From the NCBI GenBank assembly GCA_035574235.1, contig DATLZA010000115.1:1-53864 (forward strand): a stretch of DNA of 53,864 nt, written 5' to 3'. The notes below the pieces were generated by a model. The model did not search any database and was not told the origin of the DNA. It saw only the letters and a program-made list of their open reading frames with translations. This DNA comes from Planctomycetota bacterium (GTDB taxonomy: Bacteria > Planctomycetota > MHYJ01 > JACPRB01). Each line of letters starts with the position of its first letter. Positions within the stretch are counted from its first letter, which is position 1. Both the position numbers and the translations under genes were made by a program. Below, one piece after another: positions 1 to 53,864 of this stretch.

Positions 1-1
1 G

Positions 2-394
2 GCCCGCCGCTTCGCCGACCGCTGCCGGGAGGCGGGCTTCGACCGCGCTCTGGAGGAAGCCGGGGCCGGCCCGCGCCGCCTGAGGGAAGTCTTTCCGCCC
101 CGGCTTCCGCCGGGCCCGCCGGGGGCTCCGCCTCTGGGGCCGGGCACGCTCGAGGCGATCCGGAAGCTTCAGCCGGGGGAGTTCACGGGGGTCGAGGCCG
201 TCCCCGGGAATCTCTTCGCCGTCATCCGTTTGCGGGCGGCGCGGCCGGGCCGTCCGGCGCCCTACGCCGAGGTGCGGGGGGAGGTTTTCGAAAGCCTCCT
301 TTCGGATCCGCCGGCGGAGGACGAGGGGCGCCGCTGGATCGACCGGGAGTTCGCCCGCCTCCGGGTCGAGTACGCGGCCCCGGGAGGGCCCTGA
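2..394 (+). CDS. PPIC-type peptidyl-prolyl isomerase (parvulin/SurA-like), C-terminal fragment
   Basis: The gene enters from the left edge and ends at TGA 392-394, leaving about 130 codons. The visible part fits the end of a parvulin domain and the helix behind it: 'LGPGTLEAIRKLQPGEFTG', then a strand pair around 'NLFAVIRLRAA', a helix 'YAEVRGEVFESLL' and a closing strand 'FARLRVEYA'. Exported parvulins of this layout assist folding of outer-membrane and periplasmic proteins. The catalytic half and any signal peptide or lipobox lie outside the window, so substrate and location cannot be judged. The next gene starts 74 bp downstream in the same direction but behind an AT-rich stretch, so it is probably transcribed separately. 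The family call rests only on the C-terminal pattern. Confidence 0.55.
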   Translation, partial: ARRFADRCREAGFDRALEEAGAGPRRLREVFPPRLPPGPPGAPPLGPGTLEAIRKLQPGEFTGVEAVPGNLFAVIRLRAARPGRPAPYAEVRGEVFESLLSDPPAEDEGRRWIDREFARLRVEYAAPGGP

Positions 395-443
395 GGGACC
401 CAAATTTTATGTATTTTTTTCATAAACTTTTGGCGCCCCGCAT

Positions 444-457
444 CGTCTATATAGACG
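444..457. repeat. 14-bp perfect palindrome in the leader of the RsbW-like gene
   Basis: CGTCTATATAGACG reads the same on both strands. It sits directly before the Shine-Dalgarno stretch (GGAGGGAG, about 457-464) of the gene starting at 468, inside an unusually AT-rich patch (about 401-455). It could be a dimeric repressor site or form a short RNA hairpin next to the ribosome site. No second copy was noticed in the window. Confidence 0.5.
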
Positions 458-467
458 GAGGGAGCCG

Positions 468-893
468 ATGACGAGGCTGATCCAGAAGACGATTTCCAAG
501 CCCTGCCATCCCCGGTTCCTCAACGAGGTCCGGGGGCTCCTGAACGAGACCCTCGCGGAAGTGCCCCTCTCGCGCCGCGAAAAGGACCTCCTGATCCTGG
601 CCGTGGACGAGGCGGTCAGCTCCGTCGTTCAGTACGGCCGCGACAAGGGCCTCCAGAATCAGATCACCCTGACCGTGGACATCGACGACGTGCGCTTCAA
701 GGCCACGATCGTGGATTCCGCCAACGTCTTCGAAATGGGCCGGGGCCTCACCGAGACCCAGCTCGCCGAGCGCGTGTCCCGCGAGAAGGGCTACAGCCTC
801 GGCATCTTCCTCATCCGGCAGATCATGGACGAGATCAGCTACGTCTACCGCAAGGGCTTCCAGAACGAGCTGGAACTGATCAAGTTCCTGTAA
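468..893 (+). CDS. RsbW-like anti-sigma factor / HATPase-fold regulatory protein
   Basis: 141 residues with the layout of the RsbW/SpoIIAB family: an N-terminal helix-rich half, the helix 'ILAVDEAVSSVVQYG' in the N-box position, and 'GYSLGIFLIRQIMDEISY' as the G2/GLG box. Family members bind ATP, phosphorylate an anti-sigma-factor antagonist and hold a sigma factor, so a cytoplasmic partner-switching role is likely. Two things are odd. The N-box asparagine that holds magnesium (normally EA..NA) is replaced, and the usual DxGxG G1 box reads 'VDSANVF'. ATP binding may therefore be weak or lost and the protein may act only by binding. The ATG at 468 has a strong GGAGGGAG site. It precedes a two-component operon but is 68 bp away. 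No cognate sigma factor or antagonist is in view. Confidence 0.7.
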   Translation: MTRLIQKTISKPCHPRFLNEVRGLLNETLAEVPLSRREKDLLILAVDEAVSSVVQYGRDKGLQNQITLTVDIDDVRFKATIVDSANVFEMGRGLTETQLAERVSREKGYSLGIFLIRQIMDEISYVYRKGFQNELELIKFL

Positions 894-920
894 CGCGCCG
901 CTCCCGGAAACCCTCCTCCC

Positions 921-949
921 TCGACTTGACGTCCCCGCTCCGATAGAAT
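921..949 (+). promoter_or_regulatory. Putative sigma70 promoter of the histidine kinase operon
   Basis: -35 TCGACT (921-926), 17-bp spacer, -10 TAGAAT (944-949). The ATG at 962 is only 12 nt past the -10 box and no Shine-Dalgarno is visible, so the mRNA leader would be about 5 nt. Confidence 0.45.
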
Positions 950-961
950 CCTGGCGCCCTT

Positions 962-1753
962 ATGGAAATCCTGTGCCTCCTGGCCGGAGCCGCCGCCGGG
1001 GCGGCCGGCGCCTGGATCCTCGCCCGCCGGGCCCGCGAGCGCGCCGAGCGGCGCGCCCGCCGGATCCGCGAGCAGGAACAGGCCGCCCTCGTGGGAACCA
1101 TCGCCAGCGGCATCGCCCACGAGATCCGCAATCCCCTCTCCACCCTCCGCATGAACCTCCAGCTCCTCCGCGAAGACTGGGCGGATCCCATCACCGAGCG
1201 CGAGCAGCGCGGCCGCCGGCGCATCGACGTCCTCCTGCGCGAAACCGAACGGCTGGAAAACGTCGTCTCCGACTTCGTCCGCTTCGCCTCCGGACACGCC
1301 CTGCGCCTGGAACCCACCAACCTCAACGACCTGGCCGCCGAGCTCCTGGATTTCCTCGCCCCCCAGGCCGAACGCGCCCGCATCCGCCTCCGCCGCGAGT
1401 TCGCCCCGGACCTGCCCCGCGTCGAGGTCGACCCCAACCTCATGCGCCAGGCCCTCCTCAACCTCCTCGTCAACGCCCAGCAGGCCATGCCCCACGGAGG
1501 CGAGATCACCGTCCGCACGGGATCCAACGGTGAGCACGTCCTCCTCCAGGTCCGCGACACCGGCCCCGGCATCCCTCTCGAGCACCGGGACAAAATCTTC
1601 AACCTCTATTTCTCGACCAAACCCGGCGGCACCGGCCTCGGACTCCCCATGGTCAAGAAAATCGTGGAGGAACACCAGGGCACCGTCGAGGTCGACAGCC
1701 GCCCGGGCGAAGGAGCCACGTTCACCCTATGCCTGAAAAAGTCCGCGTCCTAG
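962..1753 (+). CDS. Membrane-anchored NtrB-type sensor histidine kinase
   Basis: 263 residues. One N-terminal membrane helix (about residues 3-21) is followed by an Arg-rich linker and the dimerisation helix with H-box 'GIAHEIRNPLS', phospho-acceptor His53. The ATPase domain shows the N-box 'LMRQALLNLLVNAQQAM', the G1 box 'VRDTGPGIP' and the G2 box 'GGTGLGLPMVKKIV'. There is no PAS, GAF, HAMP or periplasmic sensor domain, so the input is probably a partner protein or the membrane itself. The stop overlaps the next gene by 25 bp (1729-1753), which makes translational coupling to the sigma54-type response regulator very likely. The pair is a typical NtrB/NtrC-like system, but its regulon cannot be read from the window. 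Confidence 0.9.
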   Translation: MEILCLLAGAAAGAAGAWILARRARERAERRARRIREQEQAALVGTIASGIAHEIRNPLSTLRMNLQLLREDWADPITEREQRGRRRIDVLLRETERLENVVSDFVRFASGHALRLEPTNLNDLAAELLDFLAPQAERARIRLRREFAPDLPRVEVDPNLMRQALLNLLVNAQQAMPHGGEITVRTGSNGEHVLLQVRDTGPGIPLEHRDKIFNLYFSTKPGGTGLGLPMVKKIVEEHQGTVEVDSRPGEGATFTLCLKKSAS

Positions 1754-3081
1754 TCGTCGACGACGACCGCGCCCACGCCGAGGCCGCCGCCGAAAGCCTC
1801 GAGCGCGCCGGCTACGCCTGCGCCGTGGCCTCCAGCGGCGCCGAAGGCGCCCGCCTCCTCGAGCAGGACAGCTTCGACGTGGTCCTCACCGACCTCGTCA
1901 TGCGCGACCTCTCCGGCATCGACCTCGTGCGGCGCATCAAAAGCCGCGCCCCCGACACCGAAGTCATCGTCATGACCGGATACCCCTCCTACGAGACGGC
2001 CCTCGAGGCCATGGACGAGGGCGCCTACGACTACCTGAACAAGCCGATCGACCTCAACATCCTCCGCGCCAAGATCCGAAAGGCGGTCGAAAAACAGAAG
2101 CTCGTCCGCTCCAACGCCGAGCTGCGCCGCCAGCTCGACAAACGCTACGGCCTGGAGGGAATCGTCGGCAACAGCGAGGCCATGCAGACGGTCTTCGAAA
2201 CCGTCCGGCAGGTGGCCCCCTCCAACGCCACGGTCCTCATCGTCGGCGAAAGCGGCACGGGCAAGGAGCTCGTCGCCCGCGCGATCCACGCGAACTCCCC
2301 CCGCCGCGGCAACCACTTCGTGGCCCTCAACTGCGCCGCCCTCTCCGACACGATCCTCGAAAGCGAACTGTTCGGCCACGAGAAAGGCGCCTTCACCGGC
2401 GCCATGTACACCCACAAGGGACGCTTCGAGTACGCCCACGGCGGCACGCTCTTCCTGGACGAGATCGGCGACATGCCGCTCACGGTCCAGATCAAGCTCC
2501 TGCGCGTCATCGAGTACGGCGAAGTGTTCCGCGTGGGCTCCAACGAACCCATCAAGGTGGACGTCCGCCTCATCGCCGCCACCCACAAGGACCTCCCCTC
2601 CCTCATCCGCGAAGGCAAATTCCGCGAAGACCTCTACTACCGCCTCAAGGTCGTGACGATCGAAATGCCCCCCCTGCGCGACCGCCTCGAAGACCTGCCC
2701 CTCCTCGTCCAGCACTTCCTGGCCGAGTTCTCCCAGACCTACGGAAAGAAGGCGCCGGAAATCACCCCCCAGGCCATGGAACTCCTCTACGACTACAGCT
2801 GGCCCGGCAACGTCCGGGAACTGCGCAATTGCATCGAAAGCATGGTCGTCCTGGACAAGGACGGGAAAATCGACGTCGAGGACGTCCCGCGCTACGTGCG
2901 CCACCCCGCTCCTTCCGAGGCCGGCTCCGCCGTCGGCGGGGTCAACCTCGAAGAGGGCGAAAAGGAACGCATCCGCAAGGCGCTCGCCCTCTGCGACGGC
3001 AACCGCGAAAAGGCCGCCCGCATGCTCGGCATCGGCGAGCGGACGCTCTACCGGAAGATCAAGCGCTACGGATTCAGCTAG
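1729..3081 (+). CDS. NtrC-family sigma54-dependent response regulator
   Basis: 450 residues in the classic three-domain order. The receiver has the acidic cluster D11-D13 and phospho-acceptor Asp55 ('VVLTDLVM'). The AAA+ domain has Walker A GESGTGKE (173-180), the sigma54-contacting loop GAFTGA (220-225), Walker B 'GGTLFLDEIGDM' and the arginine-finger region 'FREDLYYRLKV'. A Fis-type helix-turn-helix closes the protein ('NREKAARMLGIGERTLYRKIKRYG'). It activates sigma54 promoters by ATP-driven melting after phosphorylation by the overlapping kinase gene. An intact GAFTGA means it should be a true sigma54 activator, so the genome should carry rpoN. The start ATG 1729 lies inside the kinase gene. 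A LigD-like phosphoesterase gene follows after 6 bp. Confidence 0.95.
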   Translation: MPEKVRVLVVDDDRAHAEAAAESLERAGYACAVASSGAEGARLLEQDSFDVVLTDLVMRDLSGIDLVRRIKSRAPDTEVIVMTGYPSYETALEAMDEGAYDYLNKPIDLNILRAKIRKAVEKQKLVRSNAELRRQLDKRYGLEGIVGNSEAMQTVFETVRQVAPSNATVLIVGESGTGKELVARAIHANSPRRGNHFVALNCAALSDTILESELFGHEKGAFTGAMYTHKGRFEYAHGGTLFLDEIGDMPLTVQIKLLRVIEYGEVFRVGSNEPIKVDVRLIAATHKDLPSLIREGKFREDLYYRLKVVTIEMPPLRDRLEDLPLLVQHFLAEFSQTYGKKAPEITPQAMELLYDYSWPGNVRELRNCIESMVVLDKDGKIDVEDVPRYVRHPAPSEAGSAVGGVNLEEGEKERIRKALALCDGNREKAARMLGIGERTLYRKIKRYGFS

Positions 3082-3087
3082 CCGCCC

Positions 3088-3765
3088 ATGCCCCGCTTCG
3101 CGATCAGCCGTCACACGGGAGCCCGCGAGGGCGACCACTACGATTTCTTCGTCGAACAGGGCGAGGTCCTCAAGACCTGGCGCCTGGAAACCCCCTCCCT
3201 TCAGCATCCCCAGAAAGCCCGCCAGATCCGCGACCACCGCAAGACCTATCTCGACTTCGAAGGCGAGCTCACCGACCGGCGCGGGCGGGTCACGCTCTGG
3301 GACTCCGGCGAGTGCGCCGTGGAGGAATGGACCCCCCGCCGGATCCGGCTTGCCCTCCGCGGACGCCGCACCCGCCTGCGCGTGCTCCTCGAGCGCGCCT
3401 CCTCCCCCGAAGGCTCCGCCGAGGAGCCGGCCTGGACGGTCGCCGACGCCTCCGCCGACGTGCGCCGCGCCGCCGCCGGCATCCTCGAGGCCGATCCCCT
3501 CGGACTGGCTCCGACCCCGGAGCTCGACCTCCTGCGCGAGGCGCTCCTCGGCGAGGAACGCCGGCTCATGGCTCAGGTGGATCTCTTCTCCCGCGGACAG
3601 GACCTGGAATGGGAAGCCGTCCGGACCGATCCCGACGTCCGCCGCCGCCTGGACGCCGAGGCCGCGCGATGGCAGCACCCGTGGCTGACGGCCGCCCGCG
3701 CCTACGCCGCCGCCCTCGACGGCCTGGCCCGCAAGCTCCTGGACCTGCGCCCCGTTCCCCTCTGA
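3088..3765 (+). CDS. Stand-alone LigD-type 3'-phosphoesterase-domain protein
   Basis: 225 residues. Residues 1-100 align by eye with the 3'-phosphoesterase domain found at the N-terminus of bacterial DNA ligase D, which trims 3' ends in end-joining repair. 'ISRHTG' matches the family QKHDA box (His9), 'DHYDFFVE' matches LHYDFRLE (His17, Asp19), 'DHRKTYLDFEGE' carries the later His (His50), and 'GRVTLWDSGEC' matches the G.V.LWD strand. The metal ligands are therefore kept, but the phosphate-binding Arg of HYDFR is Phe21. The C-terminal 110 residues are an unrecognised helical region with no ligase or primase signature. It starts 6 bp after the NtrC-type gene and is probably co-transcribed with it. 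A repair role is inferred from the fold alone; an RNA- or nucleotide-end activity is equally possible. Confidence 0.65.
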   Translation: MPRFAISRHTGAREGDHYDFFVEQGEVLKTWRLETPSLQHPQKARQIRDHRKTYLDFEGELTDRRGRVTLWDSGECAVEEWTPRRIRLALRGRRTRLRVLLERASSPEGSAEEPAWTVADASADVRRAAAGILEADPLGLAPTPELDLLREALLGEERRLMAQVDLFSRGQDLEWEAVRTDPDVRRRLDAEAARWQHPWLTAARAYAAALDGLARKLLDLRPVPL

Positions 3766-3777
3766 CGCCGCCGGATC

Positions 3778-5130
3778 CTACCGGACGAGCGCCGCAACCG
3801 CCTCGCCCTCGACCCCCTCCATCTCGAGCCCCAGCCATCGCGCCACGGTCGGCGCGATGTCGATCAGTCGCATGCGTTCGATCACGGTCCCCGGCGGAAT
3901 TCCCGGCCCGGCCGCCACGAAGCCCGTGTGAAGCTCCCGACGCCCGGGCCGCTGGCCGTGATTGGCCTTGACGCTGGGCGCCCCCTCGACGAGCGAGCCG
4001 GTCAGCGATCCCGAGATCGCCCAGCCGTCCGCCGGCTCCAGGGCCAGCGCGGCCTCCGGGTTGTATCCCAGGGCGTCCAGCTCCGGTCGCTCCAGCACCG
4101 TGTAGAGCCGTTCGCCGTCGAGCAGGGCCGACCGGCGGAACGCCTCCGCCACCCGCGGCACGTCCGACGGATCCTTGACGTACACCGCCGCCGAACCGCC
4201 GCTCGAACGCACGAGCGCCTTCCACGAACGAAGCTCCCCGCCTTCCACGTCGAGAAAACCCGCCGCGCGCAGAACCGCATTCGGATGAACCTGCCGGCGG
4301 ACGTCGAGAAATCCGTGATCCCCCGTCACCACGAACGCGGTGCGTCCCTCCGCCCCCGCCTCCCGCACCGCCCCCAGAATCCGCGCCACCTGCGCGTCCT
4401 GCCGCCGCACCGCGTCCCGCACGCCCGGGCCGTCCCGCCCCTCCCGGTGCTGCGCCTCGTCCACCTGCAGCAGATGCACGAACTGGAGCGCCGGACGGTA
4501 CCGGCGAAAGACGTACGCCGCCGCGCCCGAGACGAACGCGTCGATCGCCGACTTGTCCTCGGCGATCTTCTCCCGCGGCACGCCCAGCGCCAGGCAGAGC
4601 TCCAGGAGCAGCCCCGGCGTCGCCGCCGCCTGAAGCCGCGCCGCCGTTTCCCGGCCCTCCGGATCCCAGATCTCGCCGAGCACCCAGTCCGCCCGCGCCC
4701 CCACGCTCACCGGCCAGTACGTGATCGCGGTGGGCACCCCCTTCTCGCGCGCGGCGTCCCAGAGCGTCCGCGCCCGCAGATCCCGCGCGTGCCAGTGCCA
4801 GTCCCGCGTCGAGCCCCGCTCCGTCCAGAGGGTGTTGGCGTAAATCCCGTGCTTCCAGGGACGCACCCCCGTCACGATAGACGCGTGGCTCGGATAGGTC
4901 ACGCTCGGGAACACCCCCTCCACCCCGCGGGCGTGCGCCCCGCGGCGGACGAGCTCCCGGAGCGTCGGCGCCTCGTACGCCTCGTCGAGATAAAACTCCG
5001 GCCGCAGGCCGTCGATCGAGATCAGAACCACCCGCTCGATCCGCCCTCCCGGATCCTGGGACGCCCCTGCCCTCGCCCCGAACGCCAGGGCGGCCGCGGC
5101 CAGGAGCCCGAGCCCCCCCGCGCGCCTCAC
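3778..5130 (-). CDS. Exported alkaline-phosphatase-superfamily phosphodiesterase (nucleotide pyrophosphatase type)
   Basis: 450 residues from GTG at 5130, chosen because this GTGA overlaps the miaA stop by 4 bp and gives a clean signal peptide ('VRRAGGLGLLAAAALAFG...ARAGAS'). The metal-binding core of the NPP family is present: Asp40 in 'VVLISIDGLRPEF', nucleophile Thr78 in 'FPSVTYPSHASIVTG', 'QVDEAQH', 'VVTGDHGF' and the final His in 'KANHGQRPG'. The C-terminal 'IDIAPTVARWLGL' is also typical. The family hydrolyses phosphodiester or pyrophosphate bonds of nucleotides, lipids or sugar conjugates. The substrate here is unknown, and export implies a periplasmic or surface role. It is translationally coupled to miaA, although the two have no obvious joint function. 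Confidence 0.85.
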   Translation of the reverse strand: MRRAGGLGLLAAAALAFGARAGASQDPGGRIERVVLISIDGLRPEFYLDEAYEAPTLRELVRRGAHARGVEGVFPSVTYPSHASIVTGVRPWKHGIYANTLWTERGSTRDWHWHARDLRARTLWDAAREKGVPTAITYWPVSVGARADWVLGEIWDPEGRETAARLQAAATPGLLLELCLALGVPREKIAEDKSAIDAFVSGAAAYVFRRYRPALQFVHLLQVDEAQHREGRDGPGVRDAVRRQDAQVARILGAVREAGAEGRTAFVVTGDHGFLDVRRQVHPNAVLRAAGFLDVEGGELRSWKALVRSSGGSAAVYVKDPSDVPRVAEAFRRSALLDGERLYTVLERPELDALGYNPEAALALEPADGWAISGSLTGSLVEGAPSVKANHGQRPGRRELHTGFVAAGPGIPPGTVIERMRLIDIAPTVARWLGLEMEGVEGEAVAALVR

Positions 5131-5966
5131 CGCAGCCGCTCCAGAATCTCGTCCGCCCCGCTCACCCATTGCACCTCCGGGAAGGTCCGGAACCACATCG
5201 CCTGGTGGCGCGCCAGCCGCATCGTGTTGCGGTTGATCAGCCGCTCCATCTCCGCCGCATCGTATCGGCCTTCAAGGTACCCGATGACCTCCCGGTATCC
5301 CACCGCCCGGCGTCCCTCGGCCCCCCACGGCCGCTCCCGAAGCCGACGCACCTCCTCCACGAGCCCCTCTTCGAGCATCCGCCGCGTCCGCGCCGCGATC
5401 CGATCCCGCAGGTCCTCCCGCCGGATCGCGAAGACGTCCGCCTCCAGCGTCCGGCGCGCGAACTGCGTCTGGCGGGCGCTGATGGGTTCCCCCGTCTTGC
5501 GGTAGACCTCGACGGCGCGCACGAGCCTTTTGAGATCGTTCGGATGAATCCGCGCGGCCGCCGCGGGATCCACCCGCCGCAGTTCCGCATGAAGGGCCGG
5601 AGCGCCCAGCGCCACGAGCTCCTCCCGGAGCGCGGGATCGGCCGACGGCCCCTCGAAAAGACCGTACGCGAGCGCCTTGTAGTAAAGCGCCGTGCCGCCC
5701 ACGAGAAGCGGACGCGGCCCCTCAGCCATCGCGGCCCGGGCATCGCGCACGAAGCGCCCCGCGTTGTAGCTCTCGGAAGGATCGCAGATGTCGATCAGGC
5801 GGTATTCCGTCCGGCGCCGGGGCTTGGCCGTCCCGATGTCCATGCCCCGGTAGACCTTCATGGAGTCGATGGAAATCAGCCGGCACCCCAGGCGGTCGGC
5901 CACCCGCTCGGCCGCTTCGTGCTTGCCCGAGGCGGTCTGCCCCAGAAGGATGATCGGACGCTCCAC
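5127..5966 (-). CDS. miaA: tRNA dimethylallyltransferase MiaA
   Basis: 279 residues from GTG 5966. MiaA adds a dimethylallyl group to N6 of A37 in tRNAs reading codons that begin with U. Family motifs are clear: 'GQTASGKHEAAERVA' (P-loop), 'SIDSMKVYRGMDIGTAKP', 'LLVGGTALYYKALAYGLFEG', and 'NDLKRLVRAVEVYRKTGEPIS'. The length is slightly short for the family (about 300). One oddity is that the P-loop reads G-x4-G-K-H where nearly all P-loop proteins have K-T or K-S. The codon is clearly CAC. The start lies 9 nt behind a TATAAT box, so the mRNA is probably leaderless or nearly so. The stop overlaps the start of the phosphodiesterase gene. Confidence 0.93.
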   Translation of the reverse strand: MERPIILLGQTASGKHEAAERVADRLGCRLISIDSMKVYRGMDIGTAKPRRRTEYRLIDICDPSESYNAGRFVRDARAAMAEGPRPLLVGGTALYYKALAYGLFEGPSADPALREELVALGAPALHAELRRVDPAAAARIHPNDLKRLVRAVEVYRKTGEPISARQTQFARRTLEADVFAIRREDLRDRIAARTRRMLEEGLVEEVRRLRERPWGAEGRRAVGYREVIGYLEGRYDAAEMERLINRNTMRLARHQAMWFRTFPEVQWVSGADEILERLR

Positions 5967-5975
5967 CGCCGGCGC

Positions 5976-6004
5976 ATTATAGCAGCGCCCCGGACGGCGT
6001 TCAG
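5976..6004 (-). promoter_or_regulatory. Putative miaA promoter
   Basis: On the minus strand: -10 TATAAT (5976-5981), 17-bp spacer, weak -35 CTGAAC (5999-6004) overlapping the stop of the upstream gene. The GTG start is 9 nt downstream of the -10 box. Confidence 0.45.
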
Positions 6005-9000
6005 CGCCGCGGAAGCTCCAGCTCCACCGCCTCGATGCGCGGCGGGCTCGAATCGATCTCGAACGCCGCGGAACGGACCTCGCGGCCGCCCGCCTCGAGG
6101 ATCACGCGGCAGTCCTTCGCGTCCACGCGCGGCACCGTCCAGGAGAAGCTTCCCGACGCCGGGAGGTCCCGCGCGATCGTTTCCGAGCGGCCGCCCGCGA
6201 CGAAGGTGAGCGTCGCCTTCGCCGCCGGCTCCCCGGACGTCCAGCGCAGGTCCACCGTGCTTCCGCCCTTGAGCGTCGCCGGCAGTTCCGTCCAAAGGAC
6301 CGGACCCGCCGCCGCCGGCGGCGGGGCGGACGGCCCCTCGCCCCGCACCCGCACGACCGCCTGCGGCCGCGCCCCCGGCGCGGGCGGATCCCCCTGCAAA
6401 CCCGCCGTCGTCCGCGCCACGAGGAACAGGCCGTATTCGCCCGGCCGGGAAGGCGCGAATTCCACGGGCTTCGACGGATCGTACGTCTGATGCAGCTTCC
6501 ACGTGCGTCCGCCGTCCTCGGTGACGTAAAGAAGAAGCTGCTGCGCCGTCGAGACTTCCGACGTGTGAACCTTGTACTCCAGACGCACCGGCGCCGTCCG
6601 CTCGCCGGAAGGGACCGTCACTTCCGCCACCGGCCGCAGCGATTCGATCGCGAAGTCCCTCTCCGATTCGTCCGAAATCTCCCGGCCGCCCGCGTCGCGG
6701 TAGGTCACCCGCAGGCGGCACCGGCCGCTCGTGACCGACGGAACCGGCCTCCAGAGAAGACCGCCCGCCACGGGAGTGAGCGCCTCCCGCGGCACCGGCT
6801 TCCACGTCGCCCCGCCGTCGGCGGAGAACGCCACTTGGAGATCCGAAAGCGGCGCGGCCGTGCGGAGCTGAAGGACCTGCCCCGTGCCCCCCGCCACCAC
6901 CTCGCCGCCGCGGAAGTTCAGAAGCTTGAGCCCCGCCGCACCTTCCGCAGCGACGACCTTGAGCCTGACGTGCGAAGATTCGTACTCGCGGCCGTCCGGC
7001 GCGGTCACCACCGCGCGAAGGACGTACTCCCCGGCCACCGCGGGGGCCAGGAACGTCACGTCCGGCCCCTTGGGCTCGTAGATCGGCCGCCACGACGCGC
7101 CGTCCTCCGAGAACTCCAGCCGCACCCCTCGGGCGGAGCGGAACACGGCCTTCGGCTCGATGAGAACCCTCATGAGCTTGCCGGCCTCCACGGAGGGATA
7201 CGTGATCAGCCGGACCGCCTCGACGCCGGTGACGACCTCGAAGGCCACGTAGTTCGAACTGATCGGGCGGTTGACCGAGTCGCGCGCGGTGACCCGGGCG
7301 TGATAGCGCCCCTCCCGGTCGGGCAGCGTCACCCGAAGGGACGACGTGCTCATCGAGGCCCAGAGGCTCCACGTCCGTCCGCCGTCCTTCGAAATCTCAA
7401 GCGACGCCTCGCGGATCGTCCGGTCCGCCGACGCCCACACCACCTGGACCTGGGCGCCGAGGGGATACTGGCGCCCGTCCTCCAGACCCCGCAGCGTGAG
7501 GCTCGGCGGCGGGATGTCGCCGGGATCGAAGTCCGCCGTCAGATCCTCGCCCTCGTTTCCCGCCTCGTCGATCGCCACGGCGCGCAGCCGATACCGCTTT
7601 CCGGGCAGAAGGATCGTCCGCAGGTCGGCTCTTCCGGTGTTCGGATGCCGGGCCGCCGCCACGAACCACGTCCGCCCGCCGTCGGCCGAATACTCCAGCC
7701 GCACCGCCAGCCGCTCGGACGGCGAGAACGTGTCCGAGGCGGTCCACTCCACTTCCCAGTTCGCGTTGAGATACGTGCGCGTCCCCTGGGGGAGCGCGAA
7801 GCTGCGAAGCTCGATCTTCGGAGCCGTCCGATCGAACCCCACGACAAAATCGGGTTTCGGGACGCGCTCGGGCTCGACCGAAGGATTCCCCGCGCCGTCC
7901 ACCGCCGCCACGAGGAATCCCCACAGGCCTTCGCCCGGAACCTCGGTCTCGATCGTCCCTTCCGCCACGCGGCTTTCCGCCAGGACCCGGTACGGCCCGC
8001 GGTCCGAAAGGGGCTTCCCGTAAAGCGTGACGCGCTCGACGCCCGAGGTGAGATCGGACGCCTTGTACTTGAGGGAAAGCCGGCCCGCGCGGGTGATGCC
8101 GGACGGGCGCTCGGGAAGACTCACCGTGGGAGGCTCGGCGTCGATCGTGAACGGCCGCTCGGATTCCGCCTGGGCGCGGTGGCCGAACCGGTCCTGCGCG
8201 ACGAGCCGGATCTTGTGGCGGGCGCCGCCGATCGAGGGCACGACCCAGCGATAGGCGCCGCGCGCCGGGTCCACATCCGTGACCACGACGTTCCAGGTGC
8301 CGCCGCCGTCGGGGCTGTGGAAGATCGAAAGCCCCCGGGTGTCCGGATTGGCCTCGAGCATCCTCCAGATGATGTCCGCCGCGGTTCCGGCCCGCACGTA
8401 TCCGCCGCCCGCGAAGGTTTCCAGCGTGATCTGAGGAGGCGTCGCGTCGATCGTGAGCACGAGCTGCGGTTCGGTGCCCTCCTCCGGCGGCCGCTGCGCG
8501 GGTCCGCCCTGGAGCCCCTGCTCCGTGGCGCACGTGAGGTAGATCGCGTACCGGCCGTCCGCCTTGGCGAAGAGCATCGGCGACTGTGCGTCCGGATCGT
8601 CGCCGTACTTGAGCCACTCCTTTACGTTTTCCGGCCGGTAGTAGAGGGTTACCCGCCGGATCGGCGCGGTGCCGCGGTTCTTGATCTCGTACAGGATCTG
8701 GACGGAATGGCTTCCCGACCGGTCCGGCCCCACGGCGCGCGCTTCCGGAACCGCGGCGTCCAGACCGAAGCGGTCGCTGACCGCTTCGCCGACGTTGCCG
8801 GCGAAGTCGGCGGCGGCCACCTTGAGGCGGTAGGCCGTCCCTTCCGCCTTCGGAGGCACCCAGCGGTAGACGCCTTCGTTGAGCAGTCCGCGGGCGACCT
8901 CGCGCCAGGTCTTGCCGTCATCCTCCGAAAGATGCACGGAGACCCCGTTGGCGGGCATGTCGAGGTTGTCCCGGGCCGACCAGCGCACGTCGAGCGGAAC

Positions 9001-10092
9001 GCCCCCCAGATACCCTCCCCCCTGGGGCGAAAGAAGCTTCACCGAGGGCGGCGTTCGATCCAGAACGAGCGTGGCCGCCGGAGGCGTCCCCGGAACGGGG
9101 GCCGGCGGGGCGTTTCCCATCCGGTCTTCGCCCACCAGCCGCAGCCCATACACCCCGTCGAGATCCTGGAAGAGAAAGGGCGATTGCAGGTCGTCATCGT
9201 CGCCGTAGTGTTTCCAGGTTCGGCCGCCGTCGCGCGTGACGTAAAGACTCACGCGCTTGAGGCCGGCGCCGCCGGCGTCCCCGCCGCTCCACTCCAGGCG
9301 CACGGGAACCTCGCGCGCCGCCGCGGGGCCCTCGATCTTGAGGTCCGGAGCCAGGCCGTCGATCGTAAACTCGCGATCCGAAACATCCGCTCCCTCGTGG
9401 CCCGCCAGATCGCGCGCCACGACGCGGACGCGGCAGTGCGAGCTGGTGACCATCGGGAGATCCCAGTGGTACGTCCCCGTGTTGGGAAGATCCTTCGCGA
9501 CGGCCATCCAGGGTCCGCCCGCTTCGGTGGAGACCTCGAGGCGCACGCCGGCCGGGGCGAGATTGGCGTCCCGCGCGGTCCAGCGAACGACCGTGGAACG
9601 CCCCGCCCCGAGAATCTCTCCGCCGTTCGGGGCCAGGACCTCGACCACCGGAGGAGCGGTGTCCACGACGACCCCATGTTCGGGGCGGTCGCCCGCCTTG
9701 GGAGTGAATTCGCGGCGTCCGTCCGGCCCCACGGGCACGACCAGGAAGCCGTAGCGGCCGTCGGCCGGGGCCTGGAAGGCCGCCGTGGGCCGCGCGGGGT
9801 CGATCGCCCCGTGGTTGGTCCAGTTCTGACCCTGGTCCGTGGTATACCAGAGTTCGGCGCTCCGCGCTCCGCCCAGGCGGGCGCGATCCACGGGGACATC
9901 GAGAAGGCGGCGGGGGCTGTGGACTTCGCGGCTGTCGGGGGCGGCGGGCGGCTTCTCGGAGGCCGGCGGCGTGTCCTGCGCGGCGGGGGCGGCGGGCGGC
10001 GGAGCCTGGGGCGGGGGCGCCGGGGCGGCGCAGGAGGCGCACAGAACCAGGAGCGCCGCGGGCCGGAGCGCGATTCCCCGGGGAAACGTCAT
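6001..10092 (-). CDS. Giant secreted lipoprotein built of tandem beta-sandwich repeats
   Basis: 1363 residues from ATG 10092, whose ATGA overlaps the purQ stop by 4 bp. The N-terminus is a lipoprotein signal ('LLVLCASCAAP') followed by an Ala/Pro-rich linker, so the protein should be anchored to a membrane and exposed outside the cytoplasm. The rest is about a dozen Ig-like units of two alternating kinds. One kind carries 'VTLY(Y/V)...GGRTW..YGDD.D.QSP..F...DGRY', the other carries 'GG.....G....VRW.A.D.......V...S.DGG.TW..VA...N.G.Y.W'. This resembles Ser/Thr-rich anchored and BNR-like sandwich repeats seen in surface proteins of large-genome bacteria. No catalytic motif was seen, so a structural or adhesive role is likeliest. 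Its place as last gene of a purine operon is unexplained. Confidence 0.8.
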   Translation of the reverse strand: MTFPRGIALRPAALLVLCASCAAPAPPPQAPPPAAPAAQDTPPASEKPPAAPDSREVHSPRRLLDVPVDRARLGGARSAELWYTTDQGQNWTNHGAIDPARPTAAFQAPADGRYGFLVVPVGPDGRREFTPKAGDRPEHGVVVDTAPPVVEVLAPNGGEILGAGRSTVVRWTARDANLAPAGVRLEVSTEAGGPWMAVAKDLPNTGTYHWDLPMVTSSHCRVRVVARDLAGHEGADVSDREFTIDGLAPDLKIEGPAAAREVPVRLEWSGGDAGGAGLKRVSLYVTRDGGRTWKHYGDDDDLQSPFLFQDLDGVYGLRLVGEDRMGNAPPAPVPGTPPAATLVLDRTPPSVKLLSPQGGGYLGGVPLDVRWSARDNLDMPANGVSVHLSEDDGKTWREVARGLLNEGVYRWVPPKAEGTAYRLKVAAADFAGNVGEAVSDRFGLDAAVPEARAVGPDRSGSHSVQILYEIKNRGTAPIRRVTLYYRPENVKEWLKYGDDPDAQSPMLFAKADGRYAIYLTCATEQGLQGGPAQRPPEEGTEPQLVLTIDATPPQITLETFAGGGYVRAGTAADIIWRMLEANPDTRGLSIFHSPDGGGTWNVVVTDVDPARGAYRWVVPSIGGARHKIRLVAQDRFGHRAQAESERPFTIDAEPPTVSLPERPSGITRAGRLSLKYKASDLTSGVERVTLYGKPLSDRGPYRVLAESRVAEGTIETEVPGEGLWGFLVAAVDGAGNPSVEPERVPKPDFVVGFDRTAPKIELRSFALPQGTRTYLNANWEVEWTASDTFSPSERLAVRLEYSADGGRTWFVAAARHPNTGRADLRTILLPGKRYRLRAVAIDEAGNEGEDLTADFDPGDIPPPSLTLRGLEDGRQYPLGAQVQVVWASADRTIREASLEISKDGGRTWSLWASMSTSSLRVTLPDREGRYHARVTARDSVNRPISSNYVAFEVVTGVEAVRLITYPSVEAGKLMRVLIEPKAVFRSARGVRLEFSEDGASWRPIYEPKGPDVTFLAPAVAGEYVLRAVVTAPDGREYESSHVRLKVVAAEGAAGLKLLNFRGGEVVAGGTGQVLQLRTAAPLSDLQVAFSADGGATWKPVPREALTPVAGGLLWRPVPSVTSGRCRLRVTYRDAGGREISDESERDFAIESLRPVAEVTVPSGERTAPVRLEYKVHTSEVSTAQQLLLYVTEDGGRTWKLHQTYDPSKPVEFAPSRPGEYGLFLVARTTAGLQGDPPAPGARPQAVVRVRGEGPSAPPPAAAGPVLWTELPATLKGGSTVDLRWTSGEPAAKATLTFVAGGRSETIARDLPASGSFSWTVPRVDAKDCRVILEAGGREVRSAAFEIDSSPPRIEAVELELPRR

Positions 10093-10877
10093 AGGAGGTT
10101 CCTCTTCACATACTCCCTGGCGTTCAGGAAGAACTTGAGACCGTCGGGCTGGATCTCCAAACCTCTCCTCGTCCACCGCGGATGGTTCACCGCGTCCTGG
10201 AAGCGTTCCGGATGGGGCATCAGGCCCAGCACCCGTCCCGTCGGGTCGCACATCCCGGCCACGTGGCCGGCCGAACCGTTGGGGTTCCAGGGATATCCGG
10301 CCTCGCGCCCCTCCGGATCGACGTACCGGAGGACCAGCTGACCGGCCCGGTCCCAGCGGTCCAGGAGCGCCGAATCCCGCGGGAGGAACTTCCCCTCGCC
10401 ATGGGCGACGGGCAGCTCCAGGATTTCTTCCGCTTTAAGGAATTCGGACTTTACGGACGAAACCTTGAGGAAAATCCAGCGGTCCTCGAACTTCCCGGAA
10501 TCGTTGTTCGCCAGCGTGAGCTGCGAAGAGGAACCGTCGTCGAACGGGTCGGGGAGCAGGCCCGCTTTGACCAGCACCTGGAATCCGTTGCAGACTCCCA
10601 GGACCAGCTTCCCGTCCCGGATGAAAGACCGGAACTCCGGCATCAGCTTCGTTTTGAGTTCATTGGCCAGCACCTTTCCCGCGCCGAGGTCGTCCCCATA
10701 GGAGAACCCCCCCGGCACGAAGAGGAAATGATAGTCCTTGAGCCGCTCGGGCCGAGCGAAAAGGCGATTGACGTGGACGACGTCCACCTGAAAGCCGACC
10801 TTCTCGCAGGCGGCCCTGGATTCCTGGTCGCAGTTGGTGCCCGCGGCGCGCAGAAGAATCGCTTTCGGAGTCGTCAT
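10089..10877 (-). CDS. purQ: Phosphoribosylformylglycinamidine synthase, glutaminase subunit PurQ
   Basis: 262 residues. PurQ releases ammonia from glutamine and passes it to PurL in the fourth step of de novo purine synthesis. The class I amidotransferase triad is visible: Cys96 in 'LVLGVCNGFQVL', His222 and Glu224 in 'LMPHPERF'. The N-terminal 'LRAAGTNCDQES' and 'FVPGGFSYGDDLGAGK' are PurQ signatures. The length is close to the family norm with a modest insertion around 'DDGSSSQLTLANNDSGKFEDRW'. It overlaps the DUF1028 gene by 4 bp upstream and the giant lipoprotein gene by 4 bp downstream, so all are probably translated from one mRNA that begins at purL. Confidence 0.95.
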   Translation of the reverse strand: MTTPKAILLRAAGTNCDQESRAACEKVGFQVDVVHVNRLFARPERLKDYHFLFVPGGFSYGDDLGAGKVLANELKTKLMPEFRSFIRDGKLVLGVCNGFQVLVKAGLLPDPFDDGSSSQLTLANNDSGKFEDRWIFLKVSSVKSEFLKAEEILELPVAHGEGKFLPRDSALLDRWDRAGQLVLRYVDPEGREAGYPWNPNGSAGHVAGMCDPTGRVLGLMPHPERFQDAVNHPRWTRRGLEIQPDGLKFFLNAREYVKRNLL

Positions 10878-11593
10878 TTCGATTCGGGAGGAGGAAAAGT
10901 CTTCCGGTGCAGTTCATAGATCCGCCGGAGCTCGCGGATCGGCTCCGGATGATCGTCCACGCGCAGGTCGCGGTAGCGGTCCGTAAGGCCTCCGTAGCCC
11001 GCCCGCTCCCGAACCACCAGGAGCGCCGCCGACTGCTGACCGCGGGCGTCGCCGCCCGCCGCCTGCCCCGCCTCGAGCGCCGCCAGAAGCCGCTCGCCCA
11101 GGTCGCCGGCGGTCTCCCGAAACGCCCGGGCCATGGCGCGCACCACCTCTTCTCCGGCGAGAATGTTGCCCAGGCAGGCGAAGCCCTCGCCCGCGGCCGC
11201 CCCCGCCCACGGCAGGCATTCCTTGCCCGTATGCACCGCCGCGCGGCCCTGGGCGTCGAGGATCGCCACCTGCCGGCGTTCCCGGCCCGGGTCCTCCTCG
11301 AGCAGGCGCGCGAGCGCCGCTTCCGGCGTCTCCCCGCGCGCCAGGAGCTCCAGTCCGCGCGGCCCGAAGGTCGGATTCGCCCACGCCTGGGTGGCCACGG
11401 CGCCCACGCCCGCGCGGGCCCACGGCACGACGGCTCCCACCGCCAGGAAGCGGGACTGCACCGCCACGCCCAGCTCGCCCGTGCGCGGATCCCGCGCCAC
11501 GATCGAGAACGTGGCCACGGGCGGATCCGCCGGGCCGGCCGCCGGCACGGAGCACCCGAGCGCCGCCAGGACGGGAAAAAGGCGCTTCACCAT
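10874..11593 (-). CDS. Exported DUF1028 family protein (Ntn-hydrolase-like)
   Basis: 239 residues matching the DUF1028 pattern along its whole length: 'ATFSIVARDPRTGELGVAV', 'SRFLAVGAVVPWARAGVGA', 'RRQVAILDAQGRAAVHTG', 'LGNILAGEEVV', 'AGGDARGQQSAALLVV', and the closing 'LRVDDHPEPIRELRRI'. The family has an Ntn-hydrolase-like fold, is often exported, and has no firmly assigned substrate. Here a signal sequence precedes it ('LFPVLAALGCSVPA', possibly a lipobox at the Cys). The ATG at 11593 overlaps the purL stop by 7 bp; the GTG at 11590 is an alternative. It sits between purL and purQ, two subunits of one enzyme, with overlaps on both sides. Confidence 0.85.
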   Translation of the reverse strand: MVKRLFPVLAALGCSVPAAGPADPPVATFSIVARDPRTGELGVAVQSRFLAVGAVVPWARAGVGAVATQAWANPTFGPRGLELLARGETPEAALARLLEEDPGRERRQVAILDAQGRAAVHTGKECLPWAGAAAGEGFACLGNILAGEEVVRAMARAFRETAGDLGERLLAALEAGQAAGGDARGQQSAALLVVRERAGYGGLTDRYRDLRVDDHPEPIRELRRIYELHRKTFPPPESK

Positions 11594-14439
11594 CTCAACG
11601 GGGCCTGCCAGGCTTCCTTGAGCGCGGCCACCGGCTCGTCGATCACCGGACGCCCCTTGCGGCCGAAGACGACCAATCGCCGGTCCTCGGTCACTTCCCC
11701 GAGCCGTACCGCCGGAACGCCGTCCAGGAGCTTCGAGAACCGGGCGGCGTCCGCCGCGCGAACCTCGACGAGAAACCGCGAGGGCGTTTCCGAGAAGAGC
11801 GCCTGATCGTCCCGGGAAACGCCGTCGACGCCGGCCAGATCGATCCGCAGTCCGAGATTTCCCGCGAACGCCATCTCCGCCGCGGCGACGGCCAGGCCTC
11901 CTTCGGAAAGGTCGTGACAGGCGCGGAGGAGCCCCTCCCGGATCGCGCGGTGGACGGCGCGGAAGATCTTTTTTCCCAGAGCGGCGTCCACCCGCGGCAC
12001 CCGGGCTCCGCGATGGCCGTGCAGCCGGTAGTAGTGGGAGCCGCCCAGCTCATCGCGCGTGGGCCCCACGAGGTAGACCAGGTTGCCCGGCTCCTTGGCG
12101 TCCATGCTGACGGCGCGGCGGACGTCTTCCAGAAGGGCGATCGCGGAAATGAGCAGGGAATGCGGGATGACGATCCGCCGCCCGCCGGCCCGGAATTCGT
12201 TGTTGAGGCTGTCCTTGCCCGAGATGAACGGCGTTCCGTAGGCCACCGCCACGTCGTAGCAGGCGCGCGCGGCCAGGACGAGGGCCCCGAGGTTTTCGGG
12301 ATCCTCGGGGCTGCCCCACGAAAAATTGTCGAGGATCGCCGTGCGCTCCGGATCCCCGCCCACGGCCACGACATTCCGGACCGCCTCGTCGATCGCGTTG
12401 GCGGCCATGTCGTAGGGCGAAAGATCGGAATAGCAGGGATTCATGCCGCAGCCGACGGCGAACCCCTTGTAATGCGTCAGCACCGGCCGGACCACGGCGG
12501 CATCGCCGGGTCCGTCGTGAAGAGCCCCGACCAGAGGCTTAAGGACGCTTCCCCCCTGAACCTCGTGGTCGTACTGACGGACGATCCACTCCTTCGAGCA
12601 GACGTTCCAGCTCCCCAGGATCCGTTTGAGGTCGTCCCCGTAGGTCTCCTTCTCCGGAAGCGAAGGCTCCGAGAGGGCCGGAGGCGTATAGGACGCGGAG
12701 CGCTCGAACCGGGGGATTCCGTCGTGCAGGAACTTCATGTCGAGCTCGCCCACGAGCCTGCCCTCATAGCGGAGGGTGAGCTTTCCGTCGCCCGTGAAGC
12801 GGCCGATGACCGTGGCCTCGACGTCTTCGGCGGAGAAGACGGCGCGGAGCTCCTCCAGGCGGTCCGGAGGCACGGCCAGGACCATGCGCTCCTGAGCTTC
12901 GCTGATCCAGATTTCCGTATAGGAGAGTCCCTCGTACTTAAGGGGGACTTTTTCAAGGTCGACTTCGGCCCCGAGTTCCGCGCCCATCTCCCCGACGGCG
13001 CTCGAGAGTCCGCCGGCGCCGCAGTCGGTGATGGCGGTGTAGAGCCCGCGATCGCGGGCCTGGAGGACGGTATCCAGAACGCGCTTCTCGACGATGGCGT
13101 TGCCGATCTGAACGGCGCCGCTGGAGGTCTTCTCGGACGTCTCGTCGAGCTCGGCGGAGGAGAAGGTGGCGCCGTGGATGCCGTCCCGGCCGGTGCGGCC
13201 GCCCACGACGACGACCAGATCCCCGGCCCGGGCCGCCTTGAAGGACTTGTCCCGCGGAAGAATGCCGACCGTGCCGCAGTAGACCAGGGGATTGCCGGTG
13301 TAGCGTTCGTCGAAGTAGACGGCGCCGTTGACCGTGGGGATGCCCATTCGGTTCCCGTAGTCGCGCACGCCAGCGACCACGCCCTTGAGGAGCCGCCGGG
13401 GGTGGATCGTGCCGGGCGGGATCTCGCGGGCGTCCGGGAGGCCCACGCAGAACACGTCGGTGGAGCAGACGGGCTTGGCCCCCAGGCCGCAGCCCAGAAT
13501 GTCGCGGATCACGCCGCCGAGACCGGTATTGGCGCCGCCGTAAGGCTCGATGGCGCTCGGGTGGTTGTGGGTTTCGACCTTGAAGCACAGATTGTGCCGT
13601 TCGTCGAACTCGATGATGCCGGCGTTGTCCTGGAAAACGCTGACACACCAGGGCCGGGCGAGCTCGCGGGTGGCGCGGGCGATCGTGGATTTGAGGAGGT
13701 TCCGGATCGTCTCGCCGCCGAAATGGATGTCTCCCGTGAAGGTCTTGTGCTTGCAATGCTCGCTCCAGGTCTGGGCGAGCGTCTCGAGCTCGACGTCCGT
13801 GGGTTCCCGCCGGAGATCCCGGAAGTGCCGGCGGATGGCCTGCATTTCGGCGAGATTGAGCGACAGGCCCATCCGGCGGCTGAGGGACAGAAGTTCCTCG
13901 TCCGACGCGCCCGTGAGGGGCACTTCGACGCGCCGGAATCGATAGGGGGCCCCGAGCGCGATCCGTTCGAACCGGCGTTCGCCCACCTGCAGCTCGTCGA
14001 CCGCCTCGTTGGCCAGGACGCGGGCGGCGGCCTCCCGGAGGCGCGCCTCGGAAACCGGTCCGCGGACGAGATAGCGCATCCCGGTCCGGACGCGGGAGGC
14101 GGAAAGACCCAGGTCGGCGATCGCCTTGAGGGCGCTGGCCTCCACGGGGTCCATGACGCCGGGGCGCTTGAAGACGAGGACGGCGCGGAGGCCCTCGGGG
14201 ACCTCGGGCGGCTCGGCGGCCGGGCGCAGGGCGTACGTCTGGGCGACCGGATCGTGGAGAAGTTCGCGGGCGACGCGGTCGGCGGCGGCGCGGTCGAGGT
14301 CGCCCTCGAGAAGGTAGACCTGTTCGGCCCGGACGTCCTGAACCTCGGCCAACCCGTACTCGCGGAGCGCGGAAAGGGCCCCCCGGGAGGCGGGATCCAC
14401 GAGGCCGTCCCGGGTCGCGACGTCCACACGCCAGAGCAT
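11587..14439 (-). CDS. purL: Phosphoribosylformylglycinamidine synthase with duplicated PurS-like N-terminus (PurS-PurS-PurL)
   Basis: 950 residues, much longer than the usual small PurL (about 720-750). The catalytic part, from about residue 176, has the PurL marks 'TWSEHCKHKTF' (His228), 'CFKVETHNHPSAIEPYGGA', 'GGRTGRDGIHGATFSSAEL' and 'HDLSEGGLAVAAAEMAF'. It uses ATP and PurQ-derived ammonia to make FGAM in purine synthesis. The added 150 residues split into two units that each look like PurS: 1-72 ('GLVDPASRGALSALREYGL...VQDVR') and 84-152 ('GVMDPVEASALKAIADLGL...SRVRTG'). No separate purS gene is present. The ATG at 14439 lies 12 nt from a TAGAGT -10 box without a Shine-Dalgarno. It is first in the operon. 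Confidence 0.93.
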   Translation of the reverse strand: MLWRVDVATRDGLVDPASRGALSALREYGLAEVQDVRAEQVYLLEGDLDRAAADRVARELLHDPVAQTYALRPAAEPPEVPEGLRAVLVFKRPGVMDPVEASALKAIADLGLSASRVRTGMRYLVRGPVSEARLREAAARVLANEAVDELQVGERRFERIALGAPYRFRRVEVPLTGASDEELLSLSRRMGLSLNLAEMQAIRRHFRDLRREPTDVELETLAQTWSEHCKHKTFTGDIHFGGETIRNLLKSTIARATRELARPWCVSVFQDNAGIIEFDERHNLCFKVETHNHPSAIEPYGGANTGLGGVIRDILGCGLGAKPVCSTDVFCVGLPDAREIPPGTIHPRRLLKGVVAGVRDYGNRMGIPTVNGAVYFDERYTGNPLVYCGTVGILPRDKSFKAARAGDLVVVVGGRTGRDGIHGATFSSAELDETSEKTSSGAVQIGNAIVEKRVLDTVLQARDRGLYTAITDCGAGGLSSAVGEMGAELGAEVDLEKVPLKYEGLSYTEIWISEAQERMVLAVPPDRLEELRAVFSAEDVEATVIGRFTGDGKLTLRYEGRLVGELDMKFLHDGIPRFERSASYTPPALSEPSLPEKETYGDDLKRILGSWNVCSKEWIVRQYDHEVQGGSVLKPLVGALHDGPGDAAVVRPVLTHYKGFAVGCGMNPCYSDLSPYDMAANAIDEAVRNVVAVGGDPERTAILDNFSWGSPEDPENLGALVLAARACYDVAVAYGTPFISGKDSLNNEFRAGGRRIVIPHSLLISAIALLEDVRRAVSMDAKEPGNLVYLVGPTRDELGGSHYYRLHGHRGARVPRVDAALGKKIFRAVHRAIREGLLRACHDLSEGGLAVAAAEMAFAGNLGLRIDLAGVDGVSRDDQALFSETPSRFLVEVRAADAARFSKLLDGVPAVRLGEVTEDRRLVVFGRKGRPVIDEPVAALKEAWQAPLRW

Positions 14440-14451
14440 TGCCGTGCGGGG

Positions 14452-14480
14452 ACTCTAACACAGCGTCCGGGGGGAGTCAA
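14452..14480 (-). promoter_or_regulatory. Putative promoter of the purL operon
   Basis: On the minus strand: -35 TTGACT (14475-14480), 17-bp spacer, -10 TAGAGT (14452-14457). The purL ATG lies 12 nt downstream, giving a leader of about 5 nt. No purine riboswitch fits in the 125-bp divergent region shared with accA. Confidence 0.6.
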
Positions 14481-14521
14481 CGGACGGGACCTCCCTGCGG
14501 CGGGCGAGGAAAGGGTTCTCC

Positions 14522-14550
14522 TTGAAATGCCGATCTACCCCGGGGATAAT
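14522..14550 (+). promoter_or_regulatory. Putative accA promoter
   Basis: -35 TTGAAA (14522-14527), 17-bp spacer, -10 GATAAT (14545-14550), and the start ATG at 14565, 14 nt downstream of the -10 box. It is divergent from the purL promoter. Confidence 0.6.
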
Positions 14551-14564
14551 CGGAAATCCCTTCT

Positions 14565-15572
14565 ATGTCCGACGCTTCCAGCGAACGCGATTTCGAGCGG
14601 CCGATCATCGAAATCGAGAAGCGCATCGAGGAACTCGAAAGCTTCTCCCGCAAGGCCGGGGTTGACCTCTCGGCGGAAATCGAGAAGCTCCGCGCCCGGG
14701 CCAACCAGGAGAAGCGCGAGATTTTCGCGCGCCTGAACGCCTGGCAGCGGGTGCTTCTCTCGCGGGACCCGAATCGGCCCGACCTGGGCGACTATCTCGC
14801 CATGGTCTTCGAGGACTTCGTGGAGCTGCACGGGGACCGGGCCGTGGGGGACGACCGCGCGATCGTGACCGGCCTGGCCAAGGTGGGCGGCATCAAGGTG
14901 CTTCTCGTGGGCCAGCGCAAGGGAAAGACCACCAAGGAGCGGATGGCCTACAACTTCGGAAGCCCCAATCCGGAAGGCTACCGGAAGGCCATCCTCAAAA
15001 TGAAGCTGGCCGAGAAATTCCGGCTGCCCGTCGTGACGCTCGTCAACACGCCGGGGGCCTACCCGGGCATCGGAGCCGAAGAGCGCGGCCAGGCCTTCGT
15101 CATCGCCCGCAACCTCTACGAGATGTCGCGCCTGCGCACGCCCATCATCTCCGTCGTCATCGGTGAGGGCGGCTCGGGCGGCGCGCTCGGAATCTGCGTG
15201 GCGGACAAGCTGGCGATCCTGGAGAACGCTTACCTCTCGGTCATTTCCCCCGAGGGATGCGCGGCGATCCTGTGGCGGGACGCGTCCAAAGCCCCGCTGG
15301 CGGCCCAGCTCCTTCGCCTGACGCCTCAGGAACTCAAGCAGCTCGGAATCGTGGACGAGATCGTCCCGGAGCCCCTCGGCGGGGCCCACCGCAATCCCAA
15401 GGAGATGGGAGACCTCCTGCGCGCCGCGCTCGTGCGCTACCTGGACGAGGCCCTCGCGACTCCGCTCGACCGCCTGCTCGAGCGCCGCTACGAGAAATAC
15501 CGCCGCATCGGAGCCTTCCTGGAAAGCGAGCAGCAGAAACTCGTGGCCGGCGGCATTCCCGGTTCCGCCTGA
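14565..15572 (+). CDS. accA: Acetyl-CoA carboxylase carboxyltransferase subunit alpha
   Basis: 335 residues, normal length. AccA with AccD moves the carboxyl group from biotin on AccB to acetyl-CoA, the committing step of fatty acid synthesis in the cytoplasm. The N-terminal coiled-coil segment (residues 6-50) and the crotonase-fold core are intact: 'ELHGDRAVGDDRAIVTGLAK', 'VLLVGQRKGKTTKER', 'TLVNTPGAYPGIGAEERGQA', 'VIGEGGSGGALGICVADK' and 'SVISPEGCAAILWRD'. The gene stands alone. accD and the biotin subunits are not nearby, so subunit levels must be balanced from separate loci. It ends 11 bp before a convergent response-regulator gene. Confidence 0.96.
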   Translation: MSDASSERDFERPIIEIEKRIEELESFSRKAGVDLSAEIEKLRARANQEKREIFARLNAWQRVLLSRDPNRPDLGDYLAMVFEDFVELHGDRAVGDDRAIVTGLAKVGGIKVLLVGQRKGKTTKERMAYNFGSPNPEGYRKAILKMKLAEKFRLPVVTLVNTPGAYPGIGAEERGQAFVIARNLYEMSRLRTPIISVVIGEGGSGGALGICVADKLAILENAYLSVISPEGCAAILWRDASKAPLAAQLLRLTPQELKQLGIVDEIVPEPLGGAHRNPKEMGDLLRAALVRYLDEALATPLDRLLERRYEKYRRIGAFLESEQQKLVAGGIPGSA

Positions 15573-15583
15573 GACGGGCGCGC

Positions 15584-15967
15584 TCAGGGAGCGTCTCCGA
15601 GCAGCCGGGCGACCCGCTCGACGAGATCCGCTCCTTTGAACGGCTTGGTCATGAAATCGTCGGCCCGCGAACGCTCCCTCCAGTACTCCTCCCCTTGGCC
15701 CGAATCGCGCGTGGCGGCCGTGAGCATGATCACCCGAATGCCGCGGGTCCTCTCGTTCCCCTTGAGATCCGCGCAGAGATCGAACCCCGACTTGCCCGGC
15801 AGCATCGCGTCCAGGATCACCAGATCCGGCTGGAACGCGGCCACCCGCGCCTGGGCGTCCGTCCCGTCCCCCGACGTCTCGACCTCGTATCCCCGCCCCC
15901 GCAGAAGATGGGCGATGATCTCACGGATGCTGCGGGTGTCCTCGACGACGAGGATTTTCCGGGGCAT
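15584..15967 (-). CDS. Single-domain response regulator (CheY/PilH-like receiver)
   Basis: 127 residues from ATG 15967, consisting only of a receiver domain: 'MPRKILVVEDTRSIREII', phospho-acceptor Asp in 'FQPDLVILDAMLPGKSGFDL', switch Thr in 'RVIMLTAAT' and Lys in 'DDFMTKPFKGADLV'. With no output domain it must act by protein contact, as CheY or PilH do, or as a phosphate relay. No kinase is adjacent; the nearest, at 962, already has its own regulator. The ATG follows a perfect TATAAT by 7 nt, exactly where transcription should begin, so the mRNA is predicted to be leaderless. Confidence 0.9.
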   Translation of the reverse strand: MPRKILVVEDTRSIREIIAHLLRGRGYEVETSGDGTDAQARVAAFQPDLVILDAMLPGKSGFDLCADLKGNERTRGIRVIMLTAATRDSGQGEEYWRERSRADDFMTKPFKGADLVERVARLLGDAP

Positions 15968-15974
15968 TCGGCCG

Positions 15975-16002
15975 ATTATAGGGTCCCCCGCAGGACGGTC
16001 AA
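15975..16002 (-). promoter_or_regulatory. Strong sigma70 promoter of the single-domain regulator (leaderless)
   Basis: On the minus strand: -35 TTGACC (15997-16002), 16-bp spacer, -10 TATAAT (15975-15980), then CGGCCGA and the ATG. The expected start site coincides with the start codon. Confidence 0.65.
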
Positions 16003-16035
16003 CTCCGGGCCGGCCCAGCGACCTCAAATAATCCC

Positions 16036-16065
16036 TTGACCGGGCCCCGGCGGCGCCCCTACACT
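16036..16065 (+). promoter_or_regulatory. Putative gcvT promoter
   Basis: -35 TTGACC (16036-16041), 18-bp spacer, -10 TACACT (16060-16065), with the ATG 10 nt further on. The space is too small for a glycine riboswitch. Confidence 0.5.
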
Positions 16066-16075
16066 CCGCCGGAAC

Positions 16076-17146
16076 ATGACGGGGACGCCCCACCGGACGC
16101 CGCTTCACGAGTCCCACGTGCGCCTCGGCGCGCGGATGGTGGACTTCCACGGATGGGAGATGCCGATCCAATACTCCGGCATCGTGGAGGAACATACCGC
16201 CGTCCGGACCCGGGCGGGCCTCTTCGACCTCTCCCACATGGGCCGCGTGCGCGTGGCCGGGCCGGCCCGCCGCGCCTTCCTTCAGCGGATCCTCACGATC
16301 AACGTGGACAAGGTCGCCCCCGGCCGCTGCAAGTACACCTTCTTCCTCACCGAGCGCGGCACCACGATCGACGACCTCGTCTTCTACGCGGACCCCCAGC
16401 GCGATCTGCTGGTCGTCAACGCCTCCAACCGCGAGAAGGATCTCGACTGGCTGCGGCGGCACGCCCCGGCGGAGGGAGTCACCCTTCAAGACGAGACCTT
16501 CGACGTCGCGCTCGTGGCCGTCCAGGGGCCCCGATCCGTCGAGATCGTGCGGAAGGCCCTCGGGATCGACCCGTCCGGGCTGCGTTACTACTCCTTCGGC
16601 GCGTTCGGGGAATTCCTCGTGTCCCGAACCGGTTACACGGGTGAGGACGGTTTCGAGATTTTCGTCCCCAAGGCGCGCGCGGCGGAGACGTGGGAGCGCC
16701 TCTCCGGGGCGGGCGCGCCTCCGGCCGGGCTGGGCGCCCGCGACACCCTGAGGACCGAAGCGGGGATGCCGCTGTACGGAAACGAGCTGGACGAGACGAC
16801 CACGCCTCTGGAGGCCGGGCTCGATTTCGCCGTGGATCTCAAAAAGCCGGATTTCATCGGAGCCGCGGCGCTCCGGACGCAGGGGCCGCCGTCGCGGCGG
16901 CTGGCGGGGCTCGTCCTCGAATCGCGCCGGATCCCCCGGACCGGCTACGAAGTCTTCCGGGAGGGGCGGGCCGTCGGCCGGGTGACGAGCGGCACGTTCG
17001 GCCCCACGGTGGGACGCTCCATCGCGATGGCCTACCTGCCGGCGGAACTCGCCCGGCCGGGCGAAGCCGTGGAGATCGACATCCGCGGCCGCCGCGAGCC
17101 GGCCCGTGTCGTCGCGCTCCCCTTCTACCGCCGTGAAAAGACTTGA
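16076..17146 (+). CDS. gcvT: Glycine cleavage system aminomethyltransferase (T-protein)
   Basis: 356 residues, usual length. GcvT takes the aminomethyl group from lipoyl-GcvH, releases ammonia and forms methylene-tetrahydrofolate. Recognisable stretches are '[20 protein letters not shown]', '[19 protein letters not shown]', '[20 protein letters not shown]', '[16 protein letters not shown]', '[19 protein letters not shown]' (the active-site DTLR..AG..LYG.E block) and '[19 protein letters not shown]'. It is followed by gcvH, gcvPA and gcvPB in the same direction, giving a complete P-H-T set; the L-protein (lipoamide dehydrogenase) is not here. A 76-bp gap with its own promoter-like sequence separates it from gcvH. 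Confidence 0.95.
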
Positions 17147-17170
17147 CACCTGAGGGACCAGGGGTAATTT
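17143..17170 (+). promoter_or_regulatory. Putative internal promoter for gcvH-gcvPA-gcvPB
   Basis: A perfect -35 TTGACA (17143-17148) overlaps the gcvT stop. A 16-bp spacer leads to a -10-like TAATTT (17165-17170). This would let gcvHPP be expressed apart from gcvT. Confidence 0.4.
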
Positions 17171-17174
17171 AGGC

Positions 17175-17200
17175 GGCGGACGGACGGCGCGCCGTCCGCC
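17175..17200 (+). promoter_or_regulatory. GC-rich hairpin in the gcvH leader
   Basis: The leader before gcvH contains an 18-bp perfect palindrome, CGGACGGCGCGCCGTCCG (17181-17198). It can alternatively pair GGCGGAC (17175-17181) with GTCCGCC (17194-17200). It ends about 10 nt before the Shine-Dalgarno GGGAGAG of gcvH. There is no U-tract, so it is not an intrinsic terminator. A mRNA-stability or attenuation element, or a dimeric protein site, is possible. Confidence 0.45.
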
Positions 17201-17222
17201 GGGCACCTAGGGAGAGACCGGG

Positions 17223-17669
17223 ATGAGGCCAGACGACTACAAGTACAGCGAAACCCACGAGTGGATCAAATATAACGAGAAGAAGAAGGAAGCCACGATC
17301 GGGATCACCGATTACGCCGTCAAGCAGCTCTCCGACCTCGTGCACCTGGAGCTGCCCAAGGTCGGGGACACCCTCGAGCAGGGGGCGCCGTTCGGCGAAA
17401 TCGAGTCGGTCAAAACCGTGGCGGATCTCGTTTCCCCCCTGAGCGGCAAGGTCATCGAGGTCAATAAGGAGGTCGCCGCCGACCTCGACATCCTCAAGGA
17501 GGAGCCGTTCGAGGATGGGTGGCTCATCAAGATCAAGCCCTCCGATCCCAGCGAGCTTGAGTCCCTCATGACCAAGAAAGAGTACGAGGAGTTCCTCGAG
17601 TCCGCGGAGGAAGAGGAGGAAGAGGAGTCCGACGACTCCGAGGACGTCGACGAAGACGACTTCGTGTAG
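17223..17669 (+). CDS. gcvH: Glycine cleavage system H protein with acidic C-terminal tail
   Basis: 148 residues against the usual 125-130. GcvH carries the lipoyl arm that moves intermediates between P, T and L proteins. The lipoylation site is Lys64 in 'GEIESVKTVADLVSPLSG', and the flanking H-protein core ('YKYSETHEWIKY', 'VNKEVAADLDILKEEPFEDG', 'WLIKIKPSDPSEL', 'LMTKKEYEEFL') is standard. The unusual part is residues 127-147, almost purely Glu/Asp/Ser ('SAEEEEEEESDDSEDVDEDD'), ending in Phe-Val. Ordinary H-proteins stop just before this. The tail could steer contacts with positively charged partners or adapt to salt. It has a good Shine-Dalgarno and follows a hairpin leader. Confidence 0.95.
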   Translation: MRPDDYKYSETHEWIKYNEKKKEATIGITDYAVKQLSDLVHLELPKVGDTLEQGAPFGEIESVKTVADLVSPLSGKVIEVNKEVAADLDILKEEPFEDGWLIKIKPSDPSELESLMTKKEYEEFLESAEEEEEEESDDSEDVDEDDFV

Positions 17670-17738
17670 GCCGACCGGGTCGCCGCGTCCGGAAAACGCC
17701 GGGACCCTTCGCTCTTTCGAAAATCCGGATTTTCGCGA

Positions 17739-19076
17739 ATGGACTACATCCAGAATACGCCCGAGGACGTCGCCGAAATGCTGCGCGCCGTGGGCGCTTC
17801 GTCGATCGACGACCTCTTCGCCTCCATCCCCGCCGACCTGCGCCTGACCCGCCCCCTCGACCTGCCGCCCGCGCTTTCCGAACAGGATCTGGTGGCCCAC
17901 CTCGAAACCCTGGCCGCCCGAAACCGGGTCTTCGAGCCCACCCGGTCGTTCCTGGGCGCCGGGGGCTACAACCACTTCATCCCCTCCGTGGTGGACGCCC
18001 TCGCCTCGCGCGGGGAATTCTTCTCGGCCTATACGCCCTACCAGGCCGAAGCCAGCCAGGGCACCCTCCAGCACATCTTCGAATTCCAATCGATGATCTG
18101 CGAGCTGACGGGGATGGAGGTCGCCAACGCCTCCCACTACGACGGCGCCACCGCCCTCCAGGAGGCCGTGGCGATGTCGATCGACCACACCGGGCGGCGC
18201 AAGATCGTCCTCTCCTCGGCCCTTCACCCCCATGCACGCGCCGTGGTGCGCTCGATTTTCCGGGCCATGGACGTCCAGATCGTGGAGGTGGCCCATGTCC
18301 GCGGGGTGACCCCCGTGGCCACCCTCCGGGAGGCGGCCCAGGACGCCGCCTGCGTGGCGATCCAGAATCCCAATTTCCTCGGAGGCGTGGAGGACCTGGC
18401 GGGCGTCGCGGAGGCGGCCCATGCGGCCGGCGCGGTGGCGGTGGCGAGCGTTCACCCCCTCGCCCTGGCGATCCTCAAGTCCCCCGGAGAGGCCGGCTGC
18501 GACATCGCCGTGGGAGACGCGCAGCCCCTGGGGATTCCTCTCAGCTTCGGCGGTCCCTGGTGCGGCTTCATCGCCGCCCGGCGGGACTTCCTGCGCGAAA
18601 TGCCCGGCCGCATCGTGGGGGAGACGGTGGACGCCGAGGGGAAGCGCGGTTTCGTCCTCACGCTCCAGACGCGGGAGCAGCACATCCGCCGCGAGAAGGC
18701 CTCGTCCAACATCTGCACGAACCAGGCCCTCATGGCGCTCCGCGCCACGATTTACATGGAAGCGCTCGGGCCTTCGGGAATGCGCCGCGCCGCGGAGCTC
18801 TGCGCGCGCCGGGCGCACGAACTGGCCGCGAAACTCGCGCGCGTCCCCGGGGTGAAACTCCCCTACTCCGCCCCCTTCTTCCACGAATTCGTCGCCGAAA
18901 TTCCCCACGCGGCCCAGACGCTCGCGCGCCTCCAGGAACGCGGCTTCCTGGGCGGCCTCTTCCTGCACCCCTTCTACCGGGACCTGCGCGAGCACGTCCT
19001 TCTCTGCGCCACGGAACGCCACGCGCCGGAAGATCTGGACGCGTTCGTCGCCGCCCTGGCGGAGTGCCTCCGATGA
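17739..19076 (+). CDS. gcvPA: Glycine dehydrogenase (decarboxylating) subunit 1
   Basis: 445 residues, the usual size of the N-terminal half of a split P-protein. Together with GcvPB it decarboxylates glycine and loads the aminomethyl group onto GcvH. Family stretches include 'YIQNTPEDVAEMLRAVGASS', 'SFLGAGGYNHFIPSVVDAL', 'FFSAYTPYQAEASQGTLQHI', 'FEFQSMICELTGMEVANASH', 'VAIQNPNFLGGVED' and 'REQHIRREKASSNICTNQAL'. The PLP lysine lies in the partner subunit, as expected. It starts 69 bp after gcvH, and its stop overlaps the gcvPB start by 4 bp (ATGA), which fits the need for equal amounts. Confidence 0.96.
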   Translation: MDYIQNTPEDVAEMLRAVGASSIDDLFASIPADLRLTRPLDLPPALSEQDLVAHLETLAARNRVFEPTRSFLGAGGYNHFIPSVVDALASRGEFFSAYTPYQAEASQGTLQHIFEFQSMICELTGMEVANASHYDGATALQEAVAMSIDHTGRRKIVLSSALHPHARAVVRSIFRAMDVQIVEVAHVRGVTPVATLREAAQDAACVAIQNPNFLGGVEDLAGVAEAAHAAGAVAVASVHPLALAILKSPGEAGCDIAVGDAQPLGIPLSFGGPWCGFIAARRDFLREMPGRIVGETVDAEGKRGFVLTLQTREQHIRREKASSNICTNQALMALRATIYMEALGPSGMRRAAELCARRAHELAAKLARVPGVKLPYSAPFFHEFVAEIPHAAQTLARLQERGFLGGLFLHPFYRDLREHVLLCATERHAPEDLDAFVAALAECLR

Positions 19077-20521
19077 AGACGATCTTCGAGAAAAGCCGCC
19101 CCGGCCGCGCCACCGTCTACTTCCCTCCGCCGGCGCCGGGCGAGCGCCCGATCGAGGAGATCCTGCCGCGGACCGCGCTCCGGGCCCGCCCCCCCGCCCT
19201 CCCCGAAGTCGCCGAGCTCGAGGTCGTCCGCCACTTCACCGAGCTTTCCCACCGCACCTTCTCGATCGACGGGAACTTCTACCCCCTGGGCTCCTGCACG
19301 ATGAAGTACAACCCCCGCGTCAACGAAAAGGTCGCCGCGCTTCCCGGATTCGCCCGGCTTCATCCCTTCCAGCCGGCCGAAACCGTTCAGGGGATGCTGG
19401 AACTCCTCTGGCGCCTGGAGCGCATGCTCGCGGAGATCGCCGGAATGGACGCGGTGACCCTCCAGCCCGCCGCCGGCGCCCAGGGGGAGCTCACCGGCAT
19501 CCTTCTCATCCGCGCCCACCACGTGGAAAACCGCCAAGGCCATCGCACCGAGGTTCTCATTCCCGACAGCGCCCACGGCACCAACCCCGCCACCGCCACC
19601 CTCTGCGGCTACCGCACGGTGAGCCTCAAGACGGACCGGCGGGGCGGCGTGGATCTCGAAGACCTCAAGGCGAAACTCTCCGACCGCACCGCCGCCCTCA
19701 TGATCACCAATCCCTCGACGCTCGGGCTCTTCGAGGAACGGATCCGGACGATCGCCGACCTTGTCCACGGCGCGGGCGGCCTGGTCTACATGGACGGCGC
19801 CAACATGAACGCCATCCAGGGGAAGGTCCGCCCCGGCGATTTCGGCGTGGATGTGATGCACTTCAACCTGCACAAGACGTTCTCCACGCCGCACGGGGGC
19901 GGCGGCCCCGGCTCCGGACCCGTGGCCTGCACGAAGCTCCTGGAGCCTTACCTCCCCGTCCCGCGCATCGTCCGCGAGGGGGACCGGTTCTCGTTCGACT
20001 TCTCGGCCCCCAAATCGATCGGCCGGGTCAAGAGCTTCTGGGGCAACGTGGGGATGCACGTGCGCGCTTACGCCTACCTGCGCGCCCACGGTCCGGAAGG
20101 GATCCGCCGCAACGCGGAGCACGCGGTCCTCAACGCCAACTACCTTCTGGCCCGGCTCCGGGGGACCTACAAGGTGGCCTACGACCGTCCCTGCATGCAC
20201 GAGTTCGTCCTGGACGGTTCCCCCTTCCGCAAATACGGCGTCCGGACGCTCGACATCGCCAAGCGCCTCCTCGACTTCCGGTTCCACCCGCCGACGATCT
20301 ATTTCCCCCTGATCGTCCACGAGGCGCTCATGATCGAGCCCACCGAGACGGAGAACAAGGAGACGCTCGACGCCTTCGCCGACGCGATGCTCCGGATCGC
20401 CGAAGAAGCCCGCACGAACCCCGAGGTCGTCCGCACCGCCCCGCACACGACGGCCGTCAAGCGGCTCAACGAGGTGAAAGCCGCCAAGGAGCCGATCGTG
20501 CGCTGCTCGCTGTGCGGATAG
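19073..20521 (+). CDS. gcvPB: Glycine dehydrogenase (decarboxylating) subunit 2
   Basis: 482 residues from ATG 19073, inside the gcvPA stop; longer upstream reading is a shadow of gcvPA. This is the PLP-carrying half of the split P-protein. The Schiff-base lysine is Lys268 in 'DVMHFNLHKTFSTPHGGGGP', and the family shows in 'FSIDGNFYPLGSCTMKYNPR', 'LQPAAGAQGELTGILLIRA', 'IPDSAHGTNPATATLCGY' and 'MITNPSTLGLFEERI'. The last residues 'RCSLCG' give a CxxC-type end of unclear meaning. It is the last gene of the gcv cluster. A convergent gene ends 9 bp beyond. Confidence 0.96.
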   Translation: MKTIFEKSRPGRATVYFPPPAPGERPIEEILPRTALRARPPALPEVAELEVVRHFTELSHRTFSIDGNFYPLGSCTMKYNPRVNEKVAALPGFARLHPFQPAETVQGMLELLWRLERMLAEIAGMDAVTLQPAAGAQGELTGILLIRAHHVENRQGHRTEVLIPDSAHGTNPATATLCGYRTVSLKTDRRGGVDLEDLKAKLSDRTAALMITNPSTLGLFEERIRTIADLVHGAGGLVYMDGANMNAIQGKVRPGDFGVDVMHFNLHKTFSTPHGGGGPGSGPVACTKLLEPYLPVPRIVREGDRFSFDFSAPKSIGRVKSFWGNVGMHVRAYAYLRAHGPEGIRRNAEHAVLNANYLLARLRGTYKVAYDRPCMHEFVLDGSPFRKYGVRTLDIAKRLLDFRFHPPTIYFPLIVHEALMIEPTETENKETLDAFADAMLRIAEEARTNPEVVRTAPHTTAVKRLNEVKAAKEPIVRCSLCG

Positions 20522-20530
20522 AAGGCGGCG

Positions 20531-21331
20531 TCAGGGGAAGATCGGGAAGGGCAGCGGCGCCACCAGATCCAACCCCACCCGCGTCCCCGTGTAGCGCCAC
20601 CCCTCCTGGTAATACCGGCGGCTGCGCAGATAGGCCGACCACGGATAGGGCCGGAAATAGGCGGGCCAGAACCAGTCGGGGCGGTAGAAGTAGCCGTCCA
20701 GGCGCGCCAGCTGGCGGAGCTGCTCCCGGTGGAATTCCTCCCACTCCTTTTCCCGGCGGCGCCGTTCCTCCTCCCGCCGCCGCGCGCGCTCTTCCTCCTG
20801 GCGGCGCCGGCGGTCCTCCGCCTCCTGTCGGCGCGCCCGCAGAAGCTCCGCCTCCGACCGCGTCATCCAGCGCCCGTCCACCTGAACGAACCCCTTGGCC
20901 GCCTGAGCTTCCTCGTACGGCAGCCACCGGTCGCCCACCTTCTCGTGTCCGAGCTCCCGATGCGCCCCTTCATGGGCCGGATCGAGCTCCAGAACTTTCC
21001 GCGCCAGCTCGTCCAGATACCGCGTCAGTCCGTTCTCGCGGCACCACTGCATGAGGCGGACGTACTCCTGCGGGTCGCGGGAGTCGCCGACCCGGCGGCG
21101 GCGCTCTTCATATTCGTGCAGGACCGTCCGGCCCGGACGGACGGACGTGACCTGATCCGCCGGAAGCACGATCCGCCCGTGCGGAACGTCCACGACGATC
21201 TTTCCCGGCTGATCGGGGGCCTCGCGCCGCACCCCCGTGATCGTCTTTCCGTTGGTCAGGACGATCTCGTCCGCCGCCGCCGGCAGCGTTCCGGCCGCCA
21301 GAACCATCGCCGCCCTGAGCACGATCTTCAT
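20531..21331 (-). CDS. Secreted protein with short repeat motifs and a long charged coiled coil
   Basis: 266 residues. A signal peptide (residues 1-20, 'AAMVLAAGTLPAAADE') leads to a small beta domain 'IVLTNGKTITGVRRE...GKIVVDVPHGRIVLPADQV', a pattern often seen at the start of exported proteins of planctomycete-like genomes. Then comes a pair of 'G...(V)(D)GRWM/L..E' units ('HEKVGDRWLPYEEAQAAKG', 'FVQVDGRWMTRSEAE'), a strongly charged Arg/Glu coiled coil (about 165-205), and a Tyr/Trp/Pro-rich tail ('YFYRPDWFWPAYFRPYPWS'). No enzyme motif was seen. The aromatic tail and coiled coil suggest an envelope scaffold or a surface-binding role, which is a guess. It is convergent with gcvPB. Confidence 0.7.
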   Translation of the reverse strand: MKIVLRAAMVLAAGTLPAAADEIVLTNGKTITGVRREAPDQPGKIVVDVPHGRIVLPADQVTSVRPGRTVLHEYEERRRRVGDSRDPQEYVRLMQWCRENGLTRYLDELARKVLELDPAHEGAHRELGHEKVGDRWLPYEEAQAAKGFVQVDGRWMTRSEAELLRARRQEAEDRRRRQEEERARRREEERRRREKEWEEFHREQLRQLARLDGYFYRPDWFWPAYFRPYPWSAYLRSRRYYQEGWRYTGTRVGLDLVAPLPFPIFP

Positions 21332-21361
21332 GACTCCGTCCTCCGACGACTCCCTCTTAAT

Positions 21362-21367
21362 ATTATA
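21362..21367 (-). promoter_or_regulatory. -10 element upstream of the coiled-coil secreted protein
   Basis: TATAAT on the minus strand (21362-21367), 30 bp before the ATG at 21331, with a Shine-Dalgarno-like GGAGGA between. No clear -35 box was found. Confidence 0.35.
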
Positions 21368-21486
21368 GGACGCTCGCCCCCCAGGGTTCTCTGCTTTCGG
21401 GATTCCGCGCGGCCGTCGGCGTTACGCCCTCTTCGGGACTCCACTTGCGGCCCCGTCCGGCCGATAAATTTAGGGTAGGAACCGAC

Positions 21487-23550
21487 GTGACTTTCAAAGA
21501 CCTCCTGCGCCTGCTCCGGCGGCGGTGGCCCACCGCGGTGGCGGCGTTCGCGCTCGTCTTCGCGGGCTTCGTGGTTTTCTCCGCCGTCAAGGAACGCCCC
21601 ACCTACCGCGCCCGCGCCAGCGTCATCATCGCCACGCCTCCCCTTTTTCTCAACGCCCAGAGCAACCAGTGGATCACCATCGACACCAAGGATCTGCCGA
21701 CCTGGATCTCCATCATCCGCAGCCGGCGGATCCTGGACCGGGTCAAGGAGCGCCTGCGGCCCCAGGTCCCCGGCTGGCAGGACGCCTGGGCCGACAGCGT
21801 CCAGGCCTCCGCCGAGGGCGGCCGACAGATCGTGTGGATCGAGGCGGTCGCCCCCACGGCCGACGTGGCCGCCGCCATCGCCAACGCCGCCGCCGAGGAG
21901 GCCGTCCGCTTCGGCCGCGAGGACGCCCGCAACGAACAGCTCCGCGCCATCGAGCGCGCCGGCCGCCGGGCCCAGGACGAACGCCGCCTCCAGCAGCGGG
22001 AGATCGACGAGATCCGCCGCCTCCGGGCCGAAGCCCGCGCCCGCTTCGGCTCCGAAAGCGTCGAGGTGGATTTCCGCAAGCTGCAGGAGGACATCCAGGG
22101 TCATGAAGTGCGGCTCCGGGAGCTGGAGCGGCGGATCTCCTCCACCCGGCTGCGCCTCGAACGCCTCAGGTCCGACCGCTCCGTCGTCGAACATCTCCAG
22201 CGGGAGACCCTCCCCCGCGCCGCCACCGTCCAGGTCCGCATCCAGGAGAATCCCCGCGTGCGCGCCGCCGTCGAGCGCCTGGAGGGCCTGTACCGGACGC
22301 TGCACGGCCTGCGCCGCCGGTACACCGACGAGCACCCCTCCGTCATCGCCACGCGCGACGACCTGCGCGAGGCGGAGCTGGAGCTGACGCGCACGCAGTT
22401 TCAGGCCCTGGGGCGCGACCTGGACGCCGAGGAACTGTCCCTTCGCGCCGACGCCGAGCTGGCCGCGATCGAGCGGCGCGTCCTGGAGCCGGAGCTGAGG
22501 GAGCTCCGCGCCCGCCTGGAAAGCCTGGCGCCCGCCGTCGAGGAGATCCAGCGCCACGAGCGACTGGCCGCCGAGGCCGCCAAACGGGTGGAACAGGTGG
22601 AGGCGCTTCGCGTCCAGCTGGAAACCTCGCCGGAGCCGCTGGCGTACGTGACCTCTCTCGACCCCGCCCGCGCGGACGACGCCCAGCCCGTGGAACTTCG
22701 CCTGCGCAAGTCCTGGCCGGTGGCGCTTCTGGCGGGCGTGATCGTGGGGCTTTCGTTCGCCTTCCTGATGGATTTCCTGGACACCTCGCTCCGGACCGAT
22801 TACGACGTCCGGCGCCACCTCGACTGGCCCGTCCTCGCCGTGGTTCCCAAGGTCTCCGAGGCCGAAGTCCTCGGCTTGAGGGCCGTGCCCGCCAGCGCCC
22901 TTCCGGAAATCTTCGACACGCTCGCCACCGTGCTTCTGTCCCTCCCGTCCACTCAGCCGCCCCGCGTCTTCCTGGTCACCAGCACCAATCCTCGGGAGGG
23001 CAAGACGGCCGCGTCGGTCAACCTGGCCGTCGCCCTGGCCCGCCAGGGGCGGCGGACGCTGCTCCTGGACGGCGATCTGCGCGCCCCCTCGATCCACCGC
23101 CTGCTGGCCCTGCCCAACGACGCGGGCGTCAGCGAACTTCTGGCCGGCACGGTCACGCTGGGCGACGCCGGCATCTTCCAGGACGTCCCCGAGGTCCCCA
23201 ACCTCAAGGTCATCACCAGCGGGGCCAGCCCCGGAAATCCGTACGAGCTTCTGGACGCCGCCCGCGTCGGCGCCCTCATGGCCCCCCTGCGCGACTCCTT
23301 CGACGCCGTGGTCCTGGACACGCCGCCGGTCCTGCGCACCGGGGATGCCCTCAAGTTCTCCTCCGCGGCGGACGCGGTGCTTTTCGTCGTCGAATCGGGC
23401 CGGACGGACCAGCGGCAGGCCACCTGGGCCAAGCGCCTGCTCGAGAACGTCCAGGCGAAGGTGGCGGGCGTGGTCCTCAACCAGGCGGCCCGCGAGAGCG
23501 AGGAGTATTACTACTACTACGGACACCGCAAGGAAACGCGGGCCGTTTAG
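21487..23550 (+). CDS. Wzc/CpsD-type polysaccharide co-polymerase and bacterial tyrosine autokinase
   Basis: 687 residues from GTG 21487, preferred over in-frame TTG 21445 because AGGA lies just before it. An N-terminal membrane helix (15-32), a long extracytoplasmic coiled coil, a second membrane helix (about 410-430, 'VALLAGVIVGLSFAFLMDFL') and a cytoplasmic BY-kinase domain follow in the Wzc order. The kinase shows Walker A 'TNPREGKT' (500-507), Walker A-prime 'TLLLDGDLRAP' and Walker B 'AVVLDTPPVL', and it ends in a tyrosine cluster (Tyr674-678) for autophosphorylation. Such proteins control chain length and export of capsule or exopolysaccharide. No Wza, Wzx, Wzy or glycosyltransferase gene is near, so it is an orphan here. 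Its stop overlaps the convergent stop of the next gene. Confidence 0.92.
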   Translation: MTFKDLLRLLRRRWPTAVAAFALVFAGFVVFSAVKERPTYRARASVIIATPPLFLNAQSNQWITIDTKDLPTWISIIRSRRILDRVKERLRPQVPGWQDAWADSVQASAEGGRQIVWIEAVAPTADVAAAIANAAAEEAVRFGREDARNEQLRAIERAGRRAQDERRLQQREIDEIRRLRAEARARFGSESVEVDFRKLQEDIQGHEVRLRELERRISSTRLRLERLRSDRSVVEHLQRETLPRAATVQVRIQENPRVRAAVERLEGLYRTLHGLRRRYTDEHPSVIATRDDLREAELELTRTQFQALGRDLDAEELSLRADAELAAIERRVLEPELRELRARLESLAPAVEEIQRHERLAAEAAKRVEQVEALRVQLETSPEPLAYVTSLDPARADDAQPVELRLRKSWPVALLAGVIVGLSFAFLMDFLDTSLRTDYDVRRHLDWPVLAVVPKVSEAEVLGLRAVPASALPEIFDTLATVLLSLPSTQPPRVFLVTSTNPREGKTAASVNLAVALARQGRRTLLLDGDLRAPSIHRLLALPNDAGVSELLAGTVTLGDAGIFQDVPEVPNLKVITSGASPGNPYELLDAARVGALMAPLRDSFDAVVLDTPPVLRTGDALKFSSAADAVLFVVESGRTDQRQATWAKRLLENVQAKVAGVVLNQAARESEEYYYYYGHRKETRAV

Positions 23551-25052
23551 TACTTCTGCGCCGACTCCTTCAGGCAGTACACGTACCCCGCGGCGTTGGC
23601 CACGTAGATGTGATCGTCGGCCGTGTTGGTCAGAATATGCTGGAGGACGCGGGTCGGATAGCGCCCCACGATCTTCCCGCTCTTCTCGTCCATCGCGTAG
23701 ATTTCGTTCTTGGGGCCCAGGATGTAGATCCGCTCCTTGCCCTTGAAGAGGAACCGCTCCGCGAGGGGCAGCTTCCAGCGGAGGTTGCCGTTGCGCTTCG
23801 GGCCGAGCGCCTGGCCGGTCTTGGGGTCGCGATGCAGGGGCAGAATCTCGAACGCGTGAAGCGCCCCGCCCTCGGTGGCCACGTAGACCGTTTCGCCCAC
23901 GGCCACCGCGGGCGACTTGATCGGCGCCCCGCACTCGTACTTCCAGATGAGACCGCCCGAATTCGCGTCGAGGGCGTAGAAGGCGTTATCCATTCCGCCC
24001 ACGAAGAGGAACGTCGTCTCCCGCTGGGCCTTGGCCTTGCGCGACTTGTCGTCCCCGGCGGCGGCCGGAGGCGGAGCCATCATCCCCGCGCCCGCGGCGG
24101 CGGCCGGAGCGGGCGAAGGGGACGGCGCCACCTCTTCAGGATGACGGTAGACGTGGATGATCGGATCCGCCTTCAGCTCCCGTTCCGTCGCGTACGTCCA
24201 GTTGAGGTTCCCGTTTTCGACGTTGTAGGAGTAGACCTTGCCGTCGTGGCAGACGAAGTACAGCGAGGGGGGATAATAGATCGGCCGGTTGAGGACCTGG
24301 TTCTCGCGGCTGAAAATCTCCGCCCGGTAGAACGTCTTCTCCAGACCCTTGTTCTCGACATCCAGCGCCCACACGCGCGCCAGGTCCGCGCCCGCGACGA
24401 AGACGTAATTCCGGATGGCGTACGGGCGGGCCGAGGGAATGAAGCCCAGGCGGCGCGACCAGACGAGCTTGCCGGACAGGCGATCGACGCAATAGCAGAT
24501 CTGGCGGGAAATGAAGTAGACGTTGTCGCCGTAGGCCTCCGCCTTCAGAAGCTCCCGCAGGTCCGACCGGCGCTTCTGAAGCTCCTGCGTTTCCTTTCCG
24601 GGACCCGTCAGGCGCAGCTGGTCCTCGATCCGCCGGGCCAGAAGCTGCAGCTCCGTCTCCAGCTGCCGCTTGCGCTCCGGCACCCCTTCGGCCACGACCG
24701 GAGGCCAGTCCAGCGGGGTGTCCGTCTCCACCGTGAAGATCCACTGAACCCGGCCGGTGAACCGGTCCATGGCCACCACCTGGTTGTCGGGAGTCTCCAG
24801 GAACAGCTGGTCCCCCGCCAGGGTCATCCGCACGATGGGCCGGTTGGAAAAGCGGTACTCCCACTCCACATGGCGGAACGGGAGCGAACGGACCTCGTCG
24901 AGAACTTCCCTCTCGCCCGGATCGCCCGTGTCCCAAACGACGTCCTGGCGGCCGTCCATTTCGGCGTTGAGCCGCTCTCCGCCGCAGGCGGACAGGGAGG
25001 CCAGGAAGATCCCGGCGGCGGCGGCGCGGAGCCGGGCGGCGGGCGTCCTCAT
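23547..25052 (-). CDS. PQQ-type beta-propeller lipoprotein
   Basis: 501 residues from ATG 25052, whose ATGA overlaps the upstream stop. The lipobox 'LASLSAC' predicts a lipid-anchored exported protein. The rest is a repeat-rich beta-propeller with the Trp-docking motifs of PQQ-like and BamB-type proteins ('NQVVAMDRFTGRVQWIFTVE', 'YCVDRLSGKLVWSRRLG', 'FYALDANSGGLIWKYE', 'IYAMDEKSGKIVGRY'). A charged helical insertion (about 110-160) and a Pro/Ala-rich linker ('APSPSPAPAAAAGAGMMAPP') break the propeller. No PQQ-binding or dehydrogenase residues were identified, so a BamB-like scaffold role in the outer membrane is more likely than catalysis. It is co-transcribed with the small gene before it. 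Confidence 0.8.
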   Translation of the reverse strand: MRTPAARLRAAAAGIFLASLSACGGERLNAEMDGRQDVVWDTGDPGEREVLDEVRSLPFRHVEWEYRFSNRPIVRMTLAGDQLFLETPDNQVVAMDRFTGRVQWIFTVETDTPLDWPPVVAEGVPERKRQLETELQLLARRIEDQLRLTGPGKETQELQKRRSDLRELLKAEAYGDNVYFISRQICYCVDRLSGKLVWSRRLGFIPSARPYAIRNYVFVAGADLARVWALDVENKGLEKTFYRAEIFSRENQVLNRPIYYPPSLYFVCHDGKVYSYNVENGNLNWTYATERELKADPIIHVYRHPEEVAPSPSPAPAAAAGAGMMAPPPAAAGDDKSRKAKAQRETTFLFVGGMDNAFYALDANSGGLIWKYECGAPIKSPAVAVGETVYVATEGGALHAFEILPLHRDPKTGQALGPKRNGNLRWKLPLAERFLFKGKERIYILGPKNEIYAMDEKSGKIVGRYPTRVLQHILTNTADDHIYVANAAGYVYCLKESAQKY

Positions 25053-25321
25053 GGGGCCTCCTTCCTCTTGAGGTAGTCGGCGAGGTTGACCTTGTGCTTC
25101 TTTTCGTATTCGGCGAGCTTCTCGATGCGGGCGATGTCGTCCTGAATCCGGTTGACCAGCTTGAAGATGTAGGGCTTGCCCTTGAGCCGGTCCCGCAGGT
25201 CGCCCAGCATGAGCTCCCAGGAGCCGTTGTAGAGCTCGTCCCGCAGCGCCACCAGGGTGCGTTCGTCGGCGGAGAGGGCGGCGGCGAACTTCTCGTGCGG
25301 CGATGTCTTGCCGGAGGCCAT
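25049..25321 (-). CDS. Small unknown helical protein, first gene before the propeller lipoprotein
   Basis: 90 residues from ATG 25321. No family was recognised. It lacks a signal peptide and membrane segments and looks wholly helical and charged ('DELYNGSWELMLGDLRDRL', 'IQDDIARIEKLAEYEKKHKV'), so it is probably cytoplasmic. It has one of the best promoters in the window (TTGACA, 17 bp, TAGAAT) and its stop overlaps the lipoprotein start by 4 bp, which supports a real coupled gene. Longer reading upstream to 25387 would cross the promoter and is rejected. Confidence 0.75.
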   Translation of the reverse strand: MASGKTSPHEKFAAALSADERTLVALRDELYNGSWELMLGDLRDRLKGKPYIFKLVNRIQDDIARIEKLAEYEKKHKVNLADYLKRKEAP

Positions 25322-25368
25322 AGTGAAGGATCGTCCTCCCCGCGCCCGCTCCCTCGGCGGTCGGCAGG

Positions 25369-25397
25369 ATTCTAGGGCCGCTCCCATAGGCTGTCAA
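25369..25397 (-). promoter_or_regulatory. Near-consensus sigma70 promoter
   Basis: On the minus strand: -35 TTGACA (25392-25397), 17-bp spacer, -10 TAGAAT (25369-25374), 48 bp before the ATG at 25321. It drives the small protein and propeller lipoprotein. Confidence 0.7.
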
Positions 25398-25516
25398 CAA
25401 ATTGTCCCCGCGACGCCCCCGGCGGCCTTTCCCCGGGGGGCGGGGACTGCTAAGATAATGGACGAAGGGCGCGGGCCCTCTCCCTGCGTCTTCCGGGAGA
25501 CTCCGCGCCCCCATTC

Positions 25517-26743
25517 ATGGACGCGCGGCGCAAGGAAATCGAGCACCTCGAATCGGAGATCCGCCGTCTCGAGCAGCAGATCACCCAGGAATGCATCGAG
25601 ATCGGCCGCCGCGTGGCTTCCCTGGAGCGCCCCTCCGCCCGCCACGAGGAGCTCCTCAAGTACCTTCATTCCGTCGAGGGCCTCCGCCGCTCCATCGACG
25701 GTTTCCGCGCCGACGTCGAACGCATCCGAACCCTCTCCCGGCGGATCGAGTCGCTCGCGCGGGAAATCGACGAGAACGCCCGGCGGCGGGATCACCTCCT
25801 GCGCGAGCGCCAGACGCGCTTCGTGGAACTCGGGGCGGGGGCCTTCGCCCTCTTCAAGACCCTGCCGGAGCCGGCTCGGGAGCCCTACCGGGCCGTCTTC
25901 GAGGAACTTCTGCGGCTCGATCTGGACGTGGAACAGCGGCACGAGGAGCTCAAAGCGCTCGAAGGCGAGGAGGCCTCCAAGGGGTTCTTCGAGCGCCTCA
26001 AGCTCAAGGCCCGCAAGGTCGTCCTGCGGGGAGAAATCAGCCGCCTGGACCGGGAGAAGACCGGCGCCTACGAAGTGGCCGGATCCCGCATCGCCGACAC
26101 GGATTTCTCCCGCTTCGCCGAGGGGCCCCTGCGGCAGCTCTTCGACGCCCTCCAGGAGCGCCGCCGCGAGGCCGAAACCCTGGCCGCCGACAGCGACCGC
26201 AAGGTCGAGCAGATCGAAGCCTGCCGCCAGGAGCTCAAGCGCCTGGAGGCCGACGGCCGCCCGGAGGAGCAGATCCGCGACATCGAACGCCGCATCGAGA
26301 GCATGACGCGGGAACTGGAGGTGATGTACTGCTGGATCGGCCAGCTCTATCTCGAACGCGACCTCCGGCGGGAGGTGGACGACGCCGCCCTCTCGGCCAA
26401 GTACGAGATCGTGGCCGGGCTGCGCGAGTCGATCCGCAAGAAACGCCAGCAGATCGACCGCCTGAAGGCCGAGGCCGAGATCGAGGAGATCCTGCGCCAG
26501 GAGAAGGAGAAGCGCGCCCGCCGCCGCCAGCTCGAGGAGGAGATGCGCGTCAAGGAGCGCCAGATCGGGGTGATCGATCTCGAAATCAACATGGGCCTGC
26601 GCCGGATCGAGGAACTCAAGCGGGTCCTGGCCGGCGAGGCGCCCTATCTCGACGCGCCGCCGCTTCCGCCGGTTCCGGACCTTTATCCTTCCCCCGCCTC
26701 TTCTTCCGGAGACGGCAACACGGCTCAGACCGCGTCCCCGTGA
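25517..26743 (+). CDS. Long coiled-coil protein of unknown function
   Basis: 408 residues, almost entirely heptad-repeat coiled coil rich in Glu, Arg, Leu and Ala, broken by short non-coil regions around 110-135 ('LGAGAFALFKTLPEPARE') and 160-180. The final 40 residues are Pro/Ser-rich and probably disordered ('LDAPPLPPVPDLYPSPASS'). There is no signal peptide or membrane helix, so it is likely cytoplasmic. No ATPase head or DNA-binding motif was seen, so it is not an SMC relative. It could be a scaffold, a spacer or a cytoskeletal element. It stands alone, divergent from the small gene at 25321 and convergent with the CPBP gene. Confidence 0.75.
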   Translation: MDARRKEIEHLESEIRRLEQQITQECIEIGRRVASLERPSARHEELLKYLHSVEGLRRSIDGFRADVERIRTLSRRIESLAREIDENARRRDHLLRERQTRFVELGAGAFALFKTLPEPAREPYRAVFEELLRLDLDVEQRHEELKALEGEEASKGFFERLKLKARKVVLRGEISRLDREKTGAYEVAGSRIADTDFSRFAEGPLRQLFDALQERRREAETLAADSDRKVEQIEACRQELKRLEADGRPEEQIRDIERRIESMTRELEVMYCWIGQLYLERDLRREVDDAALSAKYEIVAGLRESIRKKRQQIDRLKAEAEIEEILRQEKEKRARRRQLEEEMRVKERQIGVIDLEINMGLRRIEELKRVLAGEAPYLDAPPLPPVPDLYPSPASSSGDGNTAQTASP

Positions 26744-26752
26744 CGCGCCAGG

Positions 26753-27529
26753 TCACGCCTCCCCGTCGGCGCGCCGGACGGCCAGGAACGCCAGGCACAG
26801 CGCGAACACGACGACCGCCGCGCCCACCATCCCGGCCGGCGTGGGCAACGCGGGAAGGTCCGCCCCGTAACGGAGCGTCAGAACGAGAACCGCGGCGTTG
26901 TTGATCGCGTGGGCCACGATGCCGGCCCACAGGCTCCCGGTGAGCCGGACGACGGTTCCGAAGTAAAGGCCCAAGAGCAGCATGGGCGGGACCTGCACGA
27001 GCTTCCAATGGGCGGCGGCGAAGGCGGCCGCCGTGAGCGCGACCGCGCGGACCGCCCCGAACCGGACCGTCAGGCCGCGCAGGAGGATCCCGCGAAAAAG
27101 CGTCTCCTCGCTCAGCGGCGAGGCCGCCACGAAAAGCGCCGCGGCGTACACGGTCCCGCGCGCGCCGGCGCGTTCCACGCCGTGCTCGATCCGCCGGCGT
27201 TCGACCTCCACGCGCTCGCCCAGACCCAGCGCCCGGAACGCCTCCTCCTGAAGGTCCACCAGCCCCTTGAGAATCCACAGAAGCGCCAGCGACGCCAGGA
27301 CCACCGCGGCCAGGCGGACCGGATCGATCCGGCGGAAGCCGTTGTCCGCCCAGGGGCGCAGGCCGGTCGCGCGGGCGTAGATCAGGGGAATCGCGAAGAA
27401 CGCCGCCTGCTGGACCGCCGTGGCCAGATCGGCGGAAAGCCCCGCCCCCGCCAGAAGGGCCGCCAGCGCCATCGCCAGCAACCCCAGAGCCAGGACGCGC
27501 GCCGCGTCGACGGCGTCGGGCCGCGCCAT
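26753..27529 (-). CDS. CPBP family intramembrane glutamic protease
   Basis: 258 residues with about seven membrane helices. The family motifs are in place: EExxxR as Glu141-Glu142-x3-Arg146 in 'PLSEETLFRGILLRG', His174 in 'AAAHWKL' and the final 'GIVAHAINNAAV'. CPBP (Rce1/CAAX-like, Abi) proteases cleave peptides inside the membrane. In bacteria, roles include bacteriocin immunity and maturation of secreted peptides or envelope signals. The ATG abuts the stop of the coiled-coil lipoprotein gene without a gap. Together with the kinase before that it forms a three-gene unit. Its substrate is unknown, but the co-transcribed lipoprotein is an obvious candidate to test. Confidence 0.88.
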   Translation of the reverse strand: MARPDAVDAARVLALGLLAMALAALLAGAGLSADLATAVQQAAFFAIPLIYARATGLRPWADNGFRRIDPVRLAAVVLASLALLWILKGLVDLQEEAFRALGLGERVEVERRRIEHGVERAGARGTVYAAALFVAASPLSEETLFRGILLRGLTVRFGAVRAVALTAAAFAAAHWKLVQVPPMLLLGLYFGTVVRLTGSLWAGIVAHAINNAAVLVLTLRYGADLPALPTPAGMVGAAVVVFALCLAFLAVRRADGEA

Positions 27530-27922
27530 CTATTTCTGACCCGGGGCGCCTCCCGGCTTCTTGAGCTCCTCGATGAGCGCCCGGAGCTGCGCCAGGCGGT
27601 CCGCCATGAGCTTCTCTTCGAACTCGAGGCTGCGCACCGCGTTGACGCGGGCGACCTCCCCGGCGGCCCGGATCTCCTGGGCCAGCTGCTCGAGGCGCTG
27701 CCGGAGTTTCTCCATCTCCTCGAGCTGCCGCTGCACCCGCTGTTCGAGCTTCTGAACGAGGACGTATTCCTCCTTGACGCCCGTCAGCTCCTGCTTGAGC
27801 TCGGCCGCCTTGCGCTCATCGTGCGCCAGGAGCTCCGCCCGCACGGTTTCCAGCTCCTGCTTGGAAACCCCGGCGCACCCGGCCGCCGCCGCCGCGATCC
27901 CCGCCACCATCCAGCGCTTCAT
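27530..27922 (-). CDS. Small coiled-coil lipoprotein
   Basis: 130 residues from ATG 27922, inside the kinase stop (4-bp ATGA overlap). The signal peptide ends in a lipobox ('AAAAAGCAGVS'), after which nearly the whole mature protein is a coiled coil ('RVQRQLEEMEKLRQRLEQLA'). The layout is like Lpp- or YbgF-type periplasmic spacers. Position between a Ser/Thr kinase with an external domain and a membrane protease suggests an envelope-signalling module, but no partner is proven. Confidence 0.8.
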   Translation of the reverse strand: MKRWMVAGIAAAAAGCAGVSKQELETVRAELLAHDERKAAELKQELTGVKEEYVLVQKLEQRVQRQLEEMEKLRQRLEQLAQEIRAAGEVARVNAVRSLEFEEKLMADRLAQLRALIEELKKPGGAPGQK

Positions 27923-30417
27923 CGCTCCTCCTTGGGCGCCGGCCGAGCCGGCACGTCCTTGGCGCAGCGGAACCCGATCCGCGGCGACCTTTTCGAAGGC
28001 AGATACCAGTGCCGGTGCGTCACCCGGGCGTCCCGCTCGGCATCCCCCTCCAGGAGCACCCCGCCCCGGAGAACCCGGTACCGCTCCCCGAAGTGTACAT
28101 GATCCGCCGTGCCCCAGGGATACTTTCGGAACCAGTCCGCCGTCCATTCGATCGCCCCGCTCCCGAGTCCCTGGATGCCGAGAAAGCTCGGCCCTCCCTC
28201 CCGCCGGTACGTCGCGCCCCAGGGATATGCGCGCCGCCCCGCCGGATCGAACCCCGCCGCCCGCTCCCACTCCGCCTCCCGCGGCAGGCGCTTGCCCGCC
28301 CAGGCCGCGTAACTGGCCGCGTCCCACCAGTCCACGTCGACGACCGGATCCCCCGGCCGCTCCTGAGGCCACGAATCCGGCACGTGGCTCTTGCCCGCCG
28401 GCTCGTCCCGCGGACAGCCGAAGTGGTGCCCCTCCGAGCTTTCCAGCGCTTTCAGAAAAGCCTCATACTCCGCCACGCTCACTTCGCGCGCATCGATGTA
28501 GAAAGGCTTCACCTCGACTTCGCCGTCGCCGGGTCCTTCCACGTCCCGTCCGCCCCCCATGCGGAATTTCCCTCCCGGAACGTACACCATCCCCGGCGGC
28601 GGCGAAAGGGCCAGCGCCAGCTCCCGCAGCGAGGCTTCGTCCCGGGGAAAGGAGGCGAATCGCGCGTCCGCCGCCTGGTCGAACGCCGCCTTGGCCTCCG
28701 CCCAGGCCGCCCGCCGCAGCGCCTGCCGGCCCCGCTCGACGAGCGCGTCGTACTCCTCGCGCAGCCGGCGGGCCGCGGCTTCCGCGGTCCGTTCCACTTC
28801 CTCCCGCGCCCGCTTCACCTCGGCTTCGAGCGCCGCCAAGTGGGCTCCCGCCTGCGGAAGCAGCCCCTCGAAGAGCGCCAGCGCCTTCGCCCACTCGCCC
28901 CGCGTGCGGGCCACCGTCGCCTCGGCCCAGGTTTCGCAGAACTTCCGGCGGCGCTCCAGGTCGGCCCGCTCGTCCTCTTCGGCGAACGCCAGCGCCCGGC
29001 CCCAGTCCGCCGCCGCGCGCGCCCAGTCCCGCCCCTCGTGGGCCTCGGCGGCCCGGCTCCAGCGCCGGAAGGCGGCCCGCCGGTGGAGCCGCTCCAGCCG
29101 CTCGTCCCCCGGCAGATACTTCCGCGCGGCCTCGAAATATTCCATCGCCCGCTCGGGATCCGCTTCCGCCTCGCCGCGGCCGAGAAGCTCGTACCCCCGG
29201 GCGCGGCGGATCCTGTCCTCGACGTCCTCGGGCGCCCCGAGCGCCCGCGCCTCCTCGAGCCGCGTGTACGCCGTCAGCCATTGGCCCGCCGCGAACGCCT
29301 CCAGGCCCTTGCGGAGCGGCTCCTCCCACGCCGGAGGAGGAGCCGGGGGAGGGGGCGGCGGCGGAGGAGGCTCCGGAGCGACGGCCGCTTCGGGCTCCAC
29401 GCGCGTGGAGCGGACCGCCTGGTGGACGAAATAGCCTCCGGCCGCCACGATCGCCAAGACGCCCGCCAGACTCAGCACCATCGGCCCCGCCCCCGGCCCG
29501 CGCGCGGCGGCGGCCGCCGGAGGAGTTCCGGCCGGAAGGGCTTCGCCCCGACCGCCTTTCAGCGTCTGCTCGAAAAGCGACGAACGCTCGTCCGGCTGAA
29601 CCCCCTCCAGGAGTCCCCGGACCGCCGTCACGAACACCTCCGGCGTGGGAAACCGGTCCTCGGGCTTCTTGGCCAGAAGCTTCAGAATTAGAGCTTCCAG
29701 GCGCGGCGGGATCGAGGGGTTGATTTCGCTCGGCGGGCGGGGCGCGCGGTGGACGTGCTGATACATCACCGCCGTGGGACTCTCTCCGGAGAAGGGCGGA
29801 CGCCCCGTGGCCAGCTCGTAGAGCACCGCGCCCAGGGAGTAAAGGTCGCTGCGGACGTCCACGGCCTCCCCCTGGGCCTGCTCGGGAGACATGTACTTAG
29901 CCGTCCCCATGATGACTTCGGACTGCGTGAGATCCGTATCCGGATTCTTGGCCAGCCCGAAATCCATCACCTTGATCTGGCCGTCGCGCGTCACGAGGAT
30001 GTTGGACGGCTTGATGTCGCGGTGCACGATCCGGTGGCGCCACGCCGCCTGGAGAGCCTTCCCCACGTTGAGGGCGACCTGGAGAATTTCGTCCACCGAG
30101 AATTTCTGCCCCCGCTTCAGGCGGGACCCCAGATCCTCCCCCTCCACGTACTCCATCGCGTAGAAGTGGCAGCCGTCCCCCTCCCCCGCCCCGAAGACCT
30201 GAACGACATGGGGATCGGTCAGCCGCGCCAGGAGGGCCGCCTCGCGGTGGAAGCGCTTGACGAAATCCGGATTGGCGGTCAGCTCCTGCTTGAGCACCTT
30301 GACGGCGGCGGGACGGTCGAGGGAAACCTGGCGACCCCGGTAGACGGCCCCCATGCCGCCCCGTCCCAGGAGGCTGCCGAAGTCGATCTCGAAGTCACCC
30401 CAAGTCTTGACGGACAT
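27919..30417 (-). CDS. Membrane Ser/Thr protein kinase with C-terminal formylglycine-generating-enzyme-type domain
   Basis: 832 residues from ATG 30417. The cytoplasmic Hanks kinase is complete: Gly loop 'GRGGMG' (18-23), Lys40, HRD loop 'HRDIKPSN' (Asp134), DFG 152-154 and APE-like 'MSPEQ'. One membrane helix (313-331) is followed by a poly-Pro stretch (350-360), a helical TPR-like region rich in Trp-Ala-Glu (370-600) and an FGE/SUMF1-type domain (609-832; 'GMVYVPGGKFRMGGG', 'EVSVAEYEAFL', 'PVVDVDWWDAASYAAWAGKR', 'LPREAEWERAA', 'RIGFRCAKD'). The usual GNVWEW motif reads 'GSGAIEW', and no catalytic Cys pair is evident, so the domain is more likely a binder or sensor. The architecture recurs in planctomycete-like genomes. 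It leads a kinase, lipoprotein and protease operon. Confidence 0.9.
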   Translation of the reverse strand: MSVKTWGDFEIDFGSLLGRGGMGAVYRGRQVSLDRPAAVKVLKQELTANPDFVKRFHREAALLARLTDPHVVQVFGAGEGDGCHFYAMEYVEGEDLGSRLKRGQKFSVDEILQVALNVGKALQAAWRHRIVHRDIKPSNILVTRDGQIKVMDFGLAKNPDTDLTQSEVIMGTAKYMSPEQAQGEAVDVRSDLYSLGAVLYELATGRPPFSGESPTAVMYQHVHRAPRPPSEINPSIPPRLEALILKLLAKKPEDRFPTPEVFVTAVRGLLEGVQPDERSSLFEQTLKGGRGEALPAGTPPAAAAARGPGAGPMVLSLAGVLAIVAAGGYFVHQAVRSTRVEPEAAVAPEPPPPPPPPPAPPPAWEEPLRKGLEAFAAGQWLTAYTRLEEARALGAPEDVEDRIRRARGYELLGRGEAEADPERAMEYFEAARKYLPGDERLERLHRRAAFRRWSRAAEAHEGRDWARAAADWGRALAFAEEDERADLERRRKFCETWAEATVARTRGEWAKALALFEGLLPQAGAHLAALEAEVKRAREEVERTAEAAARRLREEYDALVERGRQALRRAAWAEAKAAFDQAADARFASFPRDEASLRELALALSPPPGMVYVPGGKFRMGGGRDVEGPGDGEVEVKPFYIDAREVSVAEYEAFLKALESSEGHHFGCPRDEPAGKSHVPDSWPQERPGDPVVDVDWWDAASYAAWAGKRLPREAEWERAAGFDPAGRRAYPWGATYRREGGPSFLGIQGLGSGAIEWTADWFRKYPWGTADHVHFGERYRVLRGGVLLEGDAERDARVTHRHWYLPSKRSPRIGFRCAKDVPARPAPKEER

Positions 30418-30487
30418 GCCCCTGCTCGCGTTGGGGATGTGCGGCGCCGGGTTTCGGCGTTGCCGGATACCCCCCCTCCTTGTCCGG

Positions 30488-30516
30488 ATTATAAGGGCGC
30501 TCCCCGCCGATTCCAA
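30488..30516 (-). promoter_or_regulatory. Promoter of the kinase operon
   Basis: On the minus strand: -35 TTGGAA (30511-30516), 17-bp spacer, -10 TATAAT (30488-30493). The leader to the ATG at 30417 would be about 64 nt, longer than most in this window. Confidence 0.6.
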
Positions 30517-30519
30517 AGG

Positions 30520-31626
30520 TTAAACGCCGCCCGGGCCGCGCCGGCGGGTCGCCCCCGCCGCAAAGAGCAGTCCTCCCGGAATCGAGACCAGAATCAGGCT
30601 GAGCTTGTAGAGCACCGAAAGCGCCACCGCGTAGCCGGGATCCATGCCTCCCAGGCGCCCGAACAGTTCGGCGTAGGCAAGCTCCTGCACCCCCCATCCG
30701 CCCACCGAGACGGGCAGCGACGAAACGATGAAAATGATGGGCTCAAAGACGAAGAACTGCCAGAGCGCCGCGTTCTCGATCCGCAGCGCGCGGGCCAGCC
30801 CGTACACGATGAGAATCGTGCTCCCTTGCGCCAGCGCCGAAAGCCCCGCGGCCGCCAGGACCAGCCCCCTGCGCTCCTTCACCGACCGGAAAACCCCGTC
30901 CAGCTCGCGCAGGACGCCCTCGAGCGGAAGGCGGCGGCGAAGGAATCCCCTCAGCGTCGGGTTGAAATACACCACGTACCCGACGGCCATGGCTCCCGCC
31001 AGGCCGTAGATCCACCACCCCACCGCCGATTCCGCAAACCTTCCCAGAAAGGGCGTCAGGCATGCGGCGGCCAGGAGCACCATGACCCCGAACCCGATCA
31101 GACGGTCCAGAAGCACCGTCCCCACCACCGCCGCCTTGCGGTCTTCTCCGGAAGCCACGAGCATCATCTTCGTCAGATCCCCGCCCACCGATCCGGGCAG
31201 GAAGTTGTTGAAAAAGAAGCCCGCGTAGGTCACCAGAAACGTCCGCCCCGGCCCGACCTCGAAACCGTGCGCCCGAAGAAGAATCCACCAGCGCAGAGCC
31301 AGGAAGACAAGCGGGACCAGAAGCGCCGCGAGCATCGCGGCGAACAGGCGCTTGTCGGCGAGCCGGAAAAGCGAGAAGAAGCCGGGACGCAGGACGCGGA
31401 CTTCGGCCGCCGCGCGCTCGTGCACGCGGCCGTCCGATCCGACGACGCGGACGCGGTCGCCCTCCACGCGCACGTCGCGCGCCCGATCGGGAATCCACGA
31501 TCCGTCGTCCGCCCGGACGGCGATCTGATCGCGGAAGTCGATCCACCGCCCGACGACGACCAAGGCGGCGGCCGTAACGGCCAGACGCAGGACGCCCACC
31601 GCCCGGCGGCGCGCGCTAGGGGACAC
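30520..31626 (-). CDS. Flippase-like integral membrane protein (LPG synthase TM region / UPF0104)
   Basis: 368 residues from GTG 31626 (AGGG seven bases before; an alternative GTG lies at 31599). It has seven to eight membrane helices and the family stretches 'YAGFFFNNFLPGSVGGDLTK', 'GTVLLDRLIGFGVMVLLAA' and 'SSLPVSVGGWGVQELAYAEL'. The family includes the flippase half of MprF and AglD-like proteins that handle lipid-linked substrates. There is no aminoacyl-transfer domain, so it may move a lipid or glycolipid. An unusual extracytoplasmic beta-rich insert of about 60 residues sits between helix 1 and helix 2. It overlaps DUF366 by 11 bp upstream. Confidence 0.82.
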   Translation of the reverse strand: MSPSARRRAVGVLRLAVTAAALVVVGRWIDFRDQIAVRADDGSWIPDRARDVRVEGDRVRVVGSDGRVHERAAAEVRVLRPGFFSLFRLADKRLFAAMLAALLVPLVFLALRWWILLRAHGFEVGPGRTFLVTYAGFFFNNFLPGSVGGDLTKMMLVASGEDRKAAVVGTVLLDRLIGFGVMVLLAAACLTPFLGRFAESAVGWWIYGLAGAMAVGYVVYFNPTLRGFLRRRLPLEGVLRELDGVFRSVKERRGLVLAAAGLSALAQGSTILIVYGLARALRIENAALWQFFVFEPIIFIVSSLPVSVGGWGVQELAYAELFGRLGGMDPGYAVALSVLYKLSLILVSIPGGLLFAAGATRRRGPGGV

Positions 31627-32164
31627 CCCGCACCCTCGTGCGGGCGTCCCAGACGCCGCGCATCTCCGCCCCGTAGCGATCCAGCAGCGCCTTCGCGAAC
31701 GCGACGGGATCCACGCCCAGGTCCCGCAGCGCCCGCGTTTCCACCCCCACGCCGGTCGCGCGCTCGACGTTGACGCCGAAATGGATCTTCGAAGACACCG
31801 GCGTGAGCGTGGCAATCGAGACGGAAAGCTTCCCCGGACCGAAGAAAAGGTCGTCTCCGTCGCGGCGCACCTCCGGCCCCAGCAGATCCCGCGCCAGAGC
31901 CGCAAGGAGGCGCTGCCGGAGCACCGCCTTCTCGAGATCCCGGTCGAAGTGCTCCACGATGAAGTGCAGCATGAGAGGACCGGCGATCCGGGACCGCGCC
32001 CGGACGTCCTCGAGGTCCACCATGTGCTCCGGCCGCACCTCGCACGCGCCCAGGAAAGACACGATCGAATCCCCCTGAATGCCGAACGTGCGGTACGCCC
32101 AGAGGGAATGAATCTGCGATCCGTCGTAGTCGATCCGGTCCGGAAGGAATTTCGCTTCGATCAC
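31616..32164 (-). CDS. DUF366 family protein
   Basis: 182 residues from GTG 32164, inside the stop of the HEAT lipoprotein (4-bp GTGA overlap). The sequence fits DUF366, a family found in archaea and scattered bacteria: 'IDYDGSQIHSLWAYRTFGIQ', 'GDSIVSFLGACEV', 'HMVDLEDVRARSRIAGP', 'MLHFIVEHFDRDLEKAVLRQ', 'SIATLTPVSSKIHFGVNV'. The function of the family is not established. Conserved acidic and His residues suggest an enzyme or nucleotide/metal binder. It has no export signal. Overlaps on both sides (HEAT lipoprotein before, flippase-like after) say the three proteins are made together. Confidence 0.8.
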   Translation of the reverse strand: MIEAKFLPDRIDYDGSQIHSLWAYRTFGIQGDSIVSFLGACEVRPEHMVDLEDVRARSRIAGPLMLHFIVEHFDRDLEKAVLRQRLLAALARDLLGPEVRRDGDDLFFGPGKLSVSIATLTPVSSKIHFGVNVERATGVGVETRALRDLGVDPVAFAKALLDRYGAEMRGVWDARTRVRGVP

Positions 32165-32727
32165 GGCAGCGCCTCGAGCCAGGCCTGGCGCGACGGCGGT
32201 ACGTCCTGCCTTCCGGTAATCTCCTGGAGGCGAAGGTGGGCCATGAGGGACACGCTCGGATCCCGATCCCCCACCGCTTCGGCGAGCGCCCGGCGCACGT
32301 CGGGCCGGGCGCCGAAGGCGGCCAGCGCCTTGGCCGCCGTGCGGCGCACCGTGGGATCGGCATCCGTCCGAAGCGTTTCCAGAAGCGCCGGAACCGCTTC
32401 CTCGTTCCCGAGCCGTGCCGCCGTCAGGGCCGCGTACTGCCGCACCATGGGATGCGCGGCCTTGAGTTTCGGGACGACGTGCTGCACGAACTCCCGCCGG
32501 CCGATGTCCCCCAACGCTTCCAGGGCGCCGACGACGACAAGGAAGTGCGGATCCTCCAGGCGGCGGACGATCTCCGCCACGGACGCCGCTTCCGGGGTTT
32601 GGGCCAGCTCTCGAACCGCCAGGTAACGCTCGTACGGCTCCCGGCTGGCCAGATCCGCCTCGGGACCCGCGCACGCCGCCAGAAGAGCAAAGACCCACGC
32701 GGTTCCCAACCCCCGGCGAGCGTTCAT
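32161..32727 (-). CDS. HEAT-repeat lipoprotein
   Basis: 188 residues. A signal peptide with lipobox 'FALLAAC' gives a lipid-anchored exported protein. The mature part is four to five HEAT-like helix pairs, e.g. 'SVAEIVRRLEDPHFLVVVGA', 'KLKAAHPMVRQYAALTAARL', 'LLETLRTDADPTVRRTAAKA', 'LAEAVGDRDPSVSLMAHLRL'. Such repeats form a curved binding surface for other proteins and have no activity of their own. It is the first gene of a unit with DUF366 and a flippase-like protein, preceded by a TATAAT promoter and a good GGAAGGAGGA ribosome site. Confidence 0.85.
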   Translation of the reverse strand: MNARRGLGTAWVFALLAACAGPEADLASREPYERYLAVRELAQTPEAASVAEIVRRLEDPHFLVVVGALEALGDIGRREFVQHVVPKLKAAHPMVRQYAALTAARLGNEEAVPALLETLRTDADPTVRRTAAKALAAFGARPDVRRALAEAVGDRDPSVSLMAHLRLQEITGRQDVPPSRQAWLEALP

Positions 32728-32799
32728 GTCCGAACCTTGTGCATCCGACGGGCGGTCCCAGGAGCGTCCCCGCGGCCTTGCGTCCTCCTTCCGGAAGCC

Positions 32800-32827
32800 A
32801 TTATAAGTCCGGCCGGTGTCCGCGCAA
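32800..32827 (-). promoter_or_regulatory. Promoter of the HEAT lipoprotein operon
   Basis: On the minus strand: -10 TATAAT (about 32800-32805), 16-bp spacer, -35 TTGCGC (about 32822-32827). It lies in the 111-bp gap between this operon and the amidase gene. Confidence 0.5.
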
Positions 32828-32838
32828 CGCTCCCGGGA

Positions 32839-33759
32839 TCAGCGCCTCCGCAGCATCCACTGGCGGGCCGCCTCGGCGATCGCCAGAGCCAGACGCTGCC
32901 GGACGGAGGCCCGCGCCAGCTCCCGCTCCGCGGCCGGATTGGAGACGAACTCCAGCTCCACAAGGACGGCCGGGCAGCGCGTCCCCTTGAGGACCCGAAG
33001 GTTATGGTCGTCCTTGATCCCCCGGTTCTCGCTCGACCACACCGCCGCCAGCTCGCCCAGGACAAGCTCGGCCATCTGACGGCTGGCCGCTCCGCGGGCG
33101 TCCCGCGAGAGGGGTACCCAGACCTCGAATCCGCGGACCGAGGCGTTCCCCACGCCGTTGGCGTGCACGGAGATGAAAAGGTCCGCGCGGCTCCGGTTGA
33201 CGATGTTGACCCGCGCGGCAAGATCCTCGTCGATGTCCGTGGAAAAGTGCCGATCGTCCGTGCGGGTCATGACGACGCTGGCGCCCCAGGACTCCAGGAG
33301 GCGCTGGAGCTCGAGAGCCACGTCCAGGTTGATGTCCTTCTCCAGCAGGAAGCGGCCCTTGTACCCCGTATGGATTCCTCCGTGGCCTGCATCGATGACG
33401 ATCGTGCAGGGCGGAAGGCGGCGCGCCTCGACGCGGGGGGCGGCCGGCGGGGCGGGAGCCGGTGGAACGGCGGCGGCCGGCGGAAGCTCGCCCGCTCCGT
33501 GTTTCTCGACGAGCGCCACGATCTCCGGCGGGACGCGCACGCGCCCTCCCTCGAGCGTCACCGGAGCCGAAAGCCGGGTCAGGCGCCCATTGATGACGGC
33601 CGTGTCGAAGCCGGGGACAAACGCCACCACCAGCTTGGGGGCGCGCAAGGTGTGTCGCCCCGTCGCGGCGTCGCACGTCCACTCGAAGACCCAGTGACGC
33701 CGGAGATCTTCGAGATCGCCCCCGCCCGACAGAGCGGCCAAGAGCAGAAGCCAGGTCAC
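32839..33759 (-). CDS. N-acetylmuramoyl-L-alanine amidase (Amidase_3)
   Basis: 306 residues from GTG 33759 with a strong GGAGGGAC site. A short hydrophobic leader ('MTWLLLLAALSGGG') is followed by an N-terminal region of about 90 residues and a Pro/Ala linker, then the zinc amidase: 'CTIVIDAGHGGIHTGYKG' (first His), 'EKDINLDVALELQRLL' (Glu ligand), 'LFISVHANGVGNA' (second His) and 'PAVLVELEFVSNPAAE' (catalytic Glu). It cuts the bond between muramic acid and the stem peptide in peptidoglycan, acting in cell separation or turnover. It follows the gene ending at 33808 with a hairpin between them. The presence of this enzyme supports a peptidoglycan wall. Confidence 0.93.
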   Translation of the reverse strand: MTWLLLLAALSGGGDLEDLRRHWVFEWTCDAATGRHTLRAPKLVVAFVPGFDTAVINGRLTRLSAPVTLEGGRVRVPPEIVALVEKHGAGELPPAAAVPPAPAPPAAPRVEARRLPPCTIVIDAGHGGIHTGYKGRFLLEKDINLDVALELQRLLESWGASVVMTRTDDRHFSTDIDEDLAARVNIVNRSRADLFISVHANGVGNASVRGFEVWVPLSRDARGAASRQMAELVLGELAAVWSSENRGIKDDHNLRVLKGTRCPAVLVELEFVSNPAAERELARASVRQRLALAIAEAARQWMLRRR

Positions 33760-33780
33760 GTCCCTCCCCCTCTCCTCAAA

Positions 33781-33800
33781 CCGTTCGAACGTCCGAACGG
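33781..33800 (-). promoter_or_regulatory. Intergenic hairpin CCGTTCG-N6-CGAACGG
   Basis: A 7-bp perfect inverted repeat with a 6-base loop lies in the 48-bp gap between an unknown protein gene and the amidase gene. On the transcribed strand only TTT follows, so it is a weak terminator at best. It could set partial read-through into the amidase gene. Confidence 0.35.
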
Positions 33801-33807
33801 CCGGTCC

Positions 33808-35019
33808 TCAGTCCTTCTTCAGGGCTTCGTCCTTCGAGGCGGCCCGGATCGAGAAAGCATCCTGAGCGCCTCCCTCCCGGACGAGACTTCCATCCGCGCC
33901 ATGATAGTACGTTCTCAAGCGACCCCGGTCCCTCCGGACCAGAACCGGATGCACTTCCGAACGGCGGCCGTCCAGATCCAGCGCGTCCAGGGTGCCGACC
34001 TCCACGACCTCCACGTCCGCCTCATCCGTAAACGGCGAGAGGGTCCGCAGCAGGTACTTGCCCGGTCCCGCCCGCACCAGCAGGGCCCGCGCCACGTCGG
34101 CCACGTCCCCGAGGCAGGTCCCCTCCTCCACGGCGAAGCTCTTCTCCTCCTTGAATCCGTTCAGGTCCCGAGAGGCGGAAACCCGGCCGTTTTCGAGCGA
34201 CGCGGAGACCCGAAATTGCCAGCGCTCTCCTTTGGGTCCCACCTTCGTCTGCTCGACCTCCAGGCGCTGGGAGCGAAAACCCGGCGCGAAGGACGCGCGC
34301 ACCAGGGTCTGGTCCCGGCCGCCCTCGCCGAAATCGTTGAGGGTTTCCGCCTCCAGAGCGAACCCGCCCTCGGACTCCGAGAGCCGGACGCGCTGGCGCC
34401 CGGTGCGGGCCCGGCCGAGGTGAATCGTGAACCAGCGCTCGCCCAGAAGGTCCTGGGGAATCCGCGCGGACCCCAAGACCTCCCGGCCGCGCTCCTCCGC
34501 GGCGCGCTCGGCCGGCCCGGGCGCCCAGGGGCGGATCTCGAAGGTCGCCAGCGAAGCTTCCGCCCGGGAGCGGTAGCGCGAGGCGGCCTCCCCCGGCATG
34601 GAAACGTCCAGCAGGTACCATTCGATGTTCGTGCGATGGACGATCGTCTTGATCTGGAGCGTGTCGGCGAACGTAAAGGCGATCCGGTGGGCCGGGCGGC
34701 CGGCCAGCGTGAGCGGACGGTCTTCTTCGATCTTGGCCCCCGGGTACTCCCGGCCGATGTACTGCCGGGCCTGTTCGACGAAGGAGGGCAGCGGCGTGGG
34801 CGCGAAGGGTTGATAGAGATGGCTGAGGGTAAGCTCGACCGGAGGCTTCAAAGCCTCGGGAGCCGTGAAGCGGGCCACGAAGGGGCCCTTTCCCTCCCGG
34901 CGCGTCCAGCCGGCCGGAGGGCGGATCGCCATCTCGTGCTCCTCGCTGTGGAAGGGCGGACCGAGATCCTGGCCGAGCAGGAAAAGAAGGGTCCCCCAGG
35001 CTCTCCACATGGCGTTCAT
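33808..35019 (-). CDS. Exported protein of unknown function
   Basis: 403 residues from ATG 35019; ATG 35010 also fits and 35052 is possible. A short hydrophobic leader ('AWGTLLFLLGQDLG') suggests export. The N-terminal half (about 20-160) resembles substrate- or lipid-binding beta domains with 'MAIRPPAGWTRREGKGPFVA', as seen in exported proteins that describe damage from stress. The C-terminal half is beta-rich ('RQRVRLSESEGGFALEAETL', 'GKYLLRTLSPF'). No family or catalytic motif was recognised. It precedes the amidase and is divergent from the selenoprotein peroxiredoxin, sharing a 94-bp upstream region with it. Confidence 0.6.
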   Translation of the reverse strand: MNAMWRAWGTLLFLLGQDLGPPFHSEEHEMAIRPPAGWTRREGKGPFVARFTAPEALKPPVELTLSHLYQPFAPTPLPSFVEQARQYIGREYPGAKIEEDRPLTLAGRPAHRIAFTFADTLQIKTIVHRTNIEWYLLDVSMPGEAASRYRSRAEASLATFEIRPWAPGPAERAAEERGREVLGSARIPQDLLGERWFTIHLGRARTGRQRVRLSESEGGFALEAETLNDFGEGGRDQTLVRASFAPGFRSQRLEVEQTKVGPKGERWQFRVSASLENGRVSASRDLNGFKEEKSFAVEEGTCLGDVADVARALLVRAGPGKYLLRTLSPFTDEADVEVVEVGTLDALDLDGRRSEVHPVLVRRDRGRLRTYYHGADGSLVREGGAQDAFSIRAASKDEALKKD

Positions 35020-35113
35020 GCATAGTCTGGCCCATGGGACCGACCTTGTCAAGGAACGCTCCGGCCCGCGGAATGAAACTCGAAGGGCCCCCCGGACGTT
35101 TCATCTACCGAAT

Positions 35114-35587
35114 ATGATGACCATTGCTCTGGCGGTGCTTGCGATGCTTCAGGACAAGGGAGCGCCGGCGCCGGACTTCTCCGCGCCCAACCAGGACGGC
35201 AAGGTGATCCGCTTCGCCGACTTCAAGGGCAAGAAGAACGTCCTCTTGGCCTTCTACCCCAAGGACAACACCCCCGGCTGAACCCGCGAAGTGCAGATGT
35301 TGCGGGACAACATCAAGAAGTTCGAGGCGAAGAATTGCGTCGTCCTCGGCGTCTCCATGGATCCTGCGGAATCGCACAAGAAATTCTGCACCGAGCAGAA
35401 GCTTCCCTTCGACCTCCTGGCCGACACGAACAAATCGATCCACAAGGCCTTCGGATTCGAGAAGATGGTCCGCGCGACGTTCCTGATCGACAAGAAGGGC
35501 ACGGTGGTGTACGCAAACCGGTCCTTCCAGCTCAAGGACGAGGTCTGGCAGGATCTCTTCAAGGCGGTTGAGGCGCTGCCGGACTAA
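35114..35587 (+). CDS. Selenocysteine-containing peroxiredoxin (Bcp/PrxU-like), TGA read as Sec
   Basis: 157 residues if the in-frame TGA at 35279-35281 is read as selenocysteine (Sec56). The codons before and after it form one uninterrupted peroxiredoxin: 'GAPAPDFSAPNQDGKVIRFA', 'VLLAFYPKDNTPG', then U, then 'TREVQMLRDNIKKFEAKNCV', 'VLGVSMDPAESHKKF', 'LPFDLLADTNKSIHKAFGF', 'RATFLIDKKGTVVYANRSF'. In the family the residue after 'NTPG' is the peroxidatic Cys, so TGA replaces exactly the catalytic codon. The resolving Cys five residues on (Bcp type) is missing (Gln61); Cys74 and Cys88 remain. The enzyme would reduce peroxides. The N-terminus 'MMTIALAVLAMLQ' looks like a short export signal. ATG 35114 or 35117 may be used; no Shine-Dalgarno was seen. 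Confidence 0.88.
35287..35326 (+). promoter_or_regulatory. Bacterial SECIS element of the peroxiredoxin
   Basis: Directly after the UGA, GATGTTG (35296-35302) and CAACATC (35308-35314) form a perfect 7-bp stem closed by the loop CGGGA, with G as second loop base. The loop begins about 21 nt after the UGA. Below it CGAA (35287-35290) can pair with TTCG (about 35321-35324) across an internal loop. Distance, stem length and loop G match the published description of bacterial SECIS hairpins bound by SelB. Confidence 0.8.
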
Positions 35588-35591
35588 GCGC

Positions 35592-36941
35592 TCACTTCAT
35601 CGCGCGGCCCGCCTTCCGGGCCAGGTCCCGAACGGCCTCCACGAGCACGTCTTCGACCCGAGGCGAGAAAATCCCCGGCGTCCCGTAATACGCCCCCCGG
35701 GTTTCGTACCCTCCTTCCTCCAGCACCCGGGCGGAAGGAACATACCCGAAGACGTCGTTGCAGTACGCCGCCACCCAGAGCCCCAGCGGTCCCAGCGTCC
35801 GCTCCAAGCGCAGCGCGTAGTCCACGACCACCTCCCCCGAAAGGGCCACGAGCGTCAGGTCCGGCCCGAATTGCCAGACGGCTGTAGGTGCCGGGTAGTG
35901 ATCCGGGAGCTTTTCGCCCCTTTCGAGGATCTGGAGCTGCCGCCGGAAGACCTCGCGCTGATATCCGGGACCCGATTGCGCCGCCTTCCGGAGCTCCTCG
36001 GCCGGGCGGGTCGGCTCGAAGGGAAGCGGAACCCGGGCGAACTCGGCCCGCAGCGGACCCCGGATCGGTTGGAGCCGTCCCGACAGGACGCGACCGACCT
36101 CCCGGCCCAGCGTGGCGCCGTGCTCCCGCGCCAGGTCCAGCGTGCCCCGGGGGTAGGGATTCGCGTCGCCGCCGCAACCGGCCATGAACATCGCCTGCGC
36201 GCCCGGATGGGCGGCTTCGAGATGCTCCTGGGCGTATCCCGCGTAATCCCCGCTGATCTCGTAGATCTGCCCGGTGGCCGTCGTGCAGTGGCAGGCGCAC
36301 TGGAAAAGAACCGCCCGGAGTTTGCCGGACGGATCGTCCACCCGCAGGACCGGAACGCTGCGGTCCACGGGCCCCCGCGGATTGACGCCCAGAACCACGC
36401 CGCGCGCGGTGAATTCGCGCCGATTGACCGGGAAAGAAACCATCCCCCATCCCCACGACAGGCGCGCGGGCTGGAGCTTCCCCAGCGCCTCGACGGTCAG
36501 CTCGACGAGACGATCCTGAAGCTTCCGCGTATAGGCCGCGGTCCGGGCGCGGTCTTCTTCCGATCCCGGCCCGCCGATCGATGGATCCGTGCCGAGCGTC
36601 GGACCCGTATGCGTGTGGGACGCCGCCAGGAGAATTCGGGCGCGAGGCAGGCCCGTCTTCTCCATGATCCTCTCGAAGATGGGATCCCCCACGGGAGCGG
36701 GGAAGCCGATGACGTCCGCCGTCAGGAGAACGGCCCTCCCGCCCTGCGCGTCCTCGAACGCCATGGCCTTGGCGTAGAGGTGGCCCGCGACTCCCTCGGA
36801 AGGCTTGTTGCGGGACGCGTACCCCGCCATGAAAACCGGTTCCTCCGGCGTGATGCGGGCCGAAGCCAGACCGATCTTCCATTCCGCGTCGCCGGCCGCC
36901 TGCGGGGCGAGCGCCAGGATCCCGAGCAGCGCGTAGAGCAT
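35592..36941 (-). CDS. Exported neutral/alkaline ceramidase-like hydrolase
   Basis: 449 residues from ATG 36941 with a GGGAGGGG ribosome site and a signal peptide ('YALLGILALAPQAAG'). The N-terminal domain of neutral ceramidases is clear: 'WKIGLASARITPEEPVFMAG', 'YAKAMAFEDAQGGRAVLLTA', 'ILLAASHTHTGPTLG' (metal His cluster), 'VVLGVNPRGPVDRSVPVLRV', 'RAVLFQCACHCTTA', 'ISGDYAGYAQEHLE' and 'AMFMAGCGGDANPYPRG'. Proteins with only this domain are plentiful in planctomycete-like genomes and probably cleave amide bonds of lipids or other substrates. The usual C-terminal domain is shortened. It ends 4 bp from the selenoprotein stop on the other strand and lies downstream of a 61-residue small gene. 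Confidence 0.85.
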   Translation of the reverse strand: MLYALLGILALAPQAAGDAEWKIGLASARITPEEPVFMAGYASRNKPSEGVAGHLYAKAMAFEDAQGGRAVLLTADVIGFPAPVGDPIFERIMEKTGLPRARILLAASHTHTGPTLGTDPSIGGPGSEEDRARTAAYTRKLQDRLVELTVEALGKLQPARLSWGWGMVSFPVNRREFTARGVVLGVNPRGPVDRSVPVLRVDDPSGKLRAVLFQCACHCTTATGQIYEISGDYAGYAQEHLEAAHPGAQAMFMAGCGGDANPYPRGTLDLAREHGATLGREVGRVLSGRLQPIRGPLRAEFARVPLPFEPTRPAEELRKAAQSGPGYQREVFRRQLQILERGEKLPDHYPAPTAVWQFGPDLTLVALSGEVVVDYALRLERTLGPLGLWVAAYCNDVFGYVPSARVLEEGGYETRGAYYGTPGIFSPRVEDVLVEAVRDLARKAGRAMK

Positions 36942-36998
36942 AACCCCTCCCTGCGTCGAAAGTCCTCCCGCCCCCCTTATTGATACGCCCCCGGCCGA

Positions 36999-37184
36999 TC
37001 AGCCGGGAAGGAAGCGGTCGAGGATCGCCAGGAGCGCCGCCACCGGCGCGCACAGCACGCGCTGAGCCTCCGGAGACGCGTGGCGGAACGCGAACCGCGT
37101 CATGGCCAGGTCCGCCTGGAGAAACTCCTTCACGGTCGCCAGCGCCCGCACCCAAAGGGGTGTATCGGAATCCGGACGATTCAC
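36999..37184 (-). CDS. Small unknown protein (61 residues)
   Basis: Starts at GTG 37184, 9 nt after a perfect AGGAGGT ribosome site (37194-37200) and behind a plausible promoter, which argues for a real gene despite its size. The chain reads as two helices, the second hydrophobic ('VLCAPVAALLAILDRFLPG'), so it may sit at a membrane or bind a partner. No family was recognised. It lies between a Tat-exported isomerase gene (74 bp upstream) and a ceramidase-like gene (57 bp downstream). Confidence 0.6.
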   Translation of the reverse strand: MNRPDSDTPLWVRALATVKEFLQADLAMTRFAFRHASPEAQRVLCAPVAALLAILDRFLPG

Positions 37185-37213
37185 GGCGGTCCGACCTCCT
37201 AAGAGAGAGGCGG

Positions 37214-37242
37214 ATTCTTGCAGGCGCCGGCCGTGAATTCAA
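37214..37242 (-). promoter_or_regulatory. Putative promoter of the 61-residue protein
   Basis: On the minus strand: -35 TTGAAT (37237-37242), 17-bp spacer, -10 AAGAAT (37214-37219), then the AGGAGGT site and the GTG start. Confidence 0.4.
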
Positions 37243-37258
37243 GGGGCCGTAAGGCGGA

Positions 37259-38170
37259 TCAGAAGTTATCCGCGTCGCGGTACGCCTGGATGAGCGCCAA
37301 CTCGCCCTCTTTGCCGTCGAGCGACTTGCCGTGCTCCATGCCCACGAGGCCTTTGTACCCCTTCTGGTAGATGTGCCGGAAGACGTTCCGGTAGTTCACT
37401 TCGCCGGTGCCGGGCTCCTTGCGGCCGGGGGTATCGCCCGTCTGGATGTAGCCGATCTCGTCGAAGCACTGGTCGAAGTTCCGGATGAGCCGCCCTTCGC
37501 TGATCTGCGTGTGATAGAGGTCGAAGAGCATCTTGCACGAGGGGCTCCGGACGGCCTTGACGAGCGCGTACATCTCGTGGTTCTGCCAGATGAAGAAACC
37601 GGGATGATTCTCGAGGATGTTGAGCGGCTCGAAGACCATGACCAGCCCATGGGGCTCCAGAATCTCCGCGGCGCGCCGCAGGCAGTCCAGAACATTGGCG
37701 AACTGATAGCCGCGCGCCAGGCGCGGGTCGGCGTTGCCGACGAGCGAGGTCATCCACTTGGCTCCGCAGCGCTTGGCGACGTCGATCGATTCGCGGACCT
37801 CGGCGAGGAAGGCGTCACGGTCTTCCGGCTTGCCCGTAGTCAGCGCCCCGCCGCCCTTGAAACCGGTCTTCCCGTTCATGACGAAGATGCCCATCGTCAT
37901 GTTGTGGCGGGCCAGCTCGGCGCCGATCTTTTCCTGCATCTCGGGGGGGCGGCCTTTCATGCCGTTGTCTTCCATGGCGGTGAAGCCCTGATCGGCCGCG
38001 AACTTGATTTCGTCCAGGACGCCGCCGGGAGCATGGTGGCGGAACTGGCCGGCGTCGAAGGCGTACCGCAGCTTGAAAGGTTTGCGCTCCTGGGCGCGCG
38101 CTTCGGGAACTCCGAAAAGGGCGCCGGCGGCCAGGGCGGCGCTTCCGGCCAGCATCTCGCGTCGGTTCAT
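37259..38170 (-). CDS. Tat-exported sugar phosphate isomerase/epimerase-like TIM barrel
   Basis: 303 residues from ATG 38170 (GGAAAGGAG before it). The N-terminus 'MNRREMLAGSAALAAGALFG' is a twin-arginine signal, so the protein is folded in the cytoplasm and exported. The barrel resembles hydroxypyruvate isomerase and xylose-isomerase-like enzymes: 'AADQGFTAMEDNGMKGRPPE', 'LVMVFEPLNILENHPGFFIW' (Glu ligand), 'KMLFDLYHTQISEGRLI' (Asp-x-x-His), 'IGYIQTGDTPGRKEPGTGEV' and 'GLVGMEHGKS' (late Glu). These acidic and His residues form the metal site of the family. The true substrate is unknown. Tat-exported paralogs of this type are a hallmark of planctomycete-like genomes. Confidence 0.88.
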   Translation of the reverse strand: MNRREMLAGSAALAAGALFGVPEARAQERKPFKLRYAFDAGQFRHHAPGGVLDEIKFAADQGFTAMEDNGMKGRPPEMQEKIGAELARHNMTMGIFVMNGKTGFKGGGALTTGKPEDRDAFLAEVRESIDVAKRCGAKWMTSLVGNADPRLARGYQFANVLDCLRRAAEILEPHGLVMVFEPLNILENHPGFFIWQNHEMYALVKAVRSPSCKMLFDLYHTQISEGRLIRNFDQCFDEIGYIQTGDTPGRKEPGTGEVNYRNVFRHIYQKGYKGLVGMEHGKSLDGKEGELALIQAYRDADNF

Positions 38171-38215
38171 GGCATCGCTCCTTTCCGTACGCCCGGCGTG
38201 GTCCGGGATCCGGCT

Positions 38216-38221
38216 ACTATA
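38216..38221 (-). promoter_or_regulatory. -10 element upstream of the sugar isomerase
   Basis: TATAGT on the minus strand, about 45 bp before the ATG at 38170. The -35 region is poor (TTCCCG with an 18-bp spacer). Confidence 0.35.
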
Positions 38222-38248
38222 CGGCCTGCCGGCGCGTCCCGGGAACGA

Positions 38249-38698
38249 TTATCGAGCGCCGGGGAGAGGGGGGCCTGCGCTTCCGGGACCCGCTTCCCTC
38301 CCCCAGCCCGACCGCAGGACCAGCTCCCGCACGCGGGTCCGGATTTCCTCGCGGATCTCGCGGACGCGCTCGGGCGGCTGTCCCTTCGGGTCCGGCAGGG
38401 GCCAGTCCTCGCGGCGCAGGCCCGGAACGGCCGGGCAGGCCTCGCCGCAGCCCAGGGTCACCAGGAGATGAGCCTCACGGGCGAGCTCGGGAGTGAGTTT
38501 CTGCGGCCGGGCGCCGGAGAGATCGATGCCGACCTCCTTCATGGCGTCGACCACTTCGGGATGGACGCGAAGCCCGGGCTCGGTCCCGGCCGAAAGCCCT
38601 ACCGCCTTGGCGGGATCGGCCAGGGCGTTGAGAAAAGCCGCGGCCATTTGGGAACGCCCGGCGTTGTGGACGCAGGCGAAGAGAACGCGCACCGTCAT
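38249..38698 (-). CDS. arsC: Arsenate reductase (thioredoxin-coupled, low-molecular-weight phosphatase fold)
   Basis: 149 residues from ATG 38698, preceded by GAGGGGG. The phosphatase loop CX5R is Cys9-Arg15 in 'VLFACVHNAGRSQMAAAFL', and the two further redox cysteines of thioredoxin-type ArsC are present (Cys84 and Cys88 in 'VTLGCGEACPAVPG'), with the acid Asp103 in 'DWPLPDPKGQ'. The enzyme reduces arsenate to arsenite through a Cys relay. No arsR, arsB or acr3 gene is adjacent, so the detoxification partners are elsewhere or it serves another phosphatase-like role. The end of the protein is extended by about 20 residues rich in Gly and Pro. It lies downstream of the tmRNA gene. Confidence 0.85.
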   Translation of the reverse strand: MTVRVLFACVHNAGRSQMAAAFLNALADPAKAVGLSAGTEPGLRVHPEVVDAMKEVGIDLSGARPQKLTPELAREAHLLVTLGCGEACPAVPGLRREDWPLPDPKGQPPERVREIREEIRTRVRELVLRSGWGREAGPGSAGPPLPGAR

Positions 38699-38781
38699 GA
38701 TGGGCCCCCTCTCGAAGACCGGTGGCGCGCACCGGGCAGGCGATGTTCCCGGGCGCCGCGAGAAAACGTCGCGGGGCGGAA

Positions 38782-39174
38782 TGGTGGACCCGGGCGGAAT
38801 CGAACCGCCGTCCCAAGGCGAATCGGCGACCGCTGTCCTACGCGCGTAGTCGACCTTTGATCTCGCCCTCCGGACTCCGATCGACGGGATTCCGTCGGGC
38901 CTCCCGGCGATGAACCGTCTCGCCTTCGCGCCCCGCCGGGGAAACGCGTCGGCATAGCCCACCCGTTAACGTCCTCCCGAGCCCCCTTCCCGTGCGGCAA
39001 GCCGCGCGGAAAAGGTCGTGGGCGATGGCCCGGGCGACGTGGCTAGCGGTTACGCAGCCAGAGCATATGCCGGTTCGGCATTTGTAGTGTGCGCTCGTTT
39101 TTTTACGAGGCCAACGAGCACCCTCGGCGCGCTGCAAGCCGCCTCCTCAACCCGGTCGAAACCAGTTCGGGCCC
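38782..39174 (-). ncRNA. ssrA: tmRNA (SsrA)
   Basis: 393 nt on the minus strand, one-piece form. The 5' end GGGCCCG (from 39174) pairs with CGGGTCC before the encoded 3' CCA (38782 side), giving the 7-bp acceptor stem. The 3' end has the T-arm 'GGCGGTTCGATTCCGCC' and the 5' part has the typical 'AACTGGTTTCGACC'. The tag frame ends at TAA 39050-39052 and reads back through AHTTNAEPAYALAA, ending in the usual ALAA degron. tmRNA with SmpB rescues ribosomes stalled on broken mRNA and marks the peptide for proteolysis. The smpB gene begins upstream on the same strand and ends 43 bp before tmRNA, so both may share transcripts. This RNA fills the only long stretch without a protein gene. Confidence 0.95.
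39053..39094 (-). other. tmRNA tag-peptide reading frame
   Basis: From the presumed resume codon GCG (39094-39092) the frame reads AHTTNAEPAYALAA and stops at TAA 39052-39050. The resume codon follows the A-rich stretch AAAAAAACGA. The -YALAA end is the conserved recognition part for ClpXP-type proteases. The resume codon is inferred from position and from the Ala codon. Confidence 0.75.
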
Positions 39175-39217
39175 CCGATGTCACAGAGCGGAGCGCCGCG
39201 CGCGCGGCGCCGGCGGG

Positions 39218-39679
39218 TCACCTCATCATCCGCCGCTGGAGGACGCGCTTGGCCTCGCGCTCCCGGATCGCCTGGCGCTTGTCGTATTGCTTCTTGCCGC
39301 GCGCCAGTCCGATCTCCAGCTTGGCGTACCCGTCCTTAAAATACAACGCCAGCGGCACCAGGGTCAATCCCTTCTCCTGCGTCTTGCCGATCAGGCGCTG
39401 AATCTCCCGGCGATGAAGCAGAAGCTTGCGCGGCCGCCGCGGCTCGTGATTGTTGTACGGACCCGCCTGCGGATAGGGCGAGACGTCCATCCCCACGACC
39501 CAGACTTCGTCCCCGCGCACCTTGCCGTAGGCCTCCTGGATCGAAACTTTGCCGTCCCGGATCGATTTGACTTCCGACCCCTTCAGGACCAGCCCCGCCT
39601 CCAGGCGCTCCAGGATTTCGTAGTTGAAAAAGGCCTTCTTGTTGCGCTGAACGACTTTTACTTTTGCTTCCTCCGCCAT
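39218..39679 (-). CDS. smpB: SsrA-binding protein SmpB
   Basis: 153 residues, normal length. SmpB brings tmRNA to stalled ribosomes. Its OB-fold marks are 'NKKAFFNYEILERLEAGLVL', 'KGSEVKSIRDGKVSIQEAYG', 'PYPQAGPYNNHEPRRPRKLL', 'LHRREIQRLIGKTQEKGLTL' and 'IGLARGKKQYDKRQAIRERE', the last being the basic tail that sits in the mRNA channel. It is followed directly by ssrA, so the two trans-translation genes are physically linked. The ATG is 9 nt after TATAAT, with no Shine-Dalgarno. Confidence 0.97.
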   Translation of the reverse strand: MAEEAKVKVVQRNKKAFFNYEILERLEAGLVLKGSEVKSIRDGKVSIQEAYGKVRGDEVWVVGMDVSPYPQAGPYNNHEPRRPRKLLLHRREIQRLIGKTQEKGLTLVPLALYFKDGYAKLEIGLARGKKQYDKRQAIREREAKRVLQRRMMR

Positions 39680-39688
39680 GGGAACCCC

Positions 39689-39696
39689 ATTATACT
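39689..39696. promoter_or_regulatory. Overlapping divergent -10 elements of smpB and tdk
   Basis: ATTATACT holds TATAAT for smpB on the minus strand (39689-39694) and TATACT for tdk on the plus strand (39691-39696). The start codons lie 9 and 15 nt away. The whole intergenic space is 32 bp, so each -35 region must lie inside the opposite gene, and the two polymerase complexes must exclude each other. Confidence 0.5.
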
Positions 39697-39711
39697 CGCG
39701 CCCGAAGCCCC

Positions 39712-40269
39712 ATGCATCAGTTCCCTCGAGGCTCCGGGTGGATCGAGGTCATCTCCGGCTCCATGTTCGCCGGCAAGACCCAGGAGCTCATCCGGCGCCT
39801 GCGGCTGGCCGCCCTGGCCCGCCAGAAAGTTCAGGTCTTCAAGCACAAGCTCGACGCCCGCTACGCCCGCGAATACCTCGTCTCCCACGACCAGCTCCGC
39901 GTGCCGTCCGTGCCCGTCCACCGCGCCGAACAGATCGCCGAGCGCCTGCGGCCGGACACGCAGGTCGTCGGCATCGACGAGGCGCACTTTTTCGACGGAA
40001 AGATCGTCGGCGTCTGCCAGCGCCTGGCCGATCAGGGGCGCCGCGTCATCGTGGCGGGGCTCGACCAGGACTACCGCGGCAAACCTTTCGAATCGATGGC
40101 CCGCCTCATGGCCGTGGCGGAGTACGTCACCAAGAATCAAGCCATCTGCATGAGGTGCGGCGGCCCGGCCGGCCGCAGCGTCCGCGTCTCCGAGGGCCGC
40201 CGCCGCATCGACGTGGGCCACGCGGACAAGTACGAAGCGCGCTGCCGCCGCTGCGCGGCCGCCCCCTGA
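39712..40269 (+). CDS. tdk: Thymidine kinase (type II)
   Basis: 185 residues from ATG 39712. It phosphorylates thymidine with ATP in the salvage pathway. Visible: P-loop 'GSMFAGKT' (16-23), catalytic Glu90 in 'VVGIDEAHFFDGK', the lasso-region 'IVAGLDQDYRGKPFE', and the structural zinc site Cys146/Cys149 ('AICMRCGG') with Cys178/Cys181 ('RCRRC'). The length is standard for bacterial Tdk. It is divergent from smpB, sharing a minimal promoter, and ends 4 bp before a convergent hydrolase gene. Confidence 0.95.
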   Translation: MHQFPRGSGWIEVISGSMFAGKTQELIRRLRLAALARQKVQVFKHKLDARYAREYLVSHDQLRVPSVPVHRAEQIAERLRPDTQVVGIDEAHFFDGKIVGVCQRLADQGRRVIVAGLDQDYRGKPFESMARLMAVAEYVTKNQAICMRCGGPAGRSVRVSEGRRRIDVGHADKYEARCRRCAAAP

Positions 40270-40273
40270 GGCC

Positions 40274-41860
40274 CTACCGCGCCCCGAACGCCTCCCCCAC
40301 GCGCTCCGACAGAAACCGGAGAAATTCCTCGTCCGTCCGCCCCGGAAACCGCGTGAAGGCGTGCCCCAGGTGAGGAAACCGGCGCACTTCGATCCCGTCC
40401 GGCCGCGCCCGCTCGAGAAGCTCGGCGTGCGCCGGAGGCACGATCTCGTCCTTGAGGCCCTGCAGGATCACCACCGGCGCCCGCACCCGCTCCAGCGCTT
40501 CGACCGGATCCGCGCGGAAGCGGTCCCGCATCCAGCCCACGAACGTCCGGCGCTCCTCCAGGACGAGATAATCCTCCTCCGATCGACGGATCGCGTCGAA
40601 GGTCCGCGCCTCCTTGGCCAGAATCGCCGCCGCCGCGTCCTCCCGCGCCCCCTGTTCCCGAAGCGTCCGCTCCAGGGCTTCGAGAAGCAGCCGGTCGAGC
40701 GTCCGGCCCGGAGCCGCCAGAAGGAAAACCGCCCGGACGTCGCCCGAGCGCGCCGCCAGCATCGAGGCCAGAAGCCCTCCCTCCCCGTGACCCAGAAGCG
40801 CGATCCCCGCCGCATCCGGCCGCGACCGCAGGTACGCCGCGGCCGCCTCGGCGTCGGAGAGCAGATCGGCCAGCCGCGCCGTCGCGAAATCCCCGCCCGT
40901 CCTCCCGCAGCCGCGGTCGTCGAAACGAAGCGACGCGACGCCCGCGGAGGCCAGCGCGTAGGCCACGGCCCGGTAGAGCGTGGTGTCCGCCTCCGCCGCG
41001 GGGAATCCCGCCGCTTCCGGCCCGCCGGGAGCCCGCCCGTCCCGATCGTGCGGACCGGCATCCGAAAGAATAAGCACGGCGGGCGCCGCTCCCGCCCCCC
41101 TGGGACGCGTCCACGCCCCGGCGATGCGAAGCGGACCGTTCGAAAAGGCGACCTCGACCTCCTCGACCCCTTCGGGTTTCCGGGGTCCCCGGACCAGCTC
41201 CTCGGGAACGAATCCCTCGAAGCCCTCGAGTTCCGCCAGGATCCCCGTCAGCGGGCTCCAGGCGCGGACCATGCGGCGCTCGGCGTCGAGGTGGGCGGTG
41301 ACCGTCAGCGGCCCCATCGTCAGGCGGATCTCGCGGACGCGAAGGGTGCGGCCCCCGGGACCCGCCAGCGTCGTCTCTCCGCGCTCGTCGATCTCCGCTT
41401 CCAGATCCTGTCCGGCCGGAGGGCTGAACACCTTGACGGTCCGGCGCCCGCCGGGATGGCGCCGCAGAAGAGGAAGGAGCTGGGCGTGAACCCCCGCGTC
41501 CAGAAGAAACGCCGCCGCGCTGCGGACCGGCCGGCGCCCTTCCATGGAAACCGTGCCGCGTTCCCACTCGATCTTGAACCGCCGCTCGTCCGCGCCCGAC
41601 TTATGAAACGCGGCGTACAGCCGGGGCGCAAAGGAGGCGTCCATCGTCAGCACGGTGTCGGAAGCGAACGCCTGGACGCGGCCCTGGACCTCGACTTCGG
41701 TGCGGACCCGGGAGAAGAGAACGACAGCGCCGCTTTCGAACTCCTCGAGCCGGTACTCCTCGACCCCCGCCTCCCGGCCGTAGCAGGACAGCCGGTACTT
41801 CCCCCGCTCCTCCCCGGCGCCGGAAAGCGCGAGGAGGAAAAGAGCGCCGATCCCCCTCAT
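40274..41860 (-). CDS. Exported alpha/beta-hydrolase with altered nucleophile elbow
   Basis: 528 residues. A short leader ('GIGALFLLALSGAGEE') is followed by a beta-rich N-terminal half (20-250) of unknown family and an alpha/beta-hydrolase half: 'PAVLILSDAGPHDRDG', 'VASLRFDDRGCGRTGGDFA', 'GIALLGHGEGGLLASMLAA', 'APVVILQGLKDEIVPP' (Asp) and 'FPHLGHAFTRFPGR' (His). In relatives the elbow reads G-H-S-E-G-G. Here the Ser codon is GGG (Gly), so the usual acyl-enzyme chemistry cannot occur at that position. The late acid and His are kept. Either it is a binding protein, or a nearby residue takes over. It starts 6 nt behind a -10 box and is divergent from pyrE. Confidence 0.75.
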   Translation of the reverse strand: MRGIGALFLLALSGAGEERGKYRLSCYGREAGVEEYRLEEFESGAVVLFSRVRTEVEVQGRVQAFASDTVLTMDASFAPRLYAAFHKSGADERRFKIEWERGTVSMEGRRPVRSAAAFLLDAGVHAQLLPLLRRHPGGRRTVKVFSPPAGQDLEAEIDERGETTLAGPGGRTLRVREIRLTMGPLTVTAHLDAERRMVRAWSPLTGILAELEGFEGFVPEELVRGPRKPEGVEEVEVAFSNGPLRIAGAWTRPRGAGAAPAVLILSDAGPHDRDGRAPGGPEAAGFPAAEADTTLYRAVAYALASAGVASLRFDDRGCGRTGGDFATARLADLLSDAEAAAAYLRSRPDAAGIALLGHGEGGLLASMLAARSGDVRAVFLLAAPGRTLDRLLLEALERTLREQGAREDAAAAILAKEARTFDAIRRSEEDYLVLEERRTFVGWMRDRFRADPVEALERVRAPVVILQGLKDEIVPPAHAELLERARPDGIEVRRFPHLGHAFTRFPGRTDEEFLRFLSERVGEAFGAR

Positions 41861-41866
41861 ACCTGT

Positions 41867-41895
41867 ATGTTAGTCCTCCTCCGGCCCCGGCTCAA
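41867..41895 (-). promoter_or_regulatory. Putative promoter of the hydrolase gene
   Basis: On the minus strand: -35 TTGAGC (41890-41895), 17-bp spacer, -10 TAACAT (41867-41872), then ACAGGT and the ATG at 41860. Confidence 0.45.
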
Positions 41896-41995
41896 CCACC
41901 CTCCCCCAAGAAATTCGGCCGGGCGCGGCCGGACCCTTGACGGCGCTTCCGACAATTTCTTTGTTCCGCGGGCGATCTATGGTAGGTTTCCGCCC

Positions 41996-42652
41996 ATGAC
42001 CGTATTCCTGCACGAGCGCCGCCGCCGCGCCTCCGAAATCCTCGTCTCGATCCGCGCCATCGGCTGCAACCTCGAGAAACCGTTCAAGCTGACGTCCGGA
42101 TGGGCCAGCCCGGTCTACGTCGACTGTCGAAAGATCATCTCGTTCGTCCCCGAACGCCGGGAAATCGTCTCCCTGATGGCGGAGGCGGTGCGGGGCGAGG
42201 CGTTCGACGTCGTGGCCGGCGGCGAGACGGCCGGCATTCCCTACGGGGCGTGGATCGCCGAAGCGCTCTCGCTTCCCTTCGTCTACGTGCGCAAAAAGCC
42301 CAAGGACGTGGGCAAGACCCAGCAGATCGAAGGACATCTCCCGGCCGGGCGGCGCGTTCTTCTCGTGGAAGATCTCGCCACGGACGGCGCCAGCAAGGTG
42401 AACTTCCTTCAGGCGCTGCGCGGGGCGGGGGCCCGGTGCGAGCACTCGTCGGTCGTTTTTTTCTACGGCATCTTTCCGCGGGCCCCGCAGATCCTCAAGG
42501 ACGCCGGCGTCGCCCTCCATGCGCTGACGGACTGGCGCACCACGATCGACGTGGCGGAGGCGACCGGCTACTTCACGCCGGAACAGGTCCGGGAAATCCG
42601 CAAGTTCCTGGAGAACCCCGAAGCCTGGTCCCGGGCGCACGGGGGCGCGTAG
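41996..42652 (+). CDS. pyrE: Orotate phosphoribosyltransferase
   Basis: 218 residues from ATG 41996. PyrE joins orotate to PRPP to make OMP in pyrimidine synthesis. Motifs are 'KPFKLTSGWASPVYVDCRKI', 'VAGGETAGIPYGAWIAEALS', 'LPFVYVRKKPKDVGKTQQIE' (the flexible Lys-rich loop) and the PRPP site 'RVLLVEDLATDGASKVNFLQ'. The PRPP motif has Asp-Leu-Ala-Thr-Asp-Gly, close to the family form. The length fits. It stands alone, separated from the divergent hydrolase by 135 bp, and ends 2 bp before the convergent der gene. Confidence 0.94.
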   Translation: MTVFLHERRRRASEILVSIRAIGCNLEKPFKLTSGWASPVYVDCRKIISFVPERREIVSLMAEAVRGEAFDVVAGGETAGIPYGAWIAEALSLPFVYVRKKPKDVGKTQQIEGHLPAGRRVLLVEDLATDGASKVNFLQALRGAGARCEHSSVVFFYGIFPRAPQILKDAGVALHALTDWRTTIDVAEATGYFTPEQVREIRKFLENPEAWSRAHGGA

Positions 42653-42654
42653 CA

Positions 42655-43959
42655 TCACTTCCGGCGGCGCGCCCGCAATTCCAGCCGCAGCGGCACCTCG
42701 TGGAAAGGAAGAAACTGCCGCATCTTGTCCTCGAGGTAACGCACATAGTCCGGCGCGAAGGCCGCCGGATCGTTGACGAAGACCACGAACCGCGGAGGAC
42801 GGCCTGCCTTCTGGGTCGCGTAATAGATGCGCGCGATCCGTCCCCTCCGGCCCGACGGGGTTCGGGCCTCCACCGCCGCGCGCAGCGCCCGGTTGAGCTC
42901 GGGCGTCGAGACGCGGGCCCCCGCCTGCGCATGGAGCTCCACGCAGAGGTCCACCACCTCCCACACGCGCTCCCCCGTGCGGGCGGAGATCATGGTGATC
43001 GGCGCGTACCGCAGCAGCGGCAGCGCCCGCGTCAGGTACCGCGCGAACTCCTCGGGCTGCCGCCCCTCCGGAACAAGGTCGTACTTGTTCAGGACGAGCG
43101 CGCAGGGCTTCTTTTCCTCCTCGATCGCCGCCGCGATCCGCTTGTCCACCTCCGTGACCTTCTCCAGGATGTCGAACATGAAGACGACCACGTCGGCCCG
43201 CCGGAGGGCTTCCTCCGTGCGCACCCGGCTGAAAAGCTCCACGGAGCTTTCCAACTTCTGCTTCTTGCGCAGCCCCGCCGTGTCCACGATCACGAAGCGG
43301 CGCCCGTCCCGCTCGATCACGACGTCCACGGCGTCGCGCGTCGTGCCGGGCTTTTCGCTGACGATCACGCGCTCCTCGCCGGCCAGGGCGTTGACGAAGG
43401 TGGACTTGCCCACGTTGCGCTTGCCCACGACGGCGATGGCGATCCCCCGCGCGGGCACCGGCGCGGGCGGCAGGGCCTCGACGATCCGGTCGAGCAGGTC
43501 GCGGATATTGCGCCGATGGACGGCCGCCGCCGGGAACGGGTCCCCGAATCCCAGCTCGAAGAACTCCGCCGCGGCCCCCTCCAGCCCCGGGTGGTCCGCC
43601 TTGTTGGCGACCAGAAGCACCTTCTTGCCCCGGAACCGCTCCGCGATCCGGCGGTCGAGCGCGGTCACCCCCGCCTGGACGTCCGCCACGAAAAGCACGA
43701 GCTCCGCGTCCGCCACCGCCCGCTCGATCTGGCGCTCGACTTCTTCATAGAACTCGTCCCCGGGACGAAGCCCAATCCCCCCCGTGTCCACCAGCTCGAA
43801 CGCCTTCCCCTTGTGCGCGACCACGGCGCTCACACGGTCGATCGTCGTCCCCGGCGTGGGGTCCACGATCGAAAGCCGCCGGCCCGCCAGAGCGTTCAGG
43901 AGAGAGGACTTCCCCACGTTCTGGCGGCCGACGATGGCGACGACGGGCAGCTTCTCCAT
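42655..43959 (-). CDS. der: Ribosome biogenesis GTPase Der (EngA)
   Basis: 434 residues from ATG 43959. Der has two GTPase domains in a row and a C-terminal KH-like domain, and is needed for assembly of the 50S ribosomal subunit. The first G domain shows 'GRQNVGKSS' (11-19), 'DPTPGTTIDRV', 'DTGGIG' and 'VANKAD'. The second shows 'GKRNVGKST', 'KPGTTRDAVDV', 'DTAGLRKKQKLESSVE' and 'LNKYD'. The C-terminal 'GRIARIYYATQKAGRPPRFV' and 'RQFLPFHEVPLRLELRARRR' complete the family. The ATG is 13 nt behind a TACAAT box. Confidence 0.96.
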   Translation of the reverse strand: MEKLPVVAIVGRQNVGKSSLLNALAGRRLSIVDPTPGTTIDRVSAVVAHKGKAFELVDTGGIGLRPGDEFYEEVERQIERAVADAELVLFVADVQAGVTALDRRIAERFRGKKVLLVANKADHPGLEGAAAEFFELGFGDPFPAAAVHRRNIRDLLDRIVEALPPAPVPARGIAIAVVGKRNVGKSTFVNALAGEERVIVSEKPGTTRDAVDVVIERDGRRFVIVDTAGLRKKQKLESSVELFSRVRTEEALRRADVVVFMFDILEKVTEVDKRIAAAIEEEKKPCALVLNKYDLVPEGRQPEEFARYLTRALPLLRYAPITMISARTGERVWEVVDLCVELHAQAGARVSTPELNRALRAAVEARTPSGRRGRIARIYYATQKAGRPPRFVVFVNDPAAFAPDYVRYLEDKMRQFLPFHEVPLRLELRARRRK

Positions 43960-43972
43960 AAGGAGCGCGGAA

Positions 43973-44001
43973 ATTGTAGATGACGCGGCCCCCGGAGGGA
44001 A
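43973..44001 (-). promoter_or_regulatory. Putative der promoter
   Basis: On the minus strand: -35 TTCCCT (43996-44001), 17-bp spacer, -10 TACAAT (43973-43978). Confidence 0.4.
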
Positions 44002-44016
44002 CACCCGACGAAGGCG

Positions 44017-44045
44017 TTGCGGAATAAAATCTCCAGGGTTAGACT
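44017..44045 (+). promoter_or_regulatory. Putative promoter of the membrane-anchored protein gene
   Basis: -35 TTGCGG (44017-44022), 17-bp spacer, -10 TAGACT (44040-44045), 25 bp before the ATG at 44071. Confidence 0.45.
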
Positions 44046-44070
44046 GTCGGCGTCCAAAGATTCAGGATCC

Positions 44071-44790
44071 ATGAGCTGCCTCACGGTCGTCGCCGCCTGG
44101 GTTTCGCTCCTGGCGCCTCCTTCGCCCCAGGTGCGCCCCTTGCCGGTCGAAGAAATGGCGCGGGAGGCCGCCGTCGCGGGAGTGGCCACGGTTCAGAGCT
44201 CGCGCAGCCGGCACGATCCTCGAACCGGATTCATCTACACGGATCATTCCCTCAGATTCGAGGAGATCTGGAAAGGGTCCCCCGGGAGCCCTTTCCTCCT
44301 GACCCAGGCGGGCGGACAGGTGGGCGACCTGCGCGCCGCCGTCGCCGGCCATCATTTCACCTTCCGGCCCGGCGAGAGGATCGTCATCTTCGCCACGCTC
44401 TCCCACTTGGGCCATTACACGCTGATCGGAATCCGGCAGGGCCTGTACCGAATCGAAGAGGAAAAACCCAATCCCCGCGTGCGCCGGGACACGGAAGCCC
44501 GGAGCTCCATGACGCTGGCCGAGCTGCGCGAGGCGGTGGCCCGGGCGCTCGGGAAGCCTCTCCACAACGCTCCGGAACCGGCCGCCTCGATGTCCCCGCG
44601 CCCTTCGGGACCGCCGGCTCCGCCCGCTCCCGAAACCGCGCCCGCCTCCCCGGCCCCCGCGGCGGAACCCCGGACTCCCCCATCCTCATCGGCCTCAAAC
44701 TCCTGGACGACCGCGCTCGCGGCCGCGGCCGTCCTTCTGGCGGCGGGGGCCGCCCTCGTCCTGGGATTCCGAAAACGGAGCACAAAATAG
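44071..44790 (+). CDS. Exported protein with C-terminal membrane anchor, unknown function
   Basis: 239 residues from ATG 44071. A signal sequence ('LTVVAAWVSLLAPPSPQ') leads to a compact beta domain of about 120 residues ('FIYTDHSLRFEEIWKGSPGS', 'AAVAGHHFTFRPGERIVIFA', 'HYTLIGIRQGLYRIEEE'), then a long Pro/Ala/Ser linker (175-208) and a single membrane helix with a basic end ('LAAAAVLLAAGAALVLGFRK'). This is a surface-displayed domain on a stalk. The beta domain has no recognised family. It comes 33 bp before a metalloprotease gene in the same direction, so the two may act on the same side of the envelope and be co-transcribed. Confidence 0.65.
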   Translation: MSCLTVVAAWVSLLAPPSPQVRPLPVEEMAREAAVAGVATVQSSRSRHDPRTGFIYTDHSLRFEEIWKGSPGSPFLLTQAGGQVGDLRAAVAGHHFTFRPGERIVIFATLSHLGHYTLIGIRQGLYRIEEEKPNPRVRRDTEARSSMTLAELREAVARALGKPLHNAPEPAASMSPRPSGPPAPPAPETAPASPAPAAEPRTPPSSSASNSWTTALAAAAVLLAAGAALVLGFRKRSTK

Positions 44791-44823
44791 AACTCGGAGC
44801 CGTCCTAAGCGTAGGGAGGGATC

Positions 44824-47800
44824 ATGCGAGGGCGATACGGAGCGGGACGATCCATCCTTCGATGGGTCTGGATTGCGGCCCTGGGTCTGGGGCCTTGGGC
44901 GCTCCCTTCCGCCACTTCGGCTTACCTTGAGATCATCCAAGGATCGAGCCTGGTGCGTTGGAAGACGGGTTCGCCCTCGACCCTCTGGAACGACACCGCC
45001 CAGACCTTGAGCTGGTCCTTCAACAGCATCAATTTTCCCCAATCGAACTGGCCTTCGATCGAACAGACCGGCGCCGCTCTCCAGAGCGCCTTTCAAAGCT
45101 ACGAGGACGTGACGGGGTCTTCCATCCGCTTCAACCGGCTTCCGAACACGTCCGGAACCCCCGCCTCCAACGACGGGAAACTCGAGATCGCCTTCGCGCC
45201 GAACTCGTTGAGCGACTACTACGGGAACAACATCAGCGGAGCTTATGCGGTCACCTACATGTTGTGGAATATCAGCGGCGCCATGCTGGATGCCGACATC
45301 GTCTTCAACGGCGACCCCTCGGATTTCACCTGGTCCACGGCCGATCTTGCCGTTTCGACCACGACGGCCGACGTGGAAGTCACGATGCTTCACGAAGGCC
45401 TCCACGCCGTGGGCGGCGGCCACCCCGTCTACTTCTTCGCCGCCGTCTGGCCGACCGGCCGGTTCCCCGAACGGCCTCTGAACGACCGCTGCCTCTCCCC
45501 GGACGACCGCATTCTCCTGAGACTCCTCTATCCGGGATCCCCGGCTCTCGGCACGATCAACGGTCAGGTGAATTTCTCGGGGAGCGGGGGAGGGGTCGAC
45601 CGCGCCATCGTCGTGGCCACGGATGCGAACGGGGTTCCACAGGCCACCCGGGTCACGGACTCCTCCGGCGCCTACTCGATCCAGGTTCCCGCGGGAACCT
45701 ATTCCCTGACCGCCCACCATCATCGGAACAGCATGTACGGCCCGTCGGATATCGACTTCAGCGGAGCCTCGAACTTCACGACCGCGACGACGGTCAGCGG
45801 GGTCAACGTCACTTCCGGGGGAACCTCCACGGCGGCCACGATCGTCGCGACTTCCGGAACGCCGGTCATGGAGCTCACGGGGATCACGACCCTGCCGAAC
45901 CCTCTTGAAAGCCAGGTTCAGTTCCTCTCCCCTGGATTCTCCGGGACGCTCCGGGTCCGCATTACGGGCGTCGCGCTGGCCACGAGCGATATCTCCTCGG
46001 TCGACCTGGGCCCTGGAATCACCGTCGCCGCGGTCAGCACCTCCACATCGGGAACCACGACCTTCCTCAATATCACCATCGCCGTCGCCTCCAACGCGTT
46101 CCCCGGACCCCGCACGCTTTCCATCACGCGCACGAACGGGGAGCGCGCGCTCTGGCCGGCGGCGGTCATGGTGCTCGAGGCGGGAACGCTGTCGCTCTCG
46201 GCGGGCCCCGACAACCCGGGCGCGGTTTCCGCCGCGCCGGGATCGACCGATGTGCCGCTTCTCCAGGTGCAGCTCCAGGCCGGAGCCGCCGAAGACGTGC
46301 GCCTCCGCCGCCTCCAGTTCACGATCACCGGCTCCGGACCTGCGCTCCCGGACGTCCGCCTGTGGAAGGTCGAATCCACCAACGTCCGCGTCTTCAGCGG
46401 AGCCGCCTACGCCAATAACCCCGTCTCGGAGACGAAACCGGCGACCCCGGCCGCCACCGTGGTCTTCGACCACGTGGCCTTGACCGCCCCGGCCGGCGGA
46501 ACCCTGACGCTGCTTCTGACGGCGAATATGCCTTCGTCGGGCACCGGAAGCTATTCGGCCTCCCTGGCGGCCTCGGACATCACCGCCCACGGCATGTTTT
46601 ACGGTGACGTGATCACCGTGACCGGAGGACCCGTGGCGGGCGGGCCCGTCGCCCTTGGGGCCATCGCCGTCTCGGGCCTGGGCCAGTTCCGCACGACCGC
46701 CGGAACCGCGATTCCCGTAGGAGGCTATACCCCGGAAACGCAGGTGACGATCCGGGGCACCGTCACCGCGCAAAGCGGAACCGTCGGACTTGAAGTCGAA
46801 GTCAAGCCCCTGGGATCGAGCTTCACCGGAACCGGGACGGTGTCCAGCACGGTCACGTTCCCCAGCGGAACCGAAATCAGCGTCGACGTCACCGGTCTTT
46901 CGAACCTCACGGCGTATCATTGGAGAGCCCGGGCCCTGAGCAGCACCTTGTCCCCCTCCGCGTGGGTCAGCTTCGGCGGAAACGCCGAGAGCGAACGGGA
47001 TTTCTCGGTCGACACGGGAACCACCGCCCCCCCGACCGCGCTCGGTCAGTCGGAACCCGACGGCTCTCCGTCGATCCCCGTGGGCGGAACCGCCCGCGGA
47101 GGAATCCGGCTCTCGGCGACGAACGGCGCCAATTCCGACGGCCAGCAGGTCCGCCTGGAGATCGAAGTCCGCCCCGCGGGCGCGCCCTTCACGAACACGC
47201 CGACCCTCGTCAGCCCGTTCGTTCCCGGCGGCACGGCCGGGTCGGAGACCTTCTCGGGTCCCTTAGGGGACTATCATTGGCAGGCCCGCACCGTGGCCTT
47301 CTTCGGGTCCGAGTCCTCCTGGGTGGCTTTTGACCCGGCGCCCGTCCATTTCCGTCTGGAGCCGGTCGAATCCATCGAGGCCTCGGGCGGATGCGCCGGA
47401 AGCGCGGCCGCGCAATCCGGCTCCTTCGGCGCCGCCGTCGCGTTCCTTCTGGCGGCGGTCCTCGGGAGGACGGCGTTCCGGCGCCGCCGCCGCTCGGGCG
47501 CCGTGTTCGCGCTCCTCCTGGCCCTTCCGTCCGCCGCCTCCGCGGCCGACCCGCCCGACCTGCCGCGGTCGCTCTCCGAACCGGAACCTCCGACGGTCCG
47601 CGCCGGGCCCGACGCCCCCTGGGGCTCCTTCGCGCTCTACCTGGGCGCCGCGTTCCGGGATACGGAATTCCAGGCCACCGGAACGGACTCCATCGAGCGC
47701 GAAGTAGACGGCCTGGGCGCGGCGACGCTCGGCCTGGAGGCGCTGGTCAACCTTCACGAAGACTGGCGGATCGGCCTGGCGGCGGAAGCGGGATGGGGCG

Positions 47801-48144
47801 GAGACCTGAGGTTCGCCGGCGCCGGCCCCGCCGTCACCTGGACCTTCGCGCGTTCCCAGCCGAGGAAGTCCGGCGGCGCCTCCGACTTCGAACACCTTCT
47901 GAAACTCGGCGTCCTCTTTCAGACGCTCGAGGTGGATAAGAGCGACTTCGGCGACTTCAAACCCGCCTTCGAGGCGCGCGCGGGTTATGAACTGCGGATC
48001 CTGATGACCTCCGGATGGTGGGCGACCCTCGGACTCGAAGCCCGGTACGCCGTCTGGGACTACGACGAATCGATTCTGACCGGCGACGACGAACTGGGCG
48101 GCTTCGGCGTGTTCATCTCCGCGGGCGTCGCCTTCACCCCTTGA
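44824..48144 (+). CDS. Matrixin-type metalloprotease fused through a sorting signal and a signal peptide to an outer-membrane beta-barrel
   Basis: 1106 residues with a strong GGGAGGG site. In order: signal peptide (1-32); zinc protease domain with HExxHxxGxxH at His190-His200 ('MLHEGLHAVGGGHPVY'); a carboxypeptidase-regulatory-like domain (about 240-300, 'GTINGQVNFSGSGGGVDRAI'); sandwich and fibronectin-like domains to about 850; a Gly-Gly-Cys motif (Cys857), a hydrophobic helix and RRRRR (887-891), which together look like a MYXO-CTERM-style sorting signal; then 'GAVFALLLALPSAASA', a second signal peptide; and a beta-rich domain (908-1106) ending in Phe-Thr-Pro that looks like a small outer-membrane barrel ('WGSFALYLGAAFRDTEFQ', 'FEARAGYELRILMTSGW'). 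The two halves look like two former genes now in one frame. An internal GTG at 47503 has no ribosome site. Confidence 0.75.
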   Translation: MRGRYGAGRSILRWVWIAALGLGPWALPSATSAYLEIIQGSSLVRWKTGSPSTLWNDTAQTLSWSFNSINFPQSNWPSIEQTGAALQSAFQSYEDVTGSSIRFNRLPNTSGTPASNDGKLEIAFAPNSLSDYYGNNISGAYAVTYMLWNISGAMLDADIVFNGDPSDFTWSTADLAVSTTTADVEVTMLHEGLHAVGGGHPVYFFAAVWPTGRFPERPLNDRCLSPDDRILLRLLYPGSPALGTINGQVNFSGSGGGVDRAIVVATDANGVPQATRVTDSSGAYSIQVPAGTYSLTAHHHRNSMYGPSDIDFSGASNFTTATTVSGVNVTSGGTSTAATIVATSGTPVMELTGITTLPNPLESQVQFLSPGFSGTLRVRITGVALATSDISSVDLGPGITVAAVSTSTSGTTTFLNITIAVASNAFPGPRTLSITRTNGERALWPAAVMVLEAGTLSLSAGPDNPGAVSAAPGSTDVPLLQVQLQAGAAEDVRLRRLQFTITGSGPALPDVRLWKVESTNVRVFSGAAYANNPVSETKPATPAATVVFDHVALTAPAGGTLTLLLTANMPSSGTGSYSASLAASDITAHGMFYGDVITVTGGPVAGGPVALGAIAVSGLGQFRTTAGTAIPVGGYTPETQVTIRGTVTAQSGTVGLEVEVKPLGSSFTGTGTVSSTVTFPSGTEISVDVTGLSNLTAYHWRARALSSTLSPSAWVSFGGNAESERDFSVDTGTTAPPTALGQSEPDGSPSIPVGGTARGGIRLSATNGANSDGQQVRLEIEVRPAGAPFTNTPTLVSPFVPGGTAGSETFSGPLGDYHWQARTVAFFGSESSWVAFDPAPVHFRLEPVESIEASGGCAGSAAAQSGSFGAAVAFLLAAVLGRTAFRRRRRSGAVFALLLALPSAASAADPPDLPRSLSEPEPPTVRAGPDAPWGSFALYLGAAFRDTEFQATGTDSIEREVDGLGAATLGLEALVNLHEDWRIGLAAEAGWGGDLRFAGAGPAVTWTFARSQPRKSGGASDFEHLLKLGVLFQTLEVDKSDFGDFKPAFEARAGYELRILMTSGWWATLGLEARYAVWDYDESILTGDDELGGFGVFISAGVAFTP

Positions 48145-48146
48145 GC

Positions 48147-48175
48147 TGGACGTCCGGCGCCCCGGAGGGTAGGAT
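48147..48175 (+). promoter_or_regulatory. Putative promoter of the DAACS symporter
   Basis: -35 TGGACG (48147-48152), 17-bp spacer, -10 TAGGAT (48170-48175), with the ATG 9 nt downstream. Confidence 0.4.
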
Positions 48176-48184
48176 CGCTCGCGC

Positions 48185-49513
48185 ATGAGCGCCCCCGAGC
48201 GCCCGCCCGATCCCCCGCGGCTTCCGCGCCGCATCGTCCTGGGACTCGCGGCGGGCGCGGCGGCCGGACTCCTGGCCCACGCCTTTTTCCCGGAAGGAGA
48301 CGCGCGGCTGGCCCGCTTCGTGCGCTACGTCGCCGAACCGGTCGGCCAGATCTTCCTCCGGCTGATCTTCATGGTGGTCCTGCCCCTGGTCTTCTCGGCG
48401 CTGGCCCTCGGGGTGGCGGGCCTGGGAGACCTCCGGCGGCTGGGACGAATCGGCGCCCGAACGCTTCTTTTCACCCTCCTCCTTTCGGGGGCCTCGGTCG
48501 CGATCGGCCTGACGCTGGCCAACCTTGTGCGCCCCGGAGAGCGGCTGCCGGAAGAGCGGCGCCGGGCGCTCCGCGACCAGATCCGGGACGAAGCACCGTC
48601 CGCCGTCGAGCAGGCCCGGCGCGCCAAGCCGCTGCGCGACGTCCTTCTCGATCTCATTCCCAAAAACCCCATTCAGGAGATGGTCGGCGCTCTCGACGGC
48701 AGTTCCCCCGGCGGGGGCATGCTCGCCGTGATGACCTTCGCCTTCTTCTTCGGCGTCGGCCTGGCGCTCGCCCCGGCCCGCGCGGGCCCGCTTGTCGCCG
48801 CCCTCGAGGGCCTCTACGACGTCTCCATGGCCGTCATCGGACTGGCGATGAAACTCGCCCCCCTGGGGGTCGCCGCGCTCATTTTTTCCCTCACCTCCAC
48901 GCTGGGGCTGGGGATCCTGGCGACGCTGGCCCTTTACGTGGGCACCGTGGTGGCCGGCCTGGCGATCCACACCTTCGCGGTCTATCCCCTCGTGCTGGCC
49001 CTTGTGGCGCGGCGCAGCCCCCGCGCGTTCTTCCGCGGCGCCGCGGAAGCGATGCTGACCGCCTTCGGAACGTCCTCCTCGAGCGCCACCCTGCCCACCT
49101 CGCTCCGCGCCGCCGAGGGCCCCCTGGGAATCACCCCGCAGGTGGCGCGCTTCGTCCTGACCGTGGGGGCCACGGCGAACCAGAACGGCACCGCCCTCTA
49201 CGAGGGGGTCACCGTCCTCTTCCTGGCGCAGGTGTTCGGCGTCGATCTTTCCCCCGCGCAGCAGGGAACCGTCCTTCTCATGTCCGTCCTGGCGGGCGTC
49301 GGCACCGCGGGCGTCCCCGGGGGATCGCTGCCGCTCGTGGCGGCGGTCCTGCTGGCGGTAGGCGTCCCGGCGGAGGGCATCGGCATCATCCTCGGGGTGG
49401 ACCGCCTCCTCGACATGTGCCGCACGGCGGTCAACGTGACCGGGGATCTGGCCATCGCCGCGTGCGTCGATCGCGGCGCGGCGCCGGCCGCTCCGGCGCC
49501 TACCCGGGCGTGA
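48185..49513 (+). CDS. Dicarboxylate/amino acid:cation symporter (DAACS family)
   Basis: 442 residues, eight membrane helices plus two re-entrant loops as in GltPh/DctA. Loop HP1 holds 'FGTSSSSATLPTSLRA', helix 7 holds 'NQNGTALYEGVTVLF', loop HP2 holds 'GTAGVPGGSLPLVAA', and helix 8 holds 'DRLLDMCRTAVNVTGDLAI' with the Asp, Arg, Thr, Asn and Asp that bind the substrate and cation. The substrate is probably an acidic amino acid or C4-dicarboxylate driven by Na+ or H+. In most relatives the helix 7 motif is N-M/L-D-G-T; here the Asp is Asn, which should change one cation site. A 60-residue charged insert lies between helices 3 and 4. The last 14 bp overlap the convergent gene. Confidence 0.92.
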   Translation: MSAPERPPDPPRLPRRIVLGLAAGAAAGLLAHAFFPEGDARLARFVRYVAEPVGQIFLRLIFMVVLPLVFSALALGVAGLGDLRRLGRIGARTLLFTLLLSGASVAIGLTLANLVRPGERLPEERRRALRDQIRDEAPSAVEQARRAKPLRDVLLDLIPKNPIQEMVGALDGSSPGGGMLAVMTFAFFFGVGLALAPARAGPLVAALEGLYDVSMAVIGLAMKLAPLGVAALIFSLTSTLGLGILATLALYVGTVVAGLAIHTFAVYPLVLALVARRSPRAFFRGAAEAMLTAFGTSSSSATLPTSLRAAEGPLGITPQVARFVLTVGATANQNGTALYEGVTVLFLAQVFGVDLSPAQQGTVLLMSVLAGVGTAGVPGGSLPLVAAVLLAVGVPAEGIGIILGVDRLLDMCRTAVNVTGDLAIAACVDRGAAPAAPAPTRA

Positions 49514-51299
49514 AGAGGATCGAAAGGTTGTCGATCCGGCACCGGCTGTCGCTGTAGAAGAGAAGCTGCCCCTCGCCGTACTCGCCGTCCTCCCCCTCGC
49601 ACACAAGCGCTCCGTCCGCGTAAAGCGCCAGGCGCGCCCCCTCGCGGACGACTCTCAGACGCGTCGTGCGCCCGCGCTCCGGCCGCCACGCTCCCGCCCC
49701 CGGGCCCAGCCTCCGCGAAAGCCACCCCACCCAGCCCGCCGCCTCCCGCCAGCGCGCCTTCTCCACGCTCACCGGAAACTTCAGAAGAACGGTCCGCGGC
49801 ATCCCGTGGCGGTCCTCCGCCGTGTCGTCCGAGTCTCCCTCCGACCGGCCCACCCAGTCGAAGCCCAGAATCACCGCGTAGTGCGACGCGTGCCCCCGCC
49901 GGTAGTAGAGGTCCAGCGCGACGTTCTGCGCCTCCTCCACGGGCACGAGGTCGTACTCCACCGTCACGTCGCCTTTCACCGGAAACTTCCAGATCGCCAC
50001 GGAGGCGCCCGGGCCGGATTCGAACGCCCCGTCCTCGATCTTCCACGTTCCCGGGAACCGCCGGCCGCCTTCCGACCCCGGAACTTCGAAGGCGTCTCCC
50101 TGCTCGCGGCCCCCGAAGTCGTAGAAGACCCGAAGGCGCTCCGCCCCACGCCGCTCCACCCGGCCCCGGTACCGGGCCCCGAGCTTTCGCTCCTCCTCGG
50201 TCCCCTCGGCGATCTCGTACAGCATCCGCTCCAGGGCCGGCCGGCGCTCGCGCACGAACGGATGATCCGGATGCTCGAGGATCTCTCCGATGAGTTTGCG
50301 CGCCGTCTCCCGCTCCCCCTTGCGGAAGCAGTCCTCCGCGGCGCCGAACTTCACCTCCAGACGCCTCCTCAGGTCCTCCCGGGCCGCTTCCACCGCGCCG
50401 GCCAGGTACGGATCCAGCCCCCGCACGCCCCCCTCGCGGGCGCGGATCAGGTGCCGAAACGCCTCGCCCCGCCGCGCGACCCCCGAGTAATAGAGAAAGA
50501 TCCCCGCGCGGGCGTGAGCCGCGGCGTCCGGCGGACGCCCGCGGAACGCCAGCGCCGCCAGATCCTCCGCGCCCAGCGGCCGCTCCGAGGCGTCCACCGG
50601 CCCGCCCCCCTCCGGGATGAAGACCGTGCCCCCCTCGCGCCGTTCGAACCGTCCCGTTCCCAGCCCCGGAAGCTCCACCCGCTCCCCGGAGGCCACGAGG
50701 GCGCGGTAGGCTTCCTCCGCCTCCCGGAGGAAAAGCGCCGTCCACGCGGCGCTCCGCAGATCGAGAATCGCGGCGTGCGCCGTCTCCAAGTCGCCCGCGT
50801 CGCGCGCGTCGGGAACCGCGGCCTCGCAGATCGCGGCCACCTCCGCGGGATCCCACGCCTCGAGGGCGCGGCGCAGCTTTTCGTAATCGACCCCCTCCGC
50901 GCGGACGAAGGGGCGCTCGGCCTCGGTCCACGGTGCGAAAAGGAACCCGGCCACCGCGCGCGCCGCCCGCCTCGGGTCGCGCCGCGCCATCGCCTCCCGG
51001 AACGCCTCCTCGACCCTTGTGAGGTACGCGTCCCCGACCTCGCGGCGCGCCCGCGCCCGGGCGGCCCGGCGCTCGAGATCCTCCCGGATCCGATCCGCCT
51101 CCGGCGAGCGGACCGCCTCCGGGCGCGCGGGTTCCCGCGGCGGCTCCTCCGGACCCCGAGGCCCGGACGCCGGGGGCGCGGCCGGCGGAGCGGCGGTCCG
51201 AACGAGCGACACGAGAAACCCCACGCCCGCCGCCGCGGCGACGAGCGCCGTCAGAATCGGGCGGCGGCGCAGGACGCCGAGCGGAGACTCCGCGGACAT
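49500..51299 (-). CDS. Membrane-anchored protein with C-terminal concanavalin-like domain, unknown function
   Basis: 599 residues from ATG 51299, 2 bp after tyrS. One membrane helix near the N-terminus ('LTALVAAAAGVGFLVSLV') is followed by a Pro-rich linker, a helical Arg/Glu/Ala-rich region (70-370) in which TPR-like units may be hidden, and a C-terminal beta-rich domain (about 385-599): 'LRVFYDFGGREQGDAFEVPG', 'FPGTWKIEDGAFESGPGASV', 'DVTVEYDLVPVEEAQNVALD', 'RLALYADGALVCEGEDGEYG', 'GQLLFYSDSRCRIDNLSILF'. This last part has the layout of laminin-G/glucanase-like sandwich domains common in planctomycete-like surface proteins, which often bind glycans. No catalytic residues were recognised. 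Confidence 0.7.
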   Translation of the reverse strand: MSAESPLGVLRRRPILTALVAAAAGVGFLVSLVRTAAPPAAPPASGPRGPEEPPREPARPEAVRSPEADRIREDLERRAARARARREVGDAYLTRVEEAFREAMARRDPRRAARAVAGFLFAPWTEAERPFVRAEGVDYEKLRRALEAWDPAEVAAICEAAVPDARDAGDLETAHAAILDLRSAAWTALFLREAEEAYRALVASGERVELPGLGTGRFERREGGTVFIPEGGGPVDASERPLGAEDLAALAFRGRPPDAAAHARAGIFLYYSGVARRGEAFRHLIRAREGGVRGLDPYLAGAVEAAREDLRRRLEVKFGAAEDCFRKGERETARKLIGEILEHPDHPFVRERRPALERMLYEIAEGTEEERKLGARYRGRVERRGAERLRVFYDFGGREQGDAFEVPGSEGGRRFPGTWKIEDGAFESGPGASVAIWKFPVKGDVTVEYDLVPVEEAQNVALDLYYRRGHASHYAVILGFDWVGRSEGDSDDTAEDRHGMPRTVLLKFPVSVEKARWREAAGWVGWLSRRLGPGAGAWRPERGRTTRLRVVREGARLALYADGALVCEGEDGEYGEGQLLFYSDSRCRIDNLSILFTPG

Positions 51300-51301
51300 C
51301 T

Positions 51302-52489
51302 TCACTTCGGAGTGAGCTTGAAGTAGCGGTTCTTCTTGCCGACCCGGAGGAGCGCTCCCTCCTTCACCTTGAGGACCGCCTTCGGGTCGGTGACCCGCAC
51401 GCCGTCCACCTCCACGCCGCCCTGCTCCACGAGCCGGCGCGCCTCGCTCTTGGAAGGAGGAATCCGGGTGAGCATGAGCAGATCCACCACGCCCGCCTCG
51501 GCCGGAACCTCGAGGCGCGGGACCTCGGTGGGCGTCTCCTTGCGGGCCACGACCTTGTCCCATTCCGCGGCGGCCGCGTCGGCCTGATCGCGACCGTGAT
51601 AGGCGGCCGTGATTTCCCGGCCCAGGCGGTCCTTGGCCGATTTCGGATGCGTCTTGGCCGGATCGCACATCCGGTCGATCTCGTCGACGGGAAGGGAGGT
51701 CAGCAGCGTATACCATTCCTTCATCGCCGCGTCCGGGATGCTCATCACGCGCGAGTACATTTCGAAGGGTTCCATCGCCACGCCGATGTAGTTGCCGAGG
51801 GATTTGGACATCCGCTCCCGGCCGTCCGTGCCCGTCAGGATCGGCGTGGTCATGGCCACCTGGGGCTCCATCCCCAGGTCCCTCATGAGGTCGCGCCCGA
51901 CCATGAGGTTGAAGAGCTGGTCCGTCCCCCCCAGTTCCACGTCCGCCCGCACCACCACCGAGTCGTAGGCCTGCATGACCAGGTACAGGAACTCGTGCAG
52001 GCCGATGGGCACCCCCTCGCGGTAACGCTTGGAAAAGTCGTCGCGCTCGAGAAAGCGCGCCACCGTCATTTTGGAAGCCAGCTTGACCAGCTCGTAGAAG
52101 GGCAACGGCTTCAGCCACGCGCTGTTGCGGACCACTTCGAGGCGCGACGCGTCCAGAACCCGGCCGACCTGCTCCACGTACGTCTTCGCGTGCGCCTCGA
52201 CTTCGGCGGGCGAAAGCTGCGGGCGGGTCTTGCTGCGACCCGTGGGATCGCCCACGAGCGCCGTGAAATCCCCGATGATGAGGACCGCCTGGTGGCCGAG
52301 ATCCTGGAACTGGCGGAGCTTGCGGAGGACCACGGTGTGGCCCAGATGAATGTCGGGCGCGGTGGGATCGACCCCCAGCTTGACGCGCAGGGGGGTTCCC
52401 CGTTCCAGCTTCCGCAGAAGCTCCTCCTGCGTATGCACCGTCACGGTGCCGCGGAGAAGGTCGCGGAGCTGCTCGCGGGCGGATTTCAT
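51302..52489 (-). CDS. tyrS: Tyrosyl-tRNA synthetase
   Basis: 395 residues from ATG 52489, inside the stop of the upstream gene (4-bp overlap). It charges tRNA-Tyr. Class I motifs are 'HLGH' (48-51) in place of HIGH and 'RMSKS' (226-230) in place of KMSKS. 'VMQAYDSVVVRADVELGGTD' and 'QLFNLMVGRDLMRDLGMEPQ' form the tyrosine and tRNA site. An S4 domain closes the protein (about 335-395, 'IPPSKSEARRLVEQGGVEVD'). The spacing and the 'DFTALVGDPTGRSKTRP' stretch place it in the TyrZ-like second bacterial subgroup. It lies between two genes for exported unknown proteins in an operon headed by glmS. No T-box leader is possible here. Confidence 0.95.
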   Translation of the reverse strand: MKSAREQLRDLLRGTVTVHTQEELLRKLERGTPLRVKLGVDPTAPDIHLGHTVVLRKLRQFQDLGHQAVLIIGDFTALVGDPTGRSKTRPQLSPAEVEAHAKTYVEQVGRVLDASRLEVVRNSAWLKPLPFYELVKLASKMTVARFLERDDFSKRYREGVPIGLHEFLYLVMQAYDSVVVRADVELGGTDQLFNLMVGRDLMRDLGMEPQVAMTTPILTGTDGRERMSKSLGNYIGVAMEPFEMYSRVMSIPDAAMKEWYTLLTSLPVDEIDRMCDPAKTHPKSAKDRLGREITAAYHGRDQADAAAAEWDKVVARKETPTEVPRLEVPAEAGVVDLLMLTRIPPSKSEARRLVEQGGVEVDGVRVTDPKAVLKVKEGALLRVGKKNRYFKLTPK

Positions 52490-53697
52490 TTCGCCTTCTT
52501 TCCCCGGTGACGCCCGTCGCGCCACTCGGCCCATTTGCGCGGATCGGGACCCAGGCGCTCCCCCGTCAGGTGCAGGAGAATCCAGCTCAGCGCCTCCCGG
52601 TAGCCCGGATTATTGGTCCTCTCCATCGCCCGGATCAAGAGTTCGAGGGCCGGTTCCTTCTCGTCCTCGGACAGCAGCTGGGCGCACAGGTACGTTTCCT
52701 GCGCGGGCCGGGAATCGATCGTCTTGCCGAGCCATTCCAGCGGATTCTCCAGAAAATGCCCGAACGCGGCCGGCACCACCCGCACGATCGCCGGTTCGAA
52801 CTGGATCCTCCGGGTGATGTCGCGCCCGTCGGCCTCGAGCTTGAGCGGCTGAATCCACGCGTTCACCGTGAAGACCGCGATCTCGGCGGGCGGGGCGGGC
52901 TCGAACGACGTGTCCAGCGTGAACCGCTTCTCCCACTGGGCCCCCGGAGCGATGGGAATCTCCGCTTCGAAGCGCACTTCCTGATGACGGGTCAGAATCG
53001 TGGACTCGTTCTGCAGACCCGTCACGCGGATCTCCACCTCCACGACGGCCAGTCCGCCGGCCGGCTCGGCGGCCGTTCCGGGATCGAACCGCACCGTGAG
53101 AGGCCCCTTGAAGAGATTCCTCAGCCGCAACGCCAGCTCGACCGGCTCGCCCGCCCGCCACGCCCGGCGATCCTGGACCACCTTCGCTTCCAGGAGCGTC
53201 GTCTGGGTCACCATGTGTTCGCAGTAGCGCCGCAGCCGGCGGACCTTCTCGGCGGCGGCGACCTTCGGTTCCAGCGTCTCCAGCGCCCGCGCCATGTCGT
53301 ACCCGCGCTGGTAGTGGCCCTTGAGGGCGTACGCGGCCGCCTCGTGATACTTGGCGTTCACGTACCGGTCCACCGCATCTTTCTCCAGCTTGGGAGCGTC
53401 CTTGGGCGGATCGAGCTCGGGCGCCTCCCGCGTAAAGGCGTAGGGATCCGGCGCCGGCGCGCCCGCTCCCGCGATCTCCCGCAGAATCTGGACCAGATCC
53501 AGAACTCCCTTCTCCTTCAGGCGCTCCTCCACCGCCGGAATCGCCGCCCGGCCCAGCTCCAGAAGCCGGCGCCGCCCGATCGCGCGCAGCTCCGGATCCG
53601 CGTCCAGCACCCATCCGGCCGCCCGGCGGGCCTCCTCCCCGGCGTCCGGGCCCTGCGGGGCCATCCCCAGAAGAAGAAGCCACCCTGCCGCTCTCAT
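52486..53697 (-). CDS. Exported protein of unknown function
   Basis: 403 residues from ATG 53697, with AAGGAG before it; earlier in-frame codons lack a ribosome site. A short leader ('AAGWLLLLGMAPQGPDAG') suggests export. The N-terminal part (20-70) reads as HEAT-like helices ('ELRAIGRRRLLELGRAAIPA', 'AVEERLKEKGVLDLVQILRE'). The middle is helical with TPR-like units. From about 185 a beta-sandwich follows ('WRAGEPVELALRLRNLFKGP', 'ARFEAEIPIAP'-type strands), and a helical tail closes it. No family was recognised. It begins 24 bp after glmS and is coupled to tyrS. Confidence 0.6.
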   Translation of the reverse strand: MRAAGWLLLLGMAPQGPDAGEEARRAAGWVLDADPELRAIGRRRLLELGRAAIPAVEERLKEKGVLDLVQILREIAGAGAPAPDPYAFTREAPELDPPKDAPKLEKDAVDRYVNAKYHEAAAYALKGHYQRGYDMARALETLEPKVAAAEKVRRLRRYCEHMVTQTTLLEAKVVQDRRAWRAGEPVELALRLRNLFKGPLTVRFDPGTAAEPAGGLAVVEVEIRVTGLQNESTILTRHQEVRFEAEIPIAPGAQWEKRFTLDTSFEPAPPAEIAVFTVNAWIQPLKLEADGRDITRRIQFEPAIVRVVPAAFGHFLENPLEWLGKTIDSRPAQETYLCAQLLSEDEKEPALELLIRAMERTNNPGYREALSWILLHLTGERLGPDPRKWAEWRDGRHRGKKAK

Positions 53698-53721
53698 GAC
53701 GCACTCCTTCCCGACCACCGT

Positions 53722-53864
53722 TCACTCGACGGTGACGCTTTTGGCGAGATTGCGGGGACGGTCCACGTCGCGTCCGAGGGCCACCGCCGCGTGGTAGGCC
53801 AGAAGCTGCAGCGGAATCACCGCCAGGATCGGCGAGAAGATCTCCTCGCAGGGCGGAATCTCCA
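53722..53864 (-). CDS. glmS: Glutamine-fructose-6-phosphate aminotransferase, C-terminal fragment
   Basis: The gene enters from the right edge and ends at TGA 53722-53724, leaving 46 readable codons. These match the very end of GlmS: '...[17 protein letters not shown]', '[20 protein letters not shown]' and the terminal Val-Glu. GlmS makes glucosamine-6-phosphate, the first step to UDP-GlcNAc for peptidoglycan and lipopolysaccharide. The C-terminal tail, which closes over the sugar site, is intact. The glutaminase half and any glmS ribozyme lie outside the window. The next gene begins 24 bp downstream, so glmS probably heads the operon with tyrS. Confidence 0.93.

Follow-up and report, generated by a model that had tools for sequence, protein, structure and literature searches.

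A metalloprotease with a MYXO-CTERM-like tail and a predicted outer-membrane barrel share one reading frame in a planctomycete

A single unbroken reading frame of 1,106 amino acids (positions 44824 to 48144, plus strand) in a planctomycete genome encodes a protease, a sorting tail, a second signal peptide, and a beta-barrel, in the order that the initial annotation had described. The window in which it lies is the whole stretch of DNA analyzed, 53,864 nucleotides. We think it probable that the frame is a natural fusion of two neighboring envelope genes, one for a MYXO-CTERM-like surface metalloprotease and one for an outer-membrane barrel, the product of which would be cut in two. Judged from sequence, the joint is more than chance, because the domain beyond the second signal peptide has homologues among free-standing secreted proteins and because the tail sits where 13 homologous FN3-repeat proteins carry theirs, at the C terminus.

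The fused gene starts at an ATG with a strong Shine-Dalgarno signal (-12.3 kcal/mol) and a first signal peptide, MRGRYGAGRSILRWVWIAALGLGPWALPSATSA (44824 to 44922). A matrixin-like zinc metalloprotease domain follows (44923 to 45537), in which the motif HExxHxxGxxH is present as HEGLHAVGGGH at 45391 to 45423 (residues 190 to 200). The domain scored 19.6 bits against Pfam PF00413, for which the cut-off is 24; the orthologous protease of Planctomycetota bacterium nzgw515 (G001), a member of a related genus, scored 25.7 bits, above that cut-off, and the two proteins are homologous over 564 columns (blastp E value of 2.6e-24). Sequence comparison of the protease with the PDB gave no useful match, and a scan of named genomes for the protease gave no match. 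Next come a carboxypeptidase-regulatory-like domain (45553 to 45720; PF13620, 25.3 bits, below the cut-off of 32.3) and FN3-like repeats (46639 to 47346), which also occur in a family of giant repeat proteins. GC3 is even along the frame, at about 0.7 to 0.9. The full-length AF2 model had a pLDDT of 45.9 and a pTM of 0.34 and was confident only in the barrel and some of the repeats. Upstream, gene A (44071 to 44790, plus strand) is an open reading frame of its own, with a signal peptide, a conserved domain, a TM helix, and RKRSTK before its stop.

The sorting tail spans 47377 to 47493 and has the tripartite MYXO-CTERM layout of Cys motif, TM helix, and Arg cluster: GGC at 47386 to 47394 (Cys857 at 47392 to 47394), a helix at 47419 to 47478 (about residues 866 to 885), and RRRRR at 47479 to 47493 (Arg886 to Arg890). 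Its best NCBIfam match was MYXO-CTERM TIGR03901, at 17.6 bits and below the cut-off of 20; against a family tail model it gave an E value of 1.9e-5, with the window tail itself among the 12 rows of that model. The initial annotation had read a Gly-Gly-Cys sorting signal here. A C-terminal-type sorting tail it is, with a Cys motif that is MYXO-CTERM-like and not of the GlyGly-CTERM kind. A rhombosortase-like system, for which it had suggested a search, is rejected, since the best score against TIGR03902 was 34.3 bits for a cut-off of 84 and the tail itself matches MYXO-CTERM best.

Tails of this type are widespread in the retrieved loci, to which our surveys of tails and joints apply. Across five genomes of the family, that of the window among them, about 23 Cys-TM-Arg tails stop within about 16 residues past the Arg cluster, and in the same five-genome count the frame continues past the Arg tail only in the window and in contig C436 of G001. 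The 13 FN3-repeat homologues in the class have the same kind of tail followed by a stop, so that in the window the tail is at its expected place and what follows it is additional. Several tails in the genome of the window share the signature DHEEGLxDGRCxCGS-TM-RRR-stop at a true C terminus. Although the MYXO-CTERM motif has been termed myxobacteria specific (PMC11980579), the tail on contig C60 of this planctomycete genome passes the cut-offs of both MYXO-CTERM models, TIGR03901 (26.7 bits) and TIGR03382. MYXO-CTERM-like tails are extended to the Planctomycetota by these cases. At least six proteins of this planctomycete (loci L095 [on C60], L096, L097, L098, L100, and L116) end in a family tag that resembles MYXO-CTERM, (D/E)HxEG(L/F)xDxxCxCG(S/T)-TM-RR(R).

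Directly after Arg890 the frame runs into a second signal peptide, SGAVFALLLALPSAASA (47494 to 47544), with predicted cleavage after Ala907. No other 15-residue segment of the open reading frame is as hydrophobic as those of the tail helix and this signal peptide (2.19 and 1.99). The initial annotation had called the signal peptide classical; it does end in SAASA, but it is short (14 amino acids) if counted from GTG 47503, the sole candidate internal start in the joint. The domain that follows (residues 908 to 1106, nucleotides 47545 to 48141, with a core at 47623 to 48141) is about 190 residues long and has free-standing secreted homologues with blastp E values of about 1e-5 and below. Two of these, with signal peptides of their own, are encoded in the same genome (L009, 29% identity) and in G001 (L041). 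An AF2 model of the domain, built from three sequences, had a pLDDT of 72.4 and long strands. Foldseek matched it to OprG, OmpW, OmpA, and NspA (E values of 2e-5 to 2e-4), and all of its 12 best PDB structure matches (E value of ≤0.001) were outer-membrane barrels. On the strength of this model, the C-terminal domain very probably belongs to the 8-stranded outer-membrane barrels. A scan of named genomes for the barrel returned the G001 record as its sole match.

One could suppose that the joint arose recently by accident and left one half, probably the barrel, nonfunctional. The genus of the window is represented by one genome, and identity between the barrel and its homologues is about 30%. 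The frame is nevertheless intact across the barrel, the predicted fold is the expected one, and an aromatic residue stands near the C terminus; we regard a degenerate fusion as extremely unlikely.

A split counterpart, of the kind that the initial annotation had suggested looking for, is found in the same genome. On contig C84, an FN3-repeat paralogue (45% identity to the window over the FN3 region) ends in GYCSAST...LLRRR-TGA, that is, in Cys, TM helix, RRR, and stop, and 7 nucleotides past the TGA an ATG opens a separate protein of 185 amino acids that has a signal peptide and ends in Phe. Homology between this barrel-like protein and the window barrel was not detectable (E value of about 0.9), so that the order of genes is the same and the gene itself not demonstrably so. 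The bases of the window that match the stop and start of C84 read RRRRR-TCG-GGCGCC-GTG, with a TCG Ser codon (47494 to 47496) at the place equivalent to the TGA. The simplest history is that two genes lying close together lost the stop that separated them, either in the organism itself or, with lower probability, through the assembly.

The correspondence between RRR-TGA-7 nt-ATG and RRRRR-TCG-6 nt-GTG also feeds another explanation, namely, that there are still two genes, that the stop at codon 47494 was missed because of a strain variant or a wrong base in the assembly, and that translational coupling normally starts the barrel at GTG 47503. The other tails, about 23 of them, end in a stop, and since TCG at 47494 is one substitution from TAG, we keep some weight on a wrong base there or on a stop lost very recently. 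This explanation requires an error at one exact codon, however; no stop codon was seen near the joint in the other frames when the window sequence was read, and C436 of G001 is equally fused and has no usable start codon. We consider it unlikely. A chimeric contig is likewise disfavored, given that C84 and C436 show the same gene order.

Contig C436 (L154, 1 to 5574, plus strand) carries an open reading frame of 1,857 amino acids that is open at the 5' end; its FN3/PKD repeats are homologous to the window protein (37% identity). These repeats lead into a HCSSGAAAAGTNPILPAALGALLLAGAWVARRRR tail that scored 20.3 bits against MYXO-CTERM TIGR03901, above the cut-off. The joint runs HCSS..RRRR, then the signal peptide GPKILACLLVLSGASGTVFA, then QEP.., and the barrel after it scored 33.1 bits against PF13372 Alginate_exp (AlgE type; cut-off, 25.2) and ends in VYSF. 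The joint contains zero ATG, GTG, or TTG codons, and an ordinary internal start therefore cannot supply the signal peptide of this barrel. The G001 assembly is a draft MAG, another contig of which has a stated coverage of 2.7, and the G001 barrel open reading frame is identical in L114 (JAHFOZ010000002.1).

A third joint lies on contig C192 of G001 (L103, 3 to 4007, minus strand), where a homologue of gene A is fused in frame to the orthologous protease. A TM helix, WRRRAARK, and a further hydrophobic stretch connect the two, and here too the joint has no start codon. This joint alone matched a model named midcut-by-XrtH-like protein, weakly (12.6 bits for a cut-off of 45), and that candidate, for which we found no paper, was set aside. 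C192 and C436 break off within the same repeat type, and G001 may contain one giant open reading frame of gene A, protease, repeats, and AlgE-type barrel. An exact overlap between the two contig ends was not found, however, so the triple fusion is conjecture. A motif survey of 818 kb, biased to the loci retrieved, matched the window and C436 alone apart from polytopic membrane proteins, and it missed the C192 joint.

Because a related genus has the same kind of joint, the two-in-one precursor looks, as far as these reading frames tell, like a recurrent arrangement rather than a one-off error. The earlier suggestion of a self-splitting polyprotein or a gene fusion, with the Arg run shared by both signals, is supported by the split pair on C84 and by this second fused case. 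We put forward only tentatively the broader proposal that consecutive secreted proteins fused at joints of tail helix, Arg cluster, and signal peptide form a recurrent class of envelope polyproteins in the family, in which each Arg cluster does double duty and signal peptidase, together with an intramembrane protease of sortase-like function, releases the products in a fixed ratio.

An alternative hypothesis is that the fused frame is real and that the barrel comes chiefly from internal initiation at GTG 47503, a start that the initial annotation had suggested looking for, with the long form as a by-product. That GTG immediately precedes the hydrophobic stretch, and in L009 and L041, the free homologues, the signal peptides are likewise short and N-terminal positive residues few or absent. 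Its anti-Shine-Dalgarno energy, however, is -2.5 kcal/mol, against a background median of -3.2, the free barrels reach -9.3 and -11.6, and the two G001 joints have no equivalent start. Initiation at this codon is thus left without Shine-Dalgarno support, and we judge this hypothesis quite unlikely.

Under the fusion that we favor, the precursor would enter the Sec translocon through its first signal peptide, and the protease and FN3 part would be exported. The tail helix would then act as a stop-transfer segment, with RRRRR staying in the cytosol, and the same Arg run would serve as the n-region of the second signal peptide and restart export, making the joint a membrane hairpin. Cleavage by signal peptidase I behind SAASA would release the barrel, which BAM would then insert; such a cut is expected because an outer-membrane barrel could hardly stay on an inner-membrane hairpin. 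A CPBP/myxosortase-like protease would perhaps cut at Cys857 and turn the protease part into a lipid-anchored surface protein, by analogy with MrtX and TraA (PMC11980579). Both cleavages, the lipidation, and the final locations are steps that we infer.

Alternatively, the mature protein could stay uncut, with the barrel as an anchor for the protease, in the manner of autotransporters or of adhesins fused to OmpA. The order of passenger and then barrel within one open reading frame would suit such a protein, but the chain would need to span both membranes, and a hairpin with RRRRR and a signal-peptidase-type site lies between the halves. This hairpin and the unfused arrangement on C84 disfavor the autotransporter reading, and we hold an uncut protein to be very unlikely.

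The genome has three CPBP genes, and none of the three proteins exceeded the cut-off of the myxosortase models MrtX (NF040593) or Mrt_core (NF040914). A CPBP intramembrane protease is encoded in the window itself (26753 to 27529, minus strand; PF02517, 72 bits; NF041647, 89.5 bits, far under the cut-off) and is a candidate tail processor without a direct link to the fused gene. A GspD-like secretin of type II secretion scored 336.9 bits for a cut-off of 351.35 in the same genome and exceeded the cut-off in relatives.

A precedent for an internal signal peptide at which signal peptidase splits a precursor is FbcH of Bradyrhizobium, the cytochrome b/c1 precursor. FbcH resembles the present case as a bacterial precursor split at a membrane joint; it differs in that its products are inner-membrane respiratory proteins, with neither a sorting tail nor an outer-membrane barrel. 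In a Haloferax ArtA substrate, to go by the title of reference 46 in PMC11980579, a tripartite sorting signal is internal rather than C terminal, but the system is an archaeosortase one.

The closest likeness is MXAN_5598 of Myxococcus xanthus, in which Guo, Haft and Wall described a MYXO-CTERM that lies within the protein, with an outer-membrane barrel and OmpA domains after it (PMC11980579). They suggested a gene fusion, with the N-terminal part proposed to be processed, and compared it with the overlapping traA/traB genes (PMC11980579). Compared by this published description, the two proteins share a surface part, an internal Cys-TM-Arg tag, and an in-frame outer-membrane barrel (PMC11980579); MXAN_5598 differs in coming from another phylum, in being an adhesin and not a metalloprotease, and in having an OmpA domain. 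The initial annotation, which knew of no standard family with this order, was nearly right: given the published example, the window case is a variant and not a new category. TraA/TraB of Myxococcus is similar in arrangement, a MYXO-CTERM surface protein beside its partner in overlapping genes whose combined architecture resembles MXAN_5598 (PMC11980579), but it consists of two open reading frames and two proteins.

Outside the Myxococcota, then, there are two independent cases, and a third joint of like logic, in which a mid-protein sorting signal is joined to a second signal peptide, accompanied by the unfused arrangement in the same genome. If our reading is true, some surface proteins would be made as precursors that give a surface enzyme and a barrel in a fixed ratio, and the second protein would be missed by gene callers and by signal-peptide predictors, which inspect the N terminus only. 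In relatives, the gene after a tail gene mostly lacks a signal peptide, and the pairing of tail and barrel is therefore not general. At two loci (L117, on C30 of the window's genome, and L122, on C8 of G001), the tail gene and the gene after it share 4 bases at the latter's likely start codon, and the next gene at L117 has a signal peptide. Open reading frames of about 2,000 to 3,000 amino acids with FN3-like repeats and Cys-TM-basic tails were also seen in several genera of the class (L174, L175, L179, L181, and L186).
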